Shown: positions 1 through 64,000 of the stretch, piece after piece
How positions within the stretch are numbered: the first letter of the stretch is position 1
Layout: every line of letters begins with the position of its first letter
Assembly (NCBI GenBank): GCA_015057325.1
Contig: SVEQ01000003.1
Coordinates: 62,001 to 126,000 of the forward strand
DNA from: Lachnospiraceae bacterium
Lineage (GTDB): Bacteria > Bacillota > Clostridia > Lachnospirales > Lachnospiraceae
DNA length: 64,000 nt
Direction: 5' to 3'
Made by a program: the position numbers and the translations under genes
Notes under the pieces: model-generated
Told to the model about the DNA's origin: nothing
The model's input: the letters and a program-made list of their open reading frames with translations, nothing else
The model's database searches: none

Positions 1-785
1 ATAAGATTGAGCATAAAGTAGTTAGAACCATACGGGTGTTGATTATATGGTGGGTCTATATATACTACATCAATATTTATCAACTCTTTTGCAAGTTCAT
101 TAGCATCTTTCTTATAATTAACTACATTACATTCAAAATCACTAAATACAGGAAGTGGAATATTAATGTCTGCTTTTATTCTGGCAAGCGCATTTTCGCC
201 CTGGCCGCCATATTGACCAATTCCTTTTTTATTCTTATAAAAACCTTTAAACACACCACCGGTATTATTCTTTATAGAAGCTTCCGATAAAAGCGGTGCA
301 ATAAAAAACGGTTTTATATCATCAGGAAATGTTTCTATAATCTTTCTACACGTATCAATATAGTTAGCATTTCTTGTTGTGAAAAAAACTCTTTCACCTG
401 CCTTGATATTATCTGTATCTAAAGGAGCATACATTTCGGATATAAAACCGCCATAAAGTCTTTTTGATAGTTTTTCCGTCAACAAATTATAATACTTTGC
501 TAACCTATCCATATCAAGTTCACTCTTATTGGCAAGATAACATTTATTAATTGTATAAGAATAGTCTTCCAAATCATTGGTTATTAGTGTGTCCGAATAT
601 TTTTTCAAATATCTTGCTACTATTCCCGACCCTGAAAAGATATCAACTATGGTTAATTTTTGTTTTTCGCAATCTTTCTGTATCTTTTCAATTGCCTCAC
701 CGATAAAATCAAGCAATGATCTTTTGTTACCCAAGTAGGTAATGATTTGTTCTGTCAAAAATTGCTCATTATCGTTTTTTTTCAT
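1..785 (-). CDS. Adenine-specific DNA methyltransferase, 3' part outside window
   Basis: The minus strand is open from an ATG at 785 to the left edge (about 261 codons), with AAAAAGGTGA ahead of the start. The N-terminus carries a YLGNKRSLLDFI segment, then an AdoMet-binding motif I of the FxGxG type (DIFSGSG, about residues 48-54). About 190 residues later comes the catalytic motif DPPYNQHPYGSNYF (about residue 248). This order, with a long probable target-recognition region between motif I and DPPY, fits DNA N6-adenine methyltransferases of the D12/alpha group. The C-terminus and any restriction partner lie to the left of the window, so whether it is an orphan or part of a restriction-modification system cannot be told. 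It is the last gene of a tight minus-strand run (14 bp after the YhfC-like gene). Confidence 0.85.
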   Translation of the reverse strand, partial: MKKNDNEQFLTEQIITYLGNKRSLLDFIGEAIEKIQKDCEKQKLTIVDIFSGSGIVARYLKKYSDTLITNDLEDYSYTINKCYLANKSELDMDRLAKYYNLLTEKLSKRLYGGFISEMYAPLDTDNIKAGERVFFTTRNANYIDTCRKIIETFPDDIKPFFIAPLLSEASIKNNTGGVFKGFYKNKKGIGQYGGQGENALARIKADINIPLPVFSDFECNVVNYKKDANELAKELINIDVVYIDPPYNQHPYGSNYFMLNL

Positions 786-798
786 ATTGTTCACCTTT

Positions 799-1551
799 TT
801 ACTTTTCGTACATTTTCCACTTCAAACTGTCAATTAAAATAAAGCATGCAAACGCTGCAGCAGAAAGAATCACGTATGACATAATTAAAGTTGTAGATCT
901 GTCAAATACCTCCAGAAAATCTTCTGTTGAAAAAGCTATCAGAAATCCCGGAATAAATGCTGCCAAAGTCTGACATATAACCTTTGCAATACTACCTTTT
1001 ATTGTTGATTTCTGCTCGACATCATATATAAACATAACGATAAGTCCTGTTCCGATCACAGTAAGAAGCAAACGTTCAAATCCTGAAAGAACCATTTCGC
1101 TTGATGAGGTTGAAAGTTTTGTTGCTTCATTTTTCAAAACAGGTATAAGAGTTGCAACAAAGGGATACACAAGAAGAAAACCCGTCTCGCAAATCGTATA
1201 TCCAAGTCCCATGGAAAGTGCCTGTTTAAAAGTTATTTTTCTTCTGAAAATACCCAGCACAGTAATAATCTCAGGTATAATTGCAAGAATCGCACCACAT
1301 AATGCAACAAGTAAAAGATACGAAATATAATGGTTAATCATAAAAGAGTACAAGTTTGCTTTTTCAAACAAATACGCAAGTCCATGCTGCTTTACTCCCC
1401 ATTGCATTCCTGCATAAAACAAGGCTCCTAACAAGAATAAAACAAATATGCCACCACGTTCTCCTTTACCTTTAACAAAGATTACAAGCCATATTATTAA
1501 CGGTATTACAAAGCATGCAATTAAACTTCCAATCATTGAATATAGTTCCAT
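799..1551 (-). CDS. YhfC-like polytopic membrane protein
   Basis: This 250-residue protein has about seven to eight hydrophobic segments and no cleavable signal. Its layout and a C-terminal SGFERLLLTVIGTGLIVMF stretch resemble the YhfC family (predicted intramembrane proteases related to CPBP/PrsW). In that family, as I recall it, an equivalent GFERIF..LHIG segment and two further His-containing motifs (GHGG.E and LLH..LDFP) are conserved. Here the corresponding places read YTICETGFLL and QTLAAFIPGF, so the expected histidines are not evident although glutamates remain. A proteolytic role is therefore doubtful. The gene lies 20 bp after a small helical protein and 14 bp before the methyltransferase, probably in one transcript. 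Family assignment is from memory of motif patterns and is only moderately secure. Confidence 0.45.
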   Translation of the reverse strand: MELYSMIGSLIACFVIPLIIWLVIFVKGKGERGGIFVLFLLGALFYAGMQWGVKQHGLAYLFEKANLYSFMINHYISYLLLVALCGAILAIIPEIITVLGIFRRKITFKQALSMGLGYTICETGFLLVYPFVATLIPVLKNEATKLSTSSSEMVLSGFERLLLTVIGTGLIVMFIYDVEQKSTIKGSIAKVICQTLAAFIPGFLIAFSTEDFLEVFDRSTTLIMSYVILSAAAFACFILIDSLKWKMYEK

Positions 1552-1571
1552 AGTAATGTGATTCCTCCGTT

Positions 1572-1793
1572 TTAATGATGATAATTAGCAAGCCTTGATG
1601 TATACTCATTGGCTATGCTTTTATATTTGTTATAGTCTTTTTCCTTAAGACTTCCGTTGTCTTTAAGCTCATCCAACGTGCTATGCAGCTTCTTTAAAGC
1701 GTCATGCGCCTGATCCTTGTAATTATTTTCAAGGTTCATTTTCATTTCATTCATTATGCCTTCAATTTGTAATTTCACGCTTCTCTTAATCAT
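1572..1793 (-). CDS. Small charged helical protein, unknown function
   Basis: I do not recognise this 73-residue protein. It is highly charged, has no hydrophobic segment and looks almost entirely helical: Lys/Glu/Asp/Leu-rich with heptad-like spacing in residues 5-65, ending in His-His. That suggests a soluble coiled-coil or helix-hairpin protein. A GGGGG ribosome binding site stands about 8 bp upstream of the ATG at 1793. It is the first gene of the run leading into the YhfC-like protein and the methyltransferase, behind a plausible promoter at 1845-1874. Coding is supported by the ribosome binding site and tight gene spacing rather than by homology. Confidence 0.6.
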   Translation of the reverse strand: MIKRSVKLQIEGIMNEMKMNLENNYKDQAHDALKKLHSTLDELKDNGSLKEKDYNKYKSIANEYTSRLANYHH

Positions 1794-1844
1794 GCAATCA
1801 CGCCCCCGTTTCTTTAATTCGTAACATCAAAGAATATTTGACAT

Positions 1845-1874
1845 ATTATAGTTATATATATTACCACAAATCAA
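1845..1874 (-). promoter_or_regulatory. Promoter for the minus-strand run starting at 1793
   Basis: Read on the minus strand, TTGATT (1869-1874) and a perfect TATAAT (1845-1850) are separated by 18 bp. The site lies about 50 bp upstream of the small helical protein gene and in the divergent gap before the subtilase. Assignment is by consensus only. Confidence 0.45.
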
Positions 1875-1923
1875 AACAATTGTTTAGAAGAATATTAACA
1901 AATCATTATAAATGAGGTGTCTG

Positions 1924-2775
1924 ATGTCTGCTGTTTCCAAAATCCCCGTCGAGGTTTCCGGTGCATCACAATTTCACAAAGCTGGGATAACAGGACTTGG
2001 CACTACGATTGCCTTTTTGGATTCCGGGCTTGCACCTCATAAAAAAATATCAAACGCACGAATACTTACATTTCGCAATTTTGTAAATGATTCCATAACA
2101 ATGCATGATGACTATTCGCATGGCACTCATGTTACAGGAATTGCCGCAGCATCAACAATTGGCATTGCACCCGAATGCAATCTTGTTATTCTAAAAGTAC
2201 TAGATAGCAAGGGACACAGTGATATCGGGATTTTTATAAGAGCGGTTAAATGGCTTCTTATACACCACCAAACCTACAATATCAGAATTGTCAATATTTC
2301 TGTTGGCGGTAATACAAGCAAACTATGCTGCCAAGATAATCTTATTAACACCTGGATTAAAAAACTCTGGGCCAGAGATATTATCGTATGTTGTTCTGCA
2401 GGTAATAACGGACCGACTCCCGGTTCGATATGTGCCCCCGGAAACTGCAAGGAAGTAATAACAGTCGGATCATACGATGGTCTTAATTTCTCTTCAGCAG
2501 GACCAATATCCGAAGAAATAACAAAACCCGAGGTCGTTGCCCCGGGTCAACACATATTAAGTCTTAATACTTCTAACGGTTATTCAATAAAAAGCGGAAC
2601 GTCAATGTCTGTACCGTTTATAAGCGGTTATTGTGCCCTGCTTTTGCAATTACACCCAACTCTTTCCAACGAATCCGTCAAAAAACATCTGATGAAATGT
2701 GCCTATAACGTTCCATACCTGCCTTACAATATGCAAGGAGCGGGAATTGTTGGTCTTGACAGGTTACTTGTATAA
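1924..2775 (+). CDS. Intracellular S8-family subtilisin-like serine protease
   Basis: The complete subtilase core is visible. Counting from the in-frame ATG at 1912, the catalytic Asp is D37 (IAFLDSG), the His is H70 (SHGTHVTG) and the Ser is S231 (SGTSMSVPF), with the oxyanion Asn in SAGNNGP. I chose the ATG at 1924 (283 residues) because GAGGTG at 1914-1919 lies just in front of it and inside the longer reading. There is no signal peptide, no long prodomain and no C-terminal extension. This resembles intracellular subtilisins, although the autoinhibitory LIPY-type N-terminal peptide of classic ISPs is not evident. It is a lone plus-strand gene, convergent with the hybrid kinase (7 bp between the stops). 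Substrate is unknown; cytoplasmic protein turnover is the usual role. Confidence 0.9.
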   Translation: MSAVSKIPVEVSGASQFHKAGITGLGTTIAFLDSGLAPHKKISNARILTFRNFVNDSITMHDDYSHGTHVTGIAAASTIGIAPECNLVILKVLDSKGHSDIGIFIRAVKWLLIHHQTYNIRIVNISVGGNTSKLCCQDNLINTWIKKLWARDIIVCCSAGNNGPTPGSICAPGNCKEVITVGSYDGLNFSSAGPISEEITKPEVVAPGQHILSLNTSNGYSIKSGTSMSVPFISGYCALLLQLHPTLSNESVKKHLMKCAYNVPYLPYNMQGAGIVGLDRLLV

Positions 2776-2782
2776 CAAATTG

Positions 2783-5700
2783 TTATTCTTCAGGAAATAA
2801 CGGTGAAATCTCGTTAATTAACAAACGATACGACTCCATCATATCCTCATGATTATTGGTAATGTATTCGATATCATTATCGTTTCCGGCATGCTCTAAT
2901 GCTTCTGCCTTATCGCCAAGTTCTAACGCGCCAACAAGACGGGAACTACTCTTTAGTGCATGCACTTTTATAGTATATTCCTCCAAATCTTTTGTCTCAA
3001 ATAATCTGTTTAATTCCTCATATCTTTCCTCAAAAGCTTCATTATACAGCTGCAATACCATATAAAACATGTCTTCACTACCACTGTTTTTGAGTGCGGC
3101 ATCCACGTCAATTTCATGTAAATTATCATACCATTTCGAACCTGTCGTATCCGATAAATTACCACTTTCTGCTTTTACATCTGTTTCGTCATCAACACTT
3201 AATATCTTGTCTTTCGAAAGATATTCAAGCAACATTTGTTCAAGTCTTTCCGGTTCTATAGGTTTGGTTAGATAGTCATCAAAACCTTCTGATATGTACC
3301 GTTCTCTCGCACCTGAAATTGCATTGGCAGTGAGACAAACCATAGGAGTATCAATATTAGGATTATTCTCATCCTCACGCATCTCATAAAGTGTTTCAAT
3401 ACCGTCTTTGTTTGGCATCATATGATCAATGAAAATAATATCAAACTTCTTGTTATATGAAAGTGCAATACCCTCGTCACCGCTTTCTGCCGTTTCAATT
3501 TGCACACAAGTTTGTTTTAGCAAGCTTTCAAATACCATTATGTTTTCAGGTGTATCATCAATTATCAAAATCTCTGCATCAGGTGCCCTAAACTTCTCAT
3601 GATACTTCTCGCGATTTCCCAAAGCCGCCTTATATGCTGCTTCGTAGTTACCAAGCTTATCCCATTTAACTACCTGCTGTTTTAACTTAAACGAGAACTT
3701 AGAACCTAATTTGTATATACTCTCAACCTCAAGTATAGAACCCATCATTTCAAGAAGACGTTTTGTAATGCTCATTCCAAGACCCGTTCCCTCAACCTTA
3801 CGGTTACGCTCTTCATCAATGCGGTCAAACTCAGAAAAAAGTCTGTACATATCTTTTTTCTTTATACCTATTCCGGTGTCTTTAACTGCAATATTAAGTG
3901 ACACCATATCAGGTTCATCAGGTATCGTTTCATAGTCAATGCTAAATGTAACACTACCCTTCTCAGTATACTTGACGGCATTAGTAAGGATATTGGTAAT
4001 AACCTGTTTAATACGAACCTCATCACCATGTAGCTGTTTTGGGACATCTTTATTAATTTCAAGTATAAGTCTAAGTCCTTTATCATCAGCCTTCTGTTGT
4101 ATCATATTAACAAGGTCGCTGATTACCGAAGACAAATCGTAATCAACCGGAATAATCTCCAATTTTCCCGCTTCAATTTTGGAAAAATCAAGTATATCAT
4201 TGACAAGGCCAAGCAATGTAGCACCCGCAGTTCTTATTGTGTTTGAATATGATACTATGTTTTCATCCTCACATTCACGAAGTATCATTTCATTCATTCC
4301 AAGAACCGCATTAATAGGAGTTCTTATCTCATGCGACATATTAGACAAAAATGCAGATTTTGCTTCACTTGCAGCAAGTGCACGTTGTGACATGTCAATA
4401 AGTTTATCTCTCTCTATCTTCTCATCGTGGATATCCTCTGTAAGCCATATAACACGAGTTAATTTTCCATTCTCATCACGCTTTGAAACGATGAATCGTC
4501 CACGTCTCCACAACTTCTCTTTATTCATGTACTCCATGGTAATCGTGTCTGTTTTTCTTAAACGTTTTTCAAGTGTTCTAAAATTAACAAACTTTATTAT
4601 ATCCTCTATACATGATTCATGAACGACATTATCCATTACTCTGTTTAGTGTTACCTGTGCATTACTCTTTGACTCTCCGATAACATCATTTACATAGTCT
4701 AATTCCGATCTTATCTCTGTAAATGTATCCGTAATCAAATCCACTTCATGTACAGTCATGTAAATGTTTGCAATCGATGAAGCACGATCATTTAATGTTT
4801 CTGCAGCACGTGTAAGCATATCACGTCTTCTTTTTTCTTCATCAATTATTTCCACAAGCCATAACGCATGTGCTACGGTACCATCCTCTTTTCTCTTTGA
4901 TACAATATAACGTGCACGGCACCATCCGATTTTCTTACTTATAAACTCTTCTGTTATTGTATTAGTGTTTTTTAATCTATCGTTAAGAGTATTGTAGTCG
5001 ATAAAATCCAACATTGTCTGTCTGGAAGAATCCTCAACAAAATTCTCCATAACATTTTTGATGTAAGCATATGCACCATCAATAATCCCGTCTATAAATG
5101 TCCCCTGACCTTCCTGCATCTGAGTACGTATCATTTGGACGGTGTCATTTTCAAAATTCAAATCTGCCATTCTAAAATAAATGCTTGCAACCGAAGAAAT
5201 CTGCTCATTCATTTTATCAATTGTCTCAAGTGCCGTATCACGCTCATTTTTTTCCGAATCAATATCCTCTATAAGATACAATGCGCGTGCAACATAGCCT
5301 GCCGGCGTACGTTCTGAAACAATATATCTGGACCTTCTCCACTCTCCGTCAGCATTAAGCCATTCAAGTGTTATTGTATTACGATTTCTTAACCTCTCAT
5401 CAATCTTAGAGAAATCAACAAAGTCAAGGATTGCTTCTCGCGATGACAAATCAGAAAATTCAGTCATTATTTGTCTGATAATAGCTTGACTGTTTGTACG
5501 TGTTTCACCGATTATCGTAGAAGCTTCCTTCTTGTTATTAATCACCTCTGAAAATGTATCCGTCAGGAAATTAATCTCATGCATGGATATATAAATATCC
5601 GCTGTCGCAGAAAGCTGAGCAGCAATTTCTCTACGTTTTTTCTCCCCATATAAAAGATTAGCAGCTAAAAGAAAACTAATAAGCAATGTCACAATAACTA

Positions 5701-6280
5701 CGCCAAAAATAATGCTTTTTTCTTTTATTAATTGAGTCTCAAACCAATCCTTGCTAAAATCAACCGCAACAATACCTGCAACATTACCACTCGAATCAAA
5801 AACAGGACTATATGCGCTGTAAAATGTTCCCCATGAATCTTCATAAGGCGATTCATCAACAGCCGGCTTTCCTTGACTGGCTTTATATAGTGCATCTGTA
5901 TATCGCACCGGCGAACCAAAGTCGCCCGGATCTGCAACAGTAGGGTCTAAACCAAACGCAAAATTCTTGTTACCCATATCCTGAATACAATAAATGTATT
6001 TCAGTTCAATGTTGTCCTGAAAATAAGTAAGCGTCTTCATTATTGCTTCGTATCCATCTGTCCCTTTATCTTCCGGGGTAACGGTTTTTAACACATCACC
6101 GTCAATCATATCAGCAGCAGTATTAACAATATCAAGCATTCTAAGTTCTATAAGTTCTTTCATTGACATACTTGATTGTGAAACGAGTAACATACCTAAT
6201 GTCACATTGACCGCAACTAAAAATACAATCAACAATGCGTATCTTATTTTGCTTTTTCTTAATTTGTTATGTGTTTTCAT
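2783..6280 (-). CDS. Hybrid sensor histidine kinase: Cache sensor, three PAS-like repeats, kinase, receiver, HPt
   Basis: This 1165-residue protein has an N-terminal membrane segment (about 14-34), an extracytoplasmic Cache-like sensor (about 40-188) and a second membrane segment (about 189-211). Three tandem repeats of about 137 residues follow (starting near 221, 357 and 495). Each opens with a xATADIYxxxHE-type segment and closes with a PAC-like W-R-R-x-R-x-I-V-S block and an E-D-I-D-x-E-K linker. Then come HisKA with the phosphoacceptor His (NMSHEIRTPINAV, about 648), HATPase (NILTNAVKYT, DTGIGI, GTGLGMSIT), a receiver (IIDDTPENI, FIDHMMPNKDG, a C-terminal Lys in LTKPIEP) and an HPt domain (HALKSSSRLVG). 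All phosphorelay residues are present, so it should run a full relay to an unlinked output. The gene starts 30 bp after the related 710-residue gene, probably in one operon with luxS. Confidence 0.93.
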   Translation of the reverse strand: MKTHNKLRKSKIRYALLIVFLVAVNVTLGMLLVSQSSMSMKELIELRMLDIVNTAADMIDGDVLKTVTPEDKGTDGYEAIMKTLTYFQDNIELKYIYCIQDMGNKNFAFGLDPTVADPGDFGSPVRYTDALYKASQGKPAVDESPYEDSWGTFYSAYSPVFDSSGNVAGIVAVDFSKDWFETQLIKEKSIIFGVVIVTLLISFLLAANLLYGEKKRREIAAQLSATADIYISMHEINFLTDTFSEVINNKKEASTIIGETRTNSQAIIRQIMTEFSDLSSREAILDFVDFSKIDERLRNRNTITLEWLNADGEWRRSRYIVSERTPAGYVARALYLIEDIDSEKNERDTALETIDKMNEQISSVASIYFRMADLNFENDTVQMIRTQMQEGQGTFIDGIIDGAYAYIKNVMENFVEDSSRQTMLDFIDYNTLNDRLKNTNTITEEFISKKIGWCRARYIVSKRKEDGTVAHALWLVEIIDEEKRRRDMLTRAAETLNDRASSIANIYMTVHEVDLITDTFTEIRSELDYVNDVIGESKSNAQVTLNRVMDNVVHESCIEDIIKFVNFRTLEKRLRKTDTITMEYMNKEKLWRRGRFIVSKRDENGKLTRVIWLTEDIHDEKIERDKLIDMSQRALAASEAKSAFLSNMSHEIRTPINAVLGMNEMILRECEDENIVSYSNTIRTAGATLLGLVNDILDFSKIEAGKLEIIPVDYDLSSVISDLVNMIQQKADDKGLRLILEINKDVPKQLHGDEVRIKQVITNILTNAVKYTEKGSVTFSIDYETIPDEPDMVSLNIAVKDTGIGIKKKDMYRLFSEFDRIDEERNRKVEGTGLGMSITKRLLEMMGSILEVESIYKLGSKFSFKLKQQVVKWDKLGNYEAAYKAALGNREKYHEKFRAPDAEILIIDDTPENIMVFESLLKQTCVQIETAESGDEGIALSYNKKFDIIFIDHMMPNKDGIETLYEMREDENNPNIDTPMVCLTANAISGARERYISEGFDDYLTKPIEPERLEQMLLEYLSKDKILSVDDETDVKAESGNLSDTTGSKWYDNLHEIDVDAALKNSGSEDMFYMVLQLYNEAFEERYEELNRLFETKDLEEYTIKVHALKSSSRLVGALELGDKAEALEHAGNDNDIEYITNNHEDMMESYRLLINEISPLFPEE

Positions 6281-6310
6281 AGACCGTTTCCTTCCACCTG
6301 TAAGCCTAAT

Positions 6311-8443
6311 TTAAGCCCTGTCGTTACACACGACCTCCTGTTTTATTTCAAACGAAAACTTAGAACCCATTCCGAATATACTCTCAACATGCAACGTCGA
6401 ATCAAGCATTTCCAAAAGTCTTTTTGCAGTTCTTATACTTAATCCTGAGCCTTCTATCATACCTTCTTTTGGGAAGTTACTGTCAGATAATAACGTATCA
6501 ATATATTCTTTTTCAATACCGTTTCCGTTATCTATAACAGACACCTCAAGCATTACATATTCAGGTTCGTCTTTTATCTTGTTGCAATCTATACTTAGAG
6601 TTAAACAACAATTTTTTGTATATGTAACTGCATTGATTAACAACTTATTAATTATATTCTTAATACAATCTACCTCTCCACAAAGAATCTGTGGAATATT
6701 GTTGCTTATATCCGTTTCAAAGTCTATTCCCTTTTTAAGAGCAATTTTTTGAATATCCTGCTCGATTTCATCAATCACCTTAATTGGTTCATAATTAACT
6801 GTAGTTAAATCCACGTCCCGTAATTCAATTCGAGAATACTCACGAATATTATCAACCAAACTCTTCAAGCAAGAAGTATCTTTTTTAATATCATTTTCTA
6901 TTTCATTGGCTATATTTAAAAGGATTGTTGAATCAATTTTTCTATCCGCACTTGCTGCCTTCGAGATTTTTTCCAAATTATCATGTTCTTTTTTCTCATT
7001 ATCTATATCCTCAGTAAGCCACATTACATGAGTGATTATACCATTCTGATCGCGTCTTGAAACTACAAATCTTCCTCTACGCCACTCATTATTAATATTT
7101 TTAAACTCAATTGTAATTGTATCGTTATTACCAAGACGCTCCTTTAAAGTTTTTAAATCAATAAAACTCATAACCTCTTTCATAGAGCTTTCAGCGGTAC
7201 GATATTTCATGACATTTCTCAAATTATCCTGAGCATGAATACGTCCCTCTCCGATTATATCGGTGATAAACTTTTCACCGGTTTTTAATGGCATAAATGT
7301 ATCATTAACCAAGTTAAGTTCGTGAGCAGAAATGTAGATGTTGGCTATTGAAGAAACGTGATAATTAAGCGTTTGAGCAGTCTCTTTCAACGCTTCTCTT
7401 TTTCTCTTTTCATCATCAATACTCTCAATAAGCCATAAAAAATGTTCTATCTTTCCTTGATTATTACGTTTTGAAACAACTAATCTTGTTCTGCACCATT
7501 CATCAAAACAATTATAAAATTCCTCTGTTATTACATCATTATCCCCAAAGCGTTCTTCTAGCGTTTTAAAATCAAGAAATTGGCGCATAGCATCCTTTGA
7601 AATTACATTTGTGTATCTGTCGATTACTTCATATGCTACCTCCTGTGCATTTTCAACCGGAGGTTTTAAAAACTCAGAAGCATTGGCCACATTCATCTTT
7701 ATCTCACGTAATGTGTTATCTGTCAGGTTGACATCATGCATCGAAAAATAAATATTAGCAACTGATGAAATCTGATTATTCATAAGCTTAACAGCTTCAA
7801 TAGTAGTATCTCTTTCTGTCTTTTCTTTATCAATATCCTCAACAAGATACATTGCACGGGCAACAAGTCCTACAGCAGTTCTTTCGGACACAATAAAACG
7901 AGCCCTGCGCCACTTTTGGTCAGAACTTTGAAATTCATGCGTTATTGTATTAACATCTTTAAGGCGTGAACTTAATGTATTAAGATTAACAAACTCAAGC
8001 ATTTCTTCTTTCGACGAAGAAGCTGTATTTTCCTCATATATAGACTTGATAAGGCTTGTTGCACCATCCACGGATTTTCCAATTTGCGCAGCAGTATGTT
8101 TTTCGTTGTTATATATCTCACTATAGGTATCATTTAAAAGATTAATCTCATACATGGACATATAAATATCGGCTGTTGAGGAAAGACGCTTACTTACCCT
8201 TTCCAACATACGGCGTTTTTTGTTTGAACTAATCATTATTGTCAAGATGACAATTGAAACAATTATGACAATCGATATATGTAATATAAGTTTATTCTTC
8301 ATTTCTTCCAGCTCGTTGCTTTCATTGTAAATCATCTTGTAAAACACAATTATGGTACCAGCAAAAAAAATTGCTGCTACCATAACTGTAATTATAACGC
8401 TTTTTATAATGTTAAGACTGTTGTTATCGTTTCTTTTGTCCAT
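6311..8443 (-). CDS. Kinase-like sensor with three PAS-like repeats, apparent loss of the phosphoacceptor His
   Basis: This 710-residue protein is a paralogue of the next gene. It has two N-terminal membrane segments (about 12-34 and 50-68) with almost no extracytoplasmic loop. Three tandem repeats follow (near 85, 223 and 363), each with STADIYMSMYE / SVANIYFSMHD / SIANIYISAHE openings and PAC-like ends. In the HisKA position the SHEIRTP box is replaced by NIANEIENDIK, so the His aligns with Asn. The HATPase region keeps an N-box (LLINAVTYT), DNGNGI and a GSGLSI version of the second glycine box, so nucleotide binding may survive. There is no receiver or HPt. It starts 37 bp after luxS with GAGGAAG upstream and no terminator between. 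It is plausibly a regulatory partner (pseudo-kinase) of the hybrid kinase. Confidence 0.88.
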   Translation of the reverse strand: MDKRNDNNSLNIIKSVIITVMVAAIFFAGTIIVFYKMIYNESNELEEMKNKLILHISIVIIVSIVILTIMISSNKKRRMLERVSKRLSSTADIYMSMYEINLLNDTYSEIYNNEKHTAAQIGKSVDGATSLIKSIYEENTASSSKEEMLEFVNLNTLSSRLKDVNTITHEFQSSDQKWRRARFIVSERTAVGLVARAMYLVEDIDKEKTERDTTIEAVKLMNNQISSVANIYFSMHDVNLTDNTLREIKMNVANASEFLKPPVENAQEVAYEVIDRYTNVISKDAMRQFLDFKTLEERFGDNDVITEEFYNCFDEWCRTRLVVSKRNNQGKIEHFLWLIESIDDEKRKREALKETAQTLNYHVSSIANIYISAHELNLVNDTFMPLKTGEKFITDIIGEGRIHAQDNLRNVMKYRTAESSMKEVMSFIDLKTLKERLGNNDTITIEFKNINNEWRRGRFVVSRRDQNGIITHVMWLTEDIDNEKKEHDNLEKISKAASADRKIDSTILLNIANEIENDIKKDTSCLKSLVDNIREYSRIELRDVDLTTVNYEPIKVIDEIEQDIQKIALKKGIDFETDISNNIPQILCGEVDCIKNIINKLLINAVTYTKNCCLTLSIDCNKIKDEPEYVMLEVSVIDNGNGIEKEYIDTLLSDSNFPKEGMIEGSGLSIRTAKRLLEMLDSTLHVESIFGMGSKFSFEIKQEVVCNDRA

Positions 8444-8480
8444 GAATCAAATCTTCCTCAATTACTACTCTAATAATTAA

Positions 8481-9005
8481 TTACGAATCAAAGAACTGTC
8501 TTCCGTCATCCGTTACAAGTCTCTCAGTCTTTGGGTAATTAAAAATCTGTGCATTATCAGCATTCTTAGCAAGATAATCTTCAAATCTTGCTGCATACCA
8601 TTTAGCCATTGGAAGATTATGTAATAAACAATTACCGCAATTTTCAGGCAAAACGCCCGGAACCTCATTAGCATCTTTGACAGACTTAAAAGCATTAAGA
8701 ACTAATTCATATATTTCCTCGGGTTTACGACCTCCCTTAAGGATTAAATAAAATCCCGTAAGACATCCCATTGGTCCCCAATAGATTACCTCATCTTTCC
8801 AATCGGGATCATTTCTAAGATAAGTTGCAATCAAATGTTCCAGCGAATGCATTGCCAAAACATCTATAGCAGGCTCCTTATTAGGCTTTGTTACTCTAAT
8901 ATCATATGTTGTGATTATTCCGTCACCCACCTGATCCTGACGGCTTATAAAAATACCGGGAACAATTAATGTATGATCTACAGAAAAACTTGGTATTAAA
9001 TCCAT
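8481..9005 (-). CDS. luxS: S-ribosylhomocysteine lyase
   Basis: LuxS cleaves S-ribosylhomocysteine to homocysteine and DPD, the precursor of autoinducer-2, in the activated methyl cycle. The sequence matches the family throughout. The metal-binding H53-x3-H57 (MHSLEHL) with the general-acid Glu between them, the catalytic Cys in GCLTGF (C81) and the third zinc ligand in ENCGN (C123) are all present. The start is the ATG at 9005 (174 residues), preceded by AAAGGAGA; an upstream in-frame ATG at 9059 has no such site and adds non-homologous residues. A TTGACA promoter lies just upstream. The two kinase genes follow within 37 and 30 bp on the same strand. That placement differs from the usual luxS neighbours of methionine and methyl-cycle genes. 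Confidence 0.97.
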   Translation of the reverse strand: MDLIPSFSVDHTLIVPGIFISRQDQVGDGIITTYDIRVTKPNKEPAIDVLAMHSLEHLIATYLRNDPDWKDEVIYWGPMGCLTGFYLILKGGRKPEEIYELVLNAFKSVKDANEVPGVLPENCGNCLLHNLPMAKWYAARFEDYLAKNADNAQIFNYPKTERLVTDDGRQFFDS

Positions 9006-9043
9006 AACTAATCTCCTTTCAACATGTATAAATACACTATAAG

Positions 9044-9072
9044 AAAGTAACACAATCAAGCCAATGTGTCAA
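9044..9072 (-). promoter_or_regulatory. luxS promoter
   Basis: On the minus strand TTGACA (9067-9072) and TACTTT (9044-9049) are separated by 17 bp. The site lies about 40 bp upstream of the luxS ATG and directly after the phosphatase gene, which makes luxS the likely first gene of its transcript. Confidence 0.5.
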
Positions 9073-9091
9073 TAAACTGCCTTATTAACCA

Positions 9092-10708
9092 CTACTTATA
9101 CTCAACGCACATCATAGTAATATCATCAAACTGTACTGCGTCGCCCACAAATCCATCAACATCATTTTTGACACTCTCTAATAATTCTGTAATACTTTTG
9201 TCTTTTGAATTACTTAACGAATTAACCATCGCTTCTAAACCAAACATTTTTTCATCTTGATTTGTTGCCTCAGGTACACCGTCTGTATAAAGAAACAACT
9301 TATCTCCATGCGATAATGTAAACTCATAATTGGTATAATTGATATTTTTTTTGACGCCAACCATCAAGTTATGTTTGGTCTTATATAATTCAAACTTATC
9401 ACCTTTTCTGTAAATGGCAGGATCCTCGTGTCCCGCATTACAAGCAATGACTTTACCGGTTGAAAGCTCAATAATTCCAAGCCAGACAGTTACAAACATC
9501 TTCATGCTATTTTTTTCACATATTCTGTTATTCACATAATCAATAATTTCCGCAGGCGTCTTATCATTTGTCGCATACTCACTTAAAATAATCTTACAAA
9601 CCATCATAAATAATGCAGCCGGTACTCCTTTCCCGGATACATCAGCCATAACCATCGCCAAATGATTGTCATCTACCATAAATATATCGTAGAAGTCTCC
9701 GCCTACTTCTTTTGCCGGCACCATAAGCGCATATATATCAAAATCATCTCTTTCGGAAAATGGAGAAAAGTCTGTAATAAGTGCACTTTGTTGTATTGAT
9801 GACGCAAGTAAAAGTTCCGTATCTATACGCTGTTTTTCCATTGTGACAGTCGTAAGATTATCAATATAATTAAGCATGTCTCCCTCCATCTTATCGATAG
9901 AGTTTGCAAGAGATACTATCTCCTTAACCTTGCTGACGGTACTTTCTTTTAGTTTCCCACTTCCGGTGTTTTCATTGGCAAATCTTTCAGCTTCAGAGCG
10001 CACATCATTTATCGGCTCAACTATATGCCGTCTTAGATATATTGATGAAATTGCAATTGAAATAAGCATAAGAACAAGAGTTACCAGTCCAACATTCTTC
10101 ACATATGCCCATCTGGTATCGGAAAGTTCCTCAACAAATCGTTGTGCACACATAATAGCAACAACTTTCCCCTCAGAATTACGGATAGGGACCAACCCCG
10201 TAACATGAGGCAATCCTTCACCGAGATTATCAATTCGGTCAATGGTAGCCTCTTTTAAGTCCTCTTCATACATTTTCCTGTATGCGACTTCGTAATCCTC
10301 ATCGGCATTTTCCGATCTGTGACCGATTTCCCAAGGCGAATATGTACTATTATAGTTAAGGCAATTAAACACCGACGTAACATTCTTATAATCCGCATCA
10401 GGCTTGACTACATAGACAACAGACATATCCTGCGTATTACAAAGAACCGTAAGTTTCTCCTTTGTCTCCTTGTATTCGTCACTTGCTCCGTTCTCTTCAA
10501 GGTACTCATCAATATGATCTGCATTAACCATCGTCATTGCCGTCTTTGCTGTTCTTAAAACAGAATAGTTGTATTCTTCAGTAAATGATACCGTAAAACG
10601 ATTATAGCCATATATTACTATTATTATGGCAAAAACAACCATCGACAGAACAATCTCGCCAATCATAAGAAAGTACATACTTGGTTCCCAACCAATACGT
10701 TTTTTCAA
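9092..10708 (-). CDS. Membrane-bound PP2C (SpoIIE/RsbU-type) phosphatase with Cache-like sensor and HAMP
   Basis: The protein has an N-terminal membrane segment, an extracytoplasmic Cache-like sensor of about 170 residues, a second membrane segment, a HAMP linker (RRHIVEPINDVRSEAERFA) and a C-terminal SpoIIE-type PP2C domain. Metal-binding aspartates lie in EVGGDFYDI, MADVSGKGVPAALF and LYTDGVPEA. Such enzymes dephosphorylate STAS anti-anti-sigma proteins in partner-switching systems, and a STAS gene ends just upstream. An ATG at 10732 is in frame, but the strong GGGGGAGG site lies downstream of it. I therefore place the start at the TTG at 10708 (8 bp after that site), giving about 538 residues starting MKKRIGWEP. 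The sensor resembles that of the hybrid kinase (both have T-A-x-x-M-x-x-x-D and Y-x-Y/V segments). Confidence 0.9.
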   Translation of the reverse strand: MKKRIGWEPSMYFLMIGEIVLSMVVFAIIIVIYGYNRFTVSFTEEYNYSVLRTAKTAMTMVNADHIDEYLEENGASDEYKETKEKLTVLCNTQDMSVVYVVKPDADYKNVTSVFNCLNYNSTYSPWEIGHRSENADEDYEVAYRKMYEEDLKEATIDRIDNLGEGLPHVTGLVPIRNSEGKVVAIMCAQRFVEELSDTRWAYVKNVGLVTLVLMLISIAISSIYLRRHIVEPINDVRSEAERFANENTGSGKLKESTVSKVKEIVSLANSIDKMEGDMLNYIDNLTTVTMEKQRIDTELLLASSIQQSALITDFSPFSERDDFDIYALMVPAKEVGGDFYDIFMVDDNHLAMVMADVSGKGVPAALFMMVCKIILSEYATNDKTPAEIIDYVNNRICEKNSMKMFVTVWLGIIELSTGKVIACNAGHEDPAIYRKGDKFELYKTKHNLMVGVKKNINYTNYEFTLSHGDKLFLYTDGVPEATNQDEKMFGLEAMVNSLSNSKDKSITELLESVKNDVDGFVGDAVQFDDITMMCVEYK

Positions 10709-10737
10709 TACCAATACCTCCCCCAAAAGCATTGTTC

Positions 10738-11034
10738 TTATTCAAACTCAAAAAGATCAATAAGCCCTGTAACCTCAAAAACATCTCTAAGCTCTTCCTT
10801 AAGGTTGATTATTTTAATGCCATTACCCTCCTTAAGTGTCTGGTCTGTAAGTACCAAAACGCGAAGTCCCGCACTTGAAATGTAATTAAGCTCGCCAAAA
10901 TCAAACACAACTTCGGACACACCCGTCATTTCTCCCATAATTGCATTTTCAAACTTTGTTGAATTATTGGTATCTAATCTACCAAAAAGTTTAACATTAA
11001 GAGTATCATCATCCTTGGTTATTGAATAATCCAT
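10738..11034 (-). CDS. STAS-domain anti-anti-sigma factor (RsbV/SpoIIAA-like)
   Basis: At 98 residues this is a single STAS domain of normal length for anti-sigma factor antagonists. The conserved phosphorylation loop is YISSAGLRVLVLT, with the target serine at S53 or S54. It is encoded immediately upstream of the SpoIIE-type phosphatase, whose ribosome binding site abuts this gene's stop, so the pair is translated together. The phosphatase would be expected to remove phosphate from this serine, freeing the protein to bind an anti-sigma kinase. No anti-sigma kinase (RsbW type) or sigma factor is encoded in the window, so the output is elsewhere or is not a sigma factor. Confidence 0.92.
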   Translation of the reverse strand: MDYSITKDDDTLNVKLFGRLDTNNSTKFENAIMGEMTGVSEVVFDFGELNYISSAGLRVLVLTDQTLKEGNGIKIINLKEELRDVFEVTGLIDLFEFE

Positions 11035-11045
11035 TGTATTCCCCC

Positions 11046-12035
11046 TTAAGCTACATCATTGCCGTTCTTAACCCCATTTGCCGCATCCATCATATTAGTA
11101 AGCGTTGTCTGTGCTATTGATTCAAGTGCCTCTAATGTATAGAAACCCTGGTGAGACGTTATCATTACATTAGGGAATGATAAAAGTCTTGCAGTTACAG
11201 AGCTTTGCATAATCTCATCCGACTTATCCTCATATACATAACCGGTCTCTTCCTCATACACATCAAGTCCAACGCCAAGGAACTTATTAAGTCTTATTCC
11301 TTCAATCAACTCATCTGTGTCAACAAGTGCACCTCTTGACGTATTGACAAGAATTACACCGTCCTTCATTTTCTTGATATTCTCAATATTTATCATATGA
11401 TACGTATTATCCAAAAGTGGACAATGTAGTGAAATAAGGTCGCTTCGAGATAACAACTCATCAAGCGATACATATTCCACAAACTCCTTAAGATCAGGAT
11501 TCTCATATACATCATAAGCAATTATCTTCATGCCAAATCCACGACATATTCTTGCCATAGCAGCACCAATCTTACCTGTGCCGACAATACCTGCTGTCTT
11601 GCCATAGAAGTTAACACCGCGAAGCCCCTTTAATGTATAGTCATTCTCACGTACCTTGTTATATGCCTTATAAAGACGTCTGTTAACTGCAAGAGCAAGT
11701 CCCATAGCAAGCTCCGCTACAGATTCAGGAGAATACCCCGGCACACGCTTAACAATTATTCCAAGCTCCTTAGCCTTCTCAACATCAACATTATTAAATC
11801 CAGCACATCTCATAAGCACATATTTAACACCTGCCTCGTGAAGAGATGTAAGTGTCTCTGCCCCCACATCGGCACTAACAAATGCGCATATTCCATCATA
11901 TCCCTTTGCAAGCGGAGCGGTTACCGGCTCCAACTCGTGATCGATATAATCAATTTCTATATCGGGAAAACTCTCACTAACCGGACCAAACGACTTTTTA
12001 TCATAGATTTTTGCAGCATAAAATAACAATTTCAT
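11046..12035 (-). CDS. ldhA: D-lactate dehydrogenase
   Basis: This NAD-dependent D-2-hydroxyacid dehydrogenase reduces pyruvate to D-lactate to regenerate NAD+ in fermentation. The start is the ATG at 12035 behind AAGGAGGAAGG, giving 329 residues, the same length as E. coli LdhA. Similarity to LdhA runs end to end: RCAGFNNVD, PGYSPESVAELAMG, the Rossmann glycines in GKTAGIVGTGKIG, the catalytic Arg in NTSRGALVDT, Glu in DVYEEE and His in TSHQGFYT. That supports lactate over phosphoglycerate or formate as the substrate. The gene stands 12 bp upstream of the STAS gene, so the two may share a transcript although their functions differ. Confidence 0.92.
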   Translation of the reverse strand: MKLLFYAAKIYDKKSFGPVSESFPDIEIDYIDHELEPVTAPLAKGYDGICAFVSADVGAETLTSLHEAGVKYVLMRCAGFNNVDVEKAKELGIIVKRVPGYSPESVAELAMGLALAVNRRLYKAYNKVRENDYTLKGLRGVNFYGKTAGIVGTGKIGAAMARICRGFGMKIIAYDVYENPDLKEFVEYVSLDELLSRSDLISLHCPLLDNTYHMINIENIKKMKDGVILVNTSRGALVDTDELIEGIRLNKFLGVGLDVYEEETGYVYEDKSDEIMQSSVTARLLSFPNVMITSHQGFYTLEALESIAQTTLTNMMDAANGVKNGNDVA

Positions 12036-12117
12036 ATACCCTTCCTCCTTCATCAATACATTTTTGTTACATGTGTATATTATATCCCACTCATTATAGC
12101 AAATTAACCAAAAAAAA

Positions 12118-12143
12118 GATACCTAATTTTTATATTAGGTATC
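12118..12143 (-). terminator. Intrinsic terminator after the helicase gene
   Basis: Minus-strand GATACCTAAT and ATTAGGTATC form a perfect 10-bp stem with a 6-nt loop and are followed by a run of eight T. It separates the helicase gene from ldhA. Confidence 0.85.
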
Positions 12144-12152
12144 TAAAAATAA

Positions 12153-13991
12153 TCATTCGCCCACAACCTCCGATAAAAACCTCGACGGCTCGAGTTCTCT
12201 GTTGTAGTAATGCTTAACTTCATATATGTGTAAATGATGCTTTGCACGCGTCATTGCTACATAAAACATTCTGCGTTCCTCTTCTATATCAGACGCAAGT
12301 ACGGCTTTTTTGTACGGCGACAAGCCTTCATTTGCTTCCGCAATAAAAACAACATCATACTCCAAGCCTTTCGCACTATGCATTGTTGTAATCGCAATTC
12401 CCTTTTTCTCCTCCTTCACATTGGCTCTTGAGTGTGCAATCAGCTCCTCACGATATGCCGCTATTGAAGCAAACCAATCCTCATAAGTTTTATATTGTCT
12501 TGCCGCTTCTGCCACCTCGTCCAAAACATCATAAAACTCATCAACATTTAAATGTCTAAAATCTGCATACTCGCTCAAATAACCGTCATATCCAATCGAC
12601 TTTCTGATAAAGTTAATCGCGGCATATGGCTTTAGCTTTGTCAAAAGCTCCAAATCATATGAAAGTTGCGTTATTCTATCCGCAATCCAATCTTTCTTTC
12701 CAAGCTTATCCTTAATTCTATCAAGGCTAACCACCTTTTCATCAAGCAAATCTCTGGATATATAACGGTTTGGTTTATTGATTATCCGAAGAAAGAGTGC
12801 CCTGTCGTTAGCTCCAAGTGCCGCATTGATATAATCAAATATGGTTCTAACCGCAAAATGATCATATATACAAGCCACCTTATCTCTCGTATAAAAAGGG
12901 AGATTAAACTCTAACAATCTGTGAGCAAGACTTCCCGCCTGTGCATTGGTTCGATATATAACACTCATTGCGTTATAAGGTATTCCCTGCTCATGATATT
13001 TTCTAATCATCTCCAGGATATGGCCGTTCTCTTCACTCCTGCTCTTCATATGATGTATATATATGGGTTCTTCATAACCCGAAGAGCTAACCAGTGTTTT
13101 TTCATATCTTGAAGAATTGTTCTTGATAAGCCTTGCCGAGCCCTCAACGATATTGGCATTGCACCTATAATTAACATCTAAAAGCGTCATTTGTGCATTC
13201 GGATAATCCTCCTTAAACCGAAGCATAATCTCCGGCCTTGCCCCACGAAATCCGTAGATACTCTGGTCATCATCACCTACAACAAATAAATTGTTGTCAG
13301 GTTTAGCAAGAAGCTTTGTGATTTCATACTGAAGCTTATTAATATCCTGAAACTCATCAACCAAAATATACTTATAACGCTTTTGCAGAGAAGCCAGAAT
13401 ATCCGGTCTTTTTGTAAGAAGATCATAGCAATAAACCATCATGTCATCAAAATCAAGCTTACTGTTTGCCGCTACCGTCTTATTGTATTCTCTGTATATC
13501 TCCCTAAAAACCTCCTCGCCAACAGTTGGTGAATAATAATTATCAACATCTATCATATCACCCTTAACAAGGCTGATTTCACTAATAATATCAGAGATTA
13601 CCTCTTCCTCATCATCATATTCCAACTGCCTTTTTGCAATCAGTTCTTTTACCAATGTGTATTTGTTTTCTTCAGAGAAAATGTTGCCCGAATCATAACC
13701 GTAAGCAACCTTTAAGATATAAAAGAATACAGAATGGAATGTTCCAAATGTAGGACGGCGATTAAGACTTGAACCGTATAATTTATAAAAACGTTCCTCC
13801 ATCTCGTTTGCACTTGCCCTTGTAAAAGTTATAACCAGAATATTTTCAGGTCTTACTTTTGCTTCATCAATCAAATACTTTATCCTGTGAACCATTGCGG
13901 TTGTCTTACCTGAACCCGGACCTGCAAGAGCAAGCATAGGACCGTTTATATGATGTATTGCATCAAGTTGTCCTTTGTTAAAACGTGACAT
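12153..13991 (-). CDS. UvrD/PcrA-type superfamily 1 DNA helicase, short form
   Basis: This ATP-dependent 3'-5' DNA helicase contains the Q-motif start FNKGQLDAI, Walker A AGPGSGKTTAM, motif Ia ITFTRASANEMEER, Walker B LVDEFQDINKLQ, motif III GDDDQSIYGFRGARPE, motif V TTMHSAKGLEYDVVFI and motif VI VAMTRAKHHLHIY. At 612 residues it is about 100 shorter than typical PcrA/UvrD (around 720-740) and ends shortly after motif VI, so it lacks the C-terminal RNA-polymerase-binding region. It is therefore more likely an accessory UvrD-like helicase than the essential PcrA. The start is the ATG at 13991, spaced 5 bp from AAGGAG; a GTG two codons earlier is also in frame but too close. It is a single-gene unit bounded by hairpins on both sides. 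Confidence 0.92.
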   Translation of the reverse strand: MSRFNKGQLDAIHHINGPMLALAGPGSGKTTAMVHRIKYLIDEAKVRPENILVITFTRASANEMEERFYKLYGSSLNRRPTFGTFHSVFFYILKVAYGYDSGNIFSEENKYTLVKELIAKRQLEYDDEEEVISDIISEISLVKGDMIDVDNYYSPTVGEEVFREIYREYNKTVAANSKLDFDDMMVYCYDLLTKRPDILASLQKRYKYILVDEFQDINKLQYEITKLLAKPDNNLFVVGDDDQSIYGFRGARPEIMLRFKEDYPNAQMTLLDVNYRCNANIVEGSARLIKNNSSRYEKTLVSSSGYEEPIYIHHMKSRSEENGHILEMIRKYHEQGIPYNAMSVIYRTNAQAGSLAHRLLEFNLPFYTRDKVACIYDHFAVRTIFDYINAALGANDRALFLRIINKPNRYISRDLLDEKVVSLDRIKDKLGKKDWIADRITQLSYDLELLTKLKPYAAINFIRKSIGYDGYLSEYADFRHLNVDEFYDVLDEVAEAARQYKTYEDWFASIAAYREELIAHSRANVKEEKKGIAITTMHSAKGLEYDVVFIAEANEGLSPYKKAVLASDIEEERRMFYVAMTRAKHHLHIYEVKHYYNRELEPSRFLSEVVGE

Positions 13992-14016
13992 ATACACTCC
14001 TTAAAATGTACTTAAA

Positions 14017-14043
14017 ATCGCCACCCGTTATACAGGTGGCGAC
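14017..14043 (-). terminator. Probable terminator after gltX
   Basis: Minus-strand GTCGCCACC pairs with GGTGGCGA around a short AT-rich loop and is followed by TTTTAAG. The stem is strong but the U-tract is short. Confidence 0.65.
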
Positions 14044-14061
14044 TTAATTGTTGTTATCTGA

Positions 14062-15519
14062 TTATGCATTCTCAAGTTTGGCAATACCAATCTCAATACG
14101 TCTTATCGACTCTTCCTTACCAAGTATATCCATTATTTCAAATGCACCGCCCGGTGTCATCTGCTTACCGGATACTGCGATACGTACAGGCCAAAGACCG
14201 GTACCGTTCTTAATACCCTTATTTGCAATATACTCCATAAGTGTATCATGAAGATTATCAAGTGACCAATCCTCAACATTTTTAAGAATCTCATACTCTT
14301 CCTTTAATATCTCAAGAGAGTTTTCTGAGTTGGTCTTCATTTTCTTATGAGTATAAAGCTCGATATCATAATCCGGCAACTCCTCAAAGAAATCGATATG
14401 ATCCTTGATATCCGGGAATACCTCAATACGGGTTTTAACAAGCTCTAAAATCTCGTCTATCTTAACGTCCTTGGTAATAACTTCCTTCACATAAGGAAGT
14501 GCCTTTTCTTTGAACTTGTCAAAATCCATGTTCTTGATATACTCGCCATTCATCCAACGAAGTTTAACCATATCAAACACCGCCGGCGATTTGGAAATAT
14601 GCTTATAATCAAATGCCTTACAAAGCTCCTCAAGAGAGAATATCTCCTGATTATCTGTAGGACTCCAGCCAAGAAGTGCCACAAAGTTAACGATAGCCTC
14701 TGTAACAAATCCCTGCTCTAACAAATCCTCATATGATGAGTGTCCGCTTCTCTTTGAAAGCTTCTCGTGATTCTCATTAGTAATAGTCGGGCAGTGAATA
14801 TAAGTAGGTACATCCCAACCAAATGCCTGATAAAGTCTGTTGTACTTAGGTGATGAAGAAAGATACTCCTGACCTCTTACAACATGTGTAATTCCCATTA
14901 AATGATCATCTACAACGTTAGCAAAATTGTATGTCGGATAACCGTCTGACTTAATAAGAATCATATCGTCAAGCTCGTTATTGGGAACTGTAATTGTACC
15001 GTACAATTCATCCTCAAAGCTTGTTTCACCCTCAAGAGGAACATTCTGTCTGATAACAAAAGGTTTACCTGCTGCAAGATTAGCCTCTATTTCTTCCTTT
15101 GAAAGATTAAGACAATGCTTGTCATACTTTCTGATACTCTTGCCGTCTACAACTTCTTCCTTTAAGTTATCAAGTCTTTCCTTATCACAGAAACAATAAT
15201 ATGCTTCACCCTTCTCAATAAGTTTCTTAGCATATTCCATATAAAGTCCCTGCTTAACTCTCTCACTCTGGACATACGGACCAACGCCACCGTCTTTGTC
15301 AGGTCCCTCATCATGCAAAAGACCTGTTCCTTCCATAGTACGATAAATAATATCAACTGCGCCTTCAACGTATCTTTCCTGATCCGTATCTTCTATTCTT
15401 AAAATGAAATCGCCGTCCTCATGCTTTGCCACAAGGTATGCATACAAAGCTGTACGCAAATTACCTACGTGCATACGTCCTGTAGGACTTGGTGCAAATC
15501 TTGTTCTGATCTTTCCCAT
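14062..15519 (-). CDS. gltX: Glutamate--tRNA ligase
   Basis: This class I aminoacyl-tRNA synthetase charges tRNA-Glu (and often tRNA-Gln in bacteria lacking GlnRS). The HIGH-type motif is in [19 protein letters not shown] and the KMSKS-type motif is KLSKRSG. Length is 485 residues, normal for the bacterial discriminating or non-discriminating enzyme. Start and surrounding motifs ([14 protein letters not shown]) are standard. It follows the SEC-C gene by 18 bp, so the two are probably cotranscribed, and a hairpin follows at 14017-14043. Which tRNAs it charges cannot be read from sequence alone. Confidence 0.97.
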
Positions 15520-15537
15520 TTACTTACAAATCTCCTT

Positions 15538-16041
15538 TTAGTTACGTCCGCAACACTGCTTATACTTCTTACCGCTTCCACATGGACAAGGATCGTTTCT
15601 TCCGATCTTAGGAGGCTTTACAACAGTCTTTGATGACTTCTGTATCTTGTAAAGTTCTTTTCTTCTCTCTGCTGTAAGAAGTGGCTCCCACTCCTCTAAT
15701 GTATAGAGCCATTCAGCGTTACAATCAACCATGTTCATGTATAACTGCTCAAGGTCAATATCAAGAGAAACCTTAGTATCCTCTTCCATGTTGTCGATAT
15801 CATTAGGAGTCTTTAAACTGTCATTGATACCATCAAGGAAACCTGTAATAAGTTCGATAGTTGTATCATACTTTTCTGCTAATTCTTTAACTGTGCCTTC
15901 TACAACTTCATCAGGATTAGAAAGCAACTGCTTATAAATACCCTGCTCTACTCCAAAATAGTTAAGCCAGAACTGCTTTCCTTCCGGTGTTCTGTCATCG
16001 AATGAATACGCGTGATCACGCCAATCTTTAAGTAATGCCAT
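15538..16041 (-). CDS. SEC-C zinc-motif protein, unknown function
   Basis: The 167-residue protein ends in a textbook SEC-C motif ([18 protein letters not shown]), the short zinc-binding tail also found at the end of SecA. The first 120 residues are acidic and helical, with no membrane segment, and I recognise no catalytic motif in them. The SEC-C tail in other proteins binds zinc and can contact SecB or ribosomes, so a role near translation or secretion is possible but is inferred. It is immediately upstream of gltX (18 bp). Confidence 0.85.
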
Positions 16042-16167
16042 TTCTTTACCATCCTTTTTGTATTTCTTTTATCAAATCAAGCCTTTGCCTGATTGTTTCC
16101 ATATACTGTAAATGCTTTTTTGACAGCAGATTAGATTATAACAAAACCAATTTGATTTTTCAAGTTT

Positions 16168-16410
16168 CTAATCCTTTGTTTTTGGGGTCTCATTTATTGC
16201 TTCATCTGCAACAAAATTATCTTCTTCTTTACCGCTTACCAACTTTGTAAACCACATAAATACATAGAGTACTACAGGTACAACAATCATCAAAAAAAGC
16301 ATTCCGAAAAACAACTTACTTCCTGTAATTGCACATACTATTGTACCTATTATCAAACCTATTATAACGGCAATTGTAAGCACTGCACTAATTCTTCTTA
16401 CTTTTTTCAT
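16168..16410 (-). CDS. Small two-span membrane protein
   Basis: This 80-residue protein has two hydrophobic segments (about 8-28 and 33-56) separated by a short GSK turn. It has a basic N-terminus (MKKVRR) and an acidic soluble C-terminal tail, which predicts a hairpin with both ends inside. Its start overlaps the rarA stop by 4 bp, so it is translationally coupled to rarA. I do not recognise a family and see no functional motif. Confidence 0.65.
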   Translation of the reverse strand: MKKVRRISAVLTIAVIIGLIIGTIVCAITGSKLFFGMLFLMIVVPVVLYVFMWFTKLVSGKEEDNFVADEAINETPKTKD

Positions 16411-17729
16411 ATAATACCCCCGTATAACATTTCAAGTCGTTCTTTGATTGTAGCCTCGTATCCTTCCTCAGAAGGTTCATAGAATACCTCGTCCTTAATC
16501 TCATCCGGAAGATACTGTTGTTTTACAAAATGTCCCGGATAGTCGTGAGGGTACATATAGCCGACATGTCCAAGTTCCTTAGAACCTTCATAATGAGCAT
16601 CTCGAAGATACGGCGGAACAAGTCCTGTCTTTTTGTCTCTTACAACTCCTTGTGCTGCAAATATTGCATTCGTAACAGAATTAGACTTTGGTGCCGTCGC
16701 AACATAAGTTGCCGCGTGAGCAAGTATAAGATTAGACTCCGGCATTCCAACACGTTCAACCGCCTGGGCACATGCCGTTGCGACAACAATCGCATTGGGA
16801 TCGGCCATTCCAACATCCTCACACGCACATATCATAATTCGTCTTGCTATAAATGTAACGCTCTCACCTGCTTCTAACATCTTTGCAAGATAAAATGTTG
16901 CCGCCTGAGGATCAGAACCTCTCATACTCTTAATAAAAGCCGAAATCGTATCATAATGATTGTCACCGTCTCTGTCATACTGATAAGCACGTCTTTGAAT
17001 ACATTCCTCGCACACATCTAAAGTTATATGTATCTTTCCGTCATCAGAAGGCTTGGTCGTAAGGATACCAAGCTCCACTGCATTGATAGCACTTCTTGCA
17101 TCACCGTTACTCATATCCGCTAGAAAGTCAACAGCATTATCATCAAGCACGGCATTATAAGAACCCATTCCCTTTTCCACATCATATGTAGCTCTTTTAA
17201 TAAGTTCTTTAATATCTTCCTGCGATAACGGTTCAAGCTTAAATATATGAGATCTTGAAAGCAAAGCCTTATTAACCTCAAAGTACGGATTCTCAGTTGT
17301 TGCACCGATTAATATAACCGTGCCGTCCTCAACAAACGGAAGAAGATAATCCTGCTGGGCTTTGTTAAATCTATGTATCTCATCGATAAACAATATAGTC
17401 TTCTTCTGGTACATTGCCATATTCTGTCCGGCTTCACTTACAACTTCTTCCATATCTTTCTTTCCGGAGGTTGTTGCATTGAGAGATTTGAATACAGCAC
17501 TGGTTGTATTGGCAATAACCATTGCAAGTGTTGTCTTACCCGTTCCCGGCGGACCATAAAAAATGAGCGAACTTAATTTGTCCGCTTCAATCATACGATA
17601 CAACAATTTATCTTTCCCCATAATATGCTTTTGACCAACAACCTCATCGAGAGTTGTTGGTCTTAATCTCTTTGCTAAAGGGGATTCTTTTTTTAAATTT
17701 GTTTCCTTCATATACTCAAACAAATCCAC
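16407..17729 (-). CDS. rarA: Replication-associated recombination protein A (MgsA/WHIP family AAA+ ATPase)
   Basis: A AAA+ ATPase related to clamp loaders that acts at stalled replication forks. Visible features: LAKRLRPTTLDEVVGQKHI at the N-terminus, Walker A FYGPPGTGKTTLA, Walker B LFIDEIHRFNKAQQD, sensor 1 IGATTENPYF, an arginine finger in LLSRSH, sensor 2 in GDARSAINA, and the C-terminal tetramerisation and MgsA region (DVGMADPNA, GHVGYMYPHDYPGHFV). At 440 residues it has normal length. It follows the lone receiver gene by 20 bp and overlaps the small membrane protein by 4 bp. Confidence 0.96.
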   Translation of the reverse strand: MDLFEYMKETNLKKESPLAKRLRPTTLDEVVGQKHIMGKDKLLYRMIEADKLSSLIFYGPPGTGKTTLAMVIANTTSAVFKSLNATTSGKKDMEEVVSEAGQNMAMYQKKTILFIDEIHRFNKAQQDYLLPFVEDGTVILIGATTENPYFEVNKALLSRSHIFKLEPLSQEDIKELIKRATYDVEKGMGSYNAVLDDNAVDFLADMSNGDARSAINAVELGILTTKPSDDGKIHITLDVCEECIQRRAYQYDRDGDNHYDTISAFIKSMRGSDPQAATFYLAKMLEAGESVTFIARRIMICACEDVGMADPNAIVVATACAQAVERVGMPESNLILAHAATYVATAPKSNSVTNAIFAAQGVVRDKKTGLVPPYLRDAHYEGSKELGHVGYMYPHDYPGHFVKQQYLPDEIKDEVFYEPSEEGYEATIKERLEMLYGGII

Positions 17730-17749
17730 GAAGAAACTCTCCTTGTGTA

Positions 17750-18148
17750 TTATTTTTTTGAAAAACCAAGTTTGCCCAAAAGTTTTCCAAACTTATCAAC
17801 TGATATAGGCTTACAGATATAAGCATCATAATCATTACAAACCTGAATACTATCTAACGCAACTTCATCAAGAGCACTTACCATGATAACCTTTGCTCTT
17901 TCCTTTTGAGCAGACTTATATTTGCTTTCAGCCTCTCTTATCGCCTCTAAAGCCTTGTATCCGTCTAACTTGGTCATCATAATATCAAGACATATTAAAC
18001 CAAAAGGTTCTTTCTCCTCTAATGCCTTAACTGCTTCATCCACAGCTGTCATTCCATTGTCAACCGCTGTAACATCACCATACTCAGAGAATAATTTCTC
18101 CATGAACCTTCTGTTGACAAAATCGTCGTCTGCAACTAATACTCTCAT
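17750..18148 (-). CDS. Single-domain response regulator (receiver only)
   Basis: The protein is a lone receiver with the acidic pair in VADDDF, phosphoacceptor Asp in CLDIMMTKLDGY (about D53), the Ser switch residue in MVSALDE and the Lys in CKPISVDKF. There is no output domain. I chose the ATG at 18148 (132 residues) because GGAGG lies 5 bp before it; an ATG six codons upstream precedes that site. Such stand-alone receivers relay phosphate or act by protein contact. A hybrid kinase with HPt is encoded 11 kb away, but a link is only a guess. It sits between a TetR-type regulator (44 bp upstream) and rarA. Confidence 0.9.
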   Translation of the reverse strand: MRVLVADDDFVNRRFMEKLFSEYGDVTAVDNGMTAVDEAVKALEEKEPFGLICLDIMMTKLDGYKALEAIREAESKYKSAQKERAKVIMVSALDEVALDSIQVCNDYDAYICKPISVDKFGKLLGKLGFSKK

Positions 18149-18192
18149 CGTGTCCTCCATGCCCATATGTCGTAATAATATCTAAGACTTGC

Positions 18193-18786
18193 TTATTTCT
18201 TAATTCGAAGTACTTCAGCGAACTTGTTAAGTGAAGTCTCGGAAACCTGTTCGTGAGTCTTACTCTCATTCTCTAATCTTCTATTGAGTAACGCTCGATA
18301 CATTGTTCCAAAAACCATATTGGTAAGTTCTTCCGGTGTGAATGTGTCAACAATCTCACCTTCTTCTATAGCCATTGTAAACTCACGTCTCATAAACGCC
18401 ATTCGCTCTAAAAGACAAGCAGCCATAGCCTCTCTGGTATTGACATTATGCAGGAGTTCTTCGTAGTTCAATACAATAGCAGAGATTTCCTTATAACCCG
18501 CATAATAAGTAGACAATGTCTTGGTAAACTCCATCGCCTTATCAAAATGCGGTATATCTTTTGCTTCCAATGTTGCTATAATACCTTTATCAAACTTGGT
18601 AAATGTTTCAACAACTTCAACCAATACTTCATCAATACCACCAAAATATCGATAAAGCAGAGACTCTGACATATTCTCCTTCATCGCAAGCGTTTTTGTG
18701 CTCAAAGAAGAAAGTCCGGCCTCACTAATAATCTCTATAGCCGAAGCAATTATTCTGTCTTTTCTGTTAACAAAGTTATTGTTCAT
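18193..18786 (-). CDS. TetR-family transcriptional regulator
   Basis: The N-terminal 60 residues carry the TetR helix-turn-helix (RKDRIIASAIEIISEAGLSSLSTKTLAMKE is split over helices 1-3, with LLYRYFGG at the recognition-helix end). The helical C-terminal ligand domain has no clear family signature. The start is the ATG at 18786 (197 residues) behind GGGGG; a longer in-frame reading from 18858 would run through the promoter at 18837-18865. A short palindrome overlaps the promoter's -35, so autorepression is possible. The regulated target is not evident; the receiver gene downstream may be in the same transcript. Confidence 0.88.
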   Translation of the reverse strand: MNNNFVNRKDRIIASAIEIISEAGLSSLSTKTLAMKENMSESLLYRYFGGIDEVLVEVVETFTKFDKGIIATLEAKDIPHFDKAMEFTKTLSTYYAGYKEISAIVLNYEELLHNVNTREAMAACLLERMAFMRREFTMAIEEGEIVDTFTPEELTNMVFGTMYRALLNRRLENESKTHEQVSETSLNKFAEVLRIKK

Positions 18787-18836
18787 ATGAAACCCCCATA
18801 TCGTATGTATAACACCCCACCTGCTATACAATGATA

Positions 18837-18865
18837 ATTCTATGTTATAATTCGACATTTGTCAA
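18837..18865 (-). promoter_or_regulatory. Promoter and candidate operator of the TetR gene
   Basis: On the minus strand TTGACA (18860-18865) and TAGAAT (18837-18842) are spaced by exactly 17 bp. The perfect palindrome GACATTTGTC (18854-18863) covers most of the -35, which is where a TetR repressor would be expected to bind. The promoter is a strong consensus match; the operator is inference. Confidence 0.6.
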
Positions 18866-18893
18866 CCAAATGTGGCTTTATTATATTATTTTT

Positions 18894-19880
18894 TTACATA
18901 GGAGCAATGATTAAACGGTCCATCATCCTGTCAAAATAATATATAGAGTCAGAAAGCAAATCGATAAATCCTACTGACGATTTATTCCCTTCACACAAGA
19001 GATACTGCAAAAAAGAAGGATCTACACCCTCATATTCCGGAACAAGTAATACCTCATGCACACTTGAAGGCAAAACATATACATTAGCATTACTAACCTT
19101 GGCAAAATTGGCTATTACATTGTCATAAAGCATGCACGTTGCACCGTATGCTTTGTCGTGATTAGTAAGAATATACATATTAACATCTTGAGGTAAATCG
19201 CCAAAAACTTCAGAAGGAGCAGGCAGATTTCCACCTAAATGTTCTATCTTTTCTTTGTACAAATCTACAATCATATCTGTTATTGATTGAATATCCCACG
19301 GATATTTCTGCATAGTATTAAATAAGGCCCTCTCATATACTTCTTCAATACCCACGCCCCATTTATCAAACTCCTTGTTGGTTATAAGTGCACTGGCAAT
19401 ACCTACTTCATTAACATCAAATACATACCTAAATGTTATTGCAACATCCAAGTACCTCTTGTGTGGGCAACTTTTAAGAAGTTCCTTGTTCATCTCATAG
19501 TTAACAACTCTTACAACAAGATTACTTCCTACATTTGAATAATCGCTTATATCCACATATTCAATGTCATTATTATCCATCTCCTCTTTGTATCGATGAA
19601 CAATATCCTCCATAATCATTTCAAGAGGTTTCCCCATTTCATAACTGTCATAATATGGTTTTAAATAAATGTTGGGACTTAAAGAACGGCCTTCCCTATG
19701 AATACAAACTGCATCAAGAACAATTCCGTTGTTCTTAACAACCTGCTGTATACTCAATGAACATTTACTTATGAAATCATCAGCTTCTTCATCCGATAAT
19801 TTCATGTTTTTTCTCTCGTACTCCTCATAAACTTCTAAAAGGTTTTTCTCGATGTACTCTAAAAATTCGTCGTAATTCAT
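18894..19880 (-). CDS. DUF5688 family protein
   Basis: This 328-residue soluble protein has the pattern I associate with DUF5688 proteins: an N-terminal helical region, then NNGIVLDAVCIHREGRSLSP and IYLKPYYDSYEMG, followed by a long mixed region ending in VGFIDLLSDSIYYFDR. These proteins are frequent and often multi-copy in Lachnospiraceae and have no established biochemical role. There are no membrane segments or known catalytic motifs. The gene stands alone after the hisC terminator, 108 bp from the TetR gene start. Confidence 0.8.
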   Translation of the reverse strand: MNYDEFLEYIEKNLLEVYEEYERKNMKLSDEEADDFISKCSLSIQQVVKNNGIVLDAVCIHREGRSLSPNIYLKPYYDSYEMGKPLEMIMEDIVHRYKEEMDNNDIEYVDISDYSNVGSNLVVRVVNYEMNKELLKSCPHKRYLDVAITFRYVFDVNEVGIASALITNKEFDKWGVGIEEVYERALFNTMQKYPWDIQSITDMIVDLYKEKIEHLGGNLPAPSEVFGDLPQDVNMYILTNHDKAYGATCMLYDNVIANFAKVSNANVYVLPSSVHEVLLVPEYEGVDPSFLQYLLCEGNKSSVGFIDLLSDSIYYFDRMMDRLIIAPM

Positions 19881-19987
19881 AACTCATATCTCCTTTAATC
19901 GTAATTAAAAAATGTAAAAAGAAAATATGTAGTTAGGACATAAATGTGAAAATGTGCATGAGATTGCTTGAAAAATATAGAAAAAAA

Positions 19988-20028
19988 AGAAATCCTTTAT
20001 CGCACGTATGAAATGATAAAGGATTTCT
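19988..20028 (-). terminator. Intrinsic terminator after hisC
   Basis: Minus-strand AGAAATCCTTTATC pairs perfectly with GATAAAGGATTTCT (14-bp arms, 13-nt loop) and is followed by eight T. It ends the prmC-prfA-hisC transcript. Confidence 0.9.
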
Positions 20029-20037
20029 CTAAAATAG

Positions 20038-21096
20038 TCAAGAATAATTTTCTATGAAGTTTTCCAAGAACTTAACAAGTGTTTTCATCTGCTCGTCAGT
20101 TCCGATTGTAATTCTTAAATAATTGTCAATTCTTGGTTTATTGAAATATCTTACATAAATATGATTTGCTTTTGCTGCCTCAAAAATTGCCTTAGCAGGA
20201 ACATCTTTATGTGATGCAAAAACAAAGTTTGTATGAGTTTCGGGATAAGAAAATCCAAGTCTTGTAAGTTCTTTGCAAAACCATTCTCGTGTATTCTTAA
20301 CCTTCTCTATCATTTCTTTGAAATACGCATCATCACGAACGCTTTCAACACCAAGTACGATTGATGAGTAATTCATAGTGTACGAGTTAAACGAGAATTT
20401 AACCGCGTTTAATGCCTTGATAAGTTCAGGATTACCCATTGCATATCCTATTCTCATACCTGCCATAGAACGCGACTTAGAAAATGTACGAACTACAAGT
20501 AAGTTGTCATATTCATCAATTAATGAAAGTGCACTATCCGGTGCATAGTCAACATATGCCTCATCAACAATTACAACAACGTCTCTATTATTATCAAGTA
20601 TTTCTTTTACCTTATCAATTGGCAAATATACACAGGTAGGTGCATTCGGATTAGGAAATACCACACCACCGTTTGTTTCCTTATAATCTGAAGGTACAAT
20701 ATTAAAGTTATCATCAAGTGCCTTTGTCACATAAGGTATTCTGTATAAATCAGCCCATACATCATAGAAACTGTATGTTATATCCGGGAAAAATATCGGT
20801 TTATCCGAATTAAAAAATGTAAGGAACGCCATTGCAAGAACATCATCGGAACCAACACCGACAAACACCTGCTCCTTGTTCAATCCATGATAATTGGCAA
20901 GTTCCTCTACAAGTGCCGTAACCTCCGGATCAGGGTATATTCTTAACTTTTCAAGATCAAGCTTAGCATTTAACACCTTGCTTGACGGCGGATACGGATT
21001 CTCATTCGTATTAAGCTTGATAACATTAGCGTCTTTGGGTTGTTCTCCCGGAACATAAGGTTCAACGGTTCTTACATTCTTCATCCATTCTTTCAT
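20038..21096 (-). CDS. hisC: Histidinol-phosphate aminotransferase
   Basis: A PLP-dependent fold-type I aminotransferase of 352 residues. The start KNVRTVEPYVPGEQP, the substrate loop NPNAPTCVYLP, DEAYVDYA and the PLP lysine in VRTFSKSRSMAGMRIGYA are typical of HisC, which converts imidazole-acetol phosphate to histidinol phosphate. Phenylalanine or tyrosine aminotransferase activity is possible in this family. No other his gene is nearby: it sits 21 bp after prfA, an arrangement that makes the histidine assignment likely but not certain. Confidence 0.88.
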   Translation of the reverse strand: MKEWMKNVRTVEPYVPGEQPKDANVIKLNTNENPYPPSSKVLNAKLDLEKLRIYPDPEVTALVEELANYHGLNKEQVFVGVGSDDVLAMAFLTFFNSDKPIFFPDITYSFYDVWADLYRIPYVTKALDDNFNIVPSDYKETNGGVVFPNPNAPTCVYLPIDKVKEILDNNRDVVVIVDEAYVDYAPDSALSLIDEYDNLLVVRTFSKSRSMAGMRIGYAMGNPELIKALNAVKFSFNSYTMNYSSIVLGVESVRDDAYFKEMIEKVKNTREWFCKELTRLGFSYPETHTNFVFASHKDVPAKAIFEAAKANHIYVRYFNKPRIDNYLRITIGTDEQMKTLVKFLENFIENYS

Positions 21097-21117
21097 AGCA
21101 TCAAAACTCCTTCTTAC

Positions 21118-22194
21118 TTACGAAGCCTCCTGCATCTTAGCAAGCTTTGCTGCCTGATCGGCTGCAGTCAAACTATCAATAATTTCATCAAGGTCGCCAT
21201 CCATAACCGAATCAAGTTTATGAAGTGTAAGCTTAATTCTATGGTCAGTAACACGTCCCTGAGGGAAGTTATAAGTTCTAATCTTCTCTGAACGGTCTCC
21301 TGTTCCTACCTGACTTTTTCTAAGTTCAGCTTCTGCATCATGAGCCTTTTGAAGCTCCATATCGTAAAGTTTTGCACGAAGTACCTTCAAGGCTTTGTCC
21401 TTATTCTTTAACTGACTCTTCTCATCCTGACACGAAATAACGATTCCTGTAGGGATATGTGTAAGACGAACTGCCGAATCCGTTGTGTTGACACACTGAC
21501 CACCGTTACCGGAAGCTCTAAACACATCAAACTTACAATCATTTAAATCCAATTCAAAATCAACTTCTTCCGCTTCAGGCATAATTGCAACTGTCATAGT
21601 TGAAGTATGGATTCTTCCTCCTGACTCTGTCTCAGGAACTCGCTGAACACGGTGAACTCCACTCTCATACTTAAGTCTTGAGAATGCGCCCTTACCGTTA
21701 ATCATAAATGAACATTCCTTAAAGCCGCCGATTCCGTTCTCATTAAGACTTATAAGTTCTGTCTTCCAATGCATCTTATCAGCATACTTCTGATACATAC
21801 GGAATACTTCAGCAGCAAAAAGTGCTGACTCATCTCCACCTGCACCTGCACGAAGTTCAACGATAACGTTCTTATCATCATTAGGGTCTTTGGGAAGAAG
21901 GAGAATCTTTAACTCCTGCTCAATAATACCAACTCGCTCTTTGGCATCATTTAACTCTTCCTTGGCAAGCTCACGCATTTCCTCGTCTTTTTCTTCCTCA
22001 AGCATCAAAAGACTGTCCTCAATTGCCTGCTTAGCGGCAAGATATTCCTTATACTTATCGGCAATAGGGGCAAGCTCGCTCTGCTCCTTCATAAGTGCCG
22101 TATATTTTTCCTGGTTATTAAGCACGTCCTGATCGCTTAACTGCTCTAATACTGACTCGTAACGAGCTAACAAATCTTCTAATTTATCAAACAT
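21118..22194 (-). CDS. prfA: Peptide chain release factor 1
   Basis: RF1 recognises UAA and UAG and triggers peptide release. The catalytic GGQ is in [19 protein letters not shown], and the region around [17 protein letters not shown] contains the codon-recognition P-x-T position (PET, the RF1-type form). Length 358 is standard. The Gln of GGQ is the target of PrmC, encoded 50 bp upstream in the same direction. Confidence 0.97.
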
Positions 22195-22244
22195 TTTATA
22201 ATCTCCTTCAAAAATTAGTCATTATTAAGTATCTCGTAACGACG

Positions 22245-23087
22245 CTATAAATGACCAAAAACAACTCTGTCCTTACCCGCGTAATCTTTATGAACTTCAA
22301 CGCCCGAAAAACCTTGCTGTTTCATTAAATCAGATACTGCCTTTCCCTGATTATATCCTATCTCAAACATTAAAGTTGCACCATCATGCAGATAGCTTGT
22401 TGATGACTTAATGATTTCCTTGTAAATATCAAGACCATCCTCGCCACCGTCAAGTGCAAGTCTTGGCTCAAAATCCTTAACCTCAGGCATTAATGTGTCT
22501 ACAATAGCACTCTCAATGTATGGTGGATTGCAGACAATTAGATTGAACTTTTCATCAATTCCTTCAAAGAGATTCCCATTATTAACCATTGCCTTAACAT
22601 TATATTTGTCAATATTTTTACGGCACACATTAAGGGCATCTTGTGATATATCACTTAAATACAGATTGATATTATCGTTGTATAGTTTAAGAGATATTCC
22701 TATACAGCCGCTTCCACAGCAAAGATCAAGAACATCAGCTTCTGTCTTACACTGCTTACCTATCAAATCATTGGCAAGTTCCACCAAAATCTCGGTATCA
22801 CTTCTTGGAATCAATACGTTTTCATCTACAAAAAATGTATAATCCATGAAGTGTGCAAAGCCAAGTATATATTGAAGAGGATAATGTTCACAACGCCTTT
22901 TTATAAATTCTTTGTATTTATTCTCTTTATCAGCACTAACACTCTCATCACTGTTGGCTAGCATATACATGTAATTAACGCAAAGTACATTCTCAAGCAA
23001 CACCTTACGCTCGTATTTTGCATATTCATTACCGCTTATCATAAGCTGCTCTTTTCCGTAATCCAGCAATTGTTTTATGGTTGACAT
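22245..23087 (-). CDS. prmC: Release factor glutamine methyltransferase
   Basis: PrmC methylates the GGQ glutamine of release factors using AdoMet. Motif I is VLDLCCGSGCIGISL and the substrate motif is IVCNPPYIE (NPPY). The N-terminal helical domain is present and total length is 280. The ATG follows the yqhQ stop codon without a gap (TAG ATG), with GAGGGA inside the end of yqhQ as the ribosome binding site, so translation is coupled. Confidence 0.96.
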   Translation of the reverse strand: MSTIKQLLDYGKEQLMISGNEYAKYERKVLLENVLCVNYMYMLANSDESVSADKENKYKEFIKRRCEHYPLQYILGFAHFMDYTFFVDENVLIPRSDTEILVELANDLIGKQCKTEADVLDLCCGSGCIGISLKLYNDNINLYLSDISQDALNVCRKNIDKYNVKAMVNNGNLFEGIDEKFNLIVCNPPYIESAIVDTLMPEVKDFEPRLALDGGEDGLDIYKEIIKSSTSYLHDGATLMFEIGYNQGKAVSDLMKQQGFSGVEVHKDYAGKDRVVFGHL

Positions 23088-24089
23088 CTAGAATCCCTCT
23101 AAATCTTCCTCGTCATCAAACTCGTATCTTACTCCCGGTGTTTCAAGGCCCTGTGCCTCGTTAACCGCATCAACATATTCCTGACCGTAAATAACCGCTT
23201 CAACAGCAATTATTGCAACCTGAATCATTTCCTCATCAGGCTCTCTTGTAGTAAGCTTCTGAATCCACATTCCTGGAACACTAAGCACATTGAAAAATGC
23301 ATTGTCATGTCTTCCCGCTAAACGAATAATCTCGTAAGAGATACCTGCAACAACAGGAATGAGTAATAGTCTCAATACAAAACGAAGCCACATTTCTTCA
23401 GCCGTAATAAACATAAATACGATAATACTTACAATCATAACGATAAACATGAAGCTTGTTCCGCAACGCTTATGGTAACGCTTGTACTGCTTAACATTGT
23501 CAGGGTTTAATTCCTTACCCGCTTCATAACAGTTGATTGTCTTATGCTCTGCTCCATGGTACATGAACAGCCTGTTAATGTCTTCCATTTTAGAAATTAA
23601 AATGACATACAATATAAATATTAATAATCTTATTACTCCCTCTATGAGCGAGACCACATAGTGATTAGCCACATATTTTGAGCAAAACTCAGCAATGGCT
23701 GCAGGAAGTAAAACAAACAAACCGATTGCAAGTAATACAGAAAAGCATACTGTAAAACCGATTAATACGCTTTCTGCCTTGTCCTTAAATATGTCCTTAA
23801 AAAGCTTGTCTGCTTTGGTTTCTTCCTCTTCCTCCTCAAAAAATGATGAAGAATAAGATAATGTTTTCGTTCCAAGTGTAAGAGCCTCAAGGAAATTAAC
23901 AATTCCTCTGAAAAAAGGAAGCTTAAAAAAAGCATGTTTATCGCCAAAAGACTTATACTCATTAAGTTTCACACATATTTTCTTGTCCGGAAGTCGTACC
24001 GCTGTGGCATATCCGTTAGGGCCTTTCATCATTACGCCCTCAAGAACTGCCTGACCTCCGAGTGTTCCCTTTGGTAAACGATTTTCCAT
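23088..24089 (-). CDS. yqhQ: DUF1385 family membrane protein (YqhQ)
   Basis: The 333-residue protein begins with GGQAVLEGVMMKGP, a hallmark of DUF1385, and has about four membrane segments in two pairs (about 113-135 and 147-170, 217-238 and 240-262). Between the pairs lies the conserved FMYHGAEHKTINCYEAG and KRYHKRCGTSF region, with several His and Cys that could bind metal. Its biochemical function is not established. It stands in the conserved block rpmE-yqhQ-prmC-prfA. Confidence 0.92.
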   Translation of the reverse strand: MENRLPKGTLGGQAVLEGVMMKGPNGYATAVRLPDKKICVKLNEYKSFGDKHAFFKLPFFRGIVNFLEALTLGTKTLSYSSSFFEEEEEETKADKLFKDIFKDKAESVLIGFTVCFSVLLAIGLFVLLPAAIAEFCSKYVANHYVVSLIEGVIRLLIFILYVILISKMEDINRLFMYHGAEHKTINCYEAGKELNPDNVKQYKRYHKRCGTSFMFIVMIVSIIVFMFITAEEMWLRFVLRLLLIPVVAGISYEIIRLAGRHDNAFFNVLSVPGMWIQKLTTREPDEEMIQVAIIAVEAVIYGQEYVDAVNEAQGLETPGVRYEFDDEEDLEGF

Positions 24090-24127
24090 ATAATATATAC
24101 CTCATAAGATATTTTACAAAAACAAAA

Positions 24128-24155
24128 GGGTTGAGATTATATTCAATCCCAACCC
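24128..24155 (-). terminator. Intrinsic terminator after rpmE
   Basis: Minus-strand GGGTTGGGATTGAA pairs with the downstream AATCTCAACCC through a compact stem and is followed by TTTTGTTTTTG. It probably lets ribosomal protein transcript exceed that of yqhQ-prmC-prfA. Confidence 0.8.
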
Positions 24156-24165
24156 ATAATCGTTA

Positions 24166-24375
24166 CTAGTCCGCCTTGTTAACGCCGTACTTACGATTGA
24201 ACTTATCAATACGACCACGTGCCTGAGCTGATTTCTGCTGACCTGTGTAGAAAGAATGGCACTTTGAGCAAATCTCAACGTGAATCTCTTCCTTTGTAGA
24301 TCCTGTAACAAACTCATTACCGCAGTTGCAAACTACCTTTGCCTGATAATAATCTGGATGAATTCCTTCCTTCAT
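24166..24375 (-). CDS. rpmE: 50S ribosomal protein L31, zinc-binding type
   Basis: The protein of 69 residues begins [22 protein letters not shown] and contains the four cysteines of the zinc-containing (C+) L31: C-x-C in VCNCGN and C-x-x-C in [11 protein letters not shown]. It is not the zinc-free form used under zinc limitation. I start it at the ATG at 24375 (GAGAGGTG upstream); an in-frame ATG at 24438 lies in the leader. It has its own strong promoter and terminator. In many Firmicutes rho is its direct neighbour; here the pilus operon stands between. Confidence 0.97.
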
Positions 24376-24471
24376 TGTATAACACCTCTCTAATAATATT
24401 GGCAGATTCCAACCCGCCTGGTTAATTAAAATTCCCACAAAGATTAACTCTCTGCGTAAAACAACTTCTGT

Positions 24472-24500
24472 ATTCTAGCATATAAAATGACAGAATGCAA
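24472..24500 (-). promoter_or_regulatory. rpmE promoter
   Basis: Minus-strand TTGCAT (24495-24500), 17 bp, TAGAAT (24472-24477), with an extended TG one base before the -10. Hexamers and spacing are identical to those of the rpmB promoter at 59806-59834. Confidence 0.75.
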
Positions 24501-24507
24501 GCATTTT

Positions 24508-26304
24508 TTAATCAAATGACGCAACTCTGCGAAACTCTTCAACTGTTGTTATTCCCTGTTCCATCAAATCTATACAACTCTGTCGCAAGGTTTTCATTCC
24601 CTGCTTTTCTATAGCGTAGTCCTTGATGTCTTCCGTAGTTGCTCCCGAAGAAATCATGTTACGCAATTCCTTATCTACTATAAGAATCTCATGTATTGCC
24701 GTTCTACCACTGTAACCTGTATTGTTACAATGAGGACAACCACAAGCCACCTTAACTCTTGGAATGTCACGACCAATAAACTGTCTGTCCTCTTCCGATA
24801 AAGTTCCTTCCTTACAACAATAGGTACATACTTTTCTTACTAATCGCTGCGCAATAATACCATCTAGGGCACTTGATACCATATAAGGCTCAATACCCAT
24901 ATCCACAAGACGAATAACCGATGAAGCAGCATCATTGGTATGAAGAGTTGAAAGAACCAAATGTCCTGTAATAGCCGCTCTTATTGATATGGATGCCGTC
25001 TCCTTATCACGAGTCTCACCAACCATTATGATATCAGGATCCTGTCGAAGCAATGCCCTAAGACCAACATCAAACGTAAGTCCCGCTACCGGATGAACCT
25101 GCATCTGATTAAGTTTTGGAAGGTTCTTCTCAACCGGGTCTTCAATTGTTGAAATGTTAACCGGACGATTTGAAAGTTCAGCAAGCATCATATAAAGTGT
25201 TGTAGACTTACCTGAACCTGTAGGACCCGTAAGATAAATGATTCCGTTAAGAGAACCAAGCATTGTCTGAACCTTTTTATAATCCTCTGCATTCATACCG
25301 AAAGTACCCGGATTATCTATTGCGGAATTATTAGCAAGAAGTCTAAGCACCGCTTTCTCACCAAATGATGTAGGTATAATCGAAACACGAACATTTACAA
25401 TCTGGTCTCTTATTCTTACTCTGAAGTGTCCGTCCTGCGGCACACGTCTTTCTGCTATATCAAGTTCACCCATTATCTTAATTCTTGCAATAAGCGATGC
25501 GTGAATGTTTTTCTGCAAGGTAACATATTCAACCATTGCACCGTCTATACGCATACGAACCATAGTGTTTTTCTCGAATGGTTCAATATGAATATCGGAT
25601 ACATTATCTGCGTACGCCTTATCAAGTAAACTGTTAACCAGATTGATAATAGGCGTATCGTCTGTACCGTCTGAAGTGTCGATAAGCATTTCATCAACAC
25701 CGCTGTCATCCATGTTCTTGTTGGCAACCGTAACCGCTTCTTTTGCAGCAATCTCTGCATAGTAATAATGAATAGCATTCTTAAGCGGTTCTGCCTCTGA
25801 AATAAACAAATCAATTGTTTTTCCTGTTGTCTGCCTGATATCCTCGATTCCATAAAGGTCAAGAGGATCATTTACTACCAATTGCAAACGGTCATTATCA
25901 AGTCCGATTGGAAGCATAACATAATCATTGGCAAGTTGCTCAGGAATAAGATCAACCGCCTCAATATCCACTTTCGTATTGGATATATCAATAACTTCTA
26001 TGTTAAGTTTCTCTGCCATAGCGCCAAGCATCTGGCGTTCTGTTACAAGACCCAACGTAATTAAGATTGAACCGATACGCTCACCCTTATGCTCCTTCTG
26101 GTATGCAAGTGCTTCCTTAAGTTGGCTGTCCGTAATATAGCCCATCTCAATAAGAGTATCTCCAAGACGAAGTTTTCTAATTGCATTATTGTCAAACGAA
26201 GGTGCAGCCGGTCTTTCCTCTGTCGGTGTTATAGTCTGTGTCGTTGTAACACCCAAACCCAATGATGCAGTTTTATTATCCATATCGCTAATTCTTAATT
26301 TCAT
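24508..26304 (-). CDS. pilB: Type IV pilus assembly ATPase (PilB/GspE family)
   Basis: The hexameric motor that powers pilus extension. Residues about 40-110 form a MshEN-type domain (LGDTLIEMGYITDSQLKEAL), of the sort that binds cyclic di-GMP in some relatives. The ATPase core has Walker A LTGPTGSGKSTTLY, an Asp box (EDPVEK), Walker B LLRQDPDIIMVGETRD and the His box TGHLVLSTLHTNDAASS. A tetracysteine zinc site (CTYC and CPHC, about residues 510-550) is typical of extension ATPases rather than PilT. GTGATG-preceded start MKLRISDMD at 26304 has GGAG upstream. It is the last gene of the pilus operon; no PilT-like gene is in the window. Confidence 0.95.
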   Translation of the reverse strand: MKLRISDMDNKTASLGLGVTTTQTITPTEERPAAPSFDNNAIRKLRLGDTLIEMGYITDSQLKEALAYQKEHKGERIGSILITLGLVTERQMLGAMAEKLNIEVIDISNTKVDIEAVDLIPEQLANDYVMLPIGLDNDRLQLVVNDPLDLYGIEDIRQTTGKTIDLFISEAEPLKNAIHYYYAEIAAKEAVTVANKNMDDSGVDEMLIDTSDGTDDTPIINLVNSLLDKAYADNVSDIHIEPFEKNTMVRMRIDGAMVEYVTLQKNIHASLIARIKIMGELDIAERRVPQDGHFRVRIRDQIVNVRVSIIPTSFGEKAVLRLLANNSAIDNPGTFGMNAEDYKKVQTMLGSLNGIIYLTGPTGSGKSTTLYMMLAELSNRPVNISTIEDPVEKNLPKLNQMQVHPVAGLTFDVGLRALLRQDPDIIMVGETRDKETASISIRAAITGHLVLSTLHTNDAASSVIRLVDMGIEPYMVSSALDGIIAQRLVRKVCTYCCKEGTLSEEDRQFIGRDIPRVKVACGCPHCNNTGYSGRTAIHEILIVDKELRNMISSGATTEDIKDYAIEKQGMKTLRQSCIDLMEQGITTVEEFRRVASFD

Positions 26305-26320
26305 AACATCACTCCACCCT

Positions 26321-27127
26321 TTACTCGGTTTTTTCCAAAAACTTCATTCCGTCATACATAAACATATCAAAGCATATAACAAGTCTTGCTCCGCTACCGT
26401 TATCAAGATTGACTAACTCGCCGTTAACATACTGATACGGAAGAGTTGTCACGTCAGACCATTCAAAAGAAGTAACCGTTATTGCCTTATCATTTATAAG
26501 TTCATCAAGAAGTGTCTGTGCCTTATCGTGTGGTCCGTATACATCCAGTGTTATCGCTGTTGAATATACATTGGCGGGTGATGTATCAGTCACATTGTAA
26601 GCACCTGTATCATAATTAATTGAAGCAAGCAAATCCAAATCAACAATTTCACTGTCGCTTTCTTTCTCATCAGAAGAAGCACTGTCCTCTGATTCTTCAG
26701 CCAACGCCGCCAATGCTTCGGCAGCCTCTATTTGTTTGGTCATTTCCTCGGAATTAACATACGGATTATACACTACCGGCTCTTTTCCTGTTCTGATTCC
26801 CAAATTGATAACTTTAAGACCATGGCCTAATGCCTTATTGGTAATAAGTTTATCAACATCAGATGAAGGCATTTTTTCGTAATATCTGGAAGAAAGTTCC
26901 TCTGCCATCGTCATAGCCTTCTCTTCGAAACTCTTAATAATTTCTAAATGATATAACTTTGCTTCAATCGTATCATGAGTAATCTGTGCATCGTCAAGTT
27001 TTACGGAAGTCTTGTCAATCTTTTTGTTAAGCGGTCTAATTCCTAGAATATAGAACATAGCAACAATGACGATGATTCCCAATATGTACAATAATTTCTT
27101 GTCTCTTGATGTTATCTGGGTCGTCAT
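26321..27127 (-). CDS. PilO-like pilus assembly protein
   Basis: The 268-residue protein has a short cytoplasmic N-terminus, one membrane segment (about 13-30) and a coiled coil (about 31-80), followed by an acidic Glu/Ser-rich stretch (about 140-165) and a C-terminal alpha-beta domain. This matches the bitopic PilO architecture, and its position after the PilM-PilN gene (4 bp) supports it. With PilN and PilM it would form the alignment or platform subcomplex linking the pilus motor to the external face of the membrane. Sequence similarity in this family is low, so the name rests on topology and order. Confidence 0.75.
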   Translation of the reverse strand: MTTQITSRDKKLLYILGIIVIVAMFYILGIRPLNKKIDKTSVKLDDAQITHDTIEAKLYHLEIIKSFEEKAMTMAEELSSRYYEKMPSSDVDKLITNKALGHGLKVINLGIRTGKEPVVYNPYVNSEEMTKQIEAAEALAALAEESEDSASSDEKESDSEIVDLDLLASINYDTGAYNVTDTSPANVYSTAITLDVYGPHDKAQTLLDELINDKAITVTSFEWSDVTTLPYQYVNGELVNLDNGSGARLVICFDMFMYDGMKFLEKTE

Positions 27128-27131
27128 CTAA

Positions 27132-28601
27132 TCACCTCCCCGCATTTTCCGCAAGAATACACTCCAGATTGGCAACCCATTGTCCGGAGCTGTTAATTTC
27201 CGAGTAACCAGTATAATTAATTTCATAAAAACAATCTTGAGCCTCTAATCTCTCTATGAAGGTATTGATTGTTTCAACATCGTTAAATGTTGCCGTAATT
27301 CCGACAGTACCTGTATTTGAGTTGTAACTGTCTATAGTTACTTCTCCTAGTCCCGACACCGCACTAACAATAACCTTGTTAATTGTCGATAACGGCATCG
27401 GAAAACTCTCTATGTCGTTTTCCAACAATCTAAGAGCATTAACATGATCGCTTAAGCCCTGTACTTTCGAAGACGACTCATCATACTCTGCAACCATCGA
27501 AAGATTGGTCGGATTCATGTTATATTCCTCAAGTTCCTTAAGTTGTGCTTTTCTATTGGAATATATCGCGGCTCTTGATAACGTAATCACCAACATTATC
27601 GCAAAAACAGCAATATGAGGAATACTAAGTGCTAATGCCCGCTCTCTTTTTTCTTCGTCTACTTCACTGCCCTTACCATACATTTTAAGAAGGTTTCTAT
27701 GGTCAGAAAGTTGCATAAGACCTGCCGTTGGATAGAACAAATCGTTAAGCGAATAACTTCTTTCCCTGTAACTAATCCCCTTCATTTTGTCGAGATTATG
27801 TACTTTCATGCCTTCTGACATATTCATGGCAACCGCACGTTCAACATTTATTGCATCATCACTTGTCATTCCCGCCAAATAAATTTCAGATATTGAATCC
27901 TCAACCTTCTCAGATTTGGAGAACTGTTCTATCTGGCTGACCGTTCCTGCAATTTCTCCGGCAAACTCCACAGTTCCGGGATTATTAAAGGTTCTTGTTG
28001 TTGTCGAATAAAAGTACTCGCCATTAACAAAATAAATAGCCGTAACCGTCATTCCGTCTCGAAGCATAACAACACTGTTCGTGTTGGATGCAAATTTCAT
28101 CTTTTTTAAGAAATTAACAGAAACACCAATTCCGCTGTTGATCTCTTTGAGAGTAATTCCTGCCGCCTCAAATACCGAAACATAATTAGCGACAAAATCC
28201 ACGTCGGCAATTTCTGTACATACCTTCATAGTCTTTTTCTTATTATCTTTGCCAATTACATAAAAACCTAATAGTCTTTTACGCTCTCCGCTTCGTTCTT
28301 CAAACTCTCTTTGAAGATATGTAGCCGCTTTGGCGTGTGACATTATAGGCATATCCAAAACTCTTACGGAAATCTGTGGCGTATTGATAACAAGTCTTAT
28401 TCCTTTTCTTGGAAGTTTCGTTCTGTTCCATAACGATGTAAGTGCATACTCAAGTCCTTCAGGGTCTGTTATAACACCGTTTAGAAAACTTCCTTCCGGC
28501 ATTTCGGCAAAATGAACCTGATTAACAGTAACATTTTTGCCACTGCTTTGACCTCTTAAGACTTCAATATCTGTATTGGACAAATATACGGTAAGTCCCA
28601 T
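27132..28601 (-). CDS. PilM-PilN fusion protein
   Basis: The 489-residue protein joins two normally separate pilus components. Residues about 1-320 look like the actin-like PilM fold, with an N-terminal MGLTVYLSNTDIEVL strand pair, GIRLVINTPQISVRVLDMP and a later SEIYLAGM-type strand. Residues about 332-352 are a single membrane segment (IPHIAVFAIMLVITLSR), followed by a coiled region and a C-terminal PilN-like ferredoxin-like domain (VTIDSYNSNTGTVGITATF, then TFIERLEAQDCFYEI). The membrane crossing fits PilN. Both parts are in one reading frame with no sign of frameshift. It is followed 4 bp later by the PilO-like gene. Confidence 0.8.
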   Translation of the reverse strand: MGLTVYLSNTDIEVLRGQSSGKNVTVNQVHFAEMPEGSFLNGVITDPEGLEYALTSLWNRTKLPRKGIRLVINTPQISVRVLDMPIMSHAKAATYLQREFEERSGERKRLLGFYVIGKDNKKKTMKVCTEIADVDFVANYVSVFEAAGITLKEINSGIGVSVNFLKKMKFASNTNSVVMLRDGMTVTAIYFVNGEYFYSTTTRTFNNPGTVEFAGEIAGTVSQIEQFSKSEKVEDSISEIYLAGMTSDDAINVERAVAMNMSEGMKVHNLDKMKGISYRERSYSLNDLFYPTAGLMQLSDHRNLLKMYGKGSEVDEEKRERALALSIPHIAVFAIMLVITLSRAAIYSNRKAQLKELEEYNMNPTNLSMVAEYDESSSKVQGLSDHVNALRLLENDIESFPMPLSTINKVIVSAVSGLGEVTIDSYNSNTGTVGITATFNDVETINTFIERLEAQDCFYEINYTGYSEINSSGQWVANLECILAENAGR

Positions 28602-28615
28602 AGTTAATCCCCCTT

Positions 28616-29812
28616 TTATAATGAACCAATCTGCTGATATGATTGATAAATCGGCACAATTACTGAAATAACGATAAATCCAACAATGATAGCCATTACA
28701 ACTATCATTAAAGGCTCGATATATGAAACCATCTGACCGATTGCTCTTTCAGATTCAAACTCCATATCATCAGCAATCGAATCAAGCATTGTATCAAGCG
28801 AACCTGCTTCCTCGCCCACACGAACCGAGGATTCTAACTTTCTGACAAAACCGTCAACCTTGCCAAGTGCAGTACTTAACTGTTCACCTGCTGTCGTATC
28901 GGCAATAACCTGCTTAAACTGTTTCTCTATGTATAGATTGCCAATAGTCTTGCTTGCAATATCAAGACAAGTAATAATCGGAATTCCCGAAGAATACAAC
29001 GAGCTTAATGTTCGCGCAAATCGTGCAGTATATATAACTTTGAACAATTTGCCAAGTTTGGGCAAATGAATCTGTATCATATCAAGAGCATACCGGACAG
29101 CCGGCAGTTTCTTCATGAAATACATAATCAACCACAAGACAACCGCTCCGATTATTAACGCATACCAGTATTTAACAACAAAATCACTTATCGCAAGCAT
29201 TATTCTTGTCGGTAAAGGAAGCGTCTTCATCTGTTCAAACAGTGTGTTAAACATCGGCATAACAAATCCAAATATTATTGCAACCACAATAACTATCAAT
29301 ACTGCCAATATCTTAGGATATGTCATTGAACTTTTGATTTTCGCATTTAAATGATCCTCTTTTGTATATTGAGCGGACACTCTAAGTGCCGTTGCATCAA
29401 GTCCGCCACTGCTTTCCGCTGCTTTGAACATATTAATAATCAATTGTGGAAAAACTCCTACCATTGAACTCATTGCAGTAGATAAAGGAACACCCTGCAT
29501 TACTTCTCTGGTCACATCTTTGTAAACTTTTCTTTCATATGGCGTAATAGCCTCATCTTCCGATAACATTTGAAGTGCTCTTACAAGTGGTATGCCGGCA
29601 CGCATTAGAGTTCCAATCTGTCTTGAAAACTCTGCTAACGCCTTGGCTTTTAAAGGCTTGTAATTAGCCGTCTTGGTCATATCCTTGGCATCCACCAACA
29701 TAAGGTCTTTCTTTTTCAGGTGCTCGTGAAGATCCTGTTCATCACCGGCAGGCATAAAGCCTACGACGATATTACCTTCCTTATCCTGTGCTTTGTATTT
29801 GTAATTAGGCAT
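28616..29812 (-). CDS. pilC: Type IV pilus inner-membrane platform protein (PilC/GspF family)
   Basis: At 398 residues it has the usual two GspF (T2SSF) repeats, each a cytoplasmic helical domain followed by membrane segments. The N-terminus PNYKYKAQDKEGNIVVG is typical, as are FSRQIGTLMRAGIPLVRALQML in repeat one and FARTLSSLYSSGIPIITCLDIA in repeat two, and the C-terminal GFIVISVIVPIYQSYQQIGSL. Membrane segments lie near 168-192, 215-235 and 370-390. It is the platform on which pilins are assembled by the PilB motor. Confidence 0.94.
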   Translation of the reverse strand: MPNYKYKAQDKEGNIVVGFMPAGDEQDLHEHLKKKDLMLVDAKDMTKTANYKPLKAKALAEFSRQIGTLMRAGIPLVRALQMLSEDEAITPYERKVYKDVTREVMQGVPLSTAMSSMVGVFPQLIINMFKAAESSGGLDATALRVSAQYTKEDHLNAKIKSSMTYPKILAVLIVIVVAIIFGFVMPMFNTLFEQMKTLPLPTRIMLAISDFVVKYWYALIIGAVVLWLIMYFMKKLPAVRYALDMIQIHLPKLGKLFKVIYTARFARTLSSLYSSGIPIITCLDIASKTIGNLYIEKQFKQVIADTTAGEQLSTALGKVDGFVRKLESSVRVGEEAGSLDTMLDSIADDMEFESERAIGQMVSYIEPLMIVVMAIIVGFIVISVIVPIYQSYQQIGSL

Positions 29813-29839
29813 ATCATCGCCCCCTTTTCGTATAATATG

Positions 29840-30691
29840 CTATCCGCGAATCATTGCCGCAAGTTTAAGATATGCATTAAGAATATCCATACCGCAAATT
29901 ATCGCTATAATATATCCCGTACATAAATACGGCCCAAACGCAAAATGATCCTTGCTCTTTAATTTTTTTGCAAGCAAAAGAACTATTGCATATATGCCGG
30001 AAATCAAAAGACTTATAGCAAAACTAACCACAGTTAATTTCCAACCAAGCATAAGTCCTACCGCCACTGAAAGCTTGACGTCACCGCCGCCAAAGCCTCC
30101 GTGAACAACACTCGCTATAATAAACATCGGAACGCTTATCACAAATGCTCCGATAATATGTTCAGTTAAACTAACCCCCGGAAGCGTAAGTAATGAAATT
30201 ACCGCAATCACAAGCGTTGCAACAACATACTTATTGGGTATCTTCATTGTATCATAATCCGAAATAATAACCAAATCCATTACACAAAAAAACAAACAAA
30301 CCGTCAACAAAAATAACAGTCTTGAAATGTTAAAATGTGCAATTACATCAAGCGGTATCCCAATGGTAAACCCACTTGCCAGTGAAGGTGCATCGCCAAA
30401 TCTGAAAAACAAAAAGACAAAACATATACCGCCAATTATTTCATTAATAAAATCACGAACCGGCAACTTCTCGTTGCAATATCGGCATTTACCTTTTAAT
30501 AAAATATAAGAAAAAACCGGAAACGTTTCTATCGCCTTAAGCATTGTGCCGCAACTGTCGCACTCAAAATGCTCATTAAGTATTTTCTTTTTCTTATTCT
30601 GTCTGCAGATTATTGTATTAACAAACGAAAACGCTGTTGTACCCAATATCCAAATAAAAACAAGCAACAAAATATGCAAAAAAATAACCAT
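29840..30691 (-). CDS. pilD: Prepilin peptidase (type IV leader peptidase, A24 family)
   Basis: The bifunctional PilD architecture is present. An N-terminal domain carries two Cys pairs (CDSCG and CRYCN, about residues 45-80) as in the zinc-binding, methyltransferase-containing form. A polytopic A24 peptidase follows with aspartates in SDYDTMKIPN and in the signature FGGGDVKLSVAVG. It should cleave the five prepilins encoded upstream after their conserved Gly and methylate the new N-terminus. The start is the ATG at 30691 (283 residues) behind GGTGG; a GTG two codons earlier is less well spaced. Confidence 0.93.
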   Translation of the reverse strand: MVIFLHILLLVFIWILGTTAFSFVNTIICRQNKKKKILNEHFECDSCGTMLKAIETFPVFSYILLKGKCRYCNEKLPVRDFINEIIGGICFVFLFFRFGDAPSLASGFTIGIPLDVIAHFNISRLLFLLTVCLFFCVMDLVIISDYDTMKIPNKYVVATLVIAVISLLTLPGVSLTEHIIGAFVISVPMFIIASVVHGGFGGGDVKLSVAVGLMLGWKLTVVSFAISLLISGIYAIVLLLAKKLKSKDHFAFGPYLCTGYIIAIICGMDILNAYLKLAAMIRG

Positions 30692-30709
30692 AATCACACC
30701 ACCATTTAA

Positions 30710-31171
30710 TTATTTATATTCCAGTAATTTGAGTGTGTAATAGCCGTCCCAAATGGCTGTTCCATCGTCTTTTTTCTTAAATATAATAATATAGCCGTCC
30801 TTCTGATATGTAAATGCTGCCGGTTCATTATATGCACCATCCCACGCCTGAAGAACAATTTTCCCGTCAGCATCTGCGGATTTAAGTATCTTTTCCTCAA
30901 CGCCGTCTGCCATTCCGTTTCTTGTTGTCGGATTATATATTATTCCGCCAAGTGCATATTTTTCTACCGCTTCCATCTTAAAAGCAATTCGAATATCTTT
31001 AGCCTCCTGCATAGCGTGCCTGACACCCGAATTAATTCTTAACCAGAAAAAACAAGCAAAAAAAGCAATAAAAATAAACAGCAAAACAAGAATTGTTGTT
31101 GAAACAATTCCCGTTTGGTATGCATCCGTATTTCCAATTGATGATGAATCATAACGTCTGCGTCTTCTCAT
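30710..31171 (-). CDS. Single-span membrane protein in the pilus operon, unknown function
   Basis: I do not recognise this 153-residue protein. It begins with MRRRRRYDSSSIGN, has one membrane segment (about 27-48) and an external alpha-beta domain with several aromatic strands (YQKDGYIIIFKKKDDG). It lacks the Gly plus hydrophobic-Glu prepilin cleavage motif, so it is not an ordinary pilin. The ATG at 31171 is chosen because GGGGG stands 6 bp upstream. It is wedged between the major pilin (after a hairpin) and pilD (12 bp later). It is therefore likely an accessory assembly or minor structural component, though it could be a divergent minor pilin. Confidence 0.7.
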   Translation of the reverse strand: MRRRRRYDSSSIGNTDAYQTGIVSTTILVLLFIFIAFFACFFWLRINSGVRHAMQEAKDIRIAFKMEAVEKYALGGIIYNPTTRNGMADGVEEKILKSADADGKIVLQAWDGAYNEPAAFTYQKDGYIIIFKKKDDGTAIWDGYYTLKLLEYK

Positions 31172-31213
31172 ATTGGCCCCCATAAGCAAAATACTAAATG
31201 ACATAAAGAATTA

Positions 31214-31237
31214 CCCTTCTCCGCTTGCGAAGAAGGG
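31214..31237 (-). terminator. Hairpin after the major pilin gene (attenuator or transcript stabiliser)
   Basis: Minus-strand CCCTTCT and AGAAGGG form a GC-containing stem with a 10-nt loop, followed only by TAATTCTTT. It sits between the major pilin and the assembly genes. It looks like a partial terminator that would favour pilin and upstream prepilin transcript over assembly genes. Confidence 0.6.
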
Positions 31238-31259
31238 CGTATATTCTTGTTATAATTGT

Positions 31260-31790
31260 TTAGTTTCCACTACCTGATCCCGAACCGCCACCGGTTCCGG
31301 TTCCGTTTCCGTTTCCTGTCTGTTTAGCGGCAGTAATTGTCATTGTATCTGTATCCCATGAGCCAGAACCATCTGTCTTCATGGATACAACTACAGTACT
31401 TCCGTCCTGTGATGTAAATGTAAGACTTTCTACATATTTCAAAGTATAGTATTTGTGTTTGTCAGTACTTGAATCGGTTGAAAGATATGTAATATCTCCT
31501 GAAGTGACAACCGTAGGACTAACAAGTTTGTTAATCTCATCTTTTGCAGCAGCAACAGATGCGTAATGATCAAGACCGTTAGCATAGTTCTCGTCATTGA
31601 CAGCCTGAAGCGCTGTATAAATAGAGCGAGCCTCCTCTAAATATTTAGAGTTTCTTGCTCTGTCAATGTATCCAAGCAATGCGGGTACAAGTAATGCAGC
31701 AAGAATTGCAAGAATAACCAATACTACAATAAGTTCAACAAGTGTAAAACCATTTTGATCTTTTTTAAGATTTGATAATTTCTTTTTCAT
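31260..31790 (-). CDS. pilA: Major type IV pilin
   Basis: A canonical class III-type prepilin signal is present: short basic leader MKKKLSNLKKDQNG cut before FTLVELIVVLVILAILAAL, with Glu5 and the GspG/PilA-like continuation VPALLGYIDRARNSKYLEEA. The head is small (about 125 residues) and ends in a Gly/Ser/Asn-rich tail (about 20 residues, GNGNG and GSGSG repeats). I use the ATG at 31790 (176 residues) behind GGAGGGG; an upstream ATG at 31829 precedes this site. It is the best candidate for the major pilin because it is the shortest canonical prepilin, is PilA-like and is followed by a stem-loop. No cysteine pair is present in the head. Confidence 0.88.
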   Translation of the reverse strand: MKKKLSNLKKDQNGFTLVELIVVLVILAILAALLVPALLGYIDRARNSKYLEEARSIYTALQAVNDENYANGLDHYASVAAAKDEINKLVSPTVVTSGDITYLSTDSSTDKHKYYTLKYVESLTFTSQDGSTVVVSMKTDGSGSWDTDTMTITAAKQTGNGNGTGTGGGSGSGSGN

Positions 31791-31868
31791 AGAAACCCCT
31801 CCTTTCACTTCTATCAATTCTATCGGCATATATGCCTAAAAAATAAATAGTAAAATTAAAATAATTTT

Positions 31869-32696
31869 TTAGTAGATATCGCTATACATTGTACTGTCAT
31901 TATTATAATATACTTTGTTTTGAAGTGCAACCCTTCTGTTCTTTTTGTATACTTTACCTTCCGCATTATTGACAATTACAGATACATCAACATACTTAAC
32001 AAGGCATTTACCGTTTGCATCAGGTGCCTCGGGCACAACAGAGAACTCAAGTTCAATTGTATAGTCCTGATAAAGCTGCTTGGGAAGTTTCTCTTGAGCG
32101 TGCCAGCAAACCTTACCACCGGTTACAGTCGAATAATTACCGGAAGCATCTGCAGATGTGCCTGATACTATTCTATCCATGTAAAGTGTTTTGTATGTCA
32201 TAATATTCTTTTCAGGATAGCGATTATAGTATCTCATCGTAAGATAATTCTCGTCGATATTTTCTACTTCATCTTTCCTTACTTTATCAGCATCTATTAA
32301 AGCATCTTTACAGCCGTTAGTATCTATTTGAACCGCAGATGCACCATCGTTAATATTAGATAACACAAACTCAAGCGTTGAACCCTTATATTCGCCACCG
32401 GACGGGCTTACCGCTACAAGTTTTCCGCCGGCATTCTTTTCTCTTACTTTAACATAACCATTATAATCAGAGCCCTGCATTGTTCTTATATCATTTTTAA
32501 CCTCTGCAAAAACAATATCCGCAACCGAGATGGCACTCATCGTCTGCCGTTCGTTGTAATAGAAAATAATCGCATGCGAAATACACATGGTTGCGACTGT
32601 CATAAAAATAGCAAGTAACGCAAAAGTCACAATCAGTTCAACCATGGTAACGCCTTTATTATGATTATTCTGTTGTCCTCCTCTAGATTTCTTCAT
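31869..32696 (-). CDS. Minor prepilin (PilW-like)
   Basis: This 275-residue protein has a leader MKKSRGGQQNNHNKG followed by VTMVELIVTFALLAIFMTVATM with Glu5 conserved, the start of a pilin N-terminal helix. The remaining globular domain is beta-rich with no cysteine pair near the end. I start it at the ATG at 32696; GGAG lies inside the end of the preceding gene and only 4 bp separate the two, so translation is coupled. In the order of minor pilins (PilX, PilV, PilW types) it corresponds by position and length to PilW. It would form part of the tip-priming complex. Confidence 0.82.
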   Translation of the reverse strand: MKKSRGGQQNNHNKGVTMVELIVTFALLAIFMTVATMCISHAIIFYYNERQTMSAISVADIVFAEVKNDIRTMQGSDYNGYVKVREKNAGGKLVAVSPSGGEYKGSTLEFVLSNINDGASAVQIDTNGCKDALIDADKVRKDEVENIDENYLTMRYYNRYPEKNIMTYKTLYMDRIVSGTSADASGNYSTVTGGKVCWHAQEKLPKQLYQDYTIELEFSVVPEAPDANGKCLVKYVDVSVIVNNAEGKVYKKNRRVALQNKVYYNNDSTMYSDIY

Positions 32697-32700
32697 ACCA

Positions 32701-33093
32701 TTAATCTCCTGTCGAGAATAGATAAAGGTTTCTCGTATTAGGCTGGGTATCATCAGATGTAACAGTATAGCCCGATGCCCCCTCCTTAAATGTCACCTTT
32801 GCAGTGTATAACGAAAAGTCATATGTACTTGCTGCGCCACCGGAAATATCATCACTTTTAAAGGTATATGTTACCGTGCCCGAAGTACCTAATTTGTAGC
32901 TTTCCGGCGAATCAAACTTATCAGCTACTGCCTTCTGATAAAGTGCATTACTCCTATCAATATCCGTTGCTTCCATCATTAATTTTGAAGCAAACTGCAT
33001 GCAACCGTAAAGGATGGCCATAACAAGTGTAAGTACAACAAAAGCCACAAGTATTTCAACCATTGTCATTCCTCTGTTTTTTTTCTTATTCAT
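32701..33093 (-). CDS. Minor prepilin (PilV-like)
   Basis: The 130-residue protein has a short leader MNKKKNRG followed by MTMVEILVAFVVLTLVMAILYG, a prepilin motif with Glu5. A small beta-rich head follows (KAVADKFDSPESYKLG, then TYTFKSDD and AKVTFKEG strands). AGGAGGTGG precedes the ATG. It is coupled to the PilW-like gene downstream and follows the PilX-like gene by 15 bp. The motif and size are those of a PilV/GspI-type minor pilin. Confidence 0.82.
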   Translation of the reverse strand: MNKKKNRGMTMVEILVAFVVLTLVMAILYGCMQFASKLMMEATDIDRSNALYQKAVADKFDSPESYKLGTSGTVTYTFKSDDISGGAASTYDFSLYTAKVTFKEGASGYTVTSDDTQPNTRNLYLFSTGD

Positions 33094-33108
33094 TGTCGGC
33101 CACCTCCT

Positions 33109-33606
33109 TTAATAATACTCGCAAAATGTGTATTTATACTTACCGTTTCCACTGTCTTTGACCGCCTGATACTTAGAAGTACAAACAGACACAACCTTAT
33201 CATCTTCATATACGGAAATCTTAACAACAAGATTATCCGGTGAACTCTTCTTATCAAGCATAAGGCTTATTGAGCCATAATAAACCGAAGGTGACGGTGC
33301 CGTCAAAGTTTCAGTTTGTTTGGTATCATCTTTCATAAAATCATCAATATGTGCAACCAAATCATCGCTGCTACCTGTGCCGTTGGCTTCCAGTTTAATT
33401 TTTAGCGCTTCGGAAAACGACACAGCCTGTTGATAATATGTTTCATCAAGTCCTTCATCATTGATCGTAGCAAAAACCTGATATGCTGCCATAAGCAAGA
33501 TTACCGACAATATCATAACTATCGTCATTACAAGTACAACAACAATCATCGCAGCACCTCGATTACTATTATTCATTTTATAATTGGTGCATAACTTCTT
33601 ACTCAT
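33109..33606 (-). CDS. Minor pilin-like protein (PilX-like)
   Basis: The 165-residue protein has an N-terminal hydrophobic helix preceded by NRGAAMIVVVLVMTIVMILS, which matches the PilX N-terminal pattern (R-G-A-A-L/M-I-V-V) rather than the F-T-L-V-E motif: Glu5 is absent. PilX/GspK-type subunits likewise deviate at position 5 and sit at the pilus tip. The globular part is a small alpha-beta domain ending in a KYKYTFCEYY stretch. The ATG at 33606 has GGGAGG upstream. It follows the giant prepilin by 12 bp. Confidence 0.78.
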   Translation of the reverse strand: MSKKLCTNYKMNNSNRGAAMIVVVLVMTIVMILSVILLMAAYQVFATINDEGLDETYYQQAVSFSEALKIKLEANGTGSSDDLVAHIDDFMKDDTKQTETLTAPSPSVYYGSISLMLDKKSSPDNLVVKISVYEDDKVVSVCTSKYQAVKDSGNGKYKYTFCEYY

Positions 33607-33618
33607 GGCAGCCTCCCA

Positions 33619-36600
33619 TTAATTAGTTATTTCAAATGCTTTCTGGTATGTGCCTCTTACATACGAGCCACCTTCAACCTTATCACAAAACGCTCTTTCT
33701 AGATAATATTTCTTATTATCATTACCGGCACTTATATCAAGTGTTACTCCTGCCACTGACTTATTTGCTTCAAAAACATTCTTGCTTAGTTCAAGTTCTT
33801 CAAGCACACCGGCAATCGAATAACCTGTAGTATCATAATCTTCTGTATAACCTGCATACCAAATACATACAAACAGATCTTTAAAATCACTTAAATCAAT
33901 TCCGCTATCAACATTTAAACTAACAGATACATTAGTCTCCGGATTTCCGGCGGTTAAATTAATATACTTATCAGGTAATGTTCTTGCAAGAATAGTCGTA
34001 CCGGCAAAGCCATCTATCGCTTCTTTAGGGGTTCCGCATACAGCAACACAGAAACTCTGCATATTTCGGGGCATATACGATGTCAGGTTTGAGGCAGTCT
34101 CAAATTTAACCGAAGCAGCTGTATATGTTATATTGTTACCATTAACTGAAACATTATCACCTGTTACCTTAACATTTCCAATTCCACTTGGAATTGCCAA
34201 TGTCCTGTATGGCATATAAATTGTTCTATTCGTTGTCTCACTGACTACCTCAGAATTATTATACGCATCCTTAATAACTGCATATGCCTTTAAGTTTGTA
34301 GTACTACCATCCGTTTTTTTGTTATTTGAACGTGCCACGCCATACGGAACCGTAATTTGTGAAACTCTGGTCTTAGCATAAGTTACTCCTGTTCCCAGTT
34401 TGATGCTATGTTTTTCATTTTCACAATCCGGAAGTTCCACAACAATCTCAACATTATCGTCATAATCTTCAGGATTATTAAGCTTTACAAACTGTCCCTC
34501 ATCACCAAGCAATATAATCGATATATCAGGCTTATTATATGTCTTTTGTGTAATTTCACGATAAAGAACGTATTTGTTATAGTTATTTGTAGTATCTGTT
34601 GTTGTCTGATATCTTTCATCTGCAAGTGGTGTCACATAATAATATTTCGTCTTATCTACACCGTCGGTTACATCTATTAAAACACCTTTTTCTCTTGCAT
34701 TAACGAACGCACCTTTATCATTATCATATGCAAGTTGCTTTGCAACGTCCTCTGATATCTTAAAATACTGATGCAAATATCTTGCAGAAGCATTATCTGC
34801 GTTGTTAAGACCTGACTTTGAATACCAAACCGCAAACTTAAAGTCATGGTAACCGCTGACATCATCAATGGTTACGGAAACCGGTTCAGAATACTTATAA
34901 GCTGTTGTTGAATAGCCAAACTTCATCAACTGATCTTCACTAAGATACAACGTAACTTCCTGATCTTTGTCATCCAGTGCATATATCTCATAGCGATAAT
35001 ACTGTGATATATCATTATGAGAGTTGTATCGTATCATTCCCTTAAAGGTAAGTTTATTTTGTGCATCAACGATAAACTCGCCTGTAGTCTCAGGGTTTGT
35101 TCCTTCTTTGTAAGCAGCTTTCGTAGCAAAAAGATTAACATTTACTCTCGCCTGCAAATCCGCCTGTAAAATCGTCTTGTTATTGGTTGGACTGTACTCA
35201 TACGCCTCTGAATCAATAAAGCCGTCACACTGTGCTATAAACTTAAGTACAATCTTTTCGTTATTAAGCTTACATGCATGATCAAGAACATCATCAATCA
35301 TTGTATTGTCTGAAAGGTTAATCGCGAAAGTATTATTATCCTTTAATACAATCTTTGTGTTACTTTCAGTATAATCCTTGTAGTTGATAAGTCTTGCATA
35401 CCATTTCGGTTCTCTTCCCATACAGACAATTTCTATCTGAGGTTTTGCAAGTTTTACAGAGCGGAAATAATACTTAGTATCAGACGCCTTGCTCATGTCT
35501 GTAATAAATCCTGTCGCTCTAAGTTTGTTAGAAGCCCACTTGGATGTAGTTTCGACATAATTATATACATCCCCCTGACCAGGAGACGCATACCACGCCT
35601 CTATTCCAAACTCTGAATATTTATTAAGGTCTATTGATGAATTAGCTGAATAATATCCAATCTCAACATGTGCACTTCCACCTACATTTACAGGATATTC
35701 ATCTTCTGCAATGGTCTCATGCCAAGAAATATCATTACCCGCATCATCCTTACCATTGACAACTCCATAAAGTTCTACCCTAAACACCTGCGGTACATCC
35801 GGGGTTATATCCTTATTATCCCACTTATCAAAGTATGTATATGATAATGTTCCGCTATATGTCGGTTTGCTGTCGGCAAGTTTATCGCCTCCTACATCCG
35901 GTGTAAGTAGTGCGTTAATATTCTTTGCTGTTGCATTCTTTGGAATAAATACCATTTCTCTTACAATCTCTGCATCAAGACAACCGTCTGCCTTTGCGTA
36001 ACAATAGATTTCTTCTCCAACTCTGCCTTCTGCAATATCAGTAGCAACAACCGCATTGCGAAGAATCTTATCATCATAAGACACATCATCAGACATCATA
36101 ATATCAGCCTTGGTAAGTTTAATGGTTTTATTAATTGTTGAAGTATTATTCTTGTAATTATATACACCAACCTCAAAGTTAGGATTATCAATATAATCCT
36201 TGAAATCATCGGCATTCTTAAGATGAAGCATCCACTTGCCAGCATACGATACTATCTCGAATTCAGGTTCCGGAAGTTTCGGTTCAAGTTCAACATAACT
36301 CTTGATTGAATCCGTATCCATGATATCGCTGTAATAACTTTCGGCATCAACCTTTTTCTTGGCACGACTGTCACGTACTCTTACAACCGCATAATGCTTA
36401 ACTCCAACACCCATTACGTTATCGCCCGGAGTATCGAAAAGATAAGTCGTTCCGTAAGATGTTTTATTTTCTGTTACAAAAGCATATCCCTCTTCATTAC
36501 CTGCTGCCTTTGCCTTATATTCATCTAATTTGTCAGCCTCAAAGTCAACATTGGAAGGAAGACTTACATAGTTAAGTTCTACATCAAACTCAGTAGCGGT

Positions 36601-39600
36601 AGGCACGTCCCCGCCGTCCGGTTCAACTTCCCACGAGGCACTGTATTTACCTGCAGTAGTACTCTTGGTAACATTTACATTCTTAATCTTATCAGGATTC
36701 TCTTCCTGTTTCTTAATACACTCTGCAATATAATCCATGTAGCAGTTATCAAGTTCAAAATAATCAATATCATATTCATCGGCAACAGGTGTTCTGGAAG
36801 CCTTAAGCTTATTGTCAAGATTGATATTACCATGGTCAGTTTCTGCCTGACTCTTGTATTTATCCATTTTCTTGGCTCTTTCTGTGTAGAAATGGTCAAG
36901 AAGCTTATTGCTGTATGGTGTAACATCACCGGTTTCCGAGAATTTGTATATTATAGGATACTCCAGCAATCCGTCTGCATCGGTATTGATATACACCTTA
37001 TCATCCTTAACCCACGCATTGGAAGAATCAAGCCACGTCACGTCATATCCGTCCGGCTCGGCAATCAATGCATAATTGTTATGATTAGTGCCATACGAAA
37101 CGGTAATGAGTCGGGATGATTTGATTTCCTTACTAAGCTTATCTACCTTGTCAATATACTTCTTATTGGAAATAGTTGAAGGAGAGCCCGGCTCACCGTC
37201 TCCTATAAACGCATTAACCAATGTTGCATTTCCCTTTAAGTTGGTCGAAACATTATTATTGACTCTGGCAGAGAATCCGGTACTTCTTATAAGTCCCGCA
37301 CGATTACTGTATTGGAATGAATACTCATCCATATAATAATTATTGCCATACACTTTGTACGGTGCTCTGTTACCATCATAAGAACCTGTTTTGAAATATG
37401 CAATTGCTCCACCTTTAAACAAATAGCCTCCGCCGGTATTATCATATCCTAACATACGCAGGCTGAAACAGTTCTTAACGGCTGTGTATCCGATTTGAGG
37501 ATAACTCGTAGAGTATTCATCACGTCCCGAAAGAATACCTCCGTTCTTAAGTTGATAATACTCTCCCGTCTTCGCGCCTTGTGAACTACGTATTTCAGAC
37601 GAATAATTACGGCACGAATCAACATTAACAAATATACTGTTAACAGTCTTTTTATCCTTAATACCATCTTTTGCAAAACATCCGATTGTGCCAAGTATTC
37701 CCGCACTCTTTGAATGAGCATATATTTTGGCATTAACACCGTTAACACATTCCTTAATATTTACAGTATAAAGCTTCATAGCCTCCGGTGCGGAAATCTC
37801 GCCTACTATACCTCCAACATCATTGGCTGTATTATTTCCAAGCTTTCTCATTATTTTATTGGTTTCCTTATCGAAGCCTATTGCAGGAAGTCCGACAGTT
37901 CCATGATTCTCACAATTAACAATGTCATTAACCTGGGCCGGTTTAAGCTCAGAATAGTGTGCAACAATACCTCCGGCAGTTCCACTGTATCCACCATCAT
38001 AAGCATTGGTATATCCTGCCATAAGAGTTCCGTAATTAAAGCAGTTTGAAACCTCACCGCCATTATTCTTAACTGATGCAATAACTCCACCGACATTGTT
38101 TCCATAATAGTTGACAACCGTTCCCGCATTAACACATCTGTCTATAAGCCAACCCTCGCCTGTGTCATTATCCTGAGTTCCGATAACACCACCGACATAA
38201 TAAAAGTTGTTATTGTAATTCAAATCCGTTACCCGGCCATATTCATTCATAACAGAATCATCCTCAGATAATTCCTTAAGTTCAACTCTGACATAAGCAA
38301 AGTTGATATTGTTGTACATCACTTTGCTTGCGGATACATTTTCTCCAATCACTCCACCGGTTGAAACATACCTTACCTTCGGCAGATAATTCTCAACAAC
38401 CCATCTGCCGGTTGCGCAATTCATAACCGATCCCGAAGATGTATTAAAGCCACAAACGCCACCAATACAGCCGCATCCGTTACTCATTGAAAGCACAAAA
38501 TCATTACCCGATAAATCATACTCGGCTTTTGATAATGCATACTTATACTCACTTACTTTATCCGGAATATAGCCACACTCATCTGTAATCTCATCCTTGA
38601 GCATACCTGTATCGGAATCAATAAATGTCTGCGTTAATTTCTTTCTTGCGGCACGTTTCTTAGATTCATCTTTTGATGTCAACTGACTAAGCGTAGATAT
38701 TATCTTTGTAGCAAGCTTCATATCGTCAGCGTTCTCGTTAATGGCAATGAACTTGTCATTTCCGGCATAGAATTCCTTATCGGTATAACCCGAAGCAGTA
38801 ATAGTTCCTTTATTAACCGCCGTAATACCACCGGCCATACCATTGACAAGTGTAAGTTTAGTATATTTAAGTCGTTTGCCGCTGTTGTCAAAGAGACTTG
38901 TTATGTAACATTTATTGATAGTCGAGCCCTTATAGTTAATACCGCACACAGAACCGATTGACGAACATTTTGAAAGCTTTGTGTCGTCATCGGCACTTTC
39001 TCTAAAGTTACCGGTTCCCGTAATCTCCATATCAGCGCCGACAACGTAGCACGAATCAATTGTTCCGGCAAGTGAATCATTTCCGTTTCTCGCAGCAATT
39101 CCGCCAATAGCCATAGATGCCTGGCTTCTCTTTGTCTTGACAATCTTTCCGCCAAAGAAACAATCATTAATTCTTCCGAGATTATTGCCGACAACACCAC
39201 CAACCGTCTCAGCCTGGTTGTTATCAACAAGATTAAATGTTACATTTACATTCTTAACTACTGCCTTGTTATTATTAACTCCGACAGCACCGCCAACCGT
39301 AAGTTTTGTTTTATTGGAATTGTAAGCAAGATACTCTCCGGCCTTGCCCCCGTTAACAACACCACTATTCTCTCCTACAAGGAAGCCGATAGTATCCATT
39401 TCGTTACCGGAAATAACTATTGCATCATTTTTTCCAATAGAATTTATCGCCGACCTGCAGTTTGCCACAACACCTGTTGTGTGGTTGGTTGAAGTTATCG
39501 AACCTGCAACTTCCATATTACCGGAAATCTTAGGAATGTAGTCATTGTTATCGTTATATTCATCAGCAACGGCTCTATCAAACTTACACTCATACACATA

Positions 39601-42096
39601 TCCGAAGTTTTCTGAAACAATACCTGCCGACACACCTTTTGTCGCCTTAGGGCTTCCGTAGGAAGAACATTTTGCCACGAAGCATCCATCTGCATTAACA
39701 CCCATTACTCCACCGACAAAATCATAACCGCTAATATCACCGTAACTTGCACAATTAATAAGCTGCGCATCTTTAAGGTTGCTCGGTGTCAAATTATCTC
39801 CGGCACCGTCAACCCCACCCAACTTATTATCCGCAAGAGCGGAGATAAACATATTACCAACTATACCACCCGTAAATGATACACCGACAACGTCAGCTTT
39901 GTTGATGATTGACGTATCATTATCAGAAACACCAATTCCTAATTGATTGCCGTTTGAAGCATACTCTCCGTATGCATATCCAAAAACTCCGCCTGTACCG
40001 TATGCGTAGTAGTCCGCATTGGTCTTTCCGTTAGCGTCCTTCGTCTTGTCATTTAAAATCTCTTTTCTTGCCGCAACATCTGTTACATCCGGTGTTTTGG
40101 TAAAATCATCACCTGCAATATCTGCTTTAACCGTACCTGCAGTAAAGAGTTTATCAAACAGACAATCTTTCGTCATGTAAGCAGTTCCGGAAATCATACC
40201 CACTCCGGCACCGAATATTTTATTATAATTATCCTCTTTGTCTTTGTAGGCATCTTTATCTTTTAATGCTTCACTGTCATCATTTAATTTGTAGGTCACC
40301 TTCGCCTCAATCTTAGAGTTCTTATCAAAGGTAATCTCACTTATGCTACCCTCACATCGTCCGCAAACAATTCCACAAGCTTCAACACAGTCAGAATATA
40401 TCGAATCGTCCGCTGTTCCGTTAGCAAGAAGATAGTCCTCTTTTGAAACTACAACCTCACATGCCTTTTTAAAATCTAATTTCTTAACGGTTCCCTTACT
40501 AACACCAAATAAACCAACCGTCGTCGCATTGTTGACAGGCGAGTTTGGATTCTTTAATGTACCGTCATCATTTCTCTCATAAAATACACTGCTGTCATTG
40601 GCAAGAAGCAAGTCCGTAACTACATGACCGCCACCGTCAAACTCTGAATCCTTAAGTAGTGTTGGGATTGTCGGGAATCCTGTTTTTGACGTATCTAACG
40701 AATCAAAAGAATTGCCCGCTACTGCCCCTGCTAGACTTGAATATATTATCCCGTCCTTCCAATCCAAGTCCTTCGTGACTATGTATGTATGCTTTTTGCC
40801 GTTAACATCGCTGTAATCTTCTGTATATCTGACATTGTATAAATGTCTGAAATTAGCGATTTCAAACGCTGTATCATCACCATAATATGCACTGGTATTT
40901 TTCTTGGTGTCAAAAAGGTCATTCTCAACGTTAGAATCAACAGACCCACCAACTGCATAATCTACCAAAGCATCTTTAGGTTCAACTGAAACTCTAGCAA
41001 ATAAATCAATCGGACGCACGCCCGCAAATCTTGTAATACTATAACCAACACGGTCTGTTCTTCCGTTGTCATCAAGTACCTTCATAAGCGCTGTCGACTG
41101 TGATGTCATCATAGCATCAAGCATAACAGAAAGTTCATATACCGTTTCGTTATTAGAATCTTTCGAACTAATAAATGACAAAACAAACGGATACTTACCA
41201 AGGCTCTTGTTATCAGCATCAAAGACCTCAAGTTCAACACGTTTTGGAGTATCAACCGGAACATCTGATACCATGCTTCTGTCAATATCAAATGAACAAA
41301 TTCTTTTTTCGGTATCTCCCTTTTCATATAATTCAATATTAAATGAAGTATCCGTATCAGCATTACTTGAATTACTGTTAACTGTAAGGAACAATGTATC
41401 TTCATTGTGAAGCATTGCATTCTTAACCTTAAGTTCCTTCATTTGATTAATCTTAACAACATTAACCTGATCAGACGAGTAATATCCTACCGTATACTCT
41501 TCTCGATATTCAGCCTTTCTATGATCTTTGGTGATGTGGAAGTCACCGCGAACCTCACTGTTTTCTTCAGCGTACGATAAAGACTCTGCCCAATTACTGT
41601 AAAATACCGAATATACTTTCTTGGCAGTAATATCAAACTCGACAACAATCGAACCGTTAAGCTGCTCGCTGTCGCTTATATAATCTCTTAACAGATCAAA
41701 CAGAGGGTTATTGGAACCGGCCTGATAGTCACCCTTCTTAACTGACAAATATCCATATGTATGTTCAACATCTTCATTATCCTTATGTAACGGAATGCCA
41801 TAGGTGGATTTGCTAAGTCCGCTTACACCTGCAGAAGCAAAGTGTCCACCATGTGCAGGCATGGAGTTTTCCAAATCCTTCATGTACTCATCAAGTACTC
41901 CACGACTTTCTGCAGCAGATAATGCAGACTGTGCTCCCATATATATCGTACGCGCTTTTTCTTCACTGCTTATGTACTCATAGTGCTCTATCCAACCCAT
42001 GATACCCCAAAGTGCAGCACTCATCATTATTGAAATTATAGTCAGAACAACAATCATTTCTACAAGCGTAAAACCTGTATTATGTTTTTTTGTCAT
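33619..42096 (-). CDS. Giant prepilin-anchored adhesin with GLUG-like repeats (about 2,825 residues)
   Basis: The N-terminus is a complete prepilin signal: MTKKHNTG, then FTLVEMIVVLTIISIMMSAAL with Glu5, so it should be processed by PilD and enter the pilus. The start at 42096 follows GGTGG. Residues to about 220 form a pilin-like stem, then about 220-400 a beta-rich domain. About 420-1700 is a long region of GLUG-like repeats (recurring V-G-G-I/V-x-G-x-N with N-C-x-N-x-G). About 1840-2829 holds roughly 3.5 copies of a two-domain unit (F-x-V-E-L-Y strand, W-Y-A/S, K-Y-Y, K-P-x-I-E-I). There is no LPXTG or other wall anchor. At 15 times the major pilin it is most simply a tip adhesin, but its ligand is unknown. 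It is the first gene of the pilus operon. Confidence 0.9.
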   Translation of the reverse strand: MTKKHNTGFTLVEMIVVLTIISIMMSAALWGIMGWIEHYEYISSEEKARTIYMGAQSALSAAESRGVLDEYMKDLENSMPAHGGHFASAGVSGLSKSTYGIPLHKDNEDVEHTYGYLSVKKGDYQAGSNNPLFDLLRDYISDSEQLNGSIVVEFDITAKKVYSVFYSNWAESLSYAEENSEVRGDFHITKDHRKAEYREEYTVGYYSSDQVNVVKINQMKELKVKNAMLHNEDTLFLTVNSNSSNADTDTSFNIELYEKGDTEKRICSFDIDRSMVSDVPVDTPKRVELEVFDADNKSLGKYPFVLSFISSKDSNNETVYELSVMLDAMMTSQSTALMKVLDDNGRTDRVGYSITRFAGVRPIDLFARVSVEPKDALVDYAVGGSVDSNVENDLFDTKKNTSAYYGDDTAFEIANFRHLYNVRYTEDYSDVNGKKHTYIVTKDLDWKDGIIYSSLAGAVAGNSFDSLDTSKTGFPTIPTLLKDSEFDGGGHVVTDLLLANDSSVFYERNDDGTLKNPNSPVNNATTVGLFGVSKGTVKKLDFKKACEVVVSKEDYLLANGTADDSIYSDCVEACGIVCGRCEGSISEITFDKNSKIEAKVTYKLNDDSEALKDKDAYKDKEDNYNKIFGAGVGMISGTAYMTKDCLFDKLFTAGTVKADIAGDDFTKTPDVTDVAARKEILNDKTKDANGKTNADYYAYGTGGVFGYAYGEYASNGNQLGIGVSDNDTSIINKADVVGVSFTGGIVGNMFISALADNKLGGVDGAGDNLTPSNLKDAQLINCASYGDISGYDFVGGVMGVNADGCFVAKCSSYGSPKATKGVSAGIVSENFGYVYECKFDRAVADEYNDNNDYIPKISGNMEVAGSITSTNHTTGVVANCRSAINSIGKNDAIVISGNEMDTIGFLVGENSGVVNGGKAGEYLAYNSNKTKLTVGGAVGVNNNKAVVKNVNVTFNLVDNNQAETVGGVVGNNLGRINDCFFGGKIVKTKRSQASMAIGGIAARNGNDSLAGTIDSCYVVGADMEITGTGNFRESADDDTKLSKCSSIGSVCGINYKGSTINKCYITSLFDNSGKRLKYTKLTLVNGMAGGITAVNKGTITASGYTDKEFYAGNDKFIAINENADDMKLATKIISTLSQLTSKDESKKRAARKKLTQTFIDSDTGMLKDEITDECGYIPDKVSEYKYALSKAEYDLSGNDFVLSMSNGCGCIGGVCGFNTSSGSVMNCATGRWVVENYLPKVRYVSTGGVIGENVSASKVMYNNINFAYVRVELKELSEDDSVMNEYGRVTDLNYNNNFYYVGGVIGTQDNDTGEGWLIDRCVNAGTVVNYYGNNVGGVIASVKNNGGEVSNCFNYGTLMAGYTNAYDGGYSGTAGGIVAHYSELKPAQVNDIVNCENHGTVGLPAIGFDKETNKIMRKLGNNTANDVGGIVGEISAPEAMKLYTVNIKECVNGVNAKIYAHSKSAGILGTIGCFAKDGIKDKKTVNSIFVNVDSCRNYSSEIRSSQGAKTGEYYQLKNGGILSGRDEYSTSYPQIGYTAVKNCFSLRMLGYDNTGGGYLFKGGAIAYFKTGSYDGNRAPYKVYGNNYYMDEYSFQYSNRAGLIRSTGFSARVNNNVSTNLKGNATLVNAFIGDGEPGSPSTISNKKYIDKVDKLSKEIKSSRLITVSYGTNHNNYALIAEPDGYDVTWLDSSNAWVKDDKVYINTDADGLLEYPIIYKFSETGDVTPYSNKLLDHFYTERAKKMDKYKSQAETDHGNINLDNKLKASRTPVADEYDIDYFELDNCYMDYIAECIKKQEENPDKIKNVNVTKSTTAGKYSASWEVEPDGGDVPTATEFDVELNYVSLPSNVDFEADKLDEYKAKAAGNEEGYAFVTENKTSYGTTYLFDTPGDNVMGVGVKHYAVVRVRDSRAKKKVDAESYYSDIMDTDSIKSYVELEPKLPEPEFEIVSYAGKWMLHLKNADDFKDYIDNPNFEVGVYNYKNNTSTINKTIKLTKADIMMSDDVSYDDKILRNAVVATDIAEGRVGEEIYCYAKADGCLDAEIVREMVFIPKNATAKNINALLTPDVGGDKLADSKPTYSGTLSYTYFDKWDNKDITPDVPQVFRVELYGVVNGKDDAGNDISWHETIAEDEYPVNVGGSAHVEIGYYSANSSIDLNKYSEFGIEAWYASPGQGDVYNYVETTSKWASNKLRATGFITDMSKASDTKYYFRSVKLAKPQIEIVCMGREPKWYARLINYKDYTESNTKIVLKDNNTFAINLSDNTMIDDVLDHACKLNNEKIVLKFIAQCDGFIDSEAYEYSPTNNKTILQADLQARVNVNLFATKAAYKEGTNPETTGEFIVDAQNKLTFKGMIRYNSHNDISQYYRYEIYALDDKDQEVTLYLSEDQLMKFGYSTTAYKYSEPVSVTIDDVSGYHDFKFAVWYSKSGLNNADNASARYLHQYFKISEDVAKQLAYDNDKGAFVNAREKGVLIDVTDGVDKTKYYYVTPLADERYQTTTDTTNNYNKYVLYREITQKTYNKPDISIILLGDEGQFVKLNNPEDYDDNVEIVVELPDCENEKHSIKLGTGVTYAKTRVSQITVPYGVARSNNKKTDGSTTNLKAYAVIKDAYNNSEVVSETTNRTIYMPYRTLAIPSGIGNVKVTGDNVSVNGNNITYTAASVKFETASNLTSYMPRNMQSFCVAVCGTPKEAIDGFAGTTILARTLPDKYINLTAGNPETNVSVSLNVDSGIDLSDFKDLFVCIWYAGYTEDYDTTGYSIAGVLEELELSKNVFEANKSVAGVTLDISAGNDNKKYYLERAFCDKVEGGSYVRGTYQKAFEITN

Positions 42097-42147
42097 TACA
42101 GTCACCACCTTGTATATTATATAAACACATAGTTATCTATATTGTAT

Positions 42148-42176
42148 ATCGTAAAACTTATGTATTATTATAACAA
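42148..42176 (-). promoter_or_regulatory. Candidate promoter of the pilus operon
   Basis: Minus-strand TTGTTA (42171-42176), 17 bp, TACGAT (42148-42153), overlapping the T-tract of the rho terminator. The match is partial; the AT-rich gap holds other weak options, including TATAAT near 42116. Confidence 0.3.
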
Positions 42177-42203
42177 AAAATCCTGAAAAAATTCAGGATT
42201 TTT
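42177..42203 (-). terminator. Intrinsic terminator after rho
   Basis: Minus-strand TCCTGAA and TTCAGGA form a stem with AAAAA before it and TTTTTTG after it. It separates rho from the pilus operon. Confidence 0.85.
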
Positions 42204-42209
42204 ACAAAT

Positions 42210-43580
42210 TTATCTTCTAAGCAATGATCTTTTCATCATTTCAATAAATTCTTTATTATCTTTGGTACGAACAAAGAGTTTAAGAATCTCCTCTATTCGC
42301 TCTTCCGAACGGTTTCCGTTGAACTCACGAGACATTGCATTAACAACCTCTTTTTCGACTGAAGTAAGAAGTAAATCATCTCGTCTTGTACCTGATTTGG
42401 CAATATCAATCGCAGGGAATATTCTTCTCTCCGAAAGTCTTCTGTCAAGAACAAGTTCCATATTACCTGTTCCCTTAAACTCCTCAAATACAACATCGTC
42501 CATCTTCGAACCAGTTTCGACAAGTGCAGTTGCAAGAACCGTAAGCGAACCGCCTTCTCTCATGTTTCTTGCCGCGCCAAAGAATTTCTTCGGCATGTGA
42601 AGTGCTGCAGGATCCAGACCACCTGTAAGTGTACGACCGCTCGGCGGAACCGTTAAGTTATAAGCTCTTGCAAGACGTGTTATCGAATCAAGAAGTATTA
42701 CAACGTCTTCCTTATGCTCAACAAGACGTTTTGCTCTTTCAAGCACCATTTCAGCAACTCGCTTATGATGCTCAGGAAGTTCATCAAATGTCGAATAAAT
42801 AACTTCAACATTAGGTCCTTCTATAGTTTCTCTAATATCTGTGACCTCTTCAGGTCTTTCATCAATAAGCAACACTATAAGATGCATATCTCTGTATTTT
42901 CTGCTAATACTTACTGCTATCTGTTTAAGCAACGTTGTCTTACCTGCTTTAGGAGGTGCAACAATCATACCACGCTGCCCCTTACCGATAGGTGCAAGCA
43001 AGTCCATTATTCTCATAGATACTGTTTTTGAGTGTTCATTTTCAAGTTTAATCCTCTCATCCGGGAAAATTGGTGTAAGATCCTCAAAGTTCTGTCTTCT
43101 TCTCGCATCTTCTACAGAATAGCCATTAACGGTTTTTATATAGAGTAATGCTGCAAACTTCTCACGTTCGGTTTTTATCTTTTGATTACCAACAATAATA
43201 TCACCTGTTTTAAGATTAAACTTTTTAATCTGTGCCGGAGAAACATATATATCGTCATCACCCGGAAGATAATTCTCACATCTGATAAACCCAAAACCAT
43301 CCGGCATAACTTCTAATATACCATTAGCTTCCTTACCGCTATCAAGTTCTGCAATATCTTCAATCTCCTTCTTCTCATTGGATGCCGTTTCTTTCTTTTC
43401 ATTATTTACAGGCTCTTTTACCTCATTTGATAAAGTCTCTTTTTTTCCTGCAGCCTGATGCCCCTTTACAGCGTTTAATAATTCGACAAGTTCATTCTTC
43501 TTCATGCCGGAAACACCTTTAATGCCAAGTTCCTTAGCCGAATTCTTAAGCTCTGTAAGTGTCATTTCTTCATAACTCAT
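42210..43580 (-). CDS. rho: Transcription termination factor Rho
   Basis: Rho is a hexameric RNA helicase. The order seen is an N-terminal SAP-like helical domain (LTELKNSAKELGIKGVSGMKK), a Glu/Lys/Asn-rich insert of about 50 residues, an RNA-binding cold-shock domain (GILEVMPDGFGFIRCENYLPGDDDIYVSP) and the ATPase core. The core has Walker A VAPPKAGKTTLLKQI, Walker B VVILLDSITRLARAYN and the Q-loop region PSGRTLTGGLDP. At 456 residues it is slightly longer than E. coli Rho because of the insert, which is a common lineage variation. Its own transcript ends at an intrinsic terminator. Confidence 0.96.
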   Translation of the reverse strand: MSYEEMTLTELKNSAKELGIKGVSGMKKNELVELLNAVKGHQAAGKKETLSNEVKEPVNNEKKETASNEKKEIEDIAELDSGKEANGILEVMPDGFGFIRCENYLPGDDDIYVSPAQIKKFNLKTGDIIVGNQKIKTEREKFAALLYIKTVNGYSVEDARRRQNFEDLTPIFPDERIKLENEHSKTVSMRIMDLLAPIGKGQRGMIVAPPKAGKTTLLKQIAVSISRKYRDMHLIVLLIDERPEEVTDIRETIEGPNVEVIYSTFDELPEHHKRVAEMVLERAKRLVEHKEDVVILLDSITRLARAYNLTVPPSGRTLTGGLDPAALHMPKKFFGAARNMREGGSLTVLATALVETGSKMDDVVFEEFKGTGNMELVLDRRLSERRIFPAIDIAKSGTRRDDLLLTSVEKEVVNAMSREFNGNRSEERIEEILKLFVRTKDNKEFIEMMKRSLLRR

Positions 43581-43692
43581 ATACAGAGTTCCCCTTTCTG
43601 TTATTAATTTTGATATATTGTGAAAAATTAGGAATTAACTGATAGATTCGAAAATAATGAAATCCATGATCTTAATTATGAATAAAAAGAAA

Positions 43693-43725
43693 AGACAGCA
43701 TATGCACTCCTTACAAATGCTGTCT
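43693..43725 (-). terminator. Intrinsic terminator after rpsO
   Basis: Minus-strand AGACAGCA and TGCTGTCT form a stem with a 17-nt loop containing AAGGAG, followed by TTTCTTTTTATT. It ends the rpsO transcript. Confidence 0.8.
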
Positions 43726-43733
43726 ATCTTTTT

Positions 43734-44000
43734 CTAGTGTCTTAAGCCAAGACTCTCAACAAGAGTTCTATATCTGTTGATATCAACCTTCTTTAAGTAA
43801 GCAAGCATGTTTCTTCTCTGACCTACTAACTTAAGAAGACCTCTCTTTGAATGATGATCCTTTGGATGTGACTTAAAATGCTCCTGAAGGTCAAGGATTC
43901 TTGCTGTCAAAAGCGCGATTTGAACCTCCGGTGAACCAGTATCGTTAGTACCTCTACCGTACTTCTCAACGATTTCTTTCTTCTGCTGTGCTGTTACCAT
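43734..44000 (-). CDS. rpsO: 30S ribosomal protein S15
   Basis: The 88-residue protein starts [27 protein letters not shown] and has the conserved [29 protein letters not shown] helix region. The start is the ATG at 44000 behind AGGAGG; an earlier in-frame ATG is in the leader. S15 binds 16S rRNA at a three-way junction and autoregulates its own mRNA in other bacteria. The leader here is about 85 nt and can form a similar junction (see the leader entry). Confidence 0.98.
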
Positions 44001-44032
44001 AGCATTACCTCCTAAAAATATAAATATAATCG

Positions 44033-44078
44033 CCAATAACCCGGACTAAGGTCGGAGTTTCCTACGTCTGAGTAATGG
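44033..44078 (-). promoter_or_regulatory. Possible S15 autoregulatory leader
   Basis: In the rpsO mRNA leader, CCATTACTCAGAC (44066-44078) can pair over about 12 positions (with G-U and one mismatch) with GTCCGGGTTATTGG (44033-44046). A GGAAACTCC hairpin lies between them. The result is a junction-like fold just upstream of the AGGAGG site, like S15-binding leaders known in other bacteria. No structure prediction was run. Confidence 0.35.
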
Positions 44079-44091
44079 TTTCACATGAGGT

Positions 44092-44120
44092 ATGATAACA
44101 TAGCACTTTTGTTTTGTAAA
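44092..44120 (-). promoter_or_regulatory. rpsO promoter
   Basis: Minus-strand TTTACA (44115-44120), 17 bp, TATCAT (44092-44097). It is back-to-back with the aroC promoter at 44136-44164, with 15 bp between their -35 elements. Confidence 0.65.
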
Positions 44121-44135
44121 CATTTTTTTGAATCA

Positions 44136-44164
44136 TTGCGTAAAAAATAAATATATGCTATCAT
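44136..44164 (+). promoter_or_regulatory. aroC promoter
   Basis: TTGCGT (44136-44141), 17 bp, TATCAT (44159-44164), about 40 bp before the aroC ATG. Confidence 0.6.
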
Positions 44165-44202
44165 TTATTGTCACAAACAGCATTTTATAAGGAGACAAAT
44201 AT

Positions 44203-45300
44203 ATGGCAGGTTCATCATTCGGTACTATTTTTCGTATTACAACATGGGGAGAATCACATGGAAAAGCATTAGGGGTTGTCATTGACGGCTGTCCGGCAGG
44301 ATTGGAACTGTCTGAAAATGATATAACACCGTATATGAATCGTAGAAAACCCGGACAATCCAGATTTTCCACACCTAGAAAAGAAGATGATTCTGTTGAG
44401 ATTCTTTCAGGAATATTCGAAGGTAAAACAACAGGAACACCAATTTCAATGATTGTTTATAATACTTCACAAAAGTCTCATGACTACAGTGAAATCGCTA
44501 CTTACTATAGACCCGGACATGCTGATTATACCTTCGATGAGAAGTACGGTTTTAGAGATTACAGAGGTGGCGGACGTTCTTCCGGAAGAGAAACCGCAGC
44601 TAGAGTTGCTGCAGGTGCGGTTGCTTGCAAAATACTTGCACAACTAGGTATTACCGTATCAGCATACACTACATCAATTGGCGACATCAGTATTGATTAC
44701 GATAATTTCGACAAAGAAGAGATTTTTAATAACAACCTCTATATGCCTGACAAAAAGGCTGCAGAGCTTGCTAGTCAATATTTACAAGACACTTCAAAAG
44801 CCGGTGATTCAGCAGGCGGAATTATAGAATGTGTTGTAACCGGTGCTCCATCAGGTCTTGGCGATCCGGTATTTGAAAAACTCGATGCAAATCTTGCAAA
44901 AGCAATAATGTCAATTGGTGCAGTCAAAGGTGTTGAAATCGGCGACGGATTTGAAGTTGTGCATTCCAACGCATCCAAAAACAACGATGCTTTTGTTATG
45001 AAAGATGGACACGTTGCAAAAGCAACAAATCATGCCGGTGGAATACTTGGTGGTATAAGCGATGGAGATATGATAATACTCCGTGCAGGCTTTAAGCCAA
45101 CTCCATCAATAATCTCCACACAGCAAACCGTCAACAAAAATCATGAAGAGATTGATATTTCCGTAAAAGGAAGACATGATCCGATTATTGTTCCAAGAGC
45201 TGTTGTGGTCGTTGAAGCCATGACTGCATTATCCATATTGGATTCACTTCTTATAAATATGACCTCTAAACTTGATAACATTATAAAGTTTTACAAATAA
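44203..45300 (+). CDS. aroC: Chorismate synthase
   Basis: The enzyme makes chorismate from EPSP, the last common step of aromatic amino acid synthesis, using reduced FMN. The signatures GTIFRITTWGESHGKALGVVIDGCPAG, RPGHADYTFDEKYGFRDYRGGGRSSGRETAARVAAGA and GGISDGDMIILRAGFKPTPSI are all present. At 365 residues it has normal length. ATAAGGAGAC precedes the ATG. It is the only aro gene here and a single-gene unit with its own promoter and terminator. Confidence 0.97.
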   Translation: MAGSSFGTIFRITTWGESHGKALGVVIDGCPAGLELSENDITPYMNRRKPGQSRFSTPRKEDDSVEILSGIFEGKTTGTPISMIVYNTSQKSHDYSEIATYYRPGHADYTFDEKYGFRDYRGGGRSSGRETAARVAAGAVACKILAQLGITVSAYTTSIGDISIDYDNFDKEEIFNNNLYMPDKKAAELASQYLQDTSKAGDSAGGIIECVVTGAPSGLGDPVFEKLDANLAKAIMSIGAVKGVEIGDGFEVVHSNASKNNDAFVMKDGHVAKATNHAGGILGGISDGDMIILRAGFKPTPSIISTQQTVNKNHEEIDISVKGRHDPIIVPRAVVVVEAMTALSILDSLLINMTSKLDNIIKFYK

Positions 45301-45316
45301 TTAAAGAATACATAAA

Positions 45317-45351
45317 AATAACTGCTGCCAAAATATTTGGCAACAGTTATT
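45317..45351. terminator. Bidirectional terminator between aroC and the CAP-like gene
   Basis: AATAACTG...TGCCAAA and TTTGGCAA...CAGTTATT form a long stem, with seven T after it on the plus strand and an A-tract before it that serves as a T-run on the other strand. It overlaps the last codon of the minus-strand gene. Confidence 0.85.
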
Positions 45352-46294
45352 TTTTTATAAACAATATGTCGTAATAATACACATTATCAACTACGTAAGA
45401 ACCAAGTCCCACGCAATCCATGTCCGTTTCTTTTAATAATTTAGCGAAGTTGTTATCTAACTTAATATGTTCTATAAGCTGATTGATTCCATAATCAGGT
45501 TGTCCACCATACGAAAATTCGCAACCATTCTCACATTTAATACCACAATCCTGAATCAGTCTTTTGACATCACCATCATCGGCAAATCCGTTAACCAACG
45601 CCGACGCCCTAAGCACCGCACACGCCGTAACTTGAGAGTCCAATGAGATTTCCGGCATTCCGTAAGTTTTTCTACATTCGTTGATATAAAGATATACAGG
45701 ATAAAGCATTGTTGCATTTTCATCAACACTTCCATCTGAATTGAAGATATAGGTAGTATCTTCAATCGTCATAACTGCATCATGAACTCTTGCACCATTC
45801 TCATCAAAGTAGTATCTATATCCGTTAATAGTTTCAAAACCTGTTACAATTCTACCCTTCTCGCCTCCGTAGAACCAATCGTCTCCATTTTTGTACCATC
45901 CAACTACATATTCTGCATTAGTGTTGAAATAATACTTAACCCCTTCGTATTCAACGACACCGGTTTTGATTCTTCCATCTTCTTCCGTGATGAAAAAGTA
46001 ATCTTCATTATCAATTACACCGATTTGTATAACACCATTTTCATCCGCATAATAATACGCATCTTTATCTTCTACATAAAATTTTCCGGTCTTTAAATAT
46101 CCATCCTCATCAAAGTAGTACATATAATCTTCAATATCAGTAAAACCGATAGCATACTCACCGTCTTCATTGGTGTATCGACGACCATTTTCGTCCTCGT
46201 CCCAATATGCATGAACCGAATTATTGATACTAAAGAAAATTACCATGGTTGCAATGAATACAACCGGAAAAATTATCAATAACTTTTTATTCAT
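45347..46294 (-). CDS. Exported cell-wall-binding repeat protein with divergent CAP-like domain
   Basis: The 315-residue protein has an N-terminal hydrophobic signal segment (LLIIFPVVFIATMVIFF). It then has about seven aromatic-glycine repeats of the choline/cell-wall-binding type (YYFDEDGYLKTG, YYFNTNAEYVVGWYKNG, YRYYFDENGAR). The last 115 residues have a CAP/SCP-like outline (Y-I-N-E-C-R-K-T-Y-G, then A-S-A-L-V-N-G, and V-G-L-G-S-Y with a YYYDILF end). However, the usual histidine after the first CAP helix is missing, and four to five cysteines are present instead. A wall-associated protein of unknown activity is the safest reading. Confidence 0.75.
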   Translation of the reverse strand: MNKKLLIIFPVVFIATMVIFFSINNSVHAYWDEDENGRRYTNEDGEYAIGFTDIEDYMYYFDEDGYLKTGKFYVEDKDAYYYADENGVIQIGVIDNEDYFFITEEDGRIKTGVVEYEGVKYYFNTNAEYVVGWYKNGDDWFYGGEKGRIVTGFETINGYRYYFDENGARVHDAVMTIEDTTYIFNSDGSVDENATMLYPVYLYINECRKTYGMPEISLDSQVTACAVLRASALVNGFADDGDVKRLIQDCGIKCENGCEFSYGGQPDYGINQLIEHIKLDNNFAKLLKETDMDCVGLGSYVVDNVYYYDILFIKK

Positions 46295-46302
46295 ATATAC
46301 AC

Positions 46303-47193
46303 CTACATGTTAGCTCTAGGATGTGTCTTGTTATATACTTCTTTAAGCTTTGTATTAGCATTTGCTTTAGCATAAATCTGTGTTGTAGAAATATCGGAAT
46401 GTCCTAACATTTCCTGAACAGACTTAAGATCCGCTCCGTTATTAACTAAATGCATTGCAAAAGAATGTCTTATAGTATGCGGAGTTATATCTTTCTTTAT
46501 GCCTGCCTTTCCTGAATAATATTTAATTATTTTCCAGAAGCCCTGTCTTGTCATTGGAGCGCCCTGACAATTTGTGAAAAGGAACTCCTGCTCTTGAGTA
46601 CATAACGCTCCTCTTGCATCCTTAATATATAATTCCAATGCATTTTTTGTTTCTTTTGTAAACGGTATTACCCTGTCCTTATTGCCATCTTTACATTCAA
46701 TATAATCCAAAGAAAGATTGACATCACTAAGTTTGAGTGTAATAAGTTCAGAAACTCTTATCCCTGTTGCATAAAGCAATTCCAGCATTGCCTTATCTCT
46801 TATATCTTTTGGTGTTGTTCCGCCCGGTTGTTCAAGTAAAAGACTAACCTCATCCATAGTAAGAATAACAGGAAGCTTCTTCTCGATTTTGGGTGGTTTT
46901 AGCACCTCACTCGGATCTTCCAAAATAACACCCTGTTTAACAAGGAAAATAAAAAAGGCCTTGATAGATGCTATGTTTCTTGAAACAGTTGCTGATGACA
47001 TACCTTGTTTTTCAATCTGCAAAACATACGAATTCAAATTAGTTCCAGTAATTTGATTAACATCCTCTATATCGATATCTGTCAAATAGTTGTAGAGTTT
47101 TTTTAAGTCTCTTCGATAAGATGCAACTGTATTCGCACTTGCACGTTTCACATTCGTTAAGTAGTCAACGAACTCTTCAATCTTTTGTAACAT
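46303..47193 (-). CDS. xerD: Site-specific tyrosine recombinase XerD
   Basis: XerD with XerC resolves chromosome dimers at dif. The N-terminal SAM-like domain (FVDYLTNVKRASANTVASYRRDL) and the catalytic set are present: R in ATGIRVSELITL, K in CKDGNKDRVIPF, H-x-x-R in HTIRHSFAMHLV, H in MLGHSDISTTQIY and the Tyr nucleophile Y in QIYAKA. At 296 residues it has exactly Xer length, with no phage-integrase extensions. There is no associated integrase target or mobile element. Confidence 0.94.
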   Translation of the reverse strand: MLQKIEEFVDYLTNVKRASANTVASYRRDLKKLYNYLTDIDIEDVNQITGTNLNSYVLQIEKQGMSSATVSRNIASIKAFFIFLVKQGVILEDPSEVLKPPKIEKKLPVILTMDEVSLLLEQPGGTTPKDIRDKAMLELLYATGIRVSELITLKLSDVNLSLDYIECKDGNKDRVIPFTKETKNALELYIKDARGALCTQEQEFLFTNCQGAPMTRQGFWKIIKYYSGKAGIKKDITPHTIRHSFAMHLVNNGADLKSVQEMLGHSDISTTQIYAKANANTKLKEVYNKTHPRANM

Positions 47194-47330
47194 TTCAAGT
47201 CCCCTTAAATATAAAATAACATAATCACATTATAAATGCTAATTTACATAAAATCAAACATTATTTTTCCGTCAAAATCTTGTAATTACGTTGTTTTCGG
47301 CATTTTACACAATTAGTGGTGTTTACATAA

Positions 47331-47876
47331 TCAACCCCTACTACATATTGAAAAAAATAATTCAAAAAAATTATGTAAATATAGTTCTACCGAAACCCCA
47401 AACAAGAAAAAAATAATAATTACAAATATTTTAAGTAAAAAAACAAACTTGTTAAAATTATTACAAAGGCATTTATTCTTGTAAAAAAAGAATCTTCCGA
47501 AAAGATATATAAACCCAAAATAAAATAATATAATCGGTATAAAAATAATCCAAGTAATGCATATTCCTTTTACGTAATAGAGCGTAAAAAAATATGAGTA
47601 AATCAGACCATACGAGACACCAATAAAACAACAAAACACAAAGGCGGATAGATAATAAGAAATTACAAACGCAATAAGTAAAAACAAACTCAACTGAACT
47701 AATCTTTCTTTTAATATATATATAACAAAACTTTGGTTTGTTTCTATCAAAAGAGAATAATCAAAATCAGAAAAAAGTTTGCCATAAAAAATAATATAAA
47801 TTATCACGCCACAAAGCATCCCCAAAAACAACGGCAAAAATGTAACTGCTTTTATATTGTTATCTTTTTCTTTCAA
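47331..47876 (-). CDS. SpoIIM-like membrane protein
   Basis: The 181-residue protein is very hydrophobic (about five segments) and strongly AT-rich, with a high Phe/Ile/Lys content. Its outline, FLGMLCGVIIYIIFYG near the N-terminus, then a segment resembling YLSAFVFCCFIGVSYGLIYSYF and later IFIPIILFYFGFIYLFGR, resembles stage II sporulation protein M (an engulfment DMP-complex component). spoIIM lies next to xerD in many Firmicutes, which supports it. The sequence is shorter and diverged from B. subtilis SpoIIM (about 215 residues), so it may be degenerate or repurposed. Confidence 0.45.
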   Translation of the reverse strand: MKEKDNNIKAVTFLPLFLGMLCGVIIYIIFYGKLFSDFDYSLLIETNQSFVIYILKERLVQLSLFLLIAFVISYYLSAFVFCCFIGVSYGLIYSYFFTLYYVKGICITWIIFIPIILFYFGFIYLFGRFFFYKNKCLCNNFNKFVFLLKIFVIIIFFLFGVSVELYLHNFFELFFSICSRG

Positions 47877-47935
47877 ATAATCACCTCTAATAACAGTATA
47901 TGCCGTTACTCAACACGTTAATTACCACAAAAAAA

Positions 47936-47961
47936 GAGTCCGAAATATATATTTCGGACTC
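47936..47961 (-). terminator. Intrinsic terminator after rny
   Basis: Minus-strand GAGTCCGAAAT and ATTTCGGACTC form an 11-bp perfect stem with a 4-nt loop, followed by seven T. Confidence 0.9.
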
Positions 47962-47981
47962 AGAACTCGCATCGGTCAAGT

Positions 47982-49532
47982 CTATTTAGCGTAATCCGTT
48001 ACACGTGATTCTCTGATAATATTAACCTTAATCTGACCCGGATACTTAAGCTCATCCTCAATTCGCTTAGAAATATCTCTAGCCATAAGAACCATGTCGG
48101 CATCACTCACCTGCTCAGGAACTACCATAATACGAATCTCTCTACCTGCCTGAATTGCAAAAGATTTATCAACGCCCTTAAACTCGTTGGCAATGTCTTC
48201 TAACTGTTTTAATCTGGTTGTATAAGTCTCTAATGTTTCACGTCTTGCACCCGGTCTTGCAGCTGAAATTGCATCTGCAGCCTGTACAATACATGCAATA
48301 AGTGACTCAGGTTCCACATCTCCATGATGTGCCTCTACAGCATTAATAACAAGAGGTGTCTCTTTATACTTTCTACAAAGATCAACACCAATCTGTACAT
48401 GAGATCCTTCCATCTCGTGATCAACAGATTTTCCTATATCGTGAAGAAGTCCTGCTCGTTTAGCCATACGAACATCCTCTCCAACTTCTGCTGCAAGTAA
48501 ACCACATAACAAAGAAACTTCCATAGAATGCTTTAAAGCATTCTGTCCGTAACTTGTTCTGTACTTCATTTTACCAAGTAAGCGCACAAGTTCAGGATGA
48601 ATTCCCTGAACACCAACTTCAAATGTGGCATTCTCTCCTTCTTCCTTCATAGTCTGCTCGACTTCTTTCTGTGCCTTCTCGACCATTTCTTCAATTCTTG
48701 CAGGATGAATTCTTCCGTCAAGAATCAATTTTTCAAGAGCAATTCTCGCAACCTCACGTCTTACCGTATCAAAACTTGATAAGATAACCGCTTCCGGAGT
48801 ATCATCAATAATAAGATCTACTCCTGTCATTGTTTCAAGAGTACGAATATTTCTACCCTCTCTACCAATGATACGTCCTTTCATTTCATCATTAGGTAGC
48901 TGCACCAATGAAATTGTGGACTCTGCGACATGATCAACTGCACACTTCTGTATAGCTGTCACAACATACTCTTTAGCCTTCTTACCGGCCTCTTCCTTGG
49001 CTCTGTTCTCCATCTCCTTAATGAGAACAGCTGTTTCATGTTTTACATCTTCTTCAACAGTTTTTAATAAATATTCTTTTGCTTGTTCAGAGGTTAATCC
49101 AGAGATTCTCTCCAGTTCCTGTAGTTTCTTTGATTCAAGCTCTTCAACTTTTGCTTTCTGCTTTTCCAAAGATGATTCTCTAGATGCAAGGCTTGCTTCT
49201 TTCTTCTCAATCGCTTCAGTCTTACGGTCAAGATTCTCTTCACGCGAAAGTAATCTCTTTTCCATACGTTGAACTTCGTTACGACGATCTTTAATTTCTT
49301 TATCAAGATCATTCTTGGTCTTGATTGAATCTTCCTTAGCTTCTAGGAGAATCTCCTTCTTCTTGGCTTCAGCATTTTTAACGGCTTCATCTATGATCTC
49401 TCTCGATCTGTCCATTGCATCACGGTTTTTCTTTTCAACGACATTCTTACGATATGCGTTGCAGATAACCCATGTGACAACAACAGCTACGATTAAAATA
49501 ATAGCAAAAGCAATCAAATAGCTTGGTTCCAC
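47982..49532 (-). CDS. rny: Ribonuclease Y
   Basis: A membrane-anchored endoribonuclease that initiates mRNA decay. Domains in order are an N-terminal membrane segment (about 5-25), a long coiled coil (about 30-205), a KH domain ([25 protein letters not shown]) and an HD domain ([17 protein letters not shown]). At 516 residues it has standard length. The start is a GTG at 49532 spaced 7 bp from AGGAGG. The ribosome binding site lies in a short perfect inverted repeat AGGAG/CTCCT, so initiation may be structure-controlled. Confidence 0.97.
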
Positions 49533-49545
49533 AGGAGCACCTCCT
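49533..49545 (-). promoter_or_regulatory. Hairpin covering the rny ribosome binding site
   Basis: AGGAG-GTG-CTCCT directly before the GTG start folds on itself with a 3-nt loop, with the ribosome binding site inside the left arm. A start codon that is not ATG and an occluded site together suggest low or regulated translation. Confidence 0.4.
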
Positions 49546-49584
49546 TATTTAATTATAGTGTACTTTACATAAGCACACTAATAA

Positions 49585-49613
49585 AGTGTATCTTTTTTTG
49601 TACATAATGTCAA
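49585..49613 (-). promoter_or_regulatory. rny promoter
   Basis: Minus-strand TTGACA (49608-49613), 17 bp, TACACT (49585-49590), about 45 bp upstream of the start. The spacing is ideal and the -35 is perfect. Confidence 0.6.
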
Positions 49614-49652
49614 GTAAAAGAATAATATTATTGGCATTTTTTCATAATTTGA

Positions 49653-50678
49653 CTATTTATCTTCAGCAACTTCTTCGTTCTTGATAAGTCCTGCCGCTTC
49701 ACGAACCTTAATCTCTATTTCCTTGGTAAGTTCCGGATTATCCTCAAGGTATACTTTGGTATTCTCTCTACCCTGACCTATCTTCTCGCCATTATACGAG
49801 AACCATGCACCGGATTTATTGATAATATCCATCTTAACTGCTAGATCAAGAATATCACCAACTTTGGATATACCCTTACCAAACATAATATCAAACTCAG
49901 CCTCTCTAAACGGTGGAGCAACCTTATTCTTAACAATCTTAACTCTCGTTCTGTTACCGATAACTTCACCGTTCTGTTTGAGTGTTTCAATTCTTCTTAC
50001 ATCAAGTCTTACAGAAGAATAGAACTTAAGTGCACGACCACCTGTTGTTGTTTCCGGATTACCAAACATTACACCAACCTTCTCTCGAAGCTGATTAATA
50101 AATATAACAACACAGTTAGATCTGCTTATAACTGCAGTAAGTTTTCTCAATGCCTGTGACATAAGTCTTGCCTGCAGCCCAACATGAGAGTCTCCCATCT
50201 CACCGTCAATCTCTGCCTTAGGAACAAGAGCAGCAACCGAATCGACAATTATAACGTCAACAGCTCCCGAACGAACCATTGTTTCTGTAATCTCTAACGC
50301 CTGCTCTCCGTTATCCGGCTGTGAAATATATAAATTGTTAATATCAACACCTATATTACCTGCGTACACAGGATCAAGTGCATGCTCTGCATCAATAAAT
50401 CCAGCAATACCACCATTCTTCTGAACCTCTGCAACTATATGAAGTGCAACTGTAGTCTTACCACTTGATTCAGGACCATATACTTCTATAATTCTTCCCT
50501 TAGGTACTCCACCTATTCCAAGTGCAAGGTCAAGACTTAAAGAACCTGTAGGAATTGCTTCAACATTCATGCTTGCTGCGGAATCACCAAGCTTCATAAC
50601 TGTACCTTTACCAAACTGTTTCTCAATATTCGCAAGTGCGGCATCAAGTGCTCTCATCTTATCTTCATTACCAGCCAT
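49653..50678 (-). CDS. recA: Recombinase RecA
   Basis: RecA catalyses strand exchange in recombination and stimulates LexA self-cleavage. Walker [14 protein letters not shown] and Walker [16 protein letters not shown] are present, as are the L2-loop [20 protein letters not shown] and the acidic C-terminus. The start is the ATG at 50678 (341 residues) behind AGGAGG; the in-frame ATG at 50699 lies inside the LexA-type box and ribosome binding site. Promoter and box are described separately. Confidence 0.97.
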
Positions 50679-50692
50679 TAAATCATACCTCC

Positions 50693-50706
50693 TGAACATC
50701 TGTTCG
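50693..50706 (-). promoter_or_regulatory. LexA (SOS) box of recA
   Basis: Minus-strand CGAACAGATGTTCA matches the Gram-positive LexA consensus CGAACRNRYGTTYG at 13 of 14 positions. It lies between the promoter and the ribosome binding site of recA, where bound LexA would block transcription. Confidence 0.8.
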
Positions 50707-50716
50707 TTTTTTTATT

Positions 50717-50745
50717 ATACTAATATAAATAATTTCTTTTGTCAA
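50717..50745 (-). promoter_or_regulatory. recA promoter
   Basis: Minus-strand TTGACA (50740-50745) is perfect. A TAGTAT at 50717-50722 is 17 bp away; the better-looking TATAAT (50714-50719) is 20 bp away. Either -10 puts the start site next to the LexA box. Confidence 0.6.
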
Positions 50746-50748
50746 CAA

Positions 50749-50774
50749 AAAAATCGAATGTATTTTCGATTTTT
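50749..50774. repeat. Ten-bp inverted repeat upstream of the recA promoter
   Basis: AAAAATCGAA and TTCGATTTTT flank a 6-nt loop. The inner CGAA-N6-TTCG has the half-site spacing of a LexA box but lacks the inner C and G. It may be a weak second LexA site or a small insulating hairpin between recA and tmcAL. Confidence 0.4.
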
Positions 50775-50925
50775 GTATAGCAACTATTAAAATCAACATA
50801 AATAAGGGAAAAAATAAGATACCTTTCAGACATTTTTAATTTAGCATAATACCGCCAACTTGTAAAGAAAAACAATATATATTATAATCTTTCATAATAT
50901 AAAATAACGAAAAGAGAGAGAAACA

Positions 50926-52158
50926 ATGAAGCATGTAGGTATCATTGCCGAATACAACCCATTTCACAACGGTCATTTTTACCAACTTTCCAAGGTAAAA
51001 GAAATGTTTCCCGGAAAAAAAATAATAGTATGTATGAGTGGCGACTTCGTCCAGCGTGGCGAGCCTGCACTTCTACCGAAAACAATCAGGTGCAACATGG
51101 CACTTCAAGGTGGTTGCGATGTTATTCTTTCTTTTCCACCCATGTTCTCATCTGCTTCATCGGAACATTTTGCCGCAGCAGGTGTTCTTATGCTTGCAAA
51201 AACAGGCGTCATTGACACCCTTTGTTTCGGTGCCGAGTGTGATGACTTACATCTGTTAAGCGACATTGCAGACATATTTATAAATGAGCCCGATGCCTAC
51301 AAAACATCGCTAAAGACCGCTCTCTCAAACGGCCTTTCATTTCCAAAGGCACGAGCATTTGCCTTAAAAGAATGTTACCCTGATTGCAATTACGAAAGCA
51401 TTATCAATCAGCCCAACAACATTTTGGCAATCGAATATATTAAAACAATTAAACGTTACGCACTTCCGATTACACCTGTAGTTATCAAGCGTACAACTTC
51501 AAACTACAATGATTTATCTCTGGAAAGTCCGATTTGTTCAGCTTCAGCACTTAGAAACGATGTACAAAAAAATGATAATTTTAACGTATGGAAAGAGCAT
51601 GTTCCGGAGATTTCATATAGTACTCTAACAAAATCCCCCTACTCAAAACCAATATATTTTTCTGATATATATGCACTTTTGCAATATCGTATAACGAGTG
51701 AACATGGAAGCCTTACAAACTATCACGAATGCAGCGAGTTTGTTGCTAATCAATTAGAAAAAATTTCATATTTCCCGACTTCATTTGACGAGTTTATCAA
51801 TAATTTGTCAGGCAAGCACATTACAGAATCAAGGCTTAGAAGAATAATGCTCAATATCATATTGATGCGTACAAAGGAAAAAATAAAACTTCAAATAGAC
51901 AATGAGTATGTACCGTTTATAAGAATACTTGGCTTTAATGAGGATAGTGCGTTTGTCCTTAAAGAAATGAAAGAAAACTCTAGCCTTCCTATAATTAACA
52001 AGACCGCTAATGCTTCTAACCTTTTATCAGGTCATGCATATGAAGCATTCCTTCAAGACGTATACGAAAGCACAATATACCGTCAGACCTTTTACAACAA
52101 ATACGGGATTTTAATCCCATCCGAATACGAGCAATCAGTAATAATCAATCGCAAATAA
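50926..52158 (+). CDS. tmcAL: tRNA(Met) cytidine acetate ligase
   Basis: TmcAL (YlbM) activates acetate with ATP and acetylates the wobble cytidine of elongator tRNA-Met, giving ac4C34. The nucleotidyltransferase motif is NPFHNGHFYQL (H14-N-G-H17), followed by SGDFVQRGEPALLPK, RCNMALQGGCDVILSFP and the conserved GAEC. At 410 residues it has normal family length. AGAGAGAG precedes the ATG. In Bacillus ylbM lies near ylbJ and coaD, which also holds here. Confidence 0.95.
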   Translation: MKHVGIIAEYNPFHNGHFYQLSKVKEMFPGKKIIVCMSGDFVQRGEPALLPKTIRCNMALQGGCDVILSFPPMFSSASSEHFAAAGVLMLAKTGVIDTLCFGAECDDLHLLSDIADIFINEPDAYKTSLKTALSNGLSFPKARAFALKECYPDCNYESIINQPNNILAIEYIKTIKRYALPITPVVIKRTTSNYNDLSLESPICSASALRNDVQKNDNFNVWKEHVPEISYSTLTKSPYSKPIYFSDIYALLQYRITSEHGSLTNYHECSEFVANQLEKISYFPTSFDEFINNLSGKHITESRLRRIMLNIILMRTKEKIKLQIDNEYVPFIRILGFNEDSAFVLKEMKENSSLPIINKTANASNLLSGHAYEAFLQDVYESTIYRQTFYNKYGILIPSEYEQSVIINRK

Positions 52159-52194
52159 CCATACTATTTATAAAACCGTATTCTCGGTTGTTAT

Positions 52195-53082
52195 ATGAAA
52201 CGATTACTATTCTTCTTCTCTATTATTTTTTTGTTGCTCATTTTTCATGACAACGTTATATCAGGGGCAACTGACGGTCTTCTTCTTTGGTACAGGGTCC
52301 TTGTACCAACTCTATTACCATTTATTCTTATTACCGGTGCCATGTCAGAAAGTCATTGTTATGATGTTTTAACCTTTGGCAAATCAGGTGCAAAATCTTA
52401 TTGCATTACAGCCTTCATTATAGGTAATATGTGCGGATATCCAATCGGTGCAAAAATACTAAATGATTTTATAAGTCAAAAAAAGATTCCCAAAAACTTA
52501 GCATCAGATATGCTTTCCGTTTCAAGTCAGGCAAGTCCTATGTTCCTTATTGGTTACATTTACAATAAGATGCTTAATAAATCTATGCCGCTTTTTCCGT
52601 TTCTGATTATATTATATATACCATCAATCATCTTATTTATTATTAAACTTAAAAATATCGACTTTTTTGACTATCTGTTAATTCCTCAAAAATCAGAAAG
52701 AACCAATAACAACTATAACGATACTTTCATATCAGCTGTACGTACGATAGTCGTTATCGGTGTATATGTTATGATTTTCTCAATTCTTTTTGGTGTTCTT
52801 CTACCAAACATAAGTAATCCATACATTAAATGCAGCCTCTCTTTTTTAGAAATTACAACCGGACTTAATCTACTTAAAAGTCTTCCTTTCATTTCATCCT
52901 TTAAGCTTCCTTTGATAATGAGTTTGTCCTCTTTCGGTGGACTTTGCTCTGCATACCAGATAAAAAGCGTTTTAACTTATGAAAATGCAACAATAAAAAA
53001 ATACCTGTTCGATAAATTAATATTATCGACAGGTACTTTCTTACTTACATATCTTTATCAAATTTTCTTGTCCATTGTGTAG
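52195..53082 (+). CDS. ylbJ: YlbJ-family sporulation membrane protein
   Basis: The 295-residue protein has about eight membrane segments and the YlbJ features ATDGLLLWYRVLVPTLLPF and IIGNMCGYPIGAKILNDFI, related to nucleoside-recognition (Gate) domains. In B. subtilis YlbJ is needed for calcium dipicolinate passage into the spore. No clear ribosome binding site precedes the ATG at 52195; an AACCG/CGGTT hairpin lies between it and tmcAL. Its 3' end overlaps the convergent coiled-coil gene by 25 bp. Confidence 0.85.
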   Translation: MKRLLFFFSIIFLLLIFHDNVISGATDGLLLWYRVLVPTLLPFILITGAMSESHCYDVLTFGKSGAKSYCITAFIIGNMCGYPIGAKILNDFISQKKIPKNLASDMLSVSSQASPMFLIGYIYNKMLNKSMPLFPFLIILYIPSIILFIIKLKNIDFFDYLLIPQKSERTNNNYNDTFISAVRTIVVIGVYVMIFSILFGVLLPNISNPYIKCSLSFLEITTGLNLLKSLPFISSFKLPLIMSLSSFGGLCSAYQIKSVLTYENATIKKYLFDKLILSTGTFLLTYLYQIFLSIV

Positions 53083-54245
53083 TCATCAATAGTTCCTACG
53101 GACTTTGCCGCTTTTGCTGACTTCTCACCACCTGCGGGTGCATTATTCTCCACAACAGGACGACCCATTCTCGGTCCTCTTTTTACATTACCTTCCATAG
53201 GTGGAACTTCTCTATCCTGAATACCGTTTGGCTTAAGTGATGTTTTGTCAACTTTGTTAGCTTGAGCGGCTTCTAAAGTCTTTGCAACGGTTTCCTGTGC
53301 AGTCTGTGGTGTATGAACAACCGGATTACGTCTTCTTACAACCTTTTTAACTTTCTTCTCGGATGCATCTTCATTTTGAGCAGGTGCTGCCTCTTTTGCC
53401 GTTTGAGCAGGAGGTACATTGTTAGGTACTGTTGCTTCAAGAGGAATATCATTAGGAACAACATCTACTCCTGTTGCCACAAGATCAGGTACATTAATTT
53501 CAGGCTTCTCCTTAACAGGTGCCTCCTCAGGTCTTACCGGCTTATCTTCCTTACCGCCTACTGCCTGCTTAACTTTATCCATCATGCTCTGCTTTGCCTT
53601 AGGTGCAGGTGGAACTGCCTTGCCGTTAGCTGCAGTCTTCATCTGAGGTGCTCTTGTTACACTTGCAGGGTTGCCTGTAAATGCAACTATCTGTCCCTGT
53701 ATCTCTTCAACATTTGAATTAGCTATCATAAGATCATTTTGAAGTGTAGAAAGCAAATTCTCGTAATTTGCTCGTTCTGCATTGGCAGTTGCCTCAATAT
53801 AATTCTTAAGCCCCATCATAATATCATTAGTATACTGCATTGCACCAAGACGAAGTTCGTTAGCCTCTGCTGTTGCATTTGCCAATATTTCATTAGCCTG
53901 AACTCTTGCCATTTCAACAGTCTCATATGCCTGCTGATTAGCCTGATGCATAATCTCTGTCTCGGAAATCATCAAATTAGCACGGTTTGTTGCGTCTGCC
54001 ATAATTCCGTCAGCAGTATTTCTTGCGTCCATAAGAATTGCTTCCTTATTACGCATAATCTTCTTACATCTGTCTATTTCTGCAGGTATTTTAACCTTAA
54101 GATCACCAAATAATTCATCAAACTCATCTCTTGGAACAACTACTTTATTGGAAGACAATGCTGTTGTTTTACAGCTGTTCATAAAATCCTCAATCTCATT
54201 CATTACATCTTCAATACTTTTTCTTGCCAATGTTTCTTCCTCCAT
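53058..54245 (-). CDS. DivIVA-like coiled-coil protein with disordered C-terminus
   Basis: The first 60 residues are a short N-terminal segment (SIEDVMNEIEDFMNS). Residues about 60-195 are a long coiled coil rich in Ala/Glu/Asn (ATNRANLMISETEIMHQANQQAYE), of the sort seen in DivIVA and V-type ATPase subunit E-like proteins. Residues 200-395 are Pro/Ala/Lys-rich and likely disordered, with a basic patch (KKVKKVVRRRN). Similar proteins sit beside coaD in related genomes. A role in cell division or envelope organisation is plausible but only inferred. It overlaps ylbJ tail-to-tail. Confidence 0.65.
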   Translation of the reverse strand: MEEETLARKSIEDVMNEIEDFMNSCKTTALSSNKVVVPRDEFDELFGDLKVKIPAEIDRCKKIMRNKEAILMDARNTADGIMADATNRANLMISETEIMHQANQQAYETVEMARVQANEILANATAEANELRLGAMQYTNDIMMGLKNYIEATANAERANYENLLSTLQNDLMIANSNVEEIQGQIVAFTGNPASVTRAPQMKTAANGKAVPPAPKAKQSMMDKVKQAVGGKEDKPVRPEEAPVKEKPEINVPDLVATGVDVVPNDIPLEATVPNNVPPAQTAKEAAPAQNEDASEKKVKKVVRRRNPVVHTPQTAQETVAKTLEAAQANKVDKTSLKPNGIQDREVPPMEGNVKRGPRMGRPVVENNAPAGGEKSAKAAKSVGTIDDYTMDKKI

Positions 54246-54267
54246 TCATTTAATTATAATTTAGTAG

Positions 54268-54750
54268 TTAGTTATTGAACTTATTCTTAAGCATCTGTGC
54301 TACATGCTTCGGAACAAAATCCGTCACATCAGTACCATAGCTTGCATACTCTCTTACAATACTTGAACTTAAATATGCATACTCTATACTGGTTGTCAAA
54401 AAGACGGTATCTATCGTATCACAACTAACCTTACGATTACTTTGAGCAATCTGTAGTTCATAATCAAAATCTGTAATAGCACGTAATCCTCTTACTATAA
54501 CCGAGATATCATGTGCTTTCATATAATCTATAAGCAAACCGTCAAATGTGATAACCGAAACATTTGGAATATCGCTGACGGCTTTCTCCAACATATCCTT
54601 TCGCTCCTCTACCGTAAATAAAGGATGTTTTGCATTGTTGGAAAGTATTCCCACAACAACTTCTTCAAACATTGTTGATGAGCGTTTTATTACATCTAAA
54701 TGTCCGAATGTAACCGGATCAAAACTTCCGGGATATATAGCTATACTCAA
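54268..54750 (-). CDS. coaD: Phosphopantetheine adenylyltransferase
   Basis: The enzyme transfers AMP from ATP to phosphopantetheine in coenzyme A synthesis. The N-terminal SFDPVTFGHLDVIKRS has the T-x-G-H nucleotidyltransferase motif (T14-H17), and the C-terminal SSSIVRE region closes the family pattern. At 160 residues it has normal length. It follows rsmD by 26 bp, the common coaD-rsmD pair. Confidence 0.97.
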   Translation of the reverse strand: MSIAIYPGSFDPVTFGHLDVIKRSSTMFEEVVVGILSNNAKHPLFTVEERKDMLEKAVSDIPNVSVITFDGLLIDYMKAHDISVIVRGLRAITDFDYELQIAQSNRKVSCDTIDTVFLTTSIEYAYLSSSIVREYASYGTDVTDFVPKHVAQMLKNKFNN

Positions 54751-54776
54751 ATCCCTGTCCTCATTTCTGTATATTG

Positions 54777-55328
54777 TTATGCCTTCTCAAAAAAGACGTG
54801 TTTGTTTGTTTTATACTTCTTCTCTTTGAGAAGATTAAATCCTCTGTATTCTTCAGGAAGGAAATCAGTCTTAATATCGGCTTCTATAATGATTAAAGCT
54901 TTCTCCTCTAACACCTCATTAAATGAAGGAAGTCTTAATATCTCTTTCTCAAGTCCCATATTATACGGCGGATCCATAAATACTACGGAAAACTTCTCCT
55001 TACCTGCAAGTCTTTCTATGGCAGAAACTGCACTGGAGCACATTAGCATTGACTTGTCCGTAAAATGAGTAGTCTCTAAATTCTGTCTTATAATATCACA
55101 TGCTTCCTTGCTCTTCTCAACAAAAACCGCACGTGATGCTCCACGGCTTAACGCCTCAATTCCAATGCCACCGCTTCCGCTAAATAAATCCAAGAATGAT
55201 ACATCATACAACTCCTGCCAAATCATATTAAATAATGTTTCTTTAATACGGTCTGTCGTCGGTCTTGTGTCCATCCCTTTGGGCGCTTTAAGTTGTAAAC
55301 TTTTTGCTGTTCCTGCAATAACTCTCAT
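54777..55328 (-). CDS. rsmD: 16S rRNA (guanine(966)-N2)-methyltransferase
   Basis: RsmD methylates G966 of 16S rRNA. It begins MRVIAGTAKSLQLKAPKG, has the D-x-R-P-T-T-D-R segment, motif I FLDLFSGSGGIGIEALSRGA and the catalytic motif FMDPPYNMG. At 183 residues the length is standard. The gene sits between recG and coaD. Confidence 0.96.
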   Translation of the reverse strand: MRVIAGTAKSLQLKAPKGMDTRPTTDRIKETLFNMIWQELYDVSFLDLFSGSGGIGIEALSRGASRAVFVEKSKEACDIIRQNLETTHFTDKSMLMCSSAVSAIERLAGKEKFSVVFMDPPYNMGLEKEILRLPSFNEVLEEKALIIIEADIKTDFLPEEYRGFNLLKEKKYKTNKHVFFEKA

Positions 55329-55388
55329 AAAAAAACTCCTCTATTATTGTAGTAGAAAAACAGGAATTGTCAAGCATTATTAACACTT

Positions 55389-57401
55389 CTACAATGAAAT
55401 ACCAATCTCATCTACTTCAGGCAAATTGATATCACAATCATTTTGGATTGCATAATCTACAGCTTCATTTGCCATCTTAAGAATATCCGCATTATTGTAA
55501 ATGTCGCCAAGTTCAAACAAGACTTCTCCACTCTGTCTGACTCCAAAGAATTCTCCGGGCCCACGAAGTTTCAAATCTTCATTGGCAATATGAAAACCAT
55601 CGTTTGACTTATTAAGTATTTCCAGCCTGTCTTTTGCCTGTTTGCTATCACTGCTGCATAAGAAAATACAGTATGACTGGGCATCACCTCGACCAACTCG
55701 ACCTCTCAACTGGTGAAGCTGTGCCAATCCGTATTTTTCTGCATTTTCTATCATCATAACCGTTGCATTCGGGTTATCTATACCGACCTCTATTACAGTT
55801 GTCGATACAAGTATATCCGTCTTTTTTTCGGCAAAATCATCCATTATCATATTCTTTTCCTGTGCCGACATTTTACCATGCAGATATACGACTTTTGCTT
55901 TATTACCGAAATACTCTTCTAACTGTTCAGCGTAATCAATAACATTTTCCGCCTCAACATTTTCTCCCGCTTCAATCATAGGACATATAATATATATCTG
56001 ATGCCCCATTTCTATCTGCTCACCCATAAACCTATAAGCTGTCGGTCGATACTTTGGTCCGACAACGCAATTCTTAATTGGTTTTCTGTTAGACGGCATA
56101 TCCTTCATAACAGATATATCAAGGTCGCCGTACATTATTATTGCAAGCGTTCTTGGAATCGGAGTTGCACTCATTACGATAACATGCGGTTCTTCACCTT
56201 TTTGTGCAAGAACGGTTCTTTGTCTAACTCCAAATCTGTGTTGCTCATCTGTAATGACAAGTGCAAGATTATTATAGACTACTTTATCCTGAATAAGTGC
56301 ATGCGTTCCTACTATAACATCTATCTCTCCTGCCGCAAGCGATTCATATATTTTTCTTTTTTCGGATAATTTTGTTGACCCTACAAGCAAAGCGACCTTA
56401 ATATTATAATTTTCAAAATCCCTAAGTAACGTCATGTAGTGCTGCGTTGCAAGCACTTCTGTAGGTGCCATAAACGCTGCCTGATAACCACTTCCCACAA
56501 CCGACAAAATTGCAATCTCCGCAACCGCCGTTTTACCTGAACCAACATCTCCTTGGATAAGGCGATTCATTACTGTATCCCCGGATATATCCTGCCAAAT
56601 ATTGTCAACAGCTTCCTGTTGTCCTTTGGTAAGTTCAAACGGAAGGTTTTCTATAAAACCCTTTGCTAGTGAAAAATCATTTATACAATATCTGTTTTGT
56701 GCTTTAATTGTTTTCTCCCGCACTCTTCTCATTCTTGCAATAAAGAAAAAGAACTCATCAAATATAAGTCTTTTTCTGCATTCCATAACCGCTTCTCTGT
56801 TTTCCGGAAAATGAACCCCTCTTATGGCTTCCTTACGCGGCATAAGTTTGTACTGAGATATTATCTGTTCGGGTAACGTCTCTTTCATATCATCAACCAA
56901 AACAAGAGCGCTTTTTACAACCTTAGTGACCGTTTTATTACTTAGTCCTTCTGTAAGTGGATATATCGGCCAAAGCGTGCTTGTAAGTGTTTCATACTGT
57001 TGCCTAGTATAATATTCCGGATGATCCATTGTAAGTTGTCCTTTTCTTAACGAAATGGTTCCAACAAATACATAAGTCTGTCCGATATGAAATACATTTT
57101 TCAAAAATGGAGAATTAAACCACACTAGTTTAACACTACCGGTAAAATCTTTGACAATACATGTTACCAAAGTTAGTTTCCTTACCTTTTTCACTTCGAC
57201 ATACGACTGTACAACCGCCTCTATAGCAACTCTGCTTCCAAAAGTAGCATCATTTATATCTACAGGTTCATCATAGTTTGAATATCCACGTGGAACAAGA
57301 GAAAGGACATCTTCTATTGTATTTACTTTAAGTTTTGAGAATAAATCAGCTGTTTTGGTTCCAACACCTTTTAGCTTATTTATAGGATCATTTAAAGTCA
57401 T
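55389..57401 (-). CDS. recG: ATP-dependent DNA helicase RecG
   Basis: RecG reverses stalled replication forks. An N-terminal OB-like wedge domain (residues about 1-230) is followed by the helicase core with Walker A QGDVGSGKTAVAEIA, the DEQH box LVITDEQHRFGVRQR and C-terminal helicase motifs (VSTTVIEVGIDNPNATVMMIENA, QLRGRVGRG). The C-terminal GPGEFFGVRQSG is typical. At 670 residues it is normal. It is followed by rsmD and coaD in the same direction. Confidence 0.97.
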   Translation of the reverse strand: MTLNDPINKLKGVGTKTADLFSKLKVNTIEDVLSLVPRGYSNYDEPVDINDATFGSRVAIEAVVQSYVEVKKVRKLTLVTCIVKDFTGSVKLVWFNSPFLKNVFHIGQTYVFVGTISLRKGQLTMDHPEYYTRQQYETLTSTLWPIYPLTEGLSNKTVTKVVKSALVLVDDMKETLPEQIISQYKLMPRKEAIRGVHFPENREAVMECRKRLIFDEFFFFIARMRRVREKTIKAQNRYCINDFSLAKGFIENLPFELTKGQQEAVDNIWQDISGDTVMNRLIQGDVGSGKTAVAEIAILSVVGSGYQAAFMAPTEVLATQHYMTLLRDFENYNIKVALLVGSTKLSEKRKIYESLAAGEIDVIVGTHALIQDKVVYNNLALVITDEQHRFGVRQRTVLAQKGEEPHVIVMSATPIPRTLAIIMYGDLDISVMKDMPSNRKPIKNCVVGPKYRPTAYRFMGEQIEMGHQIYIICPMIEAGENVEAENVIDYAEQLEEYFGNKAKVVYLHGKMSAQEKNMIMDDFAEKKTDILVSTTVIEVGIDNPNATVMMIENAEKYGLAQLHQLRGRVGRGDAQSYCIFLCSSDSKQAKDRLEILNKSNDGFHIANEDLKLRGPGEFFGVRQSGEVLFELGDIYNNADILKMANEAVDYAIQNDCDINLPEVDEIGISL

Positions 57402-57443
57402 AATAAAACTCTCCGAAATAACAACAATATCATATACACAAGA

Positions 57444-57468
57444 AATCGAGCAGAAATTCTGCCCGATT
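57444..57468 (-). terminator. Possible terminator between fakA and recG
   Basis: Minus-strand AATCGGGCAGA and TCTGCTCGATT pair through 11 positions (one G-T) around a short loop, followed only by TCTTGT. It may be an attenuator rather than a full terminator. Confidence 0.4.
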
Positions 57469-57493
57469 CTTATAATTACTCAATAATTAAATA

Positions 57494-59296
57494 TTACTCA
57501 ACCGATAGGATGTAGTAGTAGATTGGCTGCCCGCCATAGTTAAACTCCACATCACAATCCTCGTAGGTTTCTTCTACGTACTCAAGGAATTCCTTAGCAT
57601 CTTCTTCTTTGACTTCAGCACCATAATAAATACTGATAAGCTCCGAATCCTCATCAACCATCGTCGCAAGAAGTTCCTTCGTTGCTTCAAAGAGATCAGT
57701 TGCAACAGCCTGAATGCCGTTATCATCTATTCCCATTATATCTCCTGCATTAATACTCTTACCGTCTATGCTTGTATCTCTAACAGCATATGTAACCTGA
57801 CCGGTTTTGACATTACCCATATCTTCAGTCATTCTTGCAAGATTATCTTCACCGCTTGCCGAAGCATCAAATGCAATCATCGCAGCAACACCTTGAGGTG
57901 CTGTTTTTGAAGGAACAACAATTATTTCCTTATCCTCGGTTAAGTCTCTTGCCTGATTAGCTGCAAGAATAATATTCTTATTATTAGGAAGAATATATAT
58001 TGTCTTTGCATTAACGTTGTCAATGGCATTTAGCATATCCTCAGTACTTGGGTTCATCGTCTGACCACCCTCGATTAAATGATCAACACCTAAGTCTTTG
58101 AATATATCATTCATTCCCTGTCCGACAGATACGGCAATAAAGCCATATTCCTTCTGTTTCTCAGGTTCTTTGTTCTTATCTTCTTTCTTCTCATCATTAG
58201 ACCAGCTAACGCTCTGTCCGGCAATCTCAACCGTTTCAAGCTTCTGATTGGAAGTTGCAACACCTGCTGCTGCCTTTTCTGCTTCGGTTATAACCTTCTC
58301 GCGATGTTCCTCACGCATGTTATCAACCTTCATGCTTGTAAGCTGTCCATACTCTAACGCCTTTTCAAATGCCTGACCCGGATGATTGGTATGCACATGC
58401 ACCTTACAAATCGTGTCATCTGCAACAACTACTAGAGAATCACCTATAGAAAGAAGGAACTCTTTAAACTTCTCTTCTGTCTTTTTAGGAAAGTCCTTCT
58501 CTAATATAATGATAAACTCTGTACAATATCCATATTTGATATGTGATGTATCAATTGAGTTTCTGTCAATTCCAACTGAATTGGTAAGACGAAGTCCTGA
58601 AGCATCAGGTGCAGGTCTGCTTGATGAAGCACCTGAAAGTTCACCTTCATATCCATTAGAAAAATCATAGGTCACCTTACCCGTAAGCGCATCAAATGCA
58701 CCCTCAAGAATAGTCATAAGACCTTCTCCACCGGAATCTACAACTCCCGCCTCTTTAAGAACAGGAAGCATATCCGGAGTCTTGTTAAGGACCTCTCTAC
58801 CATATTCAAGAACACCGGTTGCAAACTCAAGCGGTGATTTCTTTGTCTTTGAAAGTTCTGTTGCCTTGTCCGAAAGTCCTTTTGCAACAGTAAGGATTGT
58901 ACCCTCTTTCGGCTTCATTACAGCCTTATAAGCAGTTGCAACAGCCTTCTCAAATGCCTGTGCAACATCTTCTATTGTAATCTCTTCCTTACCCTCAAGT
59001 CCTTTGCAAAGACCTCTTATAAGCTGTGAAAGAATAACACCCGAGTTACCTCTGGCTCCTCTTAAAGATCCGGTTGACATTGCCTTGGTTACATTGGCAA
59101 ATGTAGGCTCCTTGATAGCTGCAACCTCTTTGGCTGCAGAAGTGATTGTAAGAGTCATATTAGTTCCGGTATCTCCGTCAGGAACAGGAAATACGTTAAG
59201 TTCGTTAATATACTCTTTTTTGTTTTCAATACTTTTGGCACCCGCAAGGAATGCATACTGCAATCCTTTTGCGTCAAGACTAAGCTTCTGACTCAT
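57494..59296 (-). CDS. fakA: DAK2-domain protein, FakA-type fatty acid kinase catalytic subunit
   Basis: The N-terminal DAK2 phosphotransfer domain is clear: INELNVFPVPDGDTGTNMTLTI supplies the metal-binding aspartates, with SLRGARGNSGVILSQLIRG following. The middle and C-terminal YloV-like regions (VQGMNDIFKDLG-type segment, TIYILPNNKNIILAANQA) complete it. In related bacteria FakA with a FakB partner phosphorylates exogenous fatty acids. No FakB is encoded here. At 600 residues it is slightly longer than the usual 550. It follows the Asp23 gene by 8 bp, the conserved yloU-yloV pair. Confidence 0.9.
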   Translation of the reverse strand: MSQKLSLDAKGLQYAFLAGAKSIENKKEYINELNVFPVPDGDTGTNMTLTITSAAKEVAAIKEPTFANVTKAMSTGSLRGARGNSGVILSQLIRGLCKGLEGKEEITIEDVAQAFEKAVATAYKAVMKPKEGTILTVAKGLSDKATELSKTKKSPLEFATGVLEYGREVLNKTPDMLPVLKEAGVVDSGGEGLMTILEGAFDALTGKVTYDFSNGYEGELSGASSSRPAPDASGLRLTNSVGIDRNSIDTSHIKYGYCTEFIIILEKDFPKKTEEKFKEFLLSIGDSLVVVADDTICKVHVHTNHPGQAFEKALEYGQLTSMKVDNMREEHREKVITEAEKAAAGVATSNQKLETVEIAGQSVSWSNDEKKEDKNKEPEKQKEYGFIAVSVGQGMNDIFKDLGVDHLIEGGQTMNPSTEDMLNAIDNVNAKTIYILPNNKNIILAANQARDLTEDKEIIVVPSKTAPQGVAAMIAFDASASGEDNLARMTEDMGNVKTGQVTYAVRDTSIDGKSINAGDIMGIDDNGIQAVATDLFEATKELLATMVDEDSELISIYYGAEVKEEDAKEFLEYVEETYEDCDVEFNYGGQPIYYYILSVE

Positions 59297-59304
59297 AATT
59301 CCTC

Positions 59305-59664
59305 CTAATCAATAACACGAACACCTTCAACAAACACGTTGATATTCTCAACCTGCATTCCGGTGAACTCTTCTACTTTATAACGTACTGTGGACATAAG
59401 ATTCTCAGCAACTGTAGAAATACTTACGCCGTAAGCCACTATAATATGAAAGTCAATTGCTATTGCATTGTTCTCACCAATTGTAACATTAACACCCTTT
59501 GATACGCTGTCGCCACGAAGAAGTTTAACTAGACCATCCTTCATATTGACTGTAGCCATTCCTACGATACCAAAGCACTCAATTGCAGAAAGTCCTGCAA
59601 ATTGTGCTATAACTTCGCTCTCAATGACAACATCGCCATTGCCTGTTTCCAATTCGATTTTCAT
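59305..59664 (-). CDS. yloU: Asp23/Gls24 family envelope stress protein (YloU)
   Basis: The 119-residue protein shows the Asp23 pattern: IESEVIAQFAGLSAIECFGIVGM, a G-V-x-V-x-I-G segment, IDFHIIVAYGVSI and the ending VENINVFVEGVRV. It has no membrane segment. In staphylococci Asp23 is a membrane-associated cell-wall-stress protein; the YloU branch, coupled to the DAK2 protein, is conserved in Firmicutes but its role is not defined. Confidence 0.93.
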   Translation of the reverse strand: MKIELETGNGDVVIESEVIAQFAGLSAIECFGIVGMATVNMKDGLVKLLRGDSVSKGVNVTIGENNAIAIDFHIIVAYGVSISTVAENLMSTVRYKVEEFTGMQVENINVFVEGVRVID

Positions 59665-59727
59665 ACAATCCCTCCTGTTTAAAAATCTTGTATTTCCTTA
59701 TATATTATATAGATTGCTAATCAATAT

Positions 59728-59769
59728 CTTGCGTACATAATAATACCATTATGGCACATCTTACGCAAG
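59728..59769. repeat. Compound palindrome between yloU and rpmB
   Basis: CTTGCGTA (59728-59735) and TACGCAAG (59762-59769) are perfect complements. Directly inside, CATAAT (59736-59741) pairs with ATTATG (59748-59753), leaving a 6-nt loop and an 8-nt bulge. No T-run follows on either strand, so it is not a standard terminator. Confidence 0.5.
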
Positions 59770-59805
59770 TATAAATCAAAAATTGCTATTTTTTAAAATT
59801 AATGC

Positions 59806-59834
59806 TTGCATTTAAGAATAAGTTCTGTTAGAAT
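59806..59834 (+). promoter_or_regulatory. rpmB promoter
   Basis: TTGCAT (59806-59811), 17 bp, TAGAAT (59829-59834), about 45 bp before the rpmB start. Both hexamers and the spacing equal those of the rpmE promoter. Confidence 0.75.
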
Positions 59835-59883
59835 TGACGTGTTGCGAACCGCTATGGTTAATATTGTCAAGGAGGTGTTATAC

Positions 59884-60069
59884 ATGGCAAAGTGTGCAGT
59901 ATGCGATAAGGCAGCTCATTTCGGAATCAAGGTGAGTCATTCTCATAGAAGATCTAACAAGATGTGGAAGTCAAACATTAAGAAGGTTAAAGCTAACGTT
60001 AATGGTACTCCTAAGAGAATCTACGTTTGTACTTCATGTTTACGTTCCGGCAAGATTGAAAGAGCTTAA
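59884..60069 (+). CDS. rpmB: 50S ribosomal protein L28
   Basis: The 61-residue protein MAKCAVCDKAAHFGIKVSHSHRRSNKMW is L28, with C-x-x-C at residues 4-7 and a second C-x-x-C (VCTSCLRSG), the zinc-binding form. The start is the ATG at 59884 behind AGGAGG; the in-frame ATG at 59806 overlaps the promoter. It is divergent from yloU, has its own promoter, and ends at an intrinsic terminator. Confidence 0.97.
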   Translation: MAKCAVCDKAAHFGIKVSHSHRRSNKMWKSNIKKVKANVNGTPKRIYVCTSCLRSGKIERA

Positions 60070-60095
60070 TTATTAGGTTAATGATACACGGAATT

Positions 60096-60121
60096 AATTG
60101 GCACATATTTATGTGCCAATT
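60096..60121 (+). terminator. Intrinsic terminator after rpmB
   Basis: AATTGGCACAT and ATGTGCCAATT form an 11-bp perfect stem with a 4-nt loop, continued by eight T. Confidence 0.9.
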
Positions 60122-60133
60122 TTTTTTGCTCAT

Positions 60134-60271
60134 TTAACACTTACAAAACAAAAGATAAGCTATAATAAGCGAAACCAATAGCACCAAAAAGTTCCAGAAT
60201 CCTTTTAGCAGAAAATCTGCAATCATTCCTATACTAAACCAAAAAAAAGCAAAACCCCATACTCTCTTCAT
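60134..60271 (-). CDS. Small membrane protein (45 residues)
   Basis: From the ATG at 60271 (AGGTG upstream) the product starts MKRVWGFAFFWFSIGM and has two hydrophobic segments separated by FLLKGFWNF, ending in CKC. This start is preferred to the ATG at 60322, which has no ribosome binding site. Very small membrane proteins beginning M-K-K-x-W-G-x-x-x-F-W-F-x-x-G occur in related organisms, as I recall, and have no known function. It is convergent with rpmB and follows gerW. Confidence 0.55.
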   Translation of the reverse strand: MKRVWGFAFFWFSIGMIADFLLKGFWNFLVLLVSLIIAYLLFCKC

Positions 60272-60329
60272 TACACACCTAAAAATAACTGCTATAAAAA
60301 AGTATATTCGGGTTTTGCTCAAAAATTTC

Positions 60330-60722
60330 CTAATTATTTTCTAAAATTTCATCAACGGCTTTGTCAATTTCTTCCGAATTAAGATCAGCCTCATCTTTCT
60401 TCTTAAATCTATCCATCAAATCAGGCACCATATCAATAAGTTTTGTTATCGTATCCTGATTCTTCACATTAACAAGTCTTATCTGATCCCCTCTGATAAC
60501 CAATACGGCACTTGCTGACATTTTGCCTCCCATACCACCGGCACCGTTGTTCTTATGTTCTCCCGTAAACGCACCTGCAGCAACACCAAATGATACATCA
60601 ACAAGCGGCACAAGAATTGTATCTCCAAGTTTCTGCGGTTCTCCTACAACCGTTTTGGTTGTTAAGAATTTATCCATACCTTGAAATAAAGAACTAACTG
60701 TCGTGTTTAAATCATTTGCCAT
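60330..60722 (-). CDS. gerW: GerW-family sporulation protein (YtfJ)
   Basis: The 131-residue protein has the GerW/YtfJ core: TTKTVVGEPQKLGDTILVPL, DVSFGVAAGAFTGEH and a Gly-rich loop GAGGMGGKMSASAVLVI. In B. subtilis GerW is a spore protein needed for proper germination response. Two ATGs are in frame; the second (60722) is spaced 9 bp from AGGAGG and is preferred. Its partner DUF2953 gene (YtfI) is just upstream, the same pair as in Bacillus. Confidence 0.88.
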   Translation of the reverse strand: MANDLNTTVSSLFQGMDKFLTTKTVVGEPQKLGDTILVPLVDVSFGVAAGAFTGEHKNNGAGGMGGKMSASAVLVIRGDQIRLVNVKNQDTITKLIDMVPDLMDRFKKKDEADLNSEEIDKAVDEILENN

Positions 60723-60735
60723 TTTCATAGCCCTC

Positions 60736-61659
60736 CTACGCTTCTATAATAGTTTGTACTTTCTTTGTCACTTTTATAAGATTTTTATTAAAAAGAACTT
60801 TTAATCCTATCTTTACTATGGAACATAATCTTATTTTGCCGTCACCTTTAAGTATTCCATCAAAACATTGTTTTTCAAAATCAGGATTGATATCCAAAAA
60901 CTCATCATATAAAGGAAGGAATAAAGAGGCTCCTCCAAGAATCTCTCCCGTAAGTGCCGGATCATCCATACCAAAATGAATCCGTCCTTCAAGATGTTTT
61001 GGTTTAATTGCTTTAAGCAATTGTTTGATATATTTAATTACGTCCTTCTTGGCAACCTCAAATCTCTTGCTATGGTATACCCTTAAAAGATCTTCTTTTT
61101 TCTTATTTAATTTAGCAAGCTTATCTTTGATTTCTTTAATCTTTTCAATAAATGCATTAAACGTTTCTTTTATTATTTCAAATATACTTTTCTTTTTTTC
61201 CTGTTTAATCTGCTCAGCAGTATCATATGAATCTGTTTTGATGTCAGCAGACTGATTAGTATCCGACTTTTCATCTGTTTGCGTATATGTATTAACGCTT
61301 TCAGTATTTGTAACGGTTGCGGGCAAATCATCAAACGAAGTATCATCGTAAGCTTCCTCATCCGAAGTAGCAAGTCCTAACTTTCTGCCAAGCCACGATA
61401 ACTTTGCCCCGGTGTTGGTCATTATCACTCCGCCAAACAGTCTTACCGTATACTCAAGCTTGTCCTGCCTATACTGCACCTTTGCATTTAACGCAACCGG
61501 CGCATATTTAACAACGGCTTCAGCGTCAGGCTTCTCAAAGTACTCACCCGAAAATCTGTACCTGATTGGAACAAACAGTACTAAAGACAATATAAAAATG
61601 ATAAGCGCAAGGATTACAAGAAGAATAATCCCTATAACCTTCAATACTACCAGTATCAT
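60736..61659 (-). CDS. DUF2953 family membrane protein (YtfI-like)
   Basis: The 307-residue protein has an N-terminal membrane segment (about 8-28), then FVPIRYRFSGEYFEKPDAEA and a beta-rich region YTVRLFGGVIMTN typical of DUF2953. A Thr/Ser/Asp-rich linker (about 95-150) and a lysine-rich helix (about 155-200) follow. The gene is coupled to gerW (13 bp) and overlaps the preceding gene by 4 bp. The family is associated with sporulation or germination by gene neighbourhood; biochemical function is unknown. Confidence 0.82.
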   Translation of the reverse strand: MILVVLKVIGIILLVILALIIFILSLVLFVPIRYRFSGEYFEKPDAEAVVKYAPVALNAKVQYRQDKLEYTVRLFGGVIMTNTGAKLSWLGRKLGLATSDEEAYDDTSFDDLPATVTNTESVNTYTQTDEKSDTNQSADIKTDSYDTAEQIKQEKKKSIFEIIKETFNAFIEKIKEIKDKLAKLNKKKEDLLRVYHSKRFEVAKKDVIKYIKQLLKAIKPKHLEGRIHFGMDDPALTGEILGGASLFLPLYDEFLDINPDFEKQCFDGILKGDGKIRLCSIVKIGLKVLFNKNLIKVTKKVQTIIEA

Positions 61660-61982
61660 GTGCTCTCCTTAAAATAATCCGCAATAGAAATATTACCGTC
61701 ATTACACCCAACATCTTTGATTATTCTTTCGACAAGAGAATACGCGTCTTCTCTGCTTTTGGCTATTCCGACAACGCAAACCTCCTGCTTAATCTTTCGA
61801 TAAACCGGTTGCAACAATTCCGGGTACCAGTATATTTCCAGTAACCCTTCTTCGACAAGCGGTAATGTTACAAGAAATATTCCAAGTTTGATTTTACCTT
61901 TTTGCACCTGTTTGCAAATGGTTTTAATCTTTCTCTCCGACAAACCATCTGTATATAATTTGTTATGAAACCTGTATGTCAC
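61656..61982 (-). CDS. Small soluble protein, unknown function
   Basis: The 108-residue protein is basic in its first third (YRFHNKLYTDGLSERKIKTICK, split over two short helices) and ends acidic. It contains a GIFLVTLPLVEEGLLEIYWYPELLQ stretch and no membrane span. I do not recognise a family. It overlaps the DUF2953 start by 4 bp and follows the 466-residue gene by 12 bp, so it belongs to this operon. Confidence 0.7.
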   Translation of the reverse strand: MTYRFHNKLYTDGLSERKIKTICKQVQKGKIKLGIFLVTLPLVEEGLLEIYWYPELLQPVYRKIKQEVCVVGIAKSREDAYSLVERIIKDVGCNDGNISIADYFKEST

Positions 61983-61994
61983 GCTTTCACCCGC

Positions 61995-63395
61995 TTATTC
62001 TTCTTCCATCATTTCATCAAGGATTTTGGCACACGCCATAAGTTCACTATCGTTACTGCAAGCTGTTATACTATGCTCGATATAGTCTTTGGTCTCCTGC
62101 ATAGAATTAAAAAGCACGGGCATATTCGAAAATACCGCCCCCATTACTGCTCTGTTAACATCCTTGGTGTGTTTTGCAAAAAATGCACTAAACTCATCAA
62201 CGAGCTCATCTCTCTTTTTGTTAATGTAATTAACATCACCGGCACTTAAATCAATACTTTCCTTATCAAGATCAATGAATAAACTGTTACCCATCAGCTT
62301 TGATATTTTGGAAAGATTATTGAATATCTTCTCTGCCATTATCCATGATATTTCGTCTGTCTTTTCAAGCGCATCCGGCAAAATACTCTCAAATTGCAAA
62401 ATGTCCTCACCCAAAATCTCCTGGCGACCTTCTATTACATAGAACTCATCATCAACCTCAGAAGGAATATCACTATCAGATATAAATGCACCATGAAGAC
62501 TCTTAATCATATTCTCGCAGGACTTAATACTTTCCTGCTCATTTTGCTGATAACCTATTGATAAAAGCACGCTGTAAAGCGCATTCACAATCTCCATTGC
62601 AAGCAAATGATTACTTACCAATTCTGTTAAATGACTTGTCGTTAATCCAAACTGCTCCATAACAGAGGAAAACGTATCTGCTTCCATTTTCTTATAATCT
62701 GTCGTTTCCAACAAATTAATCAAATTATAGATTTCCGGATATAAAGTCTCATACTCATCAGGCTTCTTAAGAAGAGCCGTTGAACGAAGCATGTCCACAA
62801 AATCATCTATAGCCTCTACATCCGACCCAATATAAATGTTAAGCGTAGCATTAAGATAGTCAAAGAACTTACTTTTAGTCATTCTGACAGGAAGTTGTGC
62901 CGTAACCATCTGAATTTTGCTGTTAATAACCATTTTGTCATTATCACTAAACAGATACTTAAATACCCTCTCACAAAGATCATCGGCATTAACTTCATAT
63001 TTTTCTCCAGTAATGCCATACTCTATACGATTGAGAATATACTCATATATTGAAAGTGCATCCGTGTAAGCCGTGAGCACAAACATTCTGTCCGTAAGTT
63101 TCTTTCTAATATCATGAAGCTTGTCAACTGCTTGCGATACATCTTCGCTTTTGTTGATAAGTGTTGAAAATATTATAGAATGAACCTCTTCAAGCAATGA
63201 AAGCAATGCTTCATCTTCATGTATAACTCCACCCTCATCTACAACCTCTTTCATTGTGTAGTAGTTAAGTGTCAACCTTATCATATTGTATTCATATACT
63301 GCATTCATATACGAATTACCGTATATTGGCAAGTTTGTCTCAATATCTTTATTCTTCGAAATATTCTTAATAGCGCTTCTTTCTTCTGACTTCAT
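61995..63395 (-). CDS. Large helical protein, unknown function
   Basis: The 466-residue protein is almost wholly helical and acidic, with no membrane segment, signal or catalytic motif that I recognise. Regularly spaced Leu/Ile and repeated D/E-rich loops suggest a helical-repeat scaffold. A conserved-looking ANLPIYG-like segment (ETNLPIYGNSYMNAVYEYN) is near the N-terminus and DDFVDMLRSTALL is near the middle. Its position between the rhomboid-like gene and the small protein is compact (16 and 12 bp). I infer a shared operon but no function. Confidence 0.75.
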   Translation of the reverse strand: MKSEERSAIKNISKNKDIETNLPIYGNSYMNAVYEYNMIRLTLNYYTMKEVVDEGGVIHEDEALLSLLEEVHSIIFSTLINKSEDVSQAVDKLHDIRKKLTDRMFVLTAYTDALSIYEYILNRIEYGITGEKYEVNADDLCERVFKYLFSDNDKMVINSKIQMVTAQLPVRMTKSKFFDYLNATLNIYIGSDVEAIDDFVDMLRSTALLKKPDEYETLYPEIYNLINLLETTDYKKMEADTFSSVMEQFGLTTSHLTELVSNHLLAMEIVNALYSVLLSIGYQQNEQESIKSCENMIKSLHGAFISDSDIPSEVDDEFYVIEGRQEILGEDILQFESILPDALEKTDEISWIMAEKIFNNLSKISKLMGNSLFIDLDKESIDLSAGDVNYINKKRDELVDEFSAFFAKHTKDVNRAVMGAVFSNMPVLFNSMQETKDYIEHSITACSNDSELMACAKILDEMMEEE

Positions 63396-63411
63396 AGTTA
63401 TCTCTCATTTC

Positions 63412-64000
63412 TTATTTTTTGTGCTCGTGTGTAAATAAATGATTCTGGCAATATTCGTAGTTGCCCTTACATCTTGAACAATAACGAAACTCTAACGACG
63501 GATTGTCCTCTTCCGTCTGCCCGCAAATAGCACACTTATGTCTTGTAAGCAATTGTGTCTGCCTAACCTCCTGCTTATAACGTCTTTTTCTCTTCTTGTG
63601 TGCCGGAGTCACACGACCTTTGCCTTTGAGCATTACATAGAAAATGATGAAATTAAGTACCGACATAATAACAGTAACCATACCTGTATAATATTTCATC
63701 AAACCACAACTTATAATTGACACCAAAAGATATGCAATATCAAGATATCCAAGCCATTTAACTTTGATTGGAATTATAAAGTACAAAAGCACCTGCATAT
63801 CAGGGAATAAGAATGCATATGCAAGAAACATACTCATGCAAAGATAATAAGTAGATGCACCATACCATCCGAGTTCGCTATACATATTGATAAGCTCCGA
63901 CTGACCTGTCAAAACCATAAATGCATAAACAATCATTATACCTAAATCCGTAAAAATGATTCCGGAAAGAATATACACGGTATATCTGAAATCGCCCCAC
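63412..64000 (-). CDS. Rhomboid-like membrane protein with C-terminal zinc ribbon, 5' part outside window
   Basis: The frame stays open to the right edge (WGDFRYTVYILSGIIF), so the true start lies outside and the GTG at 63978 is internal. Visible are about five membrane segments (FTDLGIMIVYAFMVL, YYLCMSMFLAYAFLFPDM, VLLYFIIPIKVKWLGYL) in rhomboid-like order. A basic linker (HKKRKRRYKQEVR) and a zinc-ribbon tail of CAIC, CSRC, CQNH and HEH follow. The catalytic GxSG is not evident in the visible part (the GASTYY segment is the nearest), which suggests a pseudoprotease. The family is common in Lachnospiraceae by my recollection. Confidence 0.75.
   Translation of the reverse strand, partial: WGDFRYTVYILSGIIFTDLGIMIVYAFMVLTGQSELINMYSELGWYGASTYYLCMSMFLAYAFLFPDMQVLLYFIIPIKVKWLGYLDIAYLLVSIISCGLMKYYTGMVTVIMSVLNFIIFYVMLKGKGRVTPAHKKRKRRYKQEVRQTQLLTRHKCAICGQTEEDNPSLEFRYCSRCKGNYEYCQNHLFTHEHKK

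Follow-up and report, generated by a model that had tools for sequence, protein, structure and literature searches.

What does a protein of 2,825 residues do when it begins like a type IV pilin and is encoded at what appears to be the head of a pilus operon? The gene lies on the minus strand of the window, by which we mean the whole stretch of 64,000 nucleotides of a Lachnospiraceae contig (SVEQ01000003.1) that was analyzed. A preliminary description of this DNA had proposed a giant tip adhesin exported by the pilus machine.

An intact giant gene with a complete prepilin signal

The single gene of about 2,825 residues that had been described proved to be an uninterrupted frame of exactly that length (Table 1); read on the plus strand, the same interval has stops throughout. 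The motif AAGGTGG stands immediately 5' of the ATG. The protein begins with MTKKHNTGFTLVEMIVVLTIIS, and its FTLVE prepilin signal is complete, as had been claimed, matching Pfam N_methyl (31.5 bits, the cut-off being 21.2; E = 1.1e-7) and TIGR02532 (26.1 bits against 16.3). The predicted cut, between MTKKHNTG and FTLVE, falls where profile A5 (a 23-row alignment) places residue 1 of solved mature pilins. The N-terminal helix is the single clear hydrophobic one, an isolated 19-residue window at 736 being barely above the threshold, and the protein has neither an LPxTG-type motif nor a C-terminal membrane helix of the kind used in sortase anchoring. This agrees with the preliminary description, which saw no other wall anchor, and a sortase-anchored adhesin was rejected because LPxTG and a second membrane helix are both missing. 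The short leader ending in Gly, Glu5, the sole clear hydrophobic helix at the N terminus, and the adjoining genes for PilD and assembly proteins are the marks of a type IV prepilin. As such, the giant would be a substrate of PilD and a filament subunit. Nine N_methyl proteins were found in its own genome, and the giant alone among them has a frame above 500 aa. It is 14.9 times as long as the 189-aa major-pilin candidate, close to the 15-fold excess first estimated.

The N-terminal region of the giant was found in 9 of 26 genomes of the genus, its own included. Seven complete frames, this one among them, measure 2,772, 2,825, 2,902, 3,020, 3,072, 3,184, and 3,866 aa; contig ends truncate two giants in G006 and one in G012. 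Against the nearest relative, 2,776 codons could be aligned at 59.5% identity, with pN at 0.27 overall (0.20 to 0.33 in each of four parts) and pS at 0.72, a saturated value that precludes an exact dN/dS. A whole-protein scan of named genome contigs gave no relative. Scanning the same contigs with the module gave 8 loci from seven assemblies labeled Lachnospiraceae, Clostridiaceae, Clostridiales, or Clostridia, all of them assemblies already covered (G001, G003, G004, G006 with two loci, G012, G023, and G028). Two of these loci are labeled roe deer rumen or omasum, and three others bear RUG labels, which we take to mean rumen.

TABLE 1 Positions in the window of the giant prepilin gene, its parts, and the adjoining pilus genes
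Feature	Coordinates	Strand	Remarks
Terminator-like hairpin then T's, between rho and giant gene	42176..42203	-	-13.5 kcal/mol, z -3.1
Giant prepilin	33619..42096	-	2,825 aa; ATG at 42096, stop ends at 33619; single intact ORF
Leader peptide MTKKHNTG, aa 1-8	42073..42096	-	PilD predicted to cut after Gly8; mature residue 5 is Glu
Pilin module, aa 9-219 (N-terminal helix and conserved part)	41440..42072	-	By homology; fold without confident model
Ig-like beta sandwich, aa 220-395	40912..41439	-	Predicted; Z middling
Right-handed beta-helix region, aa 538-1588	37333..40485	-	Predicted; helix match aa 538-1108, GLUG-like units aa 697-1588
FN3-like pair, aa 1799-2053	35938..36702	-	Predicted; Z middling
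C-terminal region, aa 1905-2825	33622..36384	-	Unit of ~300 aa about three times; weak internal similarity
PilX/GspK-like minor prepilin, 165 aa	33109..33606	-	Without Glu5; weak family matches; labeled by sequence and position
PilV/GspI-like minor prepilin, 130 aa	32701..33093	-	Order and weak similarity
PilW/GspJ-like minor prepilin, 294 aa	31869..32753	-	N_methyl match only; labeled by position
Major-pilin candidate, 189 aa	31260..31829	-	
Single-helix membrane protein, 164 aa, between pilin gene and PilD	30710..31204	-	No Pfam match
Prepilin peptidase PilD	29840..30697	-	PF06750 and PF01478
Platform protein PilC	28616..29812	-	PF00482
PilM/PilN-like fused assembly protein, 489 aa	27132..28601	-	pilM 25.1 bits, below cut-off of 133
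PilO/GspM-like assembly protein	26321..27127	-	PF04612
Extension ATPase PilB with MshEN domain	24508..26304	-	

Position in the operon

The operon runs from the giant through the PilX-like, PilV-like, and PilW-like genes, the 189-aa pilin, the 164-aa protein, PilD, PilC, the PilM/N-like fusion, and the PilO/GspM-like protein to PilB. The first of these neighbors starts 12 bases downstream of the giant, and the three minor-pilin genes follow directly in the order originally reported, their labels coming from order and weak similarity. Absence of Glu5 is a trait that the PilX-like protein shares with GspK. The hairpin separating rho from the giant supports the view that the giant is the first gene of the operon, yet a consensus terminator scan listed none between the two, and several relatives have an extra small prepilin upstream of the giant. 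The 164-aa membrane protein, which has similar genes in the operons of several relatives, is perhaps an unnamed pilus part. The MshEN domain of PilB implies that extension may respond to cyclic di-GMP.

Elsewhere in the same genome, contig C9 (L046) carries a second pilus cluster, whose ATPases are PilB- and PilT-like by eye and which also encodes a PilX-like protein of 989 aa and a protein of 1,122 aa that looks secreted. The window also encodes a choline-binding repeat protein of 315 aa (45347-46294), about 1.8 kb past rho, and a DUF5688 protein (18894-19880; 287.6 bits).

A pilin module that also occurs bare

AlphaFold modeled aa 1 to 219 of the giant with pLDDT below 50. A profile of the module, beginning 22 residues after the Gly and built from 24 sequences, recovered proteins outside its training set that are short (483 aa in G472, E = 5.5e-32; 213 aa in G284, 3.9e-28; 501 aa in G696, 3.2e-27) as well as long (2,446 aa in G647; 2,780 aa in G498). 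The existence of bare versions of 213 to 501 aa marks the extension as cargo on a pilin carrier. Counted from the Gly, the residues Thr3, Glu6 (which is mature Glu5), Ala41, Gln49, and Gly59 are invariant in 29 module rows.

Compared with solved structures, A5 matched type IV pilins in the helix alone, best in PilE1 (8pfb; E = 3.6e-10). Against models of the GspH/FimU (H) family, the giant scores below the cut-offs (GspH model, 19.2 bits with a cut-off of 80; PRK10506, 22.5 with a cut-off of 158); that it may be the H-type tip minor pilin is suggested by gene position only. A PDB search with the N-terminal alignment returned 24 rows, of which 5 were pilins and 18 were phospholipase A2-like chains aligned on an internal stretch; the latter likeness was read as chance and set aside.

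Cargo of the giants

With a pilin module joined to modules whose predicted folds are not pilus specific, the giant falls under the published definition of a modular pilin (PMC8179133). The window protein has no Pfam domain above cut-off except N_methyl and no recognizable carbohydrate-binding domain, and its C-terminal alignment matched no PDB sequence at E = 1. The identity of the giant as a PilC/PilY1 adhesin was rejected, as the PilY1 beta-propeller family PF05567 gave no match in the window protein at E up to 1. Absence of a fold family from the fold comparisons of the cargo does not amount to its exclusion.

Pfam scans covered the window protein, three close relatives, 14 giants outside the close group, and 8 of 17 further loci; G050, G256, G647, G498, and others lie outside this set. 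The giant of a congener, G009, contains CBM_2 in two stretches (44.8 bits, cut-off 24), although the better stretch found nothing in the PDB with phmmer at E = 0.01. No major-pilin gene was seen in the G009 cluster that holds this giant (L018:1-10001). Glug, the motif family that we take to be IPR011493, scored above its cut-off of 20.5 in five giants (G389, G054, G152, G158, and G098) and below it in G134 (18.0 bits) and the nearest relative (14.9 bits). Within the genus, counts of GLUG units are circular, since six of the genus proteins went into the model; that objection does not touch the counts made in other giants or the zeros obtained with shuffled copies. DUF285 occurs twelve times in the first giant of G361, and CBM_5_12 reached 21.8 bits in G047, below its cut-off of 26.2. 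M26_N was above its cut-off in G152 and below it in G158, and no M26 catalytic domain is listed among the giants scanned. Other scanned giants have N_methyl plus at most subthreshold extras; N_methyl itself falls below its cut-off in G339, G152, G158, and G373, and G160 has no Pfam match at all.

Distribution of the module and of giant frames

A search for homologues by module and length, akin to the one by prepilin motif and length that had been recommended, found module frames of 2,000 aa or more in at least 15 of the 392 order genomes. With A5, the whole module was present in at least 36 of these genomes; its frame reaches 1,000 aa in at least 29 and 1,500 aa in at least 23. These counts are lower bounds, as at most six candidates were scored per genome; whole module means a model end at or beyond position 175, and frames were measured from stop to stop, some (e.g., in G256, G298, and G202) ending at contig ends. 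At E = 1e-12 or better, at least 71 genomes matched, about half of them in the common helix only. Such rows were discarded as ordinary pilins, being mostly frames below 300 aa; the exceptions above 1,000 aa are the first giant of G361 (1,696) and those of G098 and G113. For the last two, a search of each locus by itself brought out the full module; they are left out of the 36. A class-wide search of 391 genomes gave 14 matches at E = 1e-25, 11 of them new, with the module giants of G647 and G498 among its matches. In a draw of 398 genomes from the phylum, which left unmatched the f66 class members known from the class-wide search, the sole whole-module match outside the family of the window genome was a 369-aa protein in G816.

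Of 17 further module loci, 15 show one or more additional ORFs on the same strand that resemble pilin or pilus genes (in G405 a 191-aa prepilin only), and at the loci of G298 and G113 none was seen. With the PilM/N fusion as bait, full-length matches (E < 1e-49) were obtained in 22 of the 392 order genomes, and the clusters of 15 of the 22 encode a prepilin that is 1,500 aa or longer (1,542 to 4,121 aa; that of G256 ends at 1,580, and G361 has two). The other seven (G284, G384, G054, G293, G172, G210, and G124) have no cluster giant within the stretches fetched; a 213-aa prepilin occupies the giant's slot in G284, and the contig of G124 begins at PilMN. Away from the cluster, module frames of at least 1,000 aa occur in G124 (3,284), G054 (2,736), G172 (1,191), and G293 (1,177), and shorter ones in G210 (561) and G384 (200), which leaves G284, G384, and G210 as the three of the 22 where none as long as 1,000 aa was found. 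Within the genus, full-length PilMN is present in 8 of 26 genomes, all of them among the nine giant holders; the ninth holder, G006, is a fragmented assembly.

The layout also occurs in other genomes. The giant adjoins minor-pilin genes in most clusters seen, and the run of giant and PilX-, PilV-, and PilW-like genes recurs in the genus, G361, and G051, with one member unlabeled in G389 and a longer member in G339. In f5 genomes, the proteins after the giant resemble PilX, PilV, and PilW by their N termini, with no phmmer match to those of the window. The giant lies downstream of the PilX/V/W set in G376, G409, and G329, and the set is farther away in G647. Tandem giant prepilins of 1,692 and 2,296 aa were seen in G361 (L062:3551-15526). 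In G696 (L090-L091) and G472 (L094-L095), the module protein is short (501 and 483 aa) and it is a PilW-like prepilin that has giant size (1,407 and 1,637 aa), an arrangement that favors movement of cargo between tip subunits. A 1,475-aa prepilin without the module was found in G667. No giant was found beside the pilus machinery in the stretches fetched from G782, G698, G592, G502, G584, and G644; the first four are f77 genomes, and G698, G592, and G502 have PilX-like ORFs of 760 to 780 aa.

Probable delivery by the pilus and alternative readings

The preliminary proposal is supported in part: the homologous module, the minor-pilin neighbors, the predicted cargo folds, and the CBM_2 of the congener are best read as pointing to a giant pilin that the pilus machine delivers. 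That this giant modular minor pilin serves a type IV pilus as tip adhesin we consider likely on balance. The chain would be exported via Sec and held in the membrane by its N-terminal helix, and PilD would remove eight residues, cutting after Gly8. Judging by the gene neighborhood, the pilin module may then join the PilX/V/W-like minor pilins in a complex that starts and caps the filament. Extension driven by PilB would expose a cargo of about 300 kDa with predicted Ig-like, long GLUG-like beta-helix, and FN3-like parts, long and slender enough that it could cross peptidoglycan end-on, and this cargo may act as a surface-binding arm of several tens of nanometers. The target in gut relatives would plausibly be a plant polysaccharide; relatives from the ruminant gut and the CBM_2 in one congener put plant fiber first among the guesses. 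Genomes with a short module protein and a giant PilW-like prepilin (G696 and G472) are expected if cargo can be grafted on either tip subunit.

The protein might instead be a membrane-held surface stalk, with the prepilin helix as its anchor and the machinery working as a type II-secretion-like pseudopilus, so that it never enters a long filament. Pilins do sit in the membrane before assembly, and one ATPase gene was seen in the operon, several f5 relatives having a second of about 350 aa that is PilT-like by eye. However, the operon holds a major-pilin candidate, the full minor set, and PilD, and the module keeps Glu5, a residue that pilins use in filament assembly, in 29 of 29 rows; we regard the stalk as unlikely. 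The predicted cargo folds are known from adhesins and also from enzymes, and the beta-helix might cleave glycans in the manner of a pectinase or glycosidase and not serve as a binding arm. Such a pilus-borne enzyme seems improbable. The beta-helix of the window protein resembles pectin lyase-like enzymes in fold, with no catalytic family among the Pfam matches of that protein. Slighter still is the chance of a contact-dependent or kin-recognition device whose swappable C-terminal part recognizes other bacterial cells. The C-terminal parts are the most divergent and vary in length among congeners, but no toxin- or immunity-like module appears in the Pfam matches of the scanned giants. For an artifact, be it a fusion made in assembly or a frame that is never translated, no evidence was found; it is all but excluded by the seven complete frames of the genus (this one counted), which come from separate assemblies, and by amino acid constraint over the full length against the nearest relative.

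On the reading as a pilus-delivered adhesin, some gut Clostridia would adhere largely by the pilus tip rather than by sortase-linked or cellulosomal proteins, and the locus would offer a testable case of how a pilus of a monoderm can draw a folded chain, here about 300 kDa, across the peptidoglycan. It is quite possible, if still tentative, that the type IV pili of many anaerobic Clostridia have a conserved tip subunit with an exchangeable arm of 1,000 to 4,000 residues on its pilin module, which would make these pili platforms for giant tip fibers; the class would have been overlooked since searches assumed short pilins and the cargo is mostly without database domains.

Comparison with known systems

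Terms such as "giant pilin" and "megapilin" were absent from the literature searched, and no comparable system was found there by title or by the opening of the abstract, subscription journals being thinly covered in both cases; the Caldicellulosiruptor literature searched yielded nothing relevant. PilFind, according to the accessible part of its description, accepts up to 350 aa and was trained on pilins reaching 333, a limit at which it would drop giant pilins (PMC3244431). Length-capped finders apparently miss a family whose module is in at least 36 of 392 sampled genomes of the order.

Ruminococcus albus and R. flavefaciens have type IV pili that are linked to cellulose adhesion. These too are pili of gut Clostridia associated with plant fiber, but their pilins are small, and the available portion of the source does not mention a giant subunit (PMC3672088). 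The PilC/PilY1 tip adhesin of diderms is also large, works with minor pilins, and has a swappable part; it is not a pilin, however, and its PF05567 is unmatched in the giant. A further parallel is with Streptococcus sanguinis, in which tip pilins that bear vWA or lectin modules are described as adhesins (PMC9934059, PMC10191384). Its PilB (vWA) and PilC (Ig-like and lectin) share with the giant the class III signal, the pilin module, C-terminal grafts, a monoderm pilus, and the tip model (PMC8179133, PMC9934059), and the cargo of PilC also opens with an Ig-like domain. They differ in size (about 50 kDa against about 300 kDa), in cargo, and in setting, as the giant adjoins a PilX/V/W-like set and S. 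sanguinis has PilABC instead of PilHIJK (PMC10191384).

The survey of modular pilins, in its accessible text, counts over 1,200 proteins in 264 architectures, the most extreme multidomain case having 860 residues (PMC8179133). One of these architectures, IPR012902-IPR011493, resembles the giants in combining a pilin signal with the GLUG repeat family, and some giants would probably bear this label; it is discussed there as a predicted M26 peptidase, whereas here the GLUG region is a predicted beta-helix, no M26 catalytic domain is listed, and M26_N occurs in two. The earlier remark that no system of such size and layout had been described therefore stands for the literature searched and gives way on two points: the layout occurs in other genomes, and the giant carries the published modular-pilin plan to an extreme (PMC8179133).
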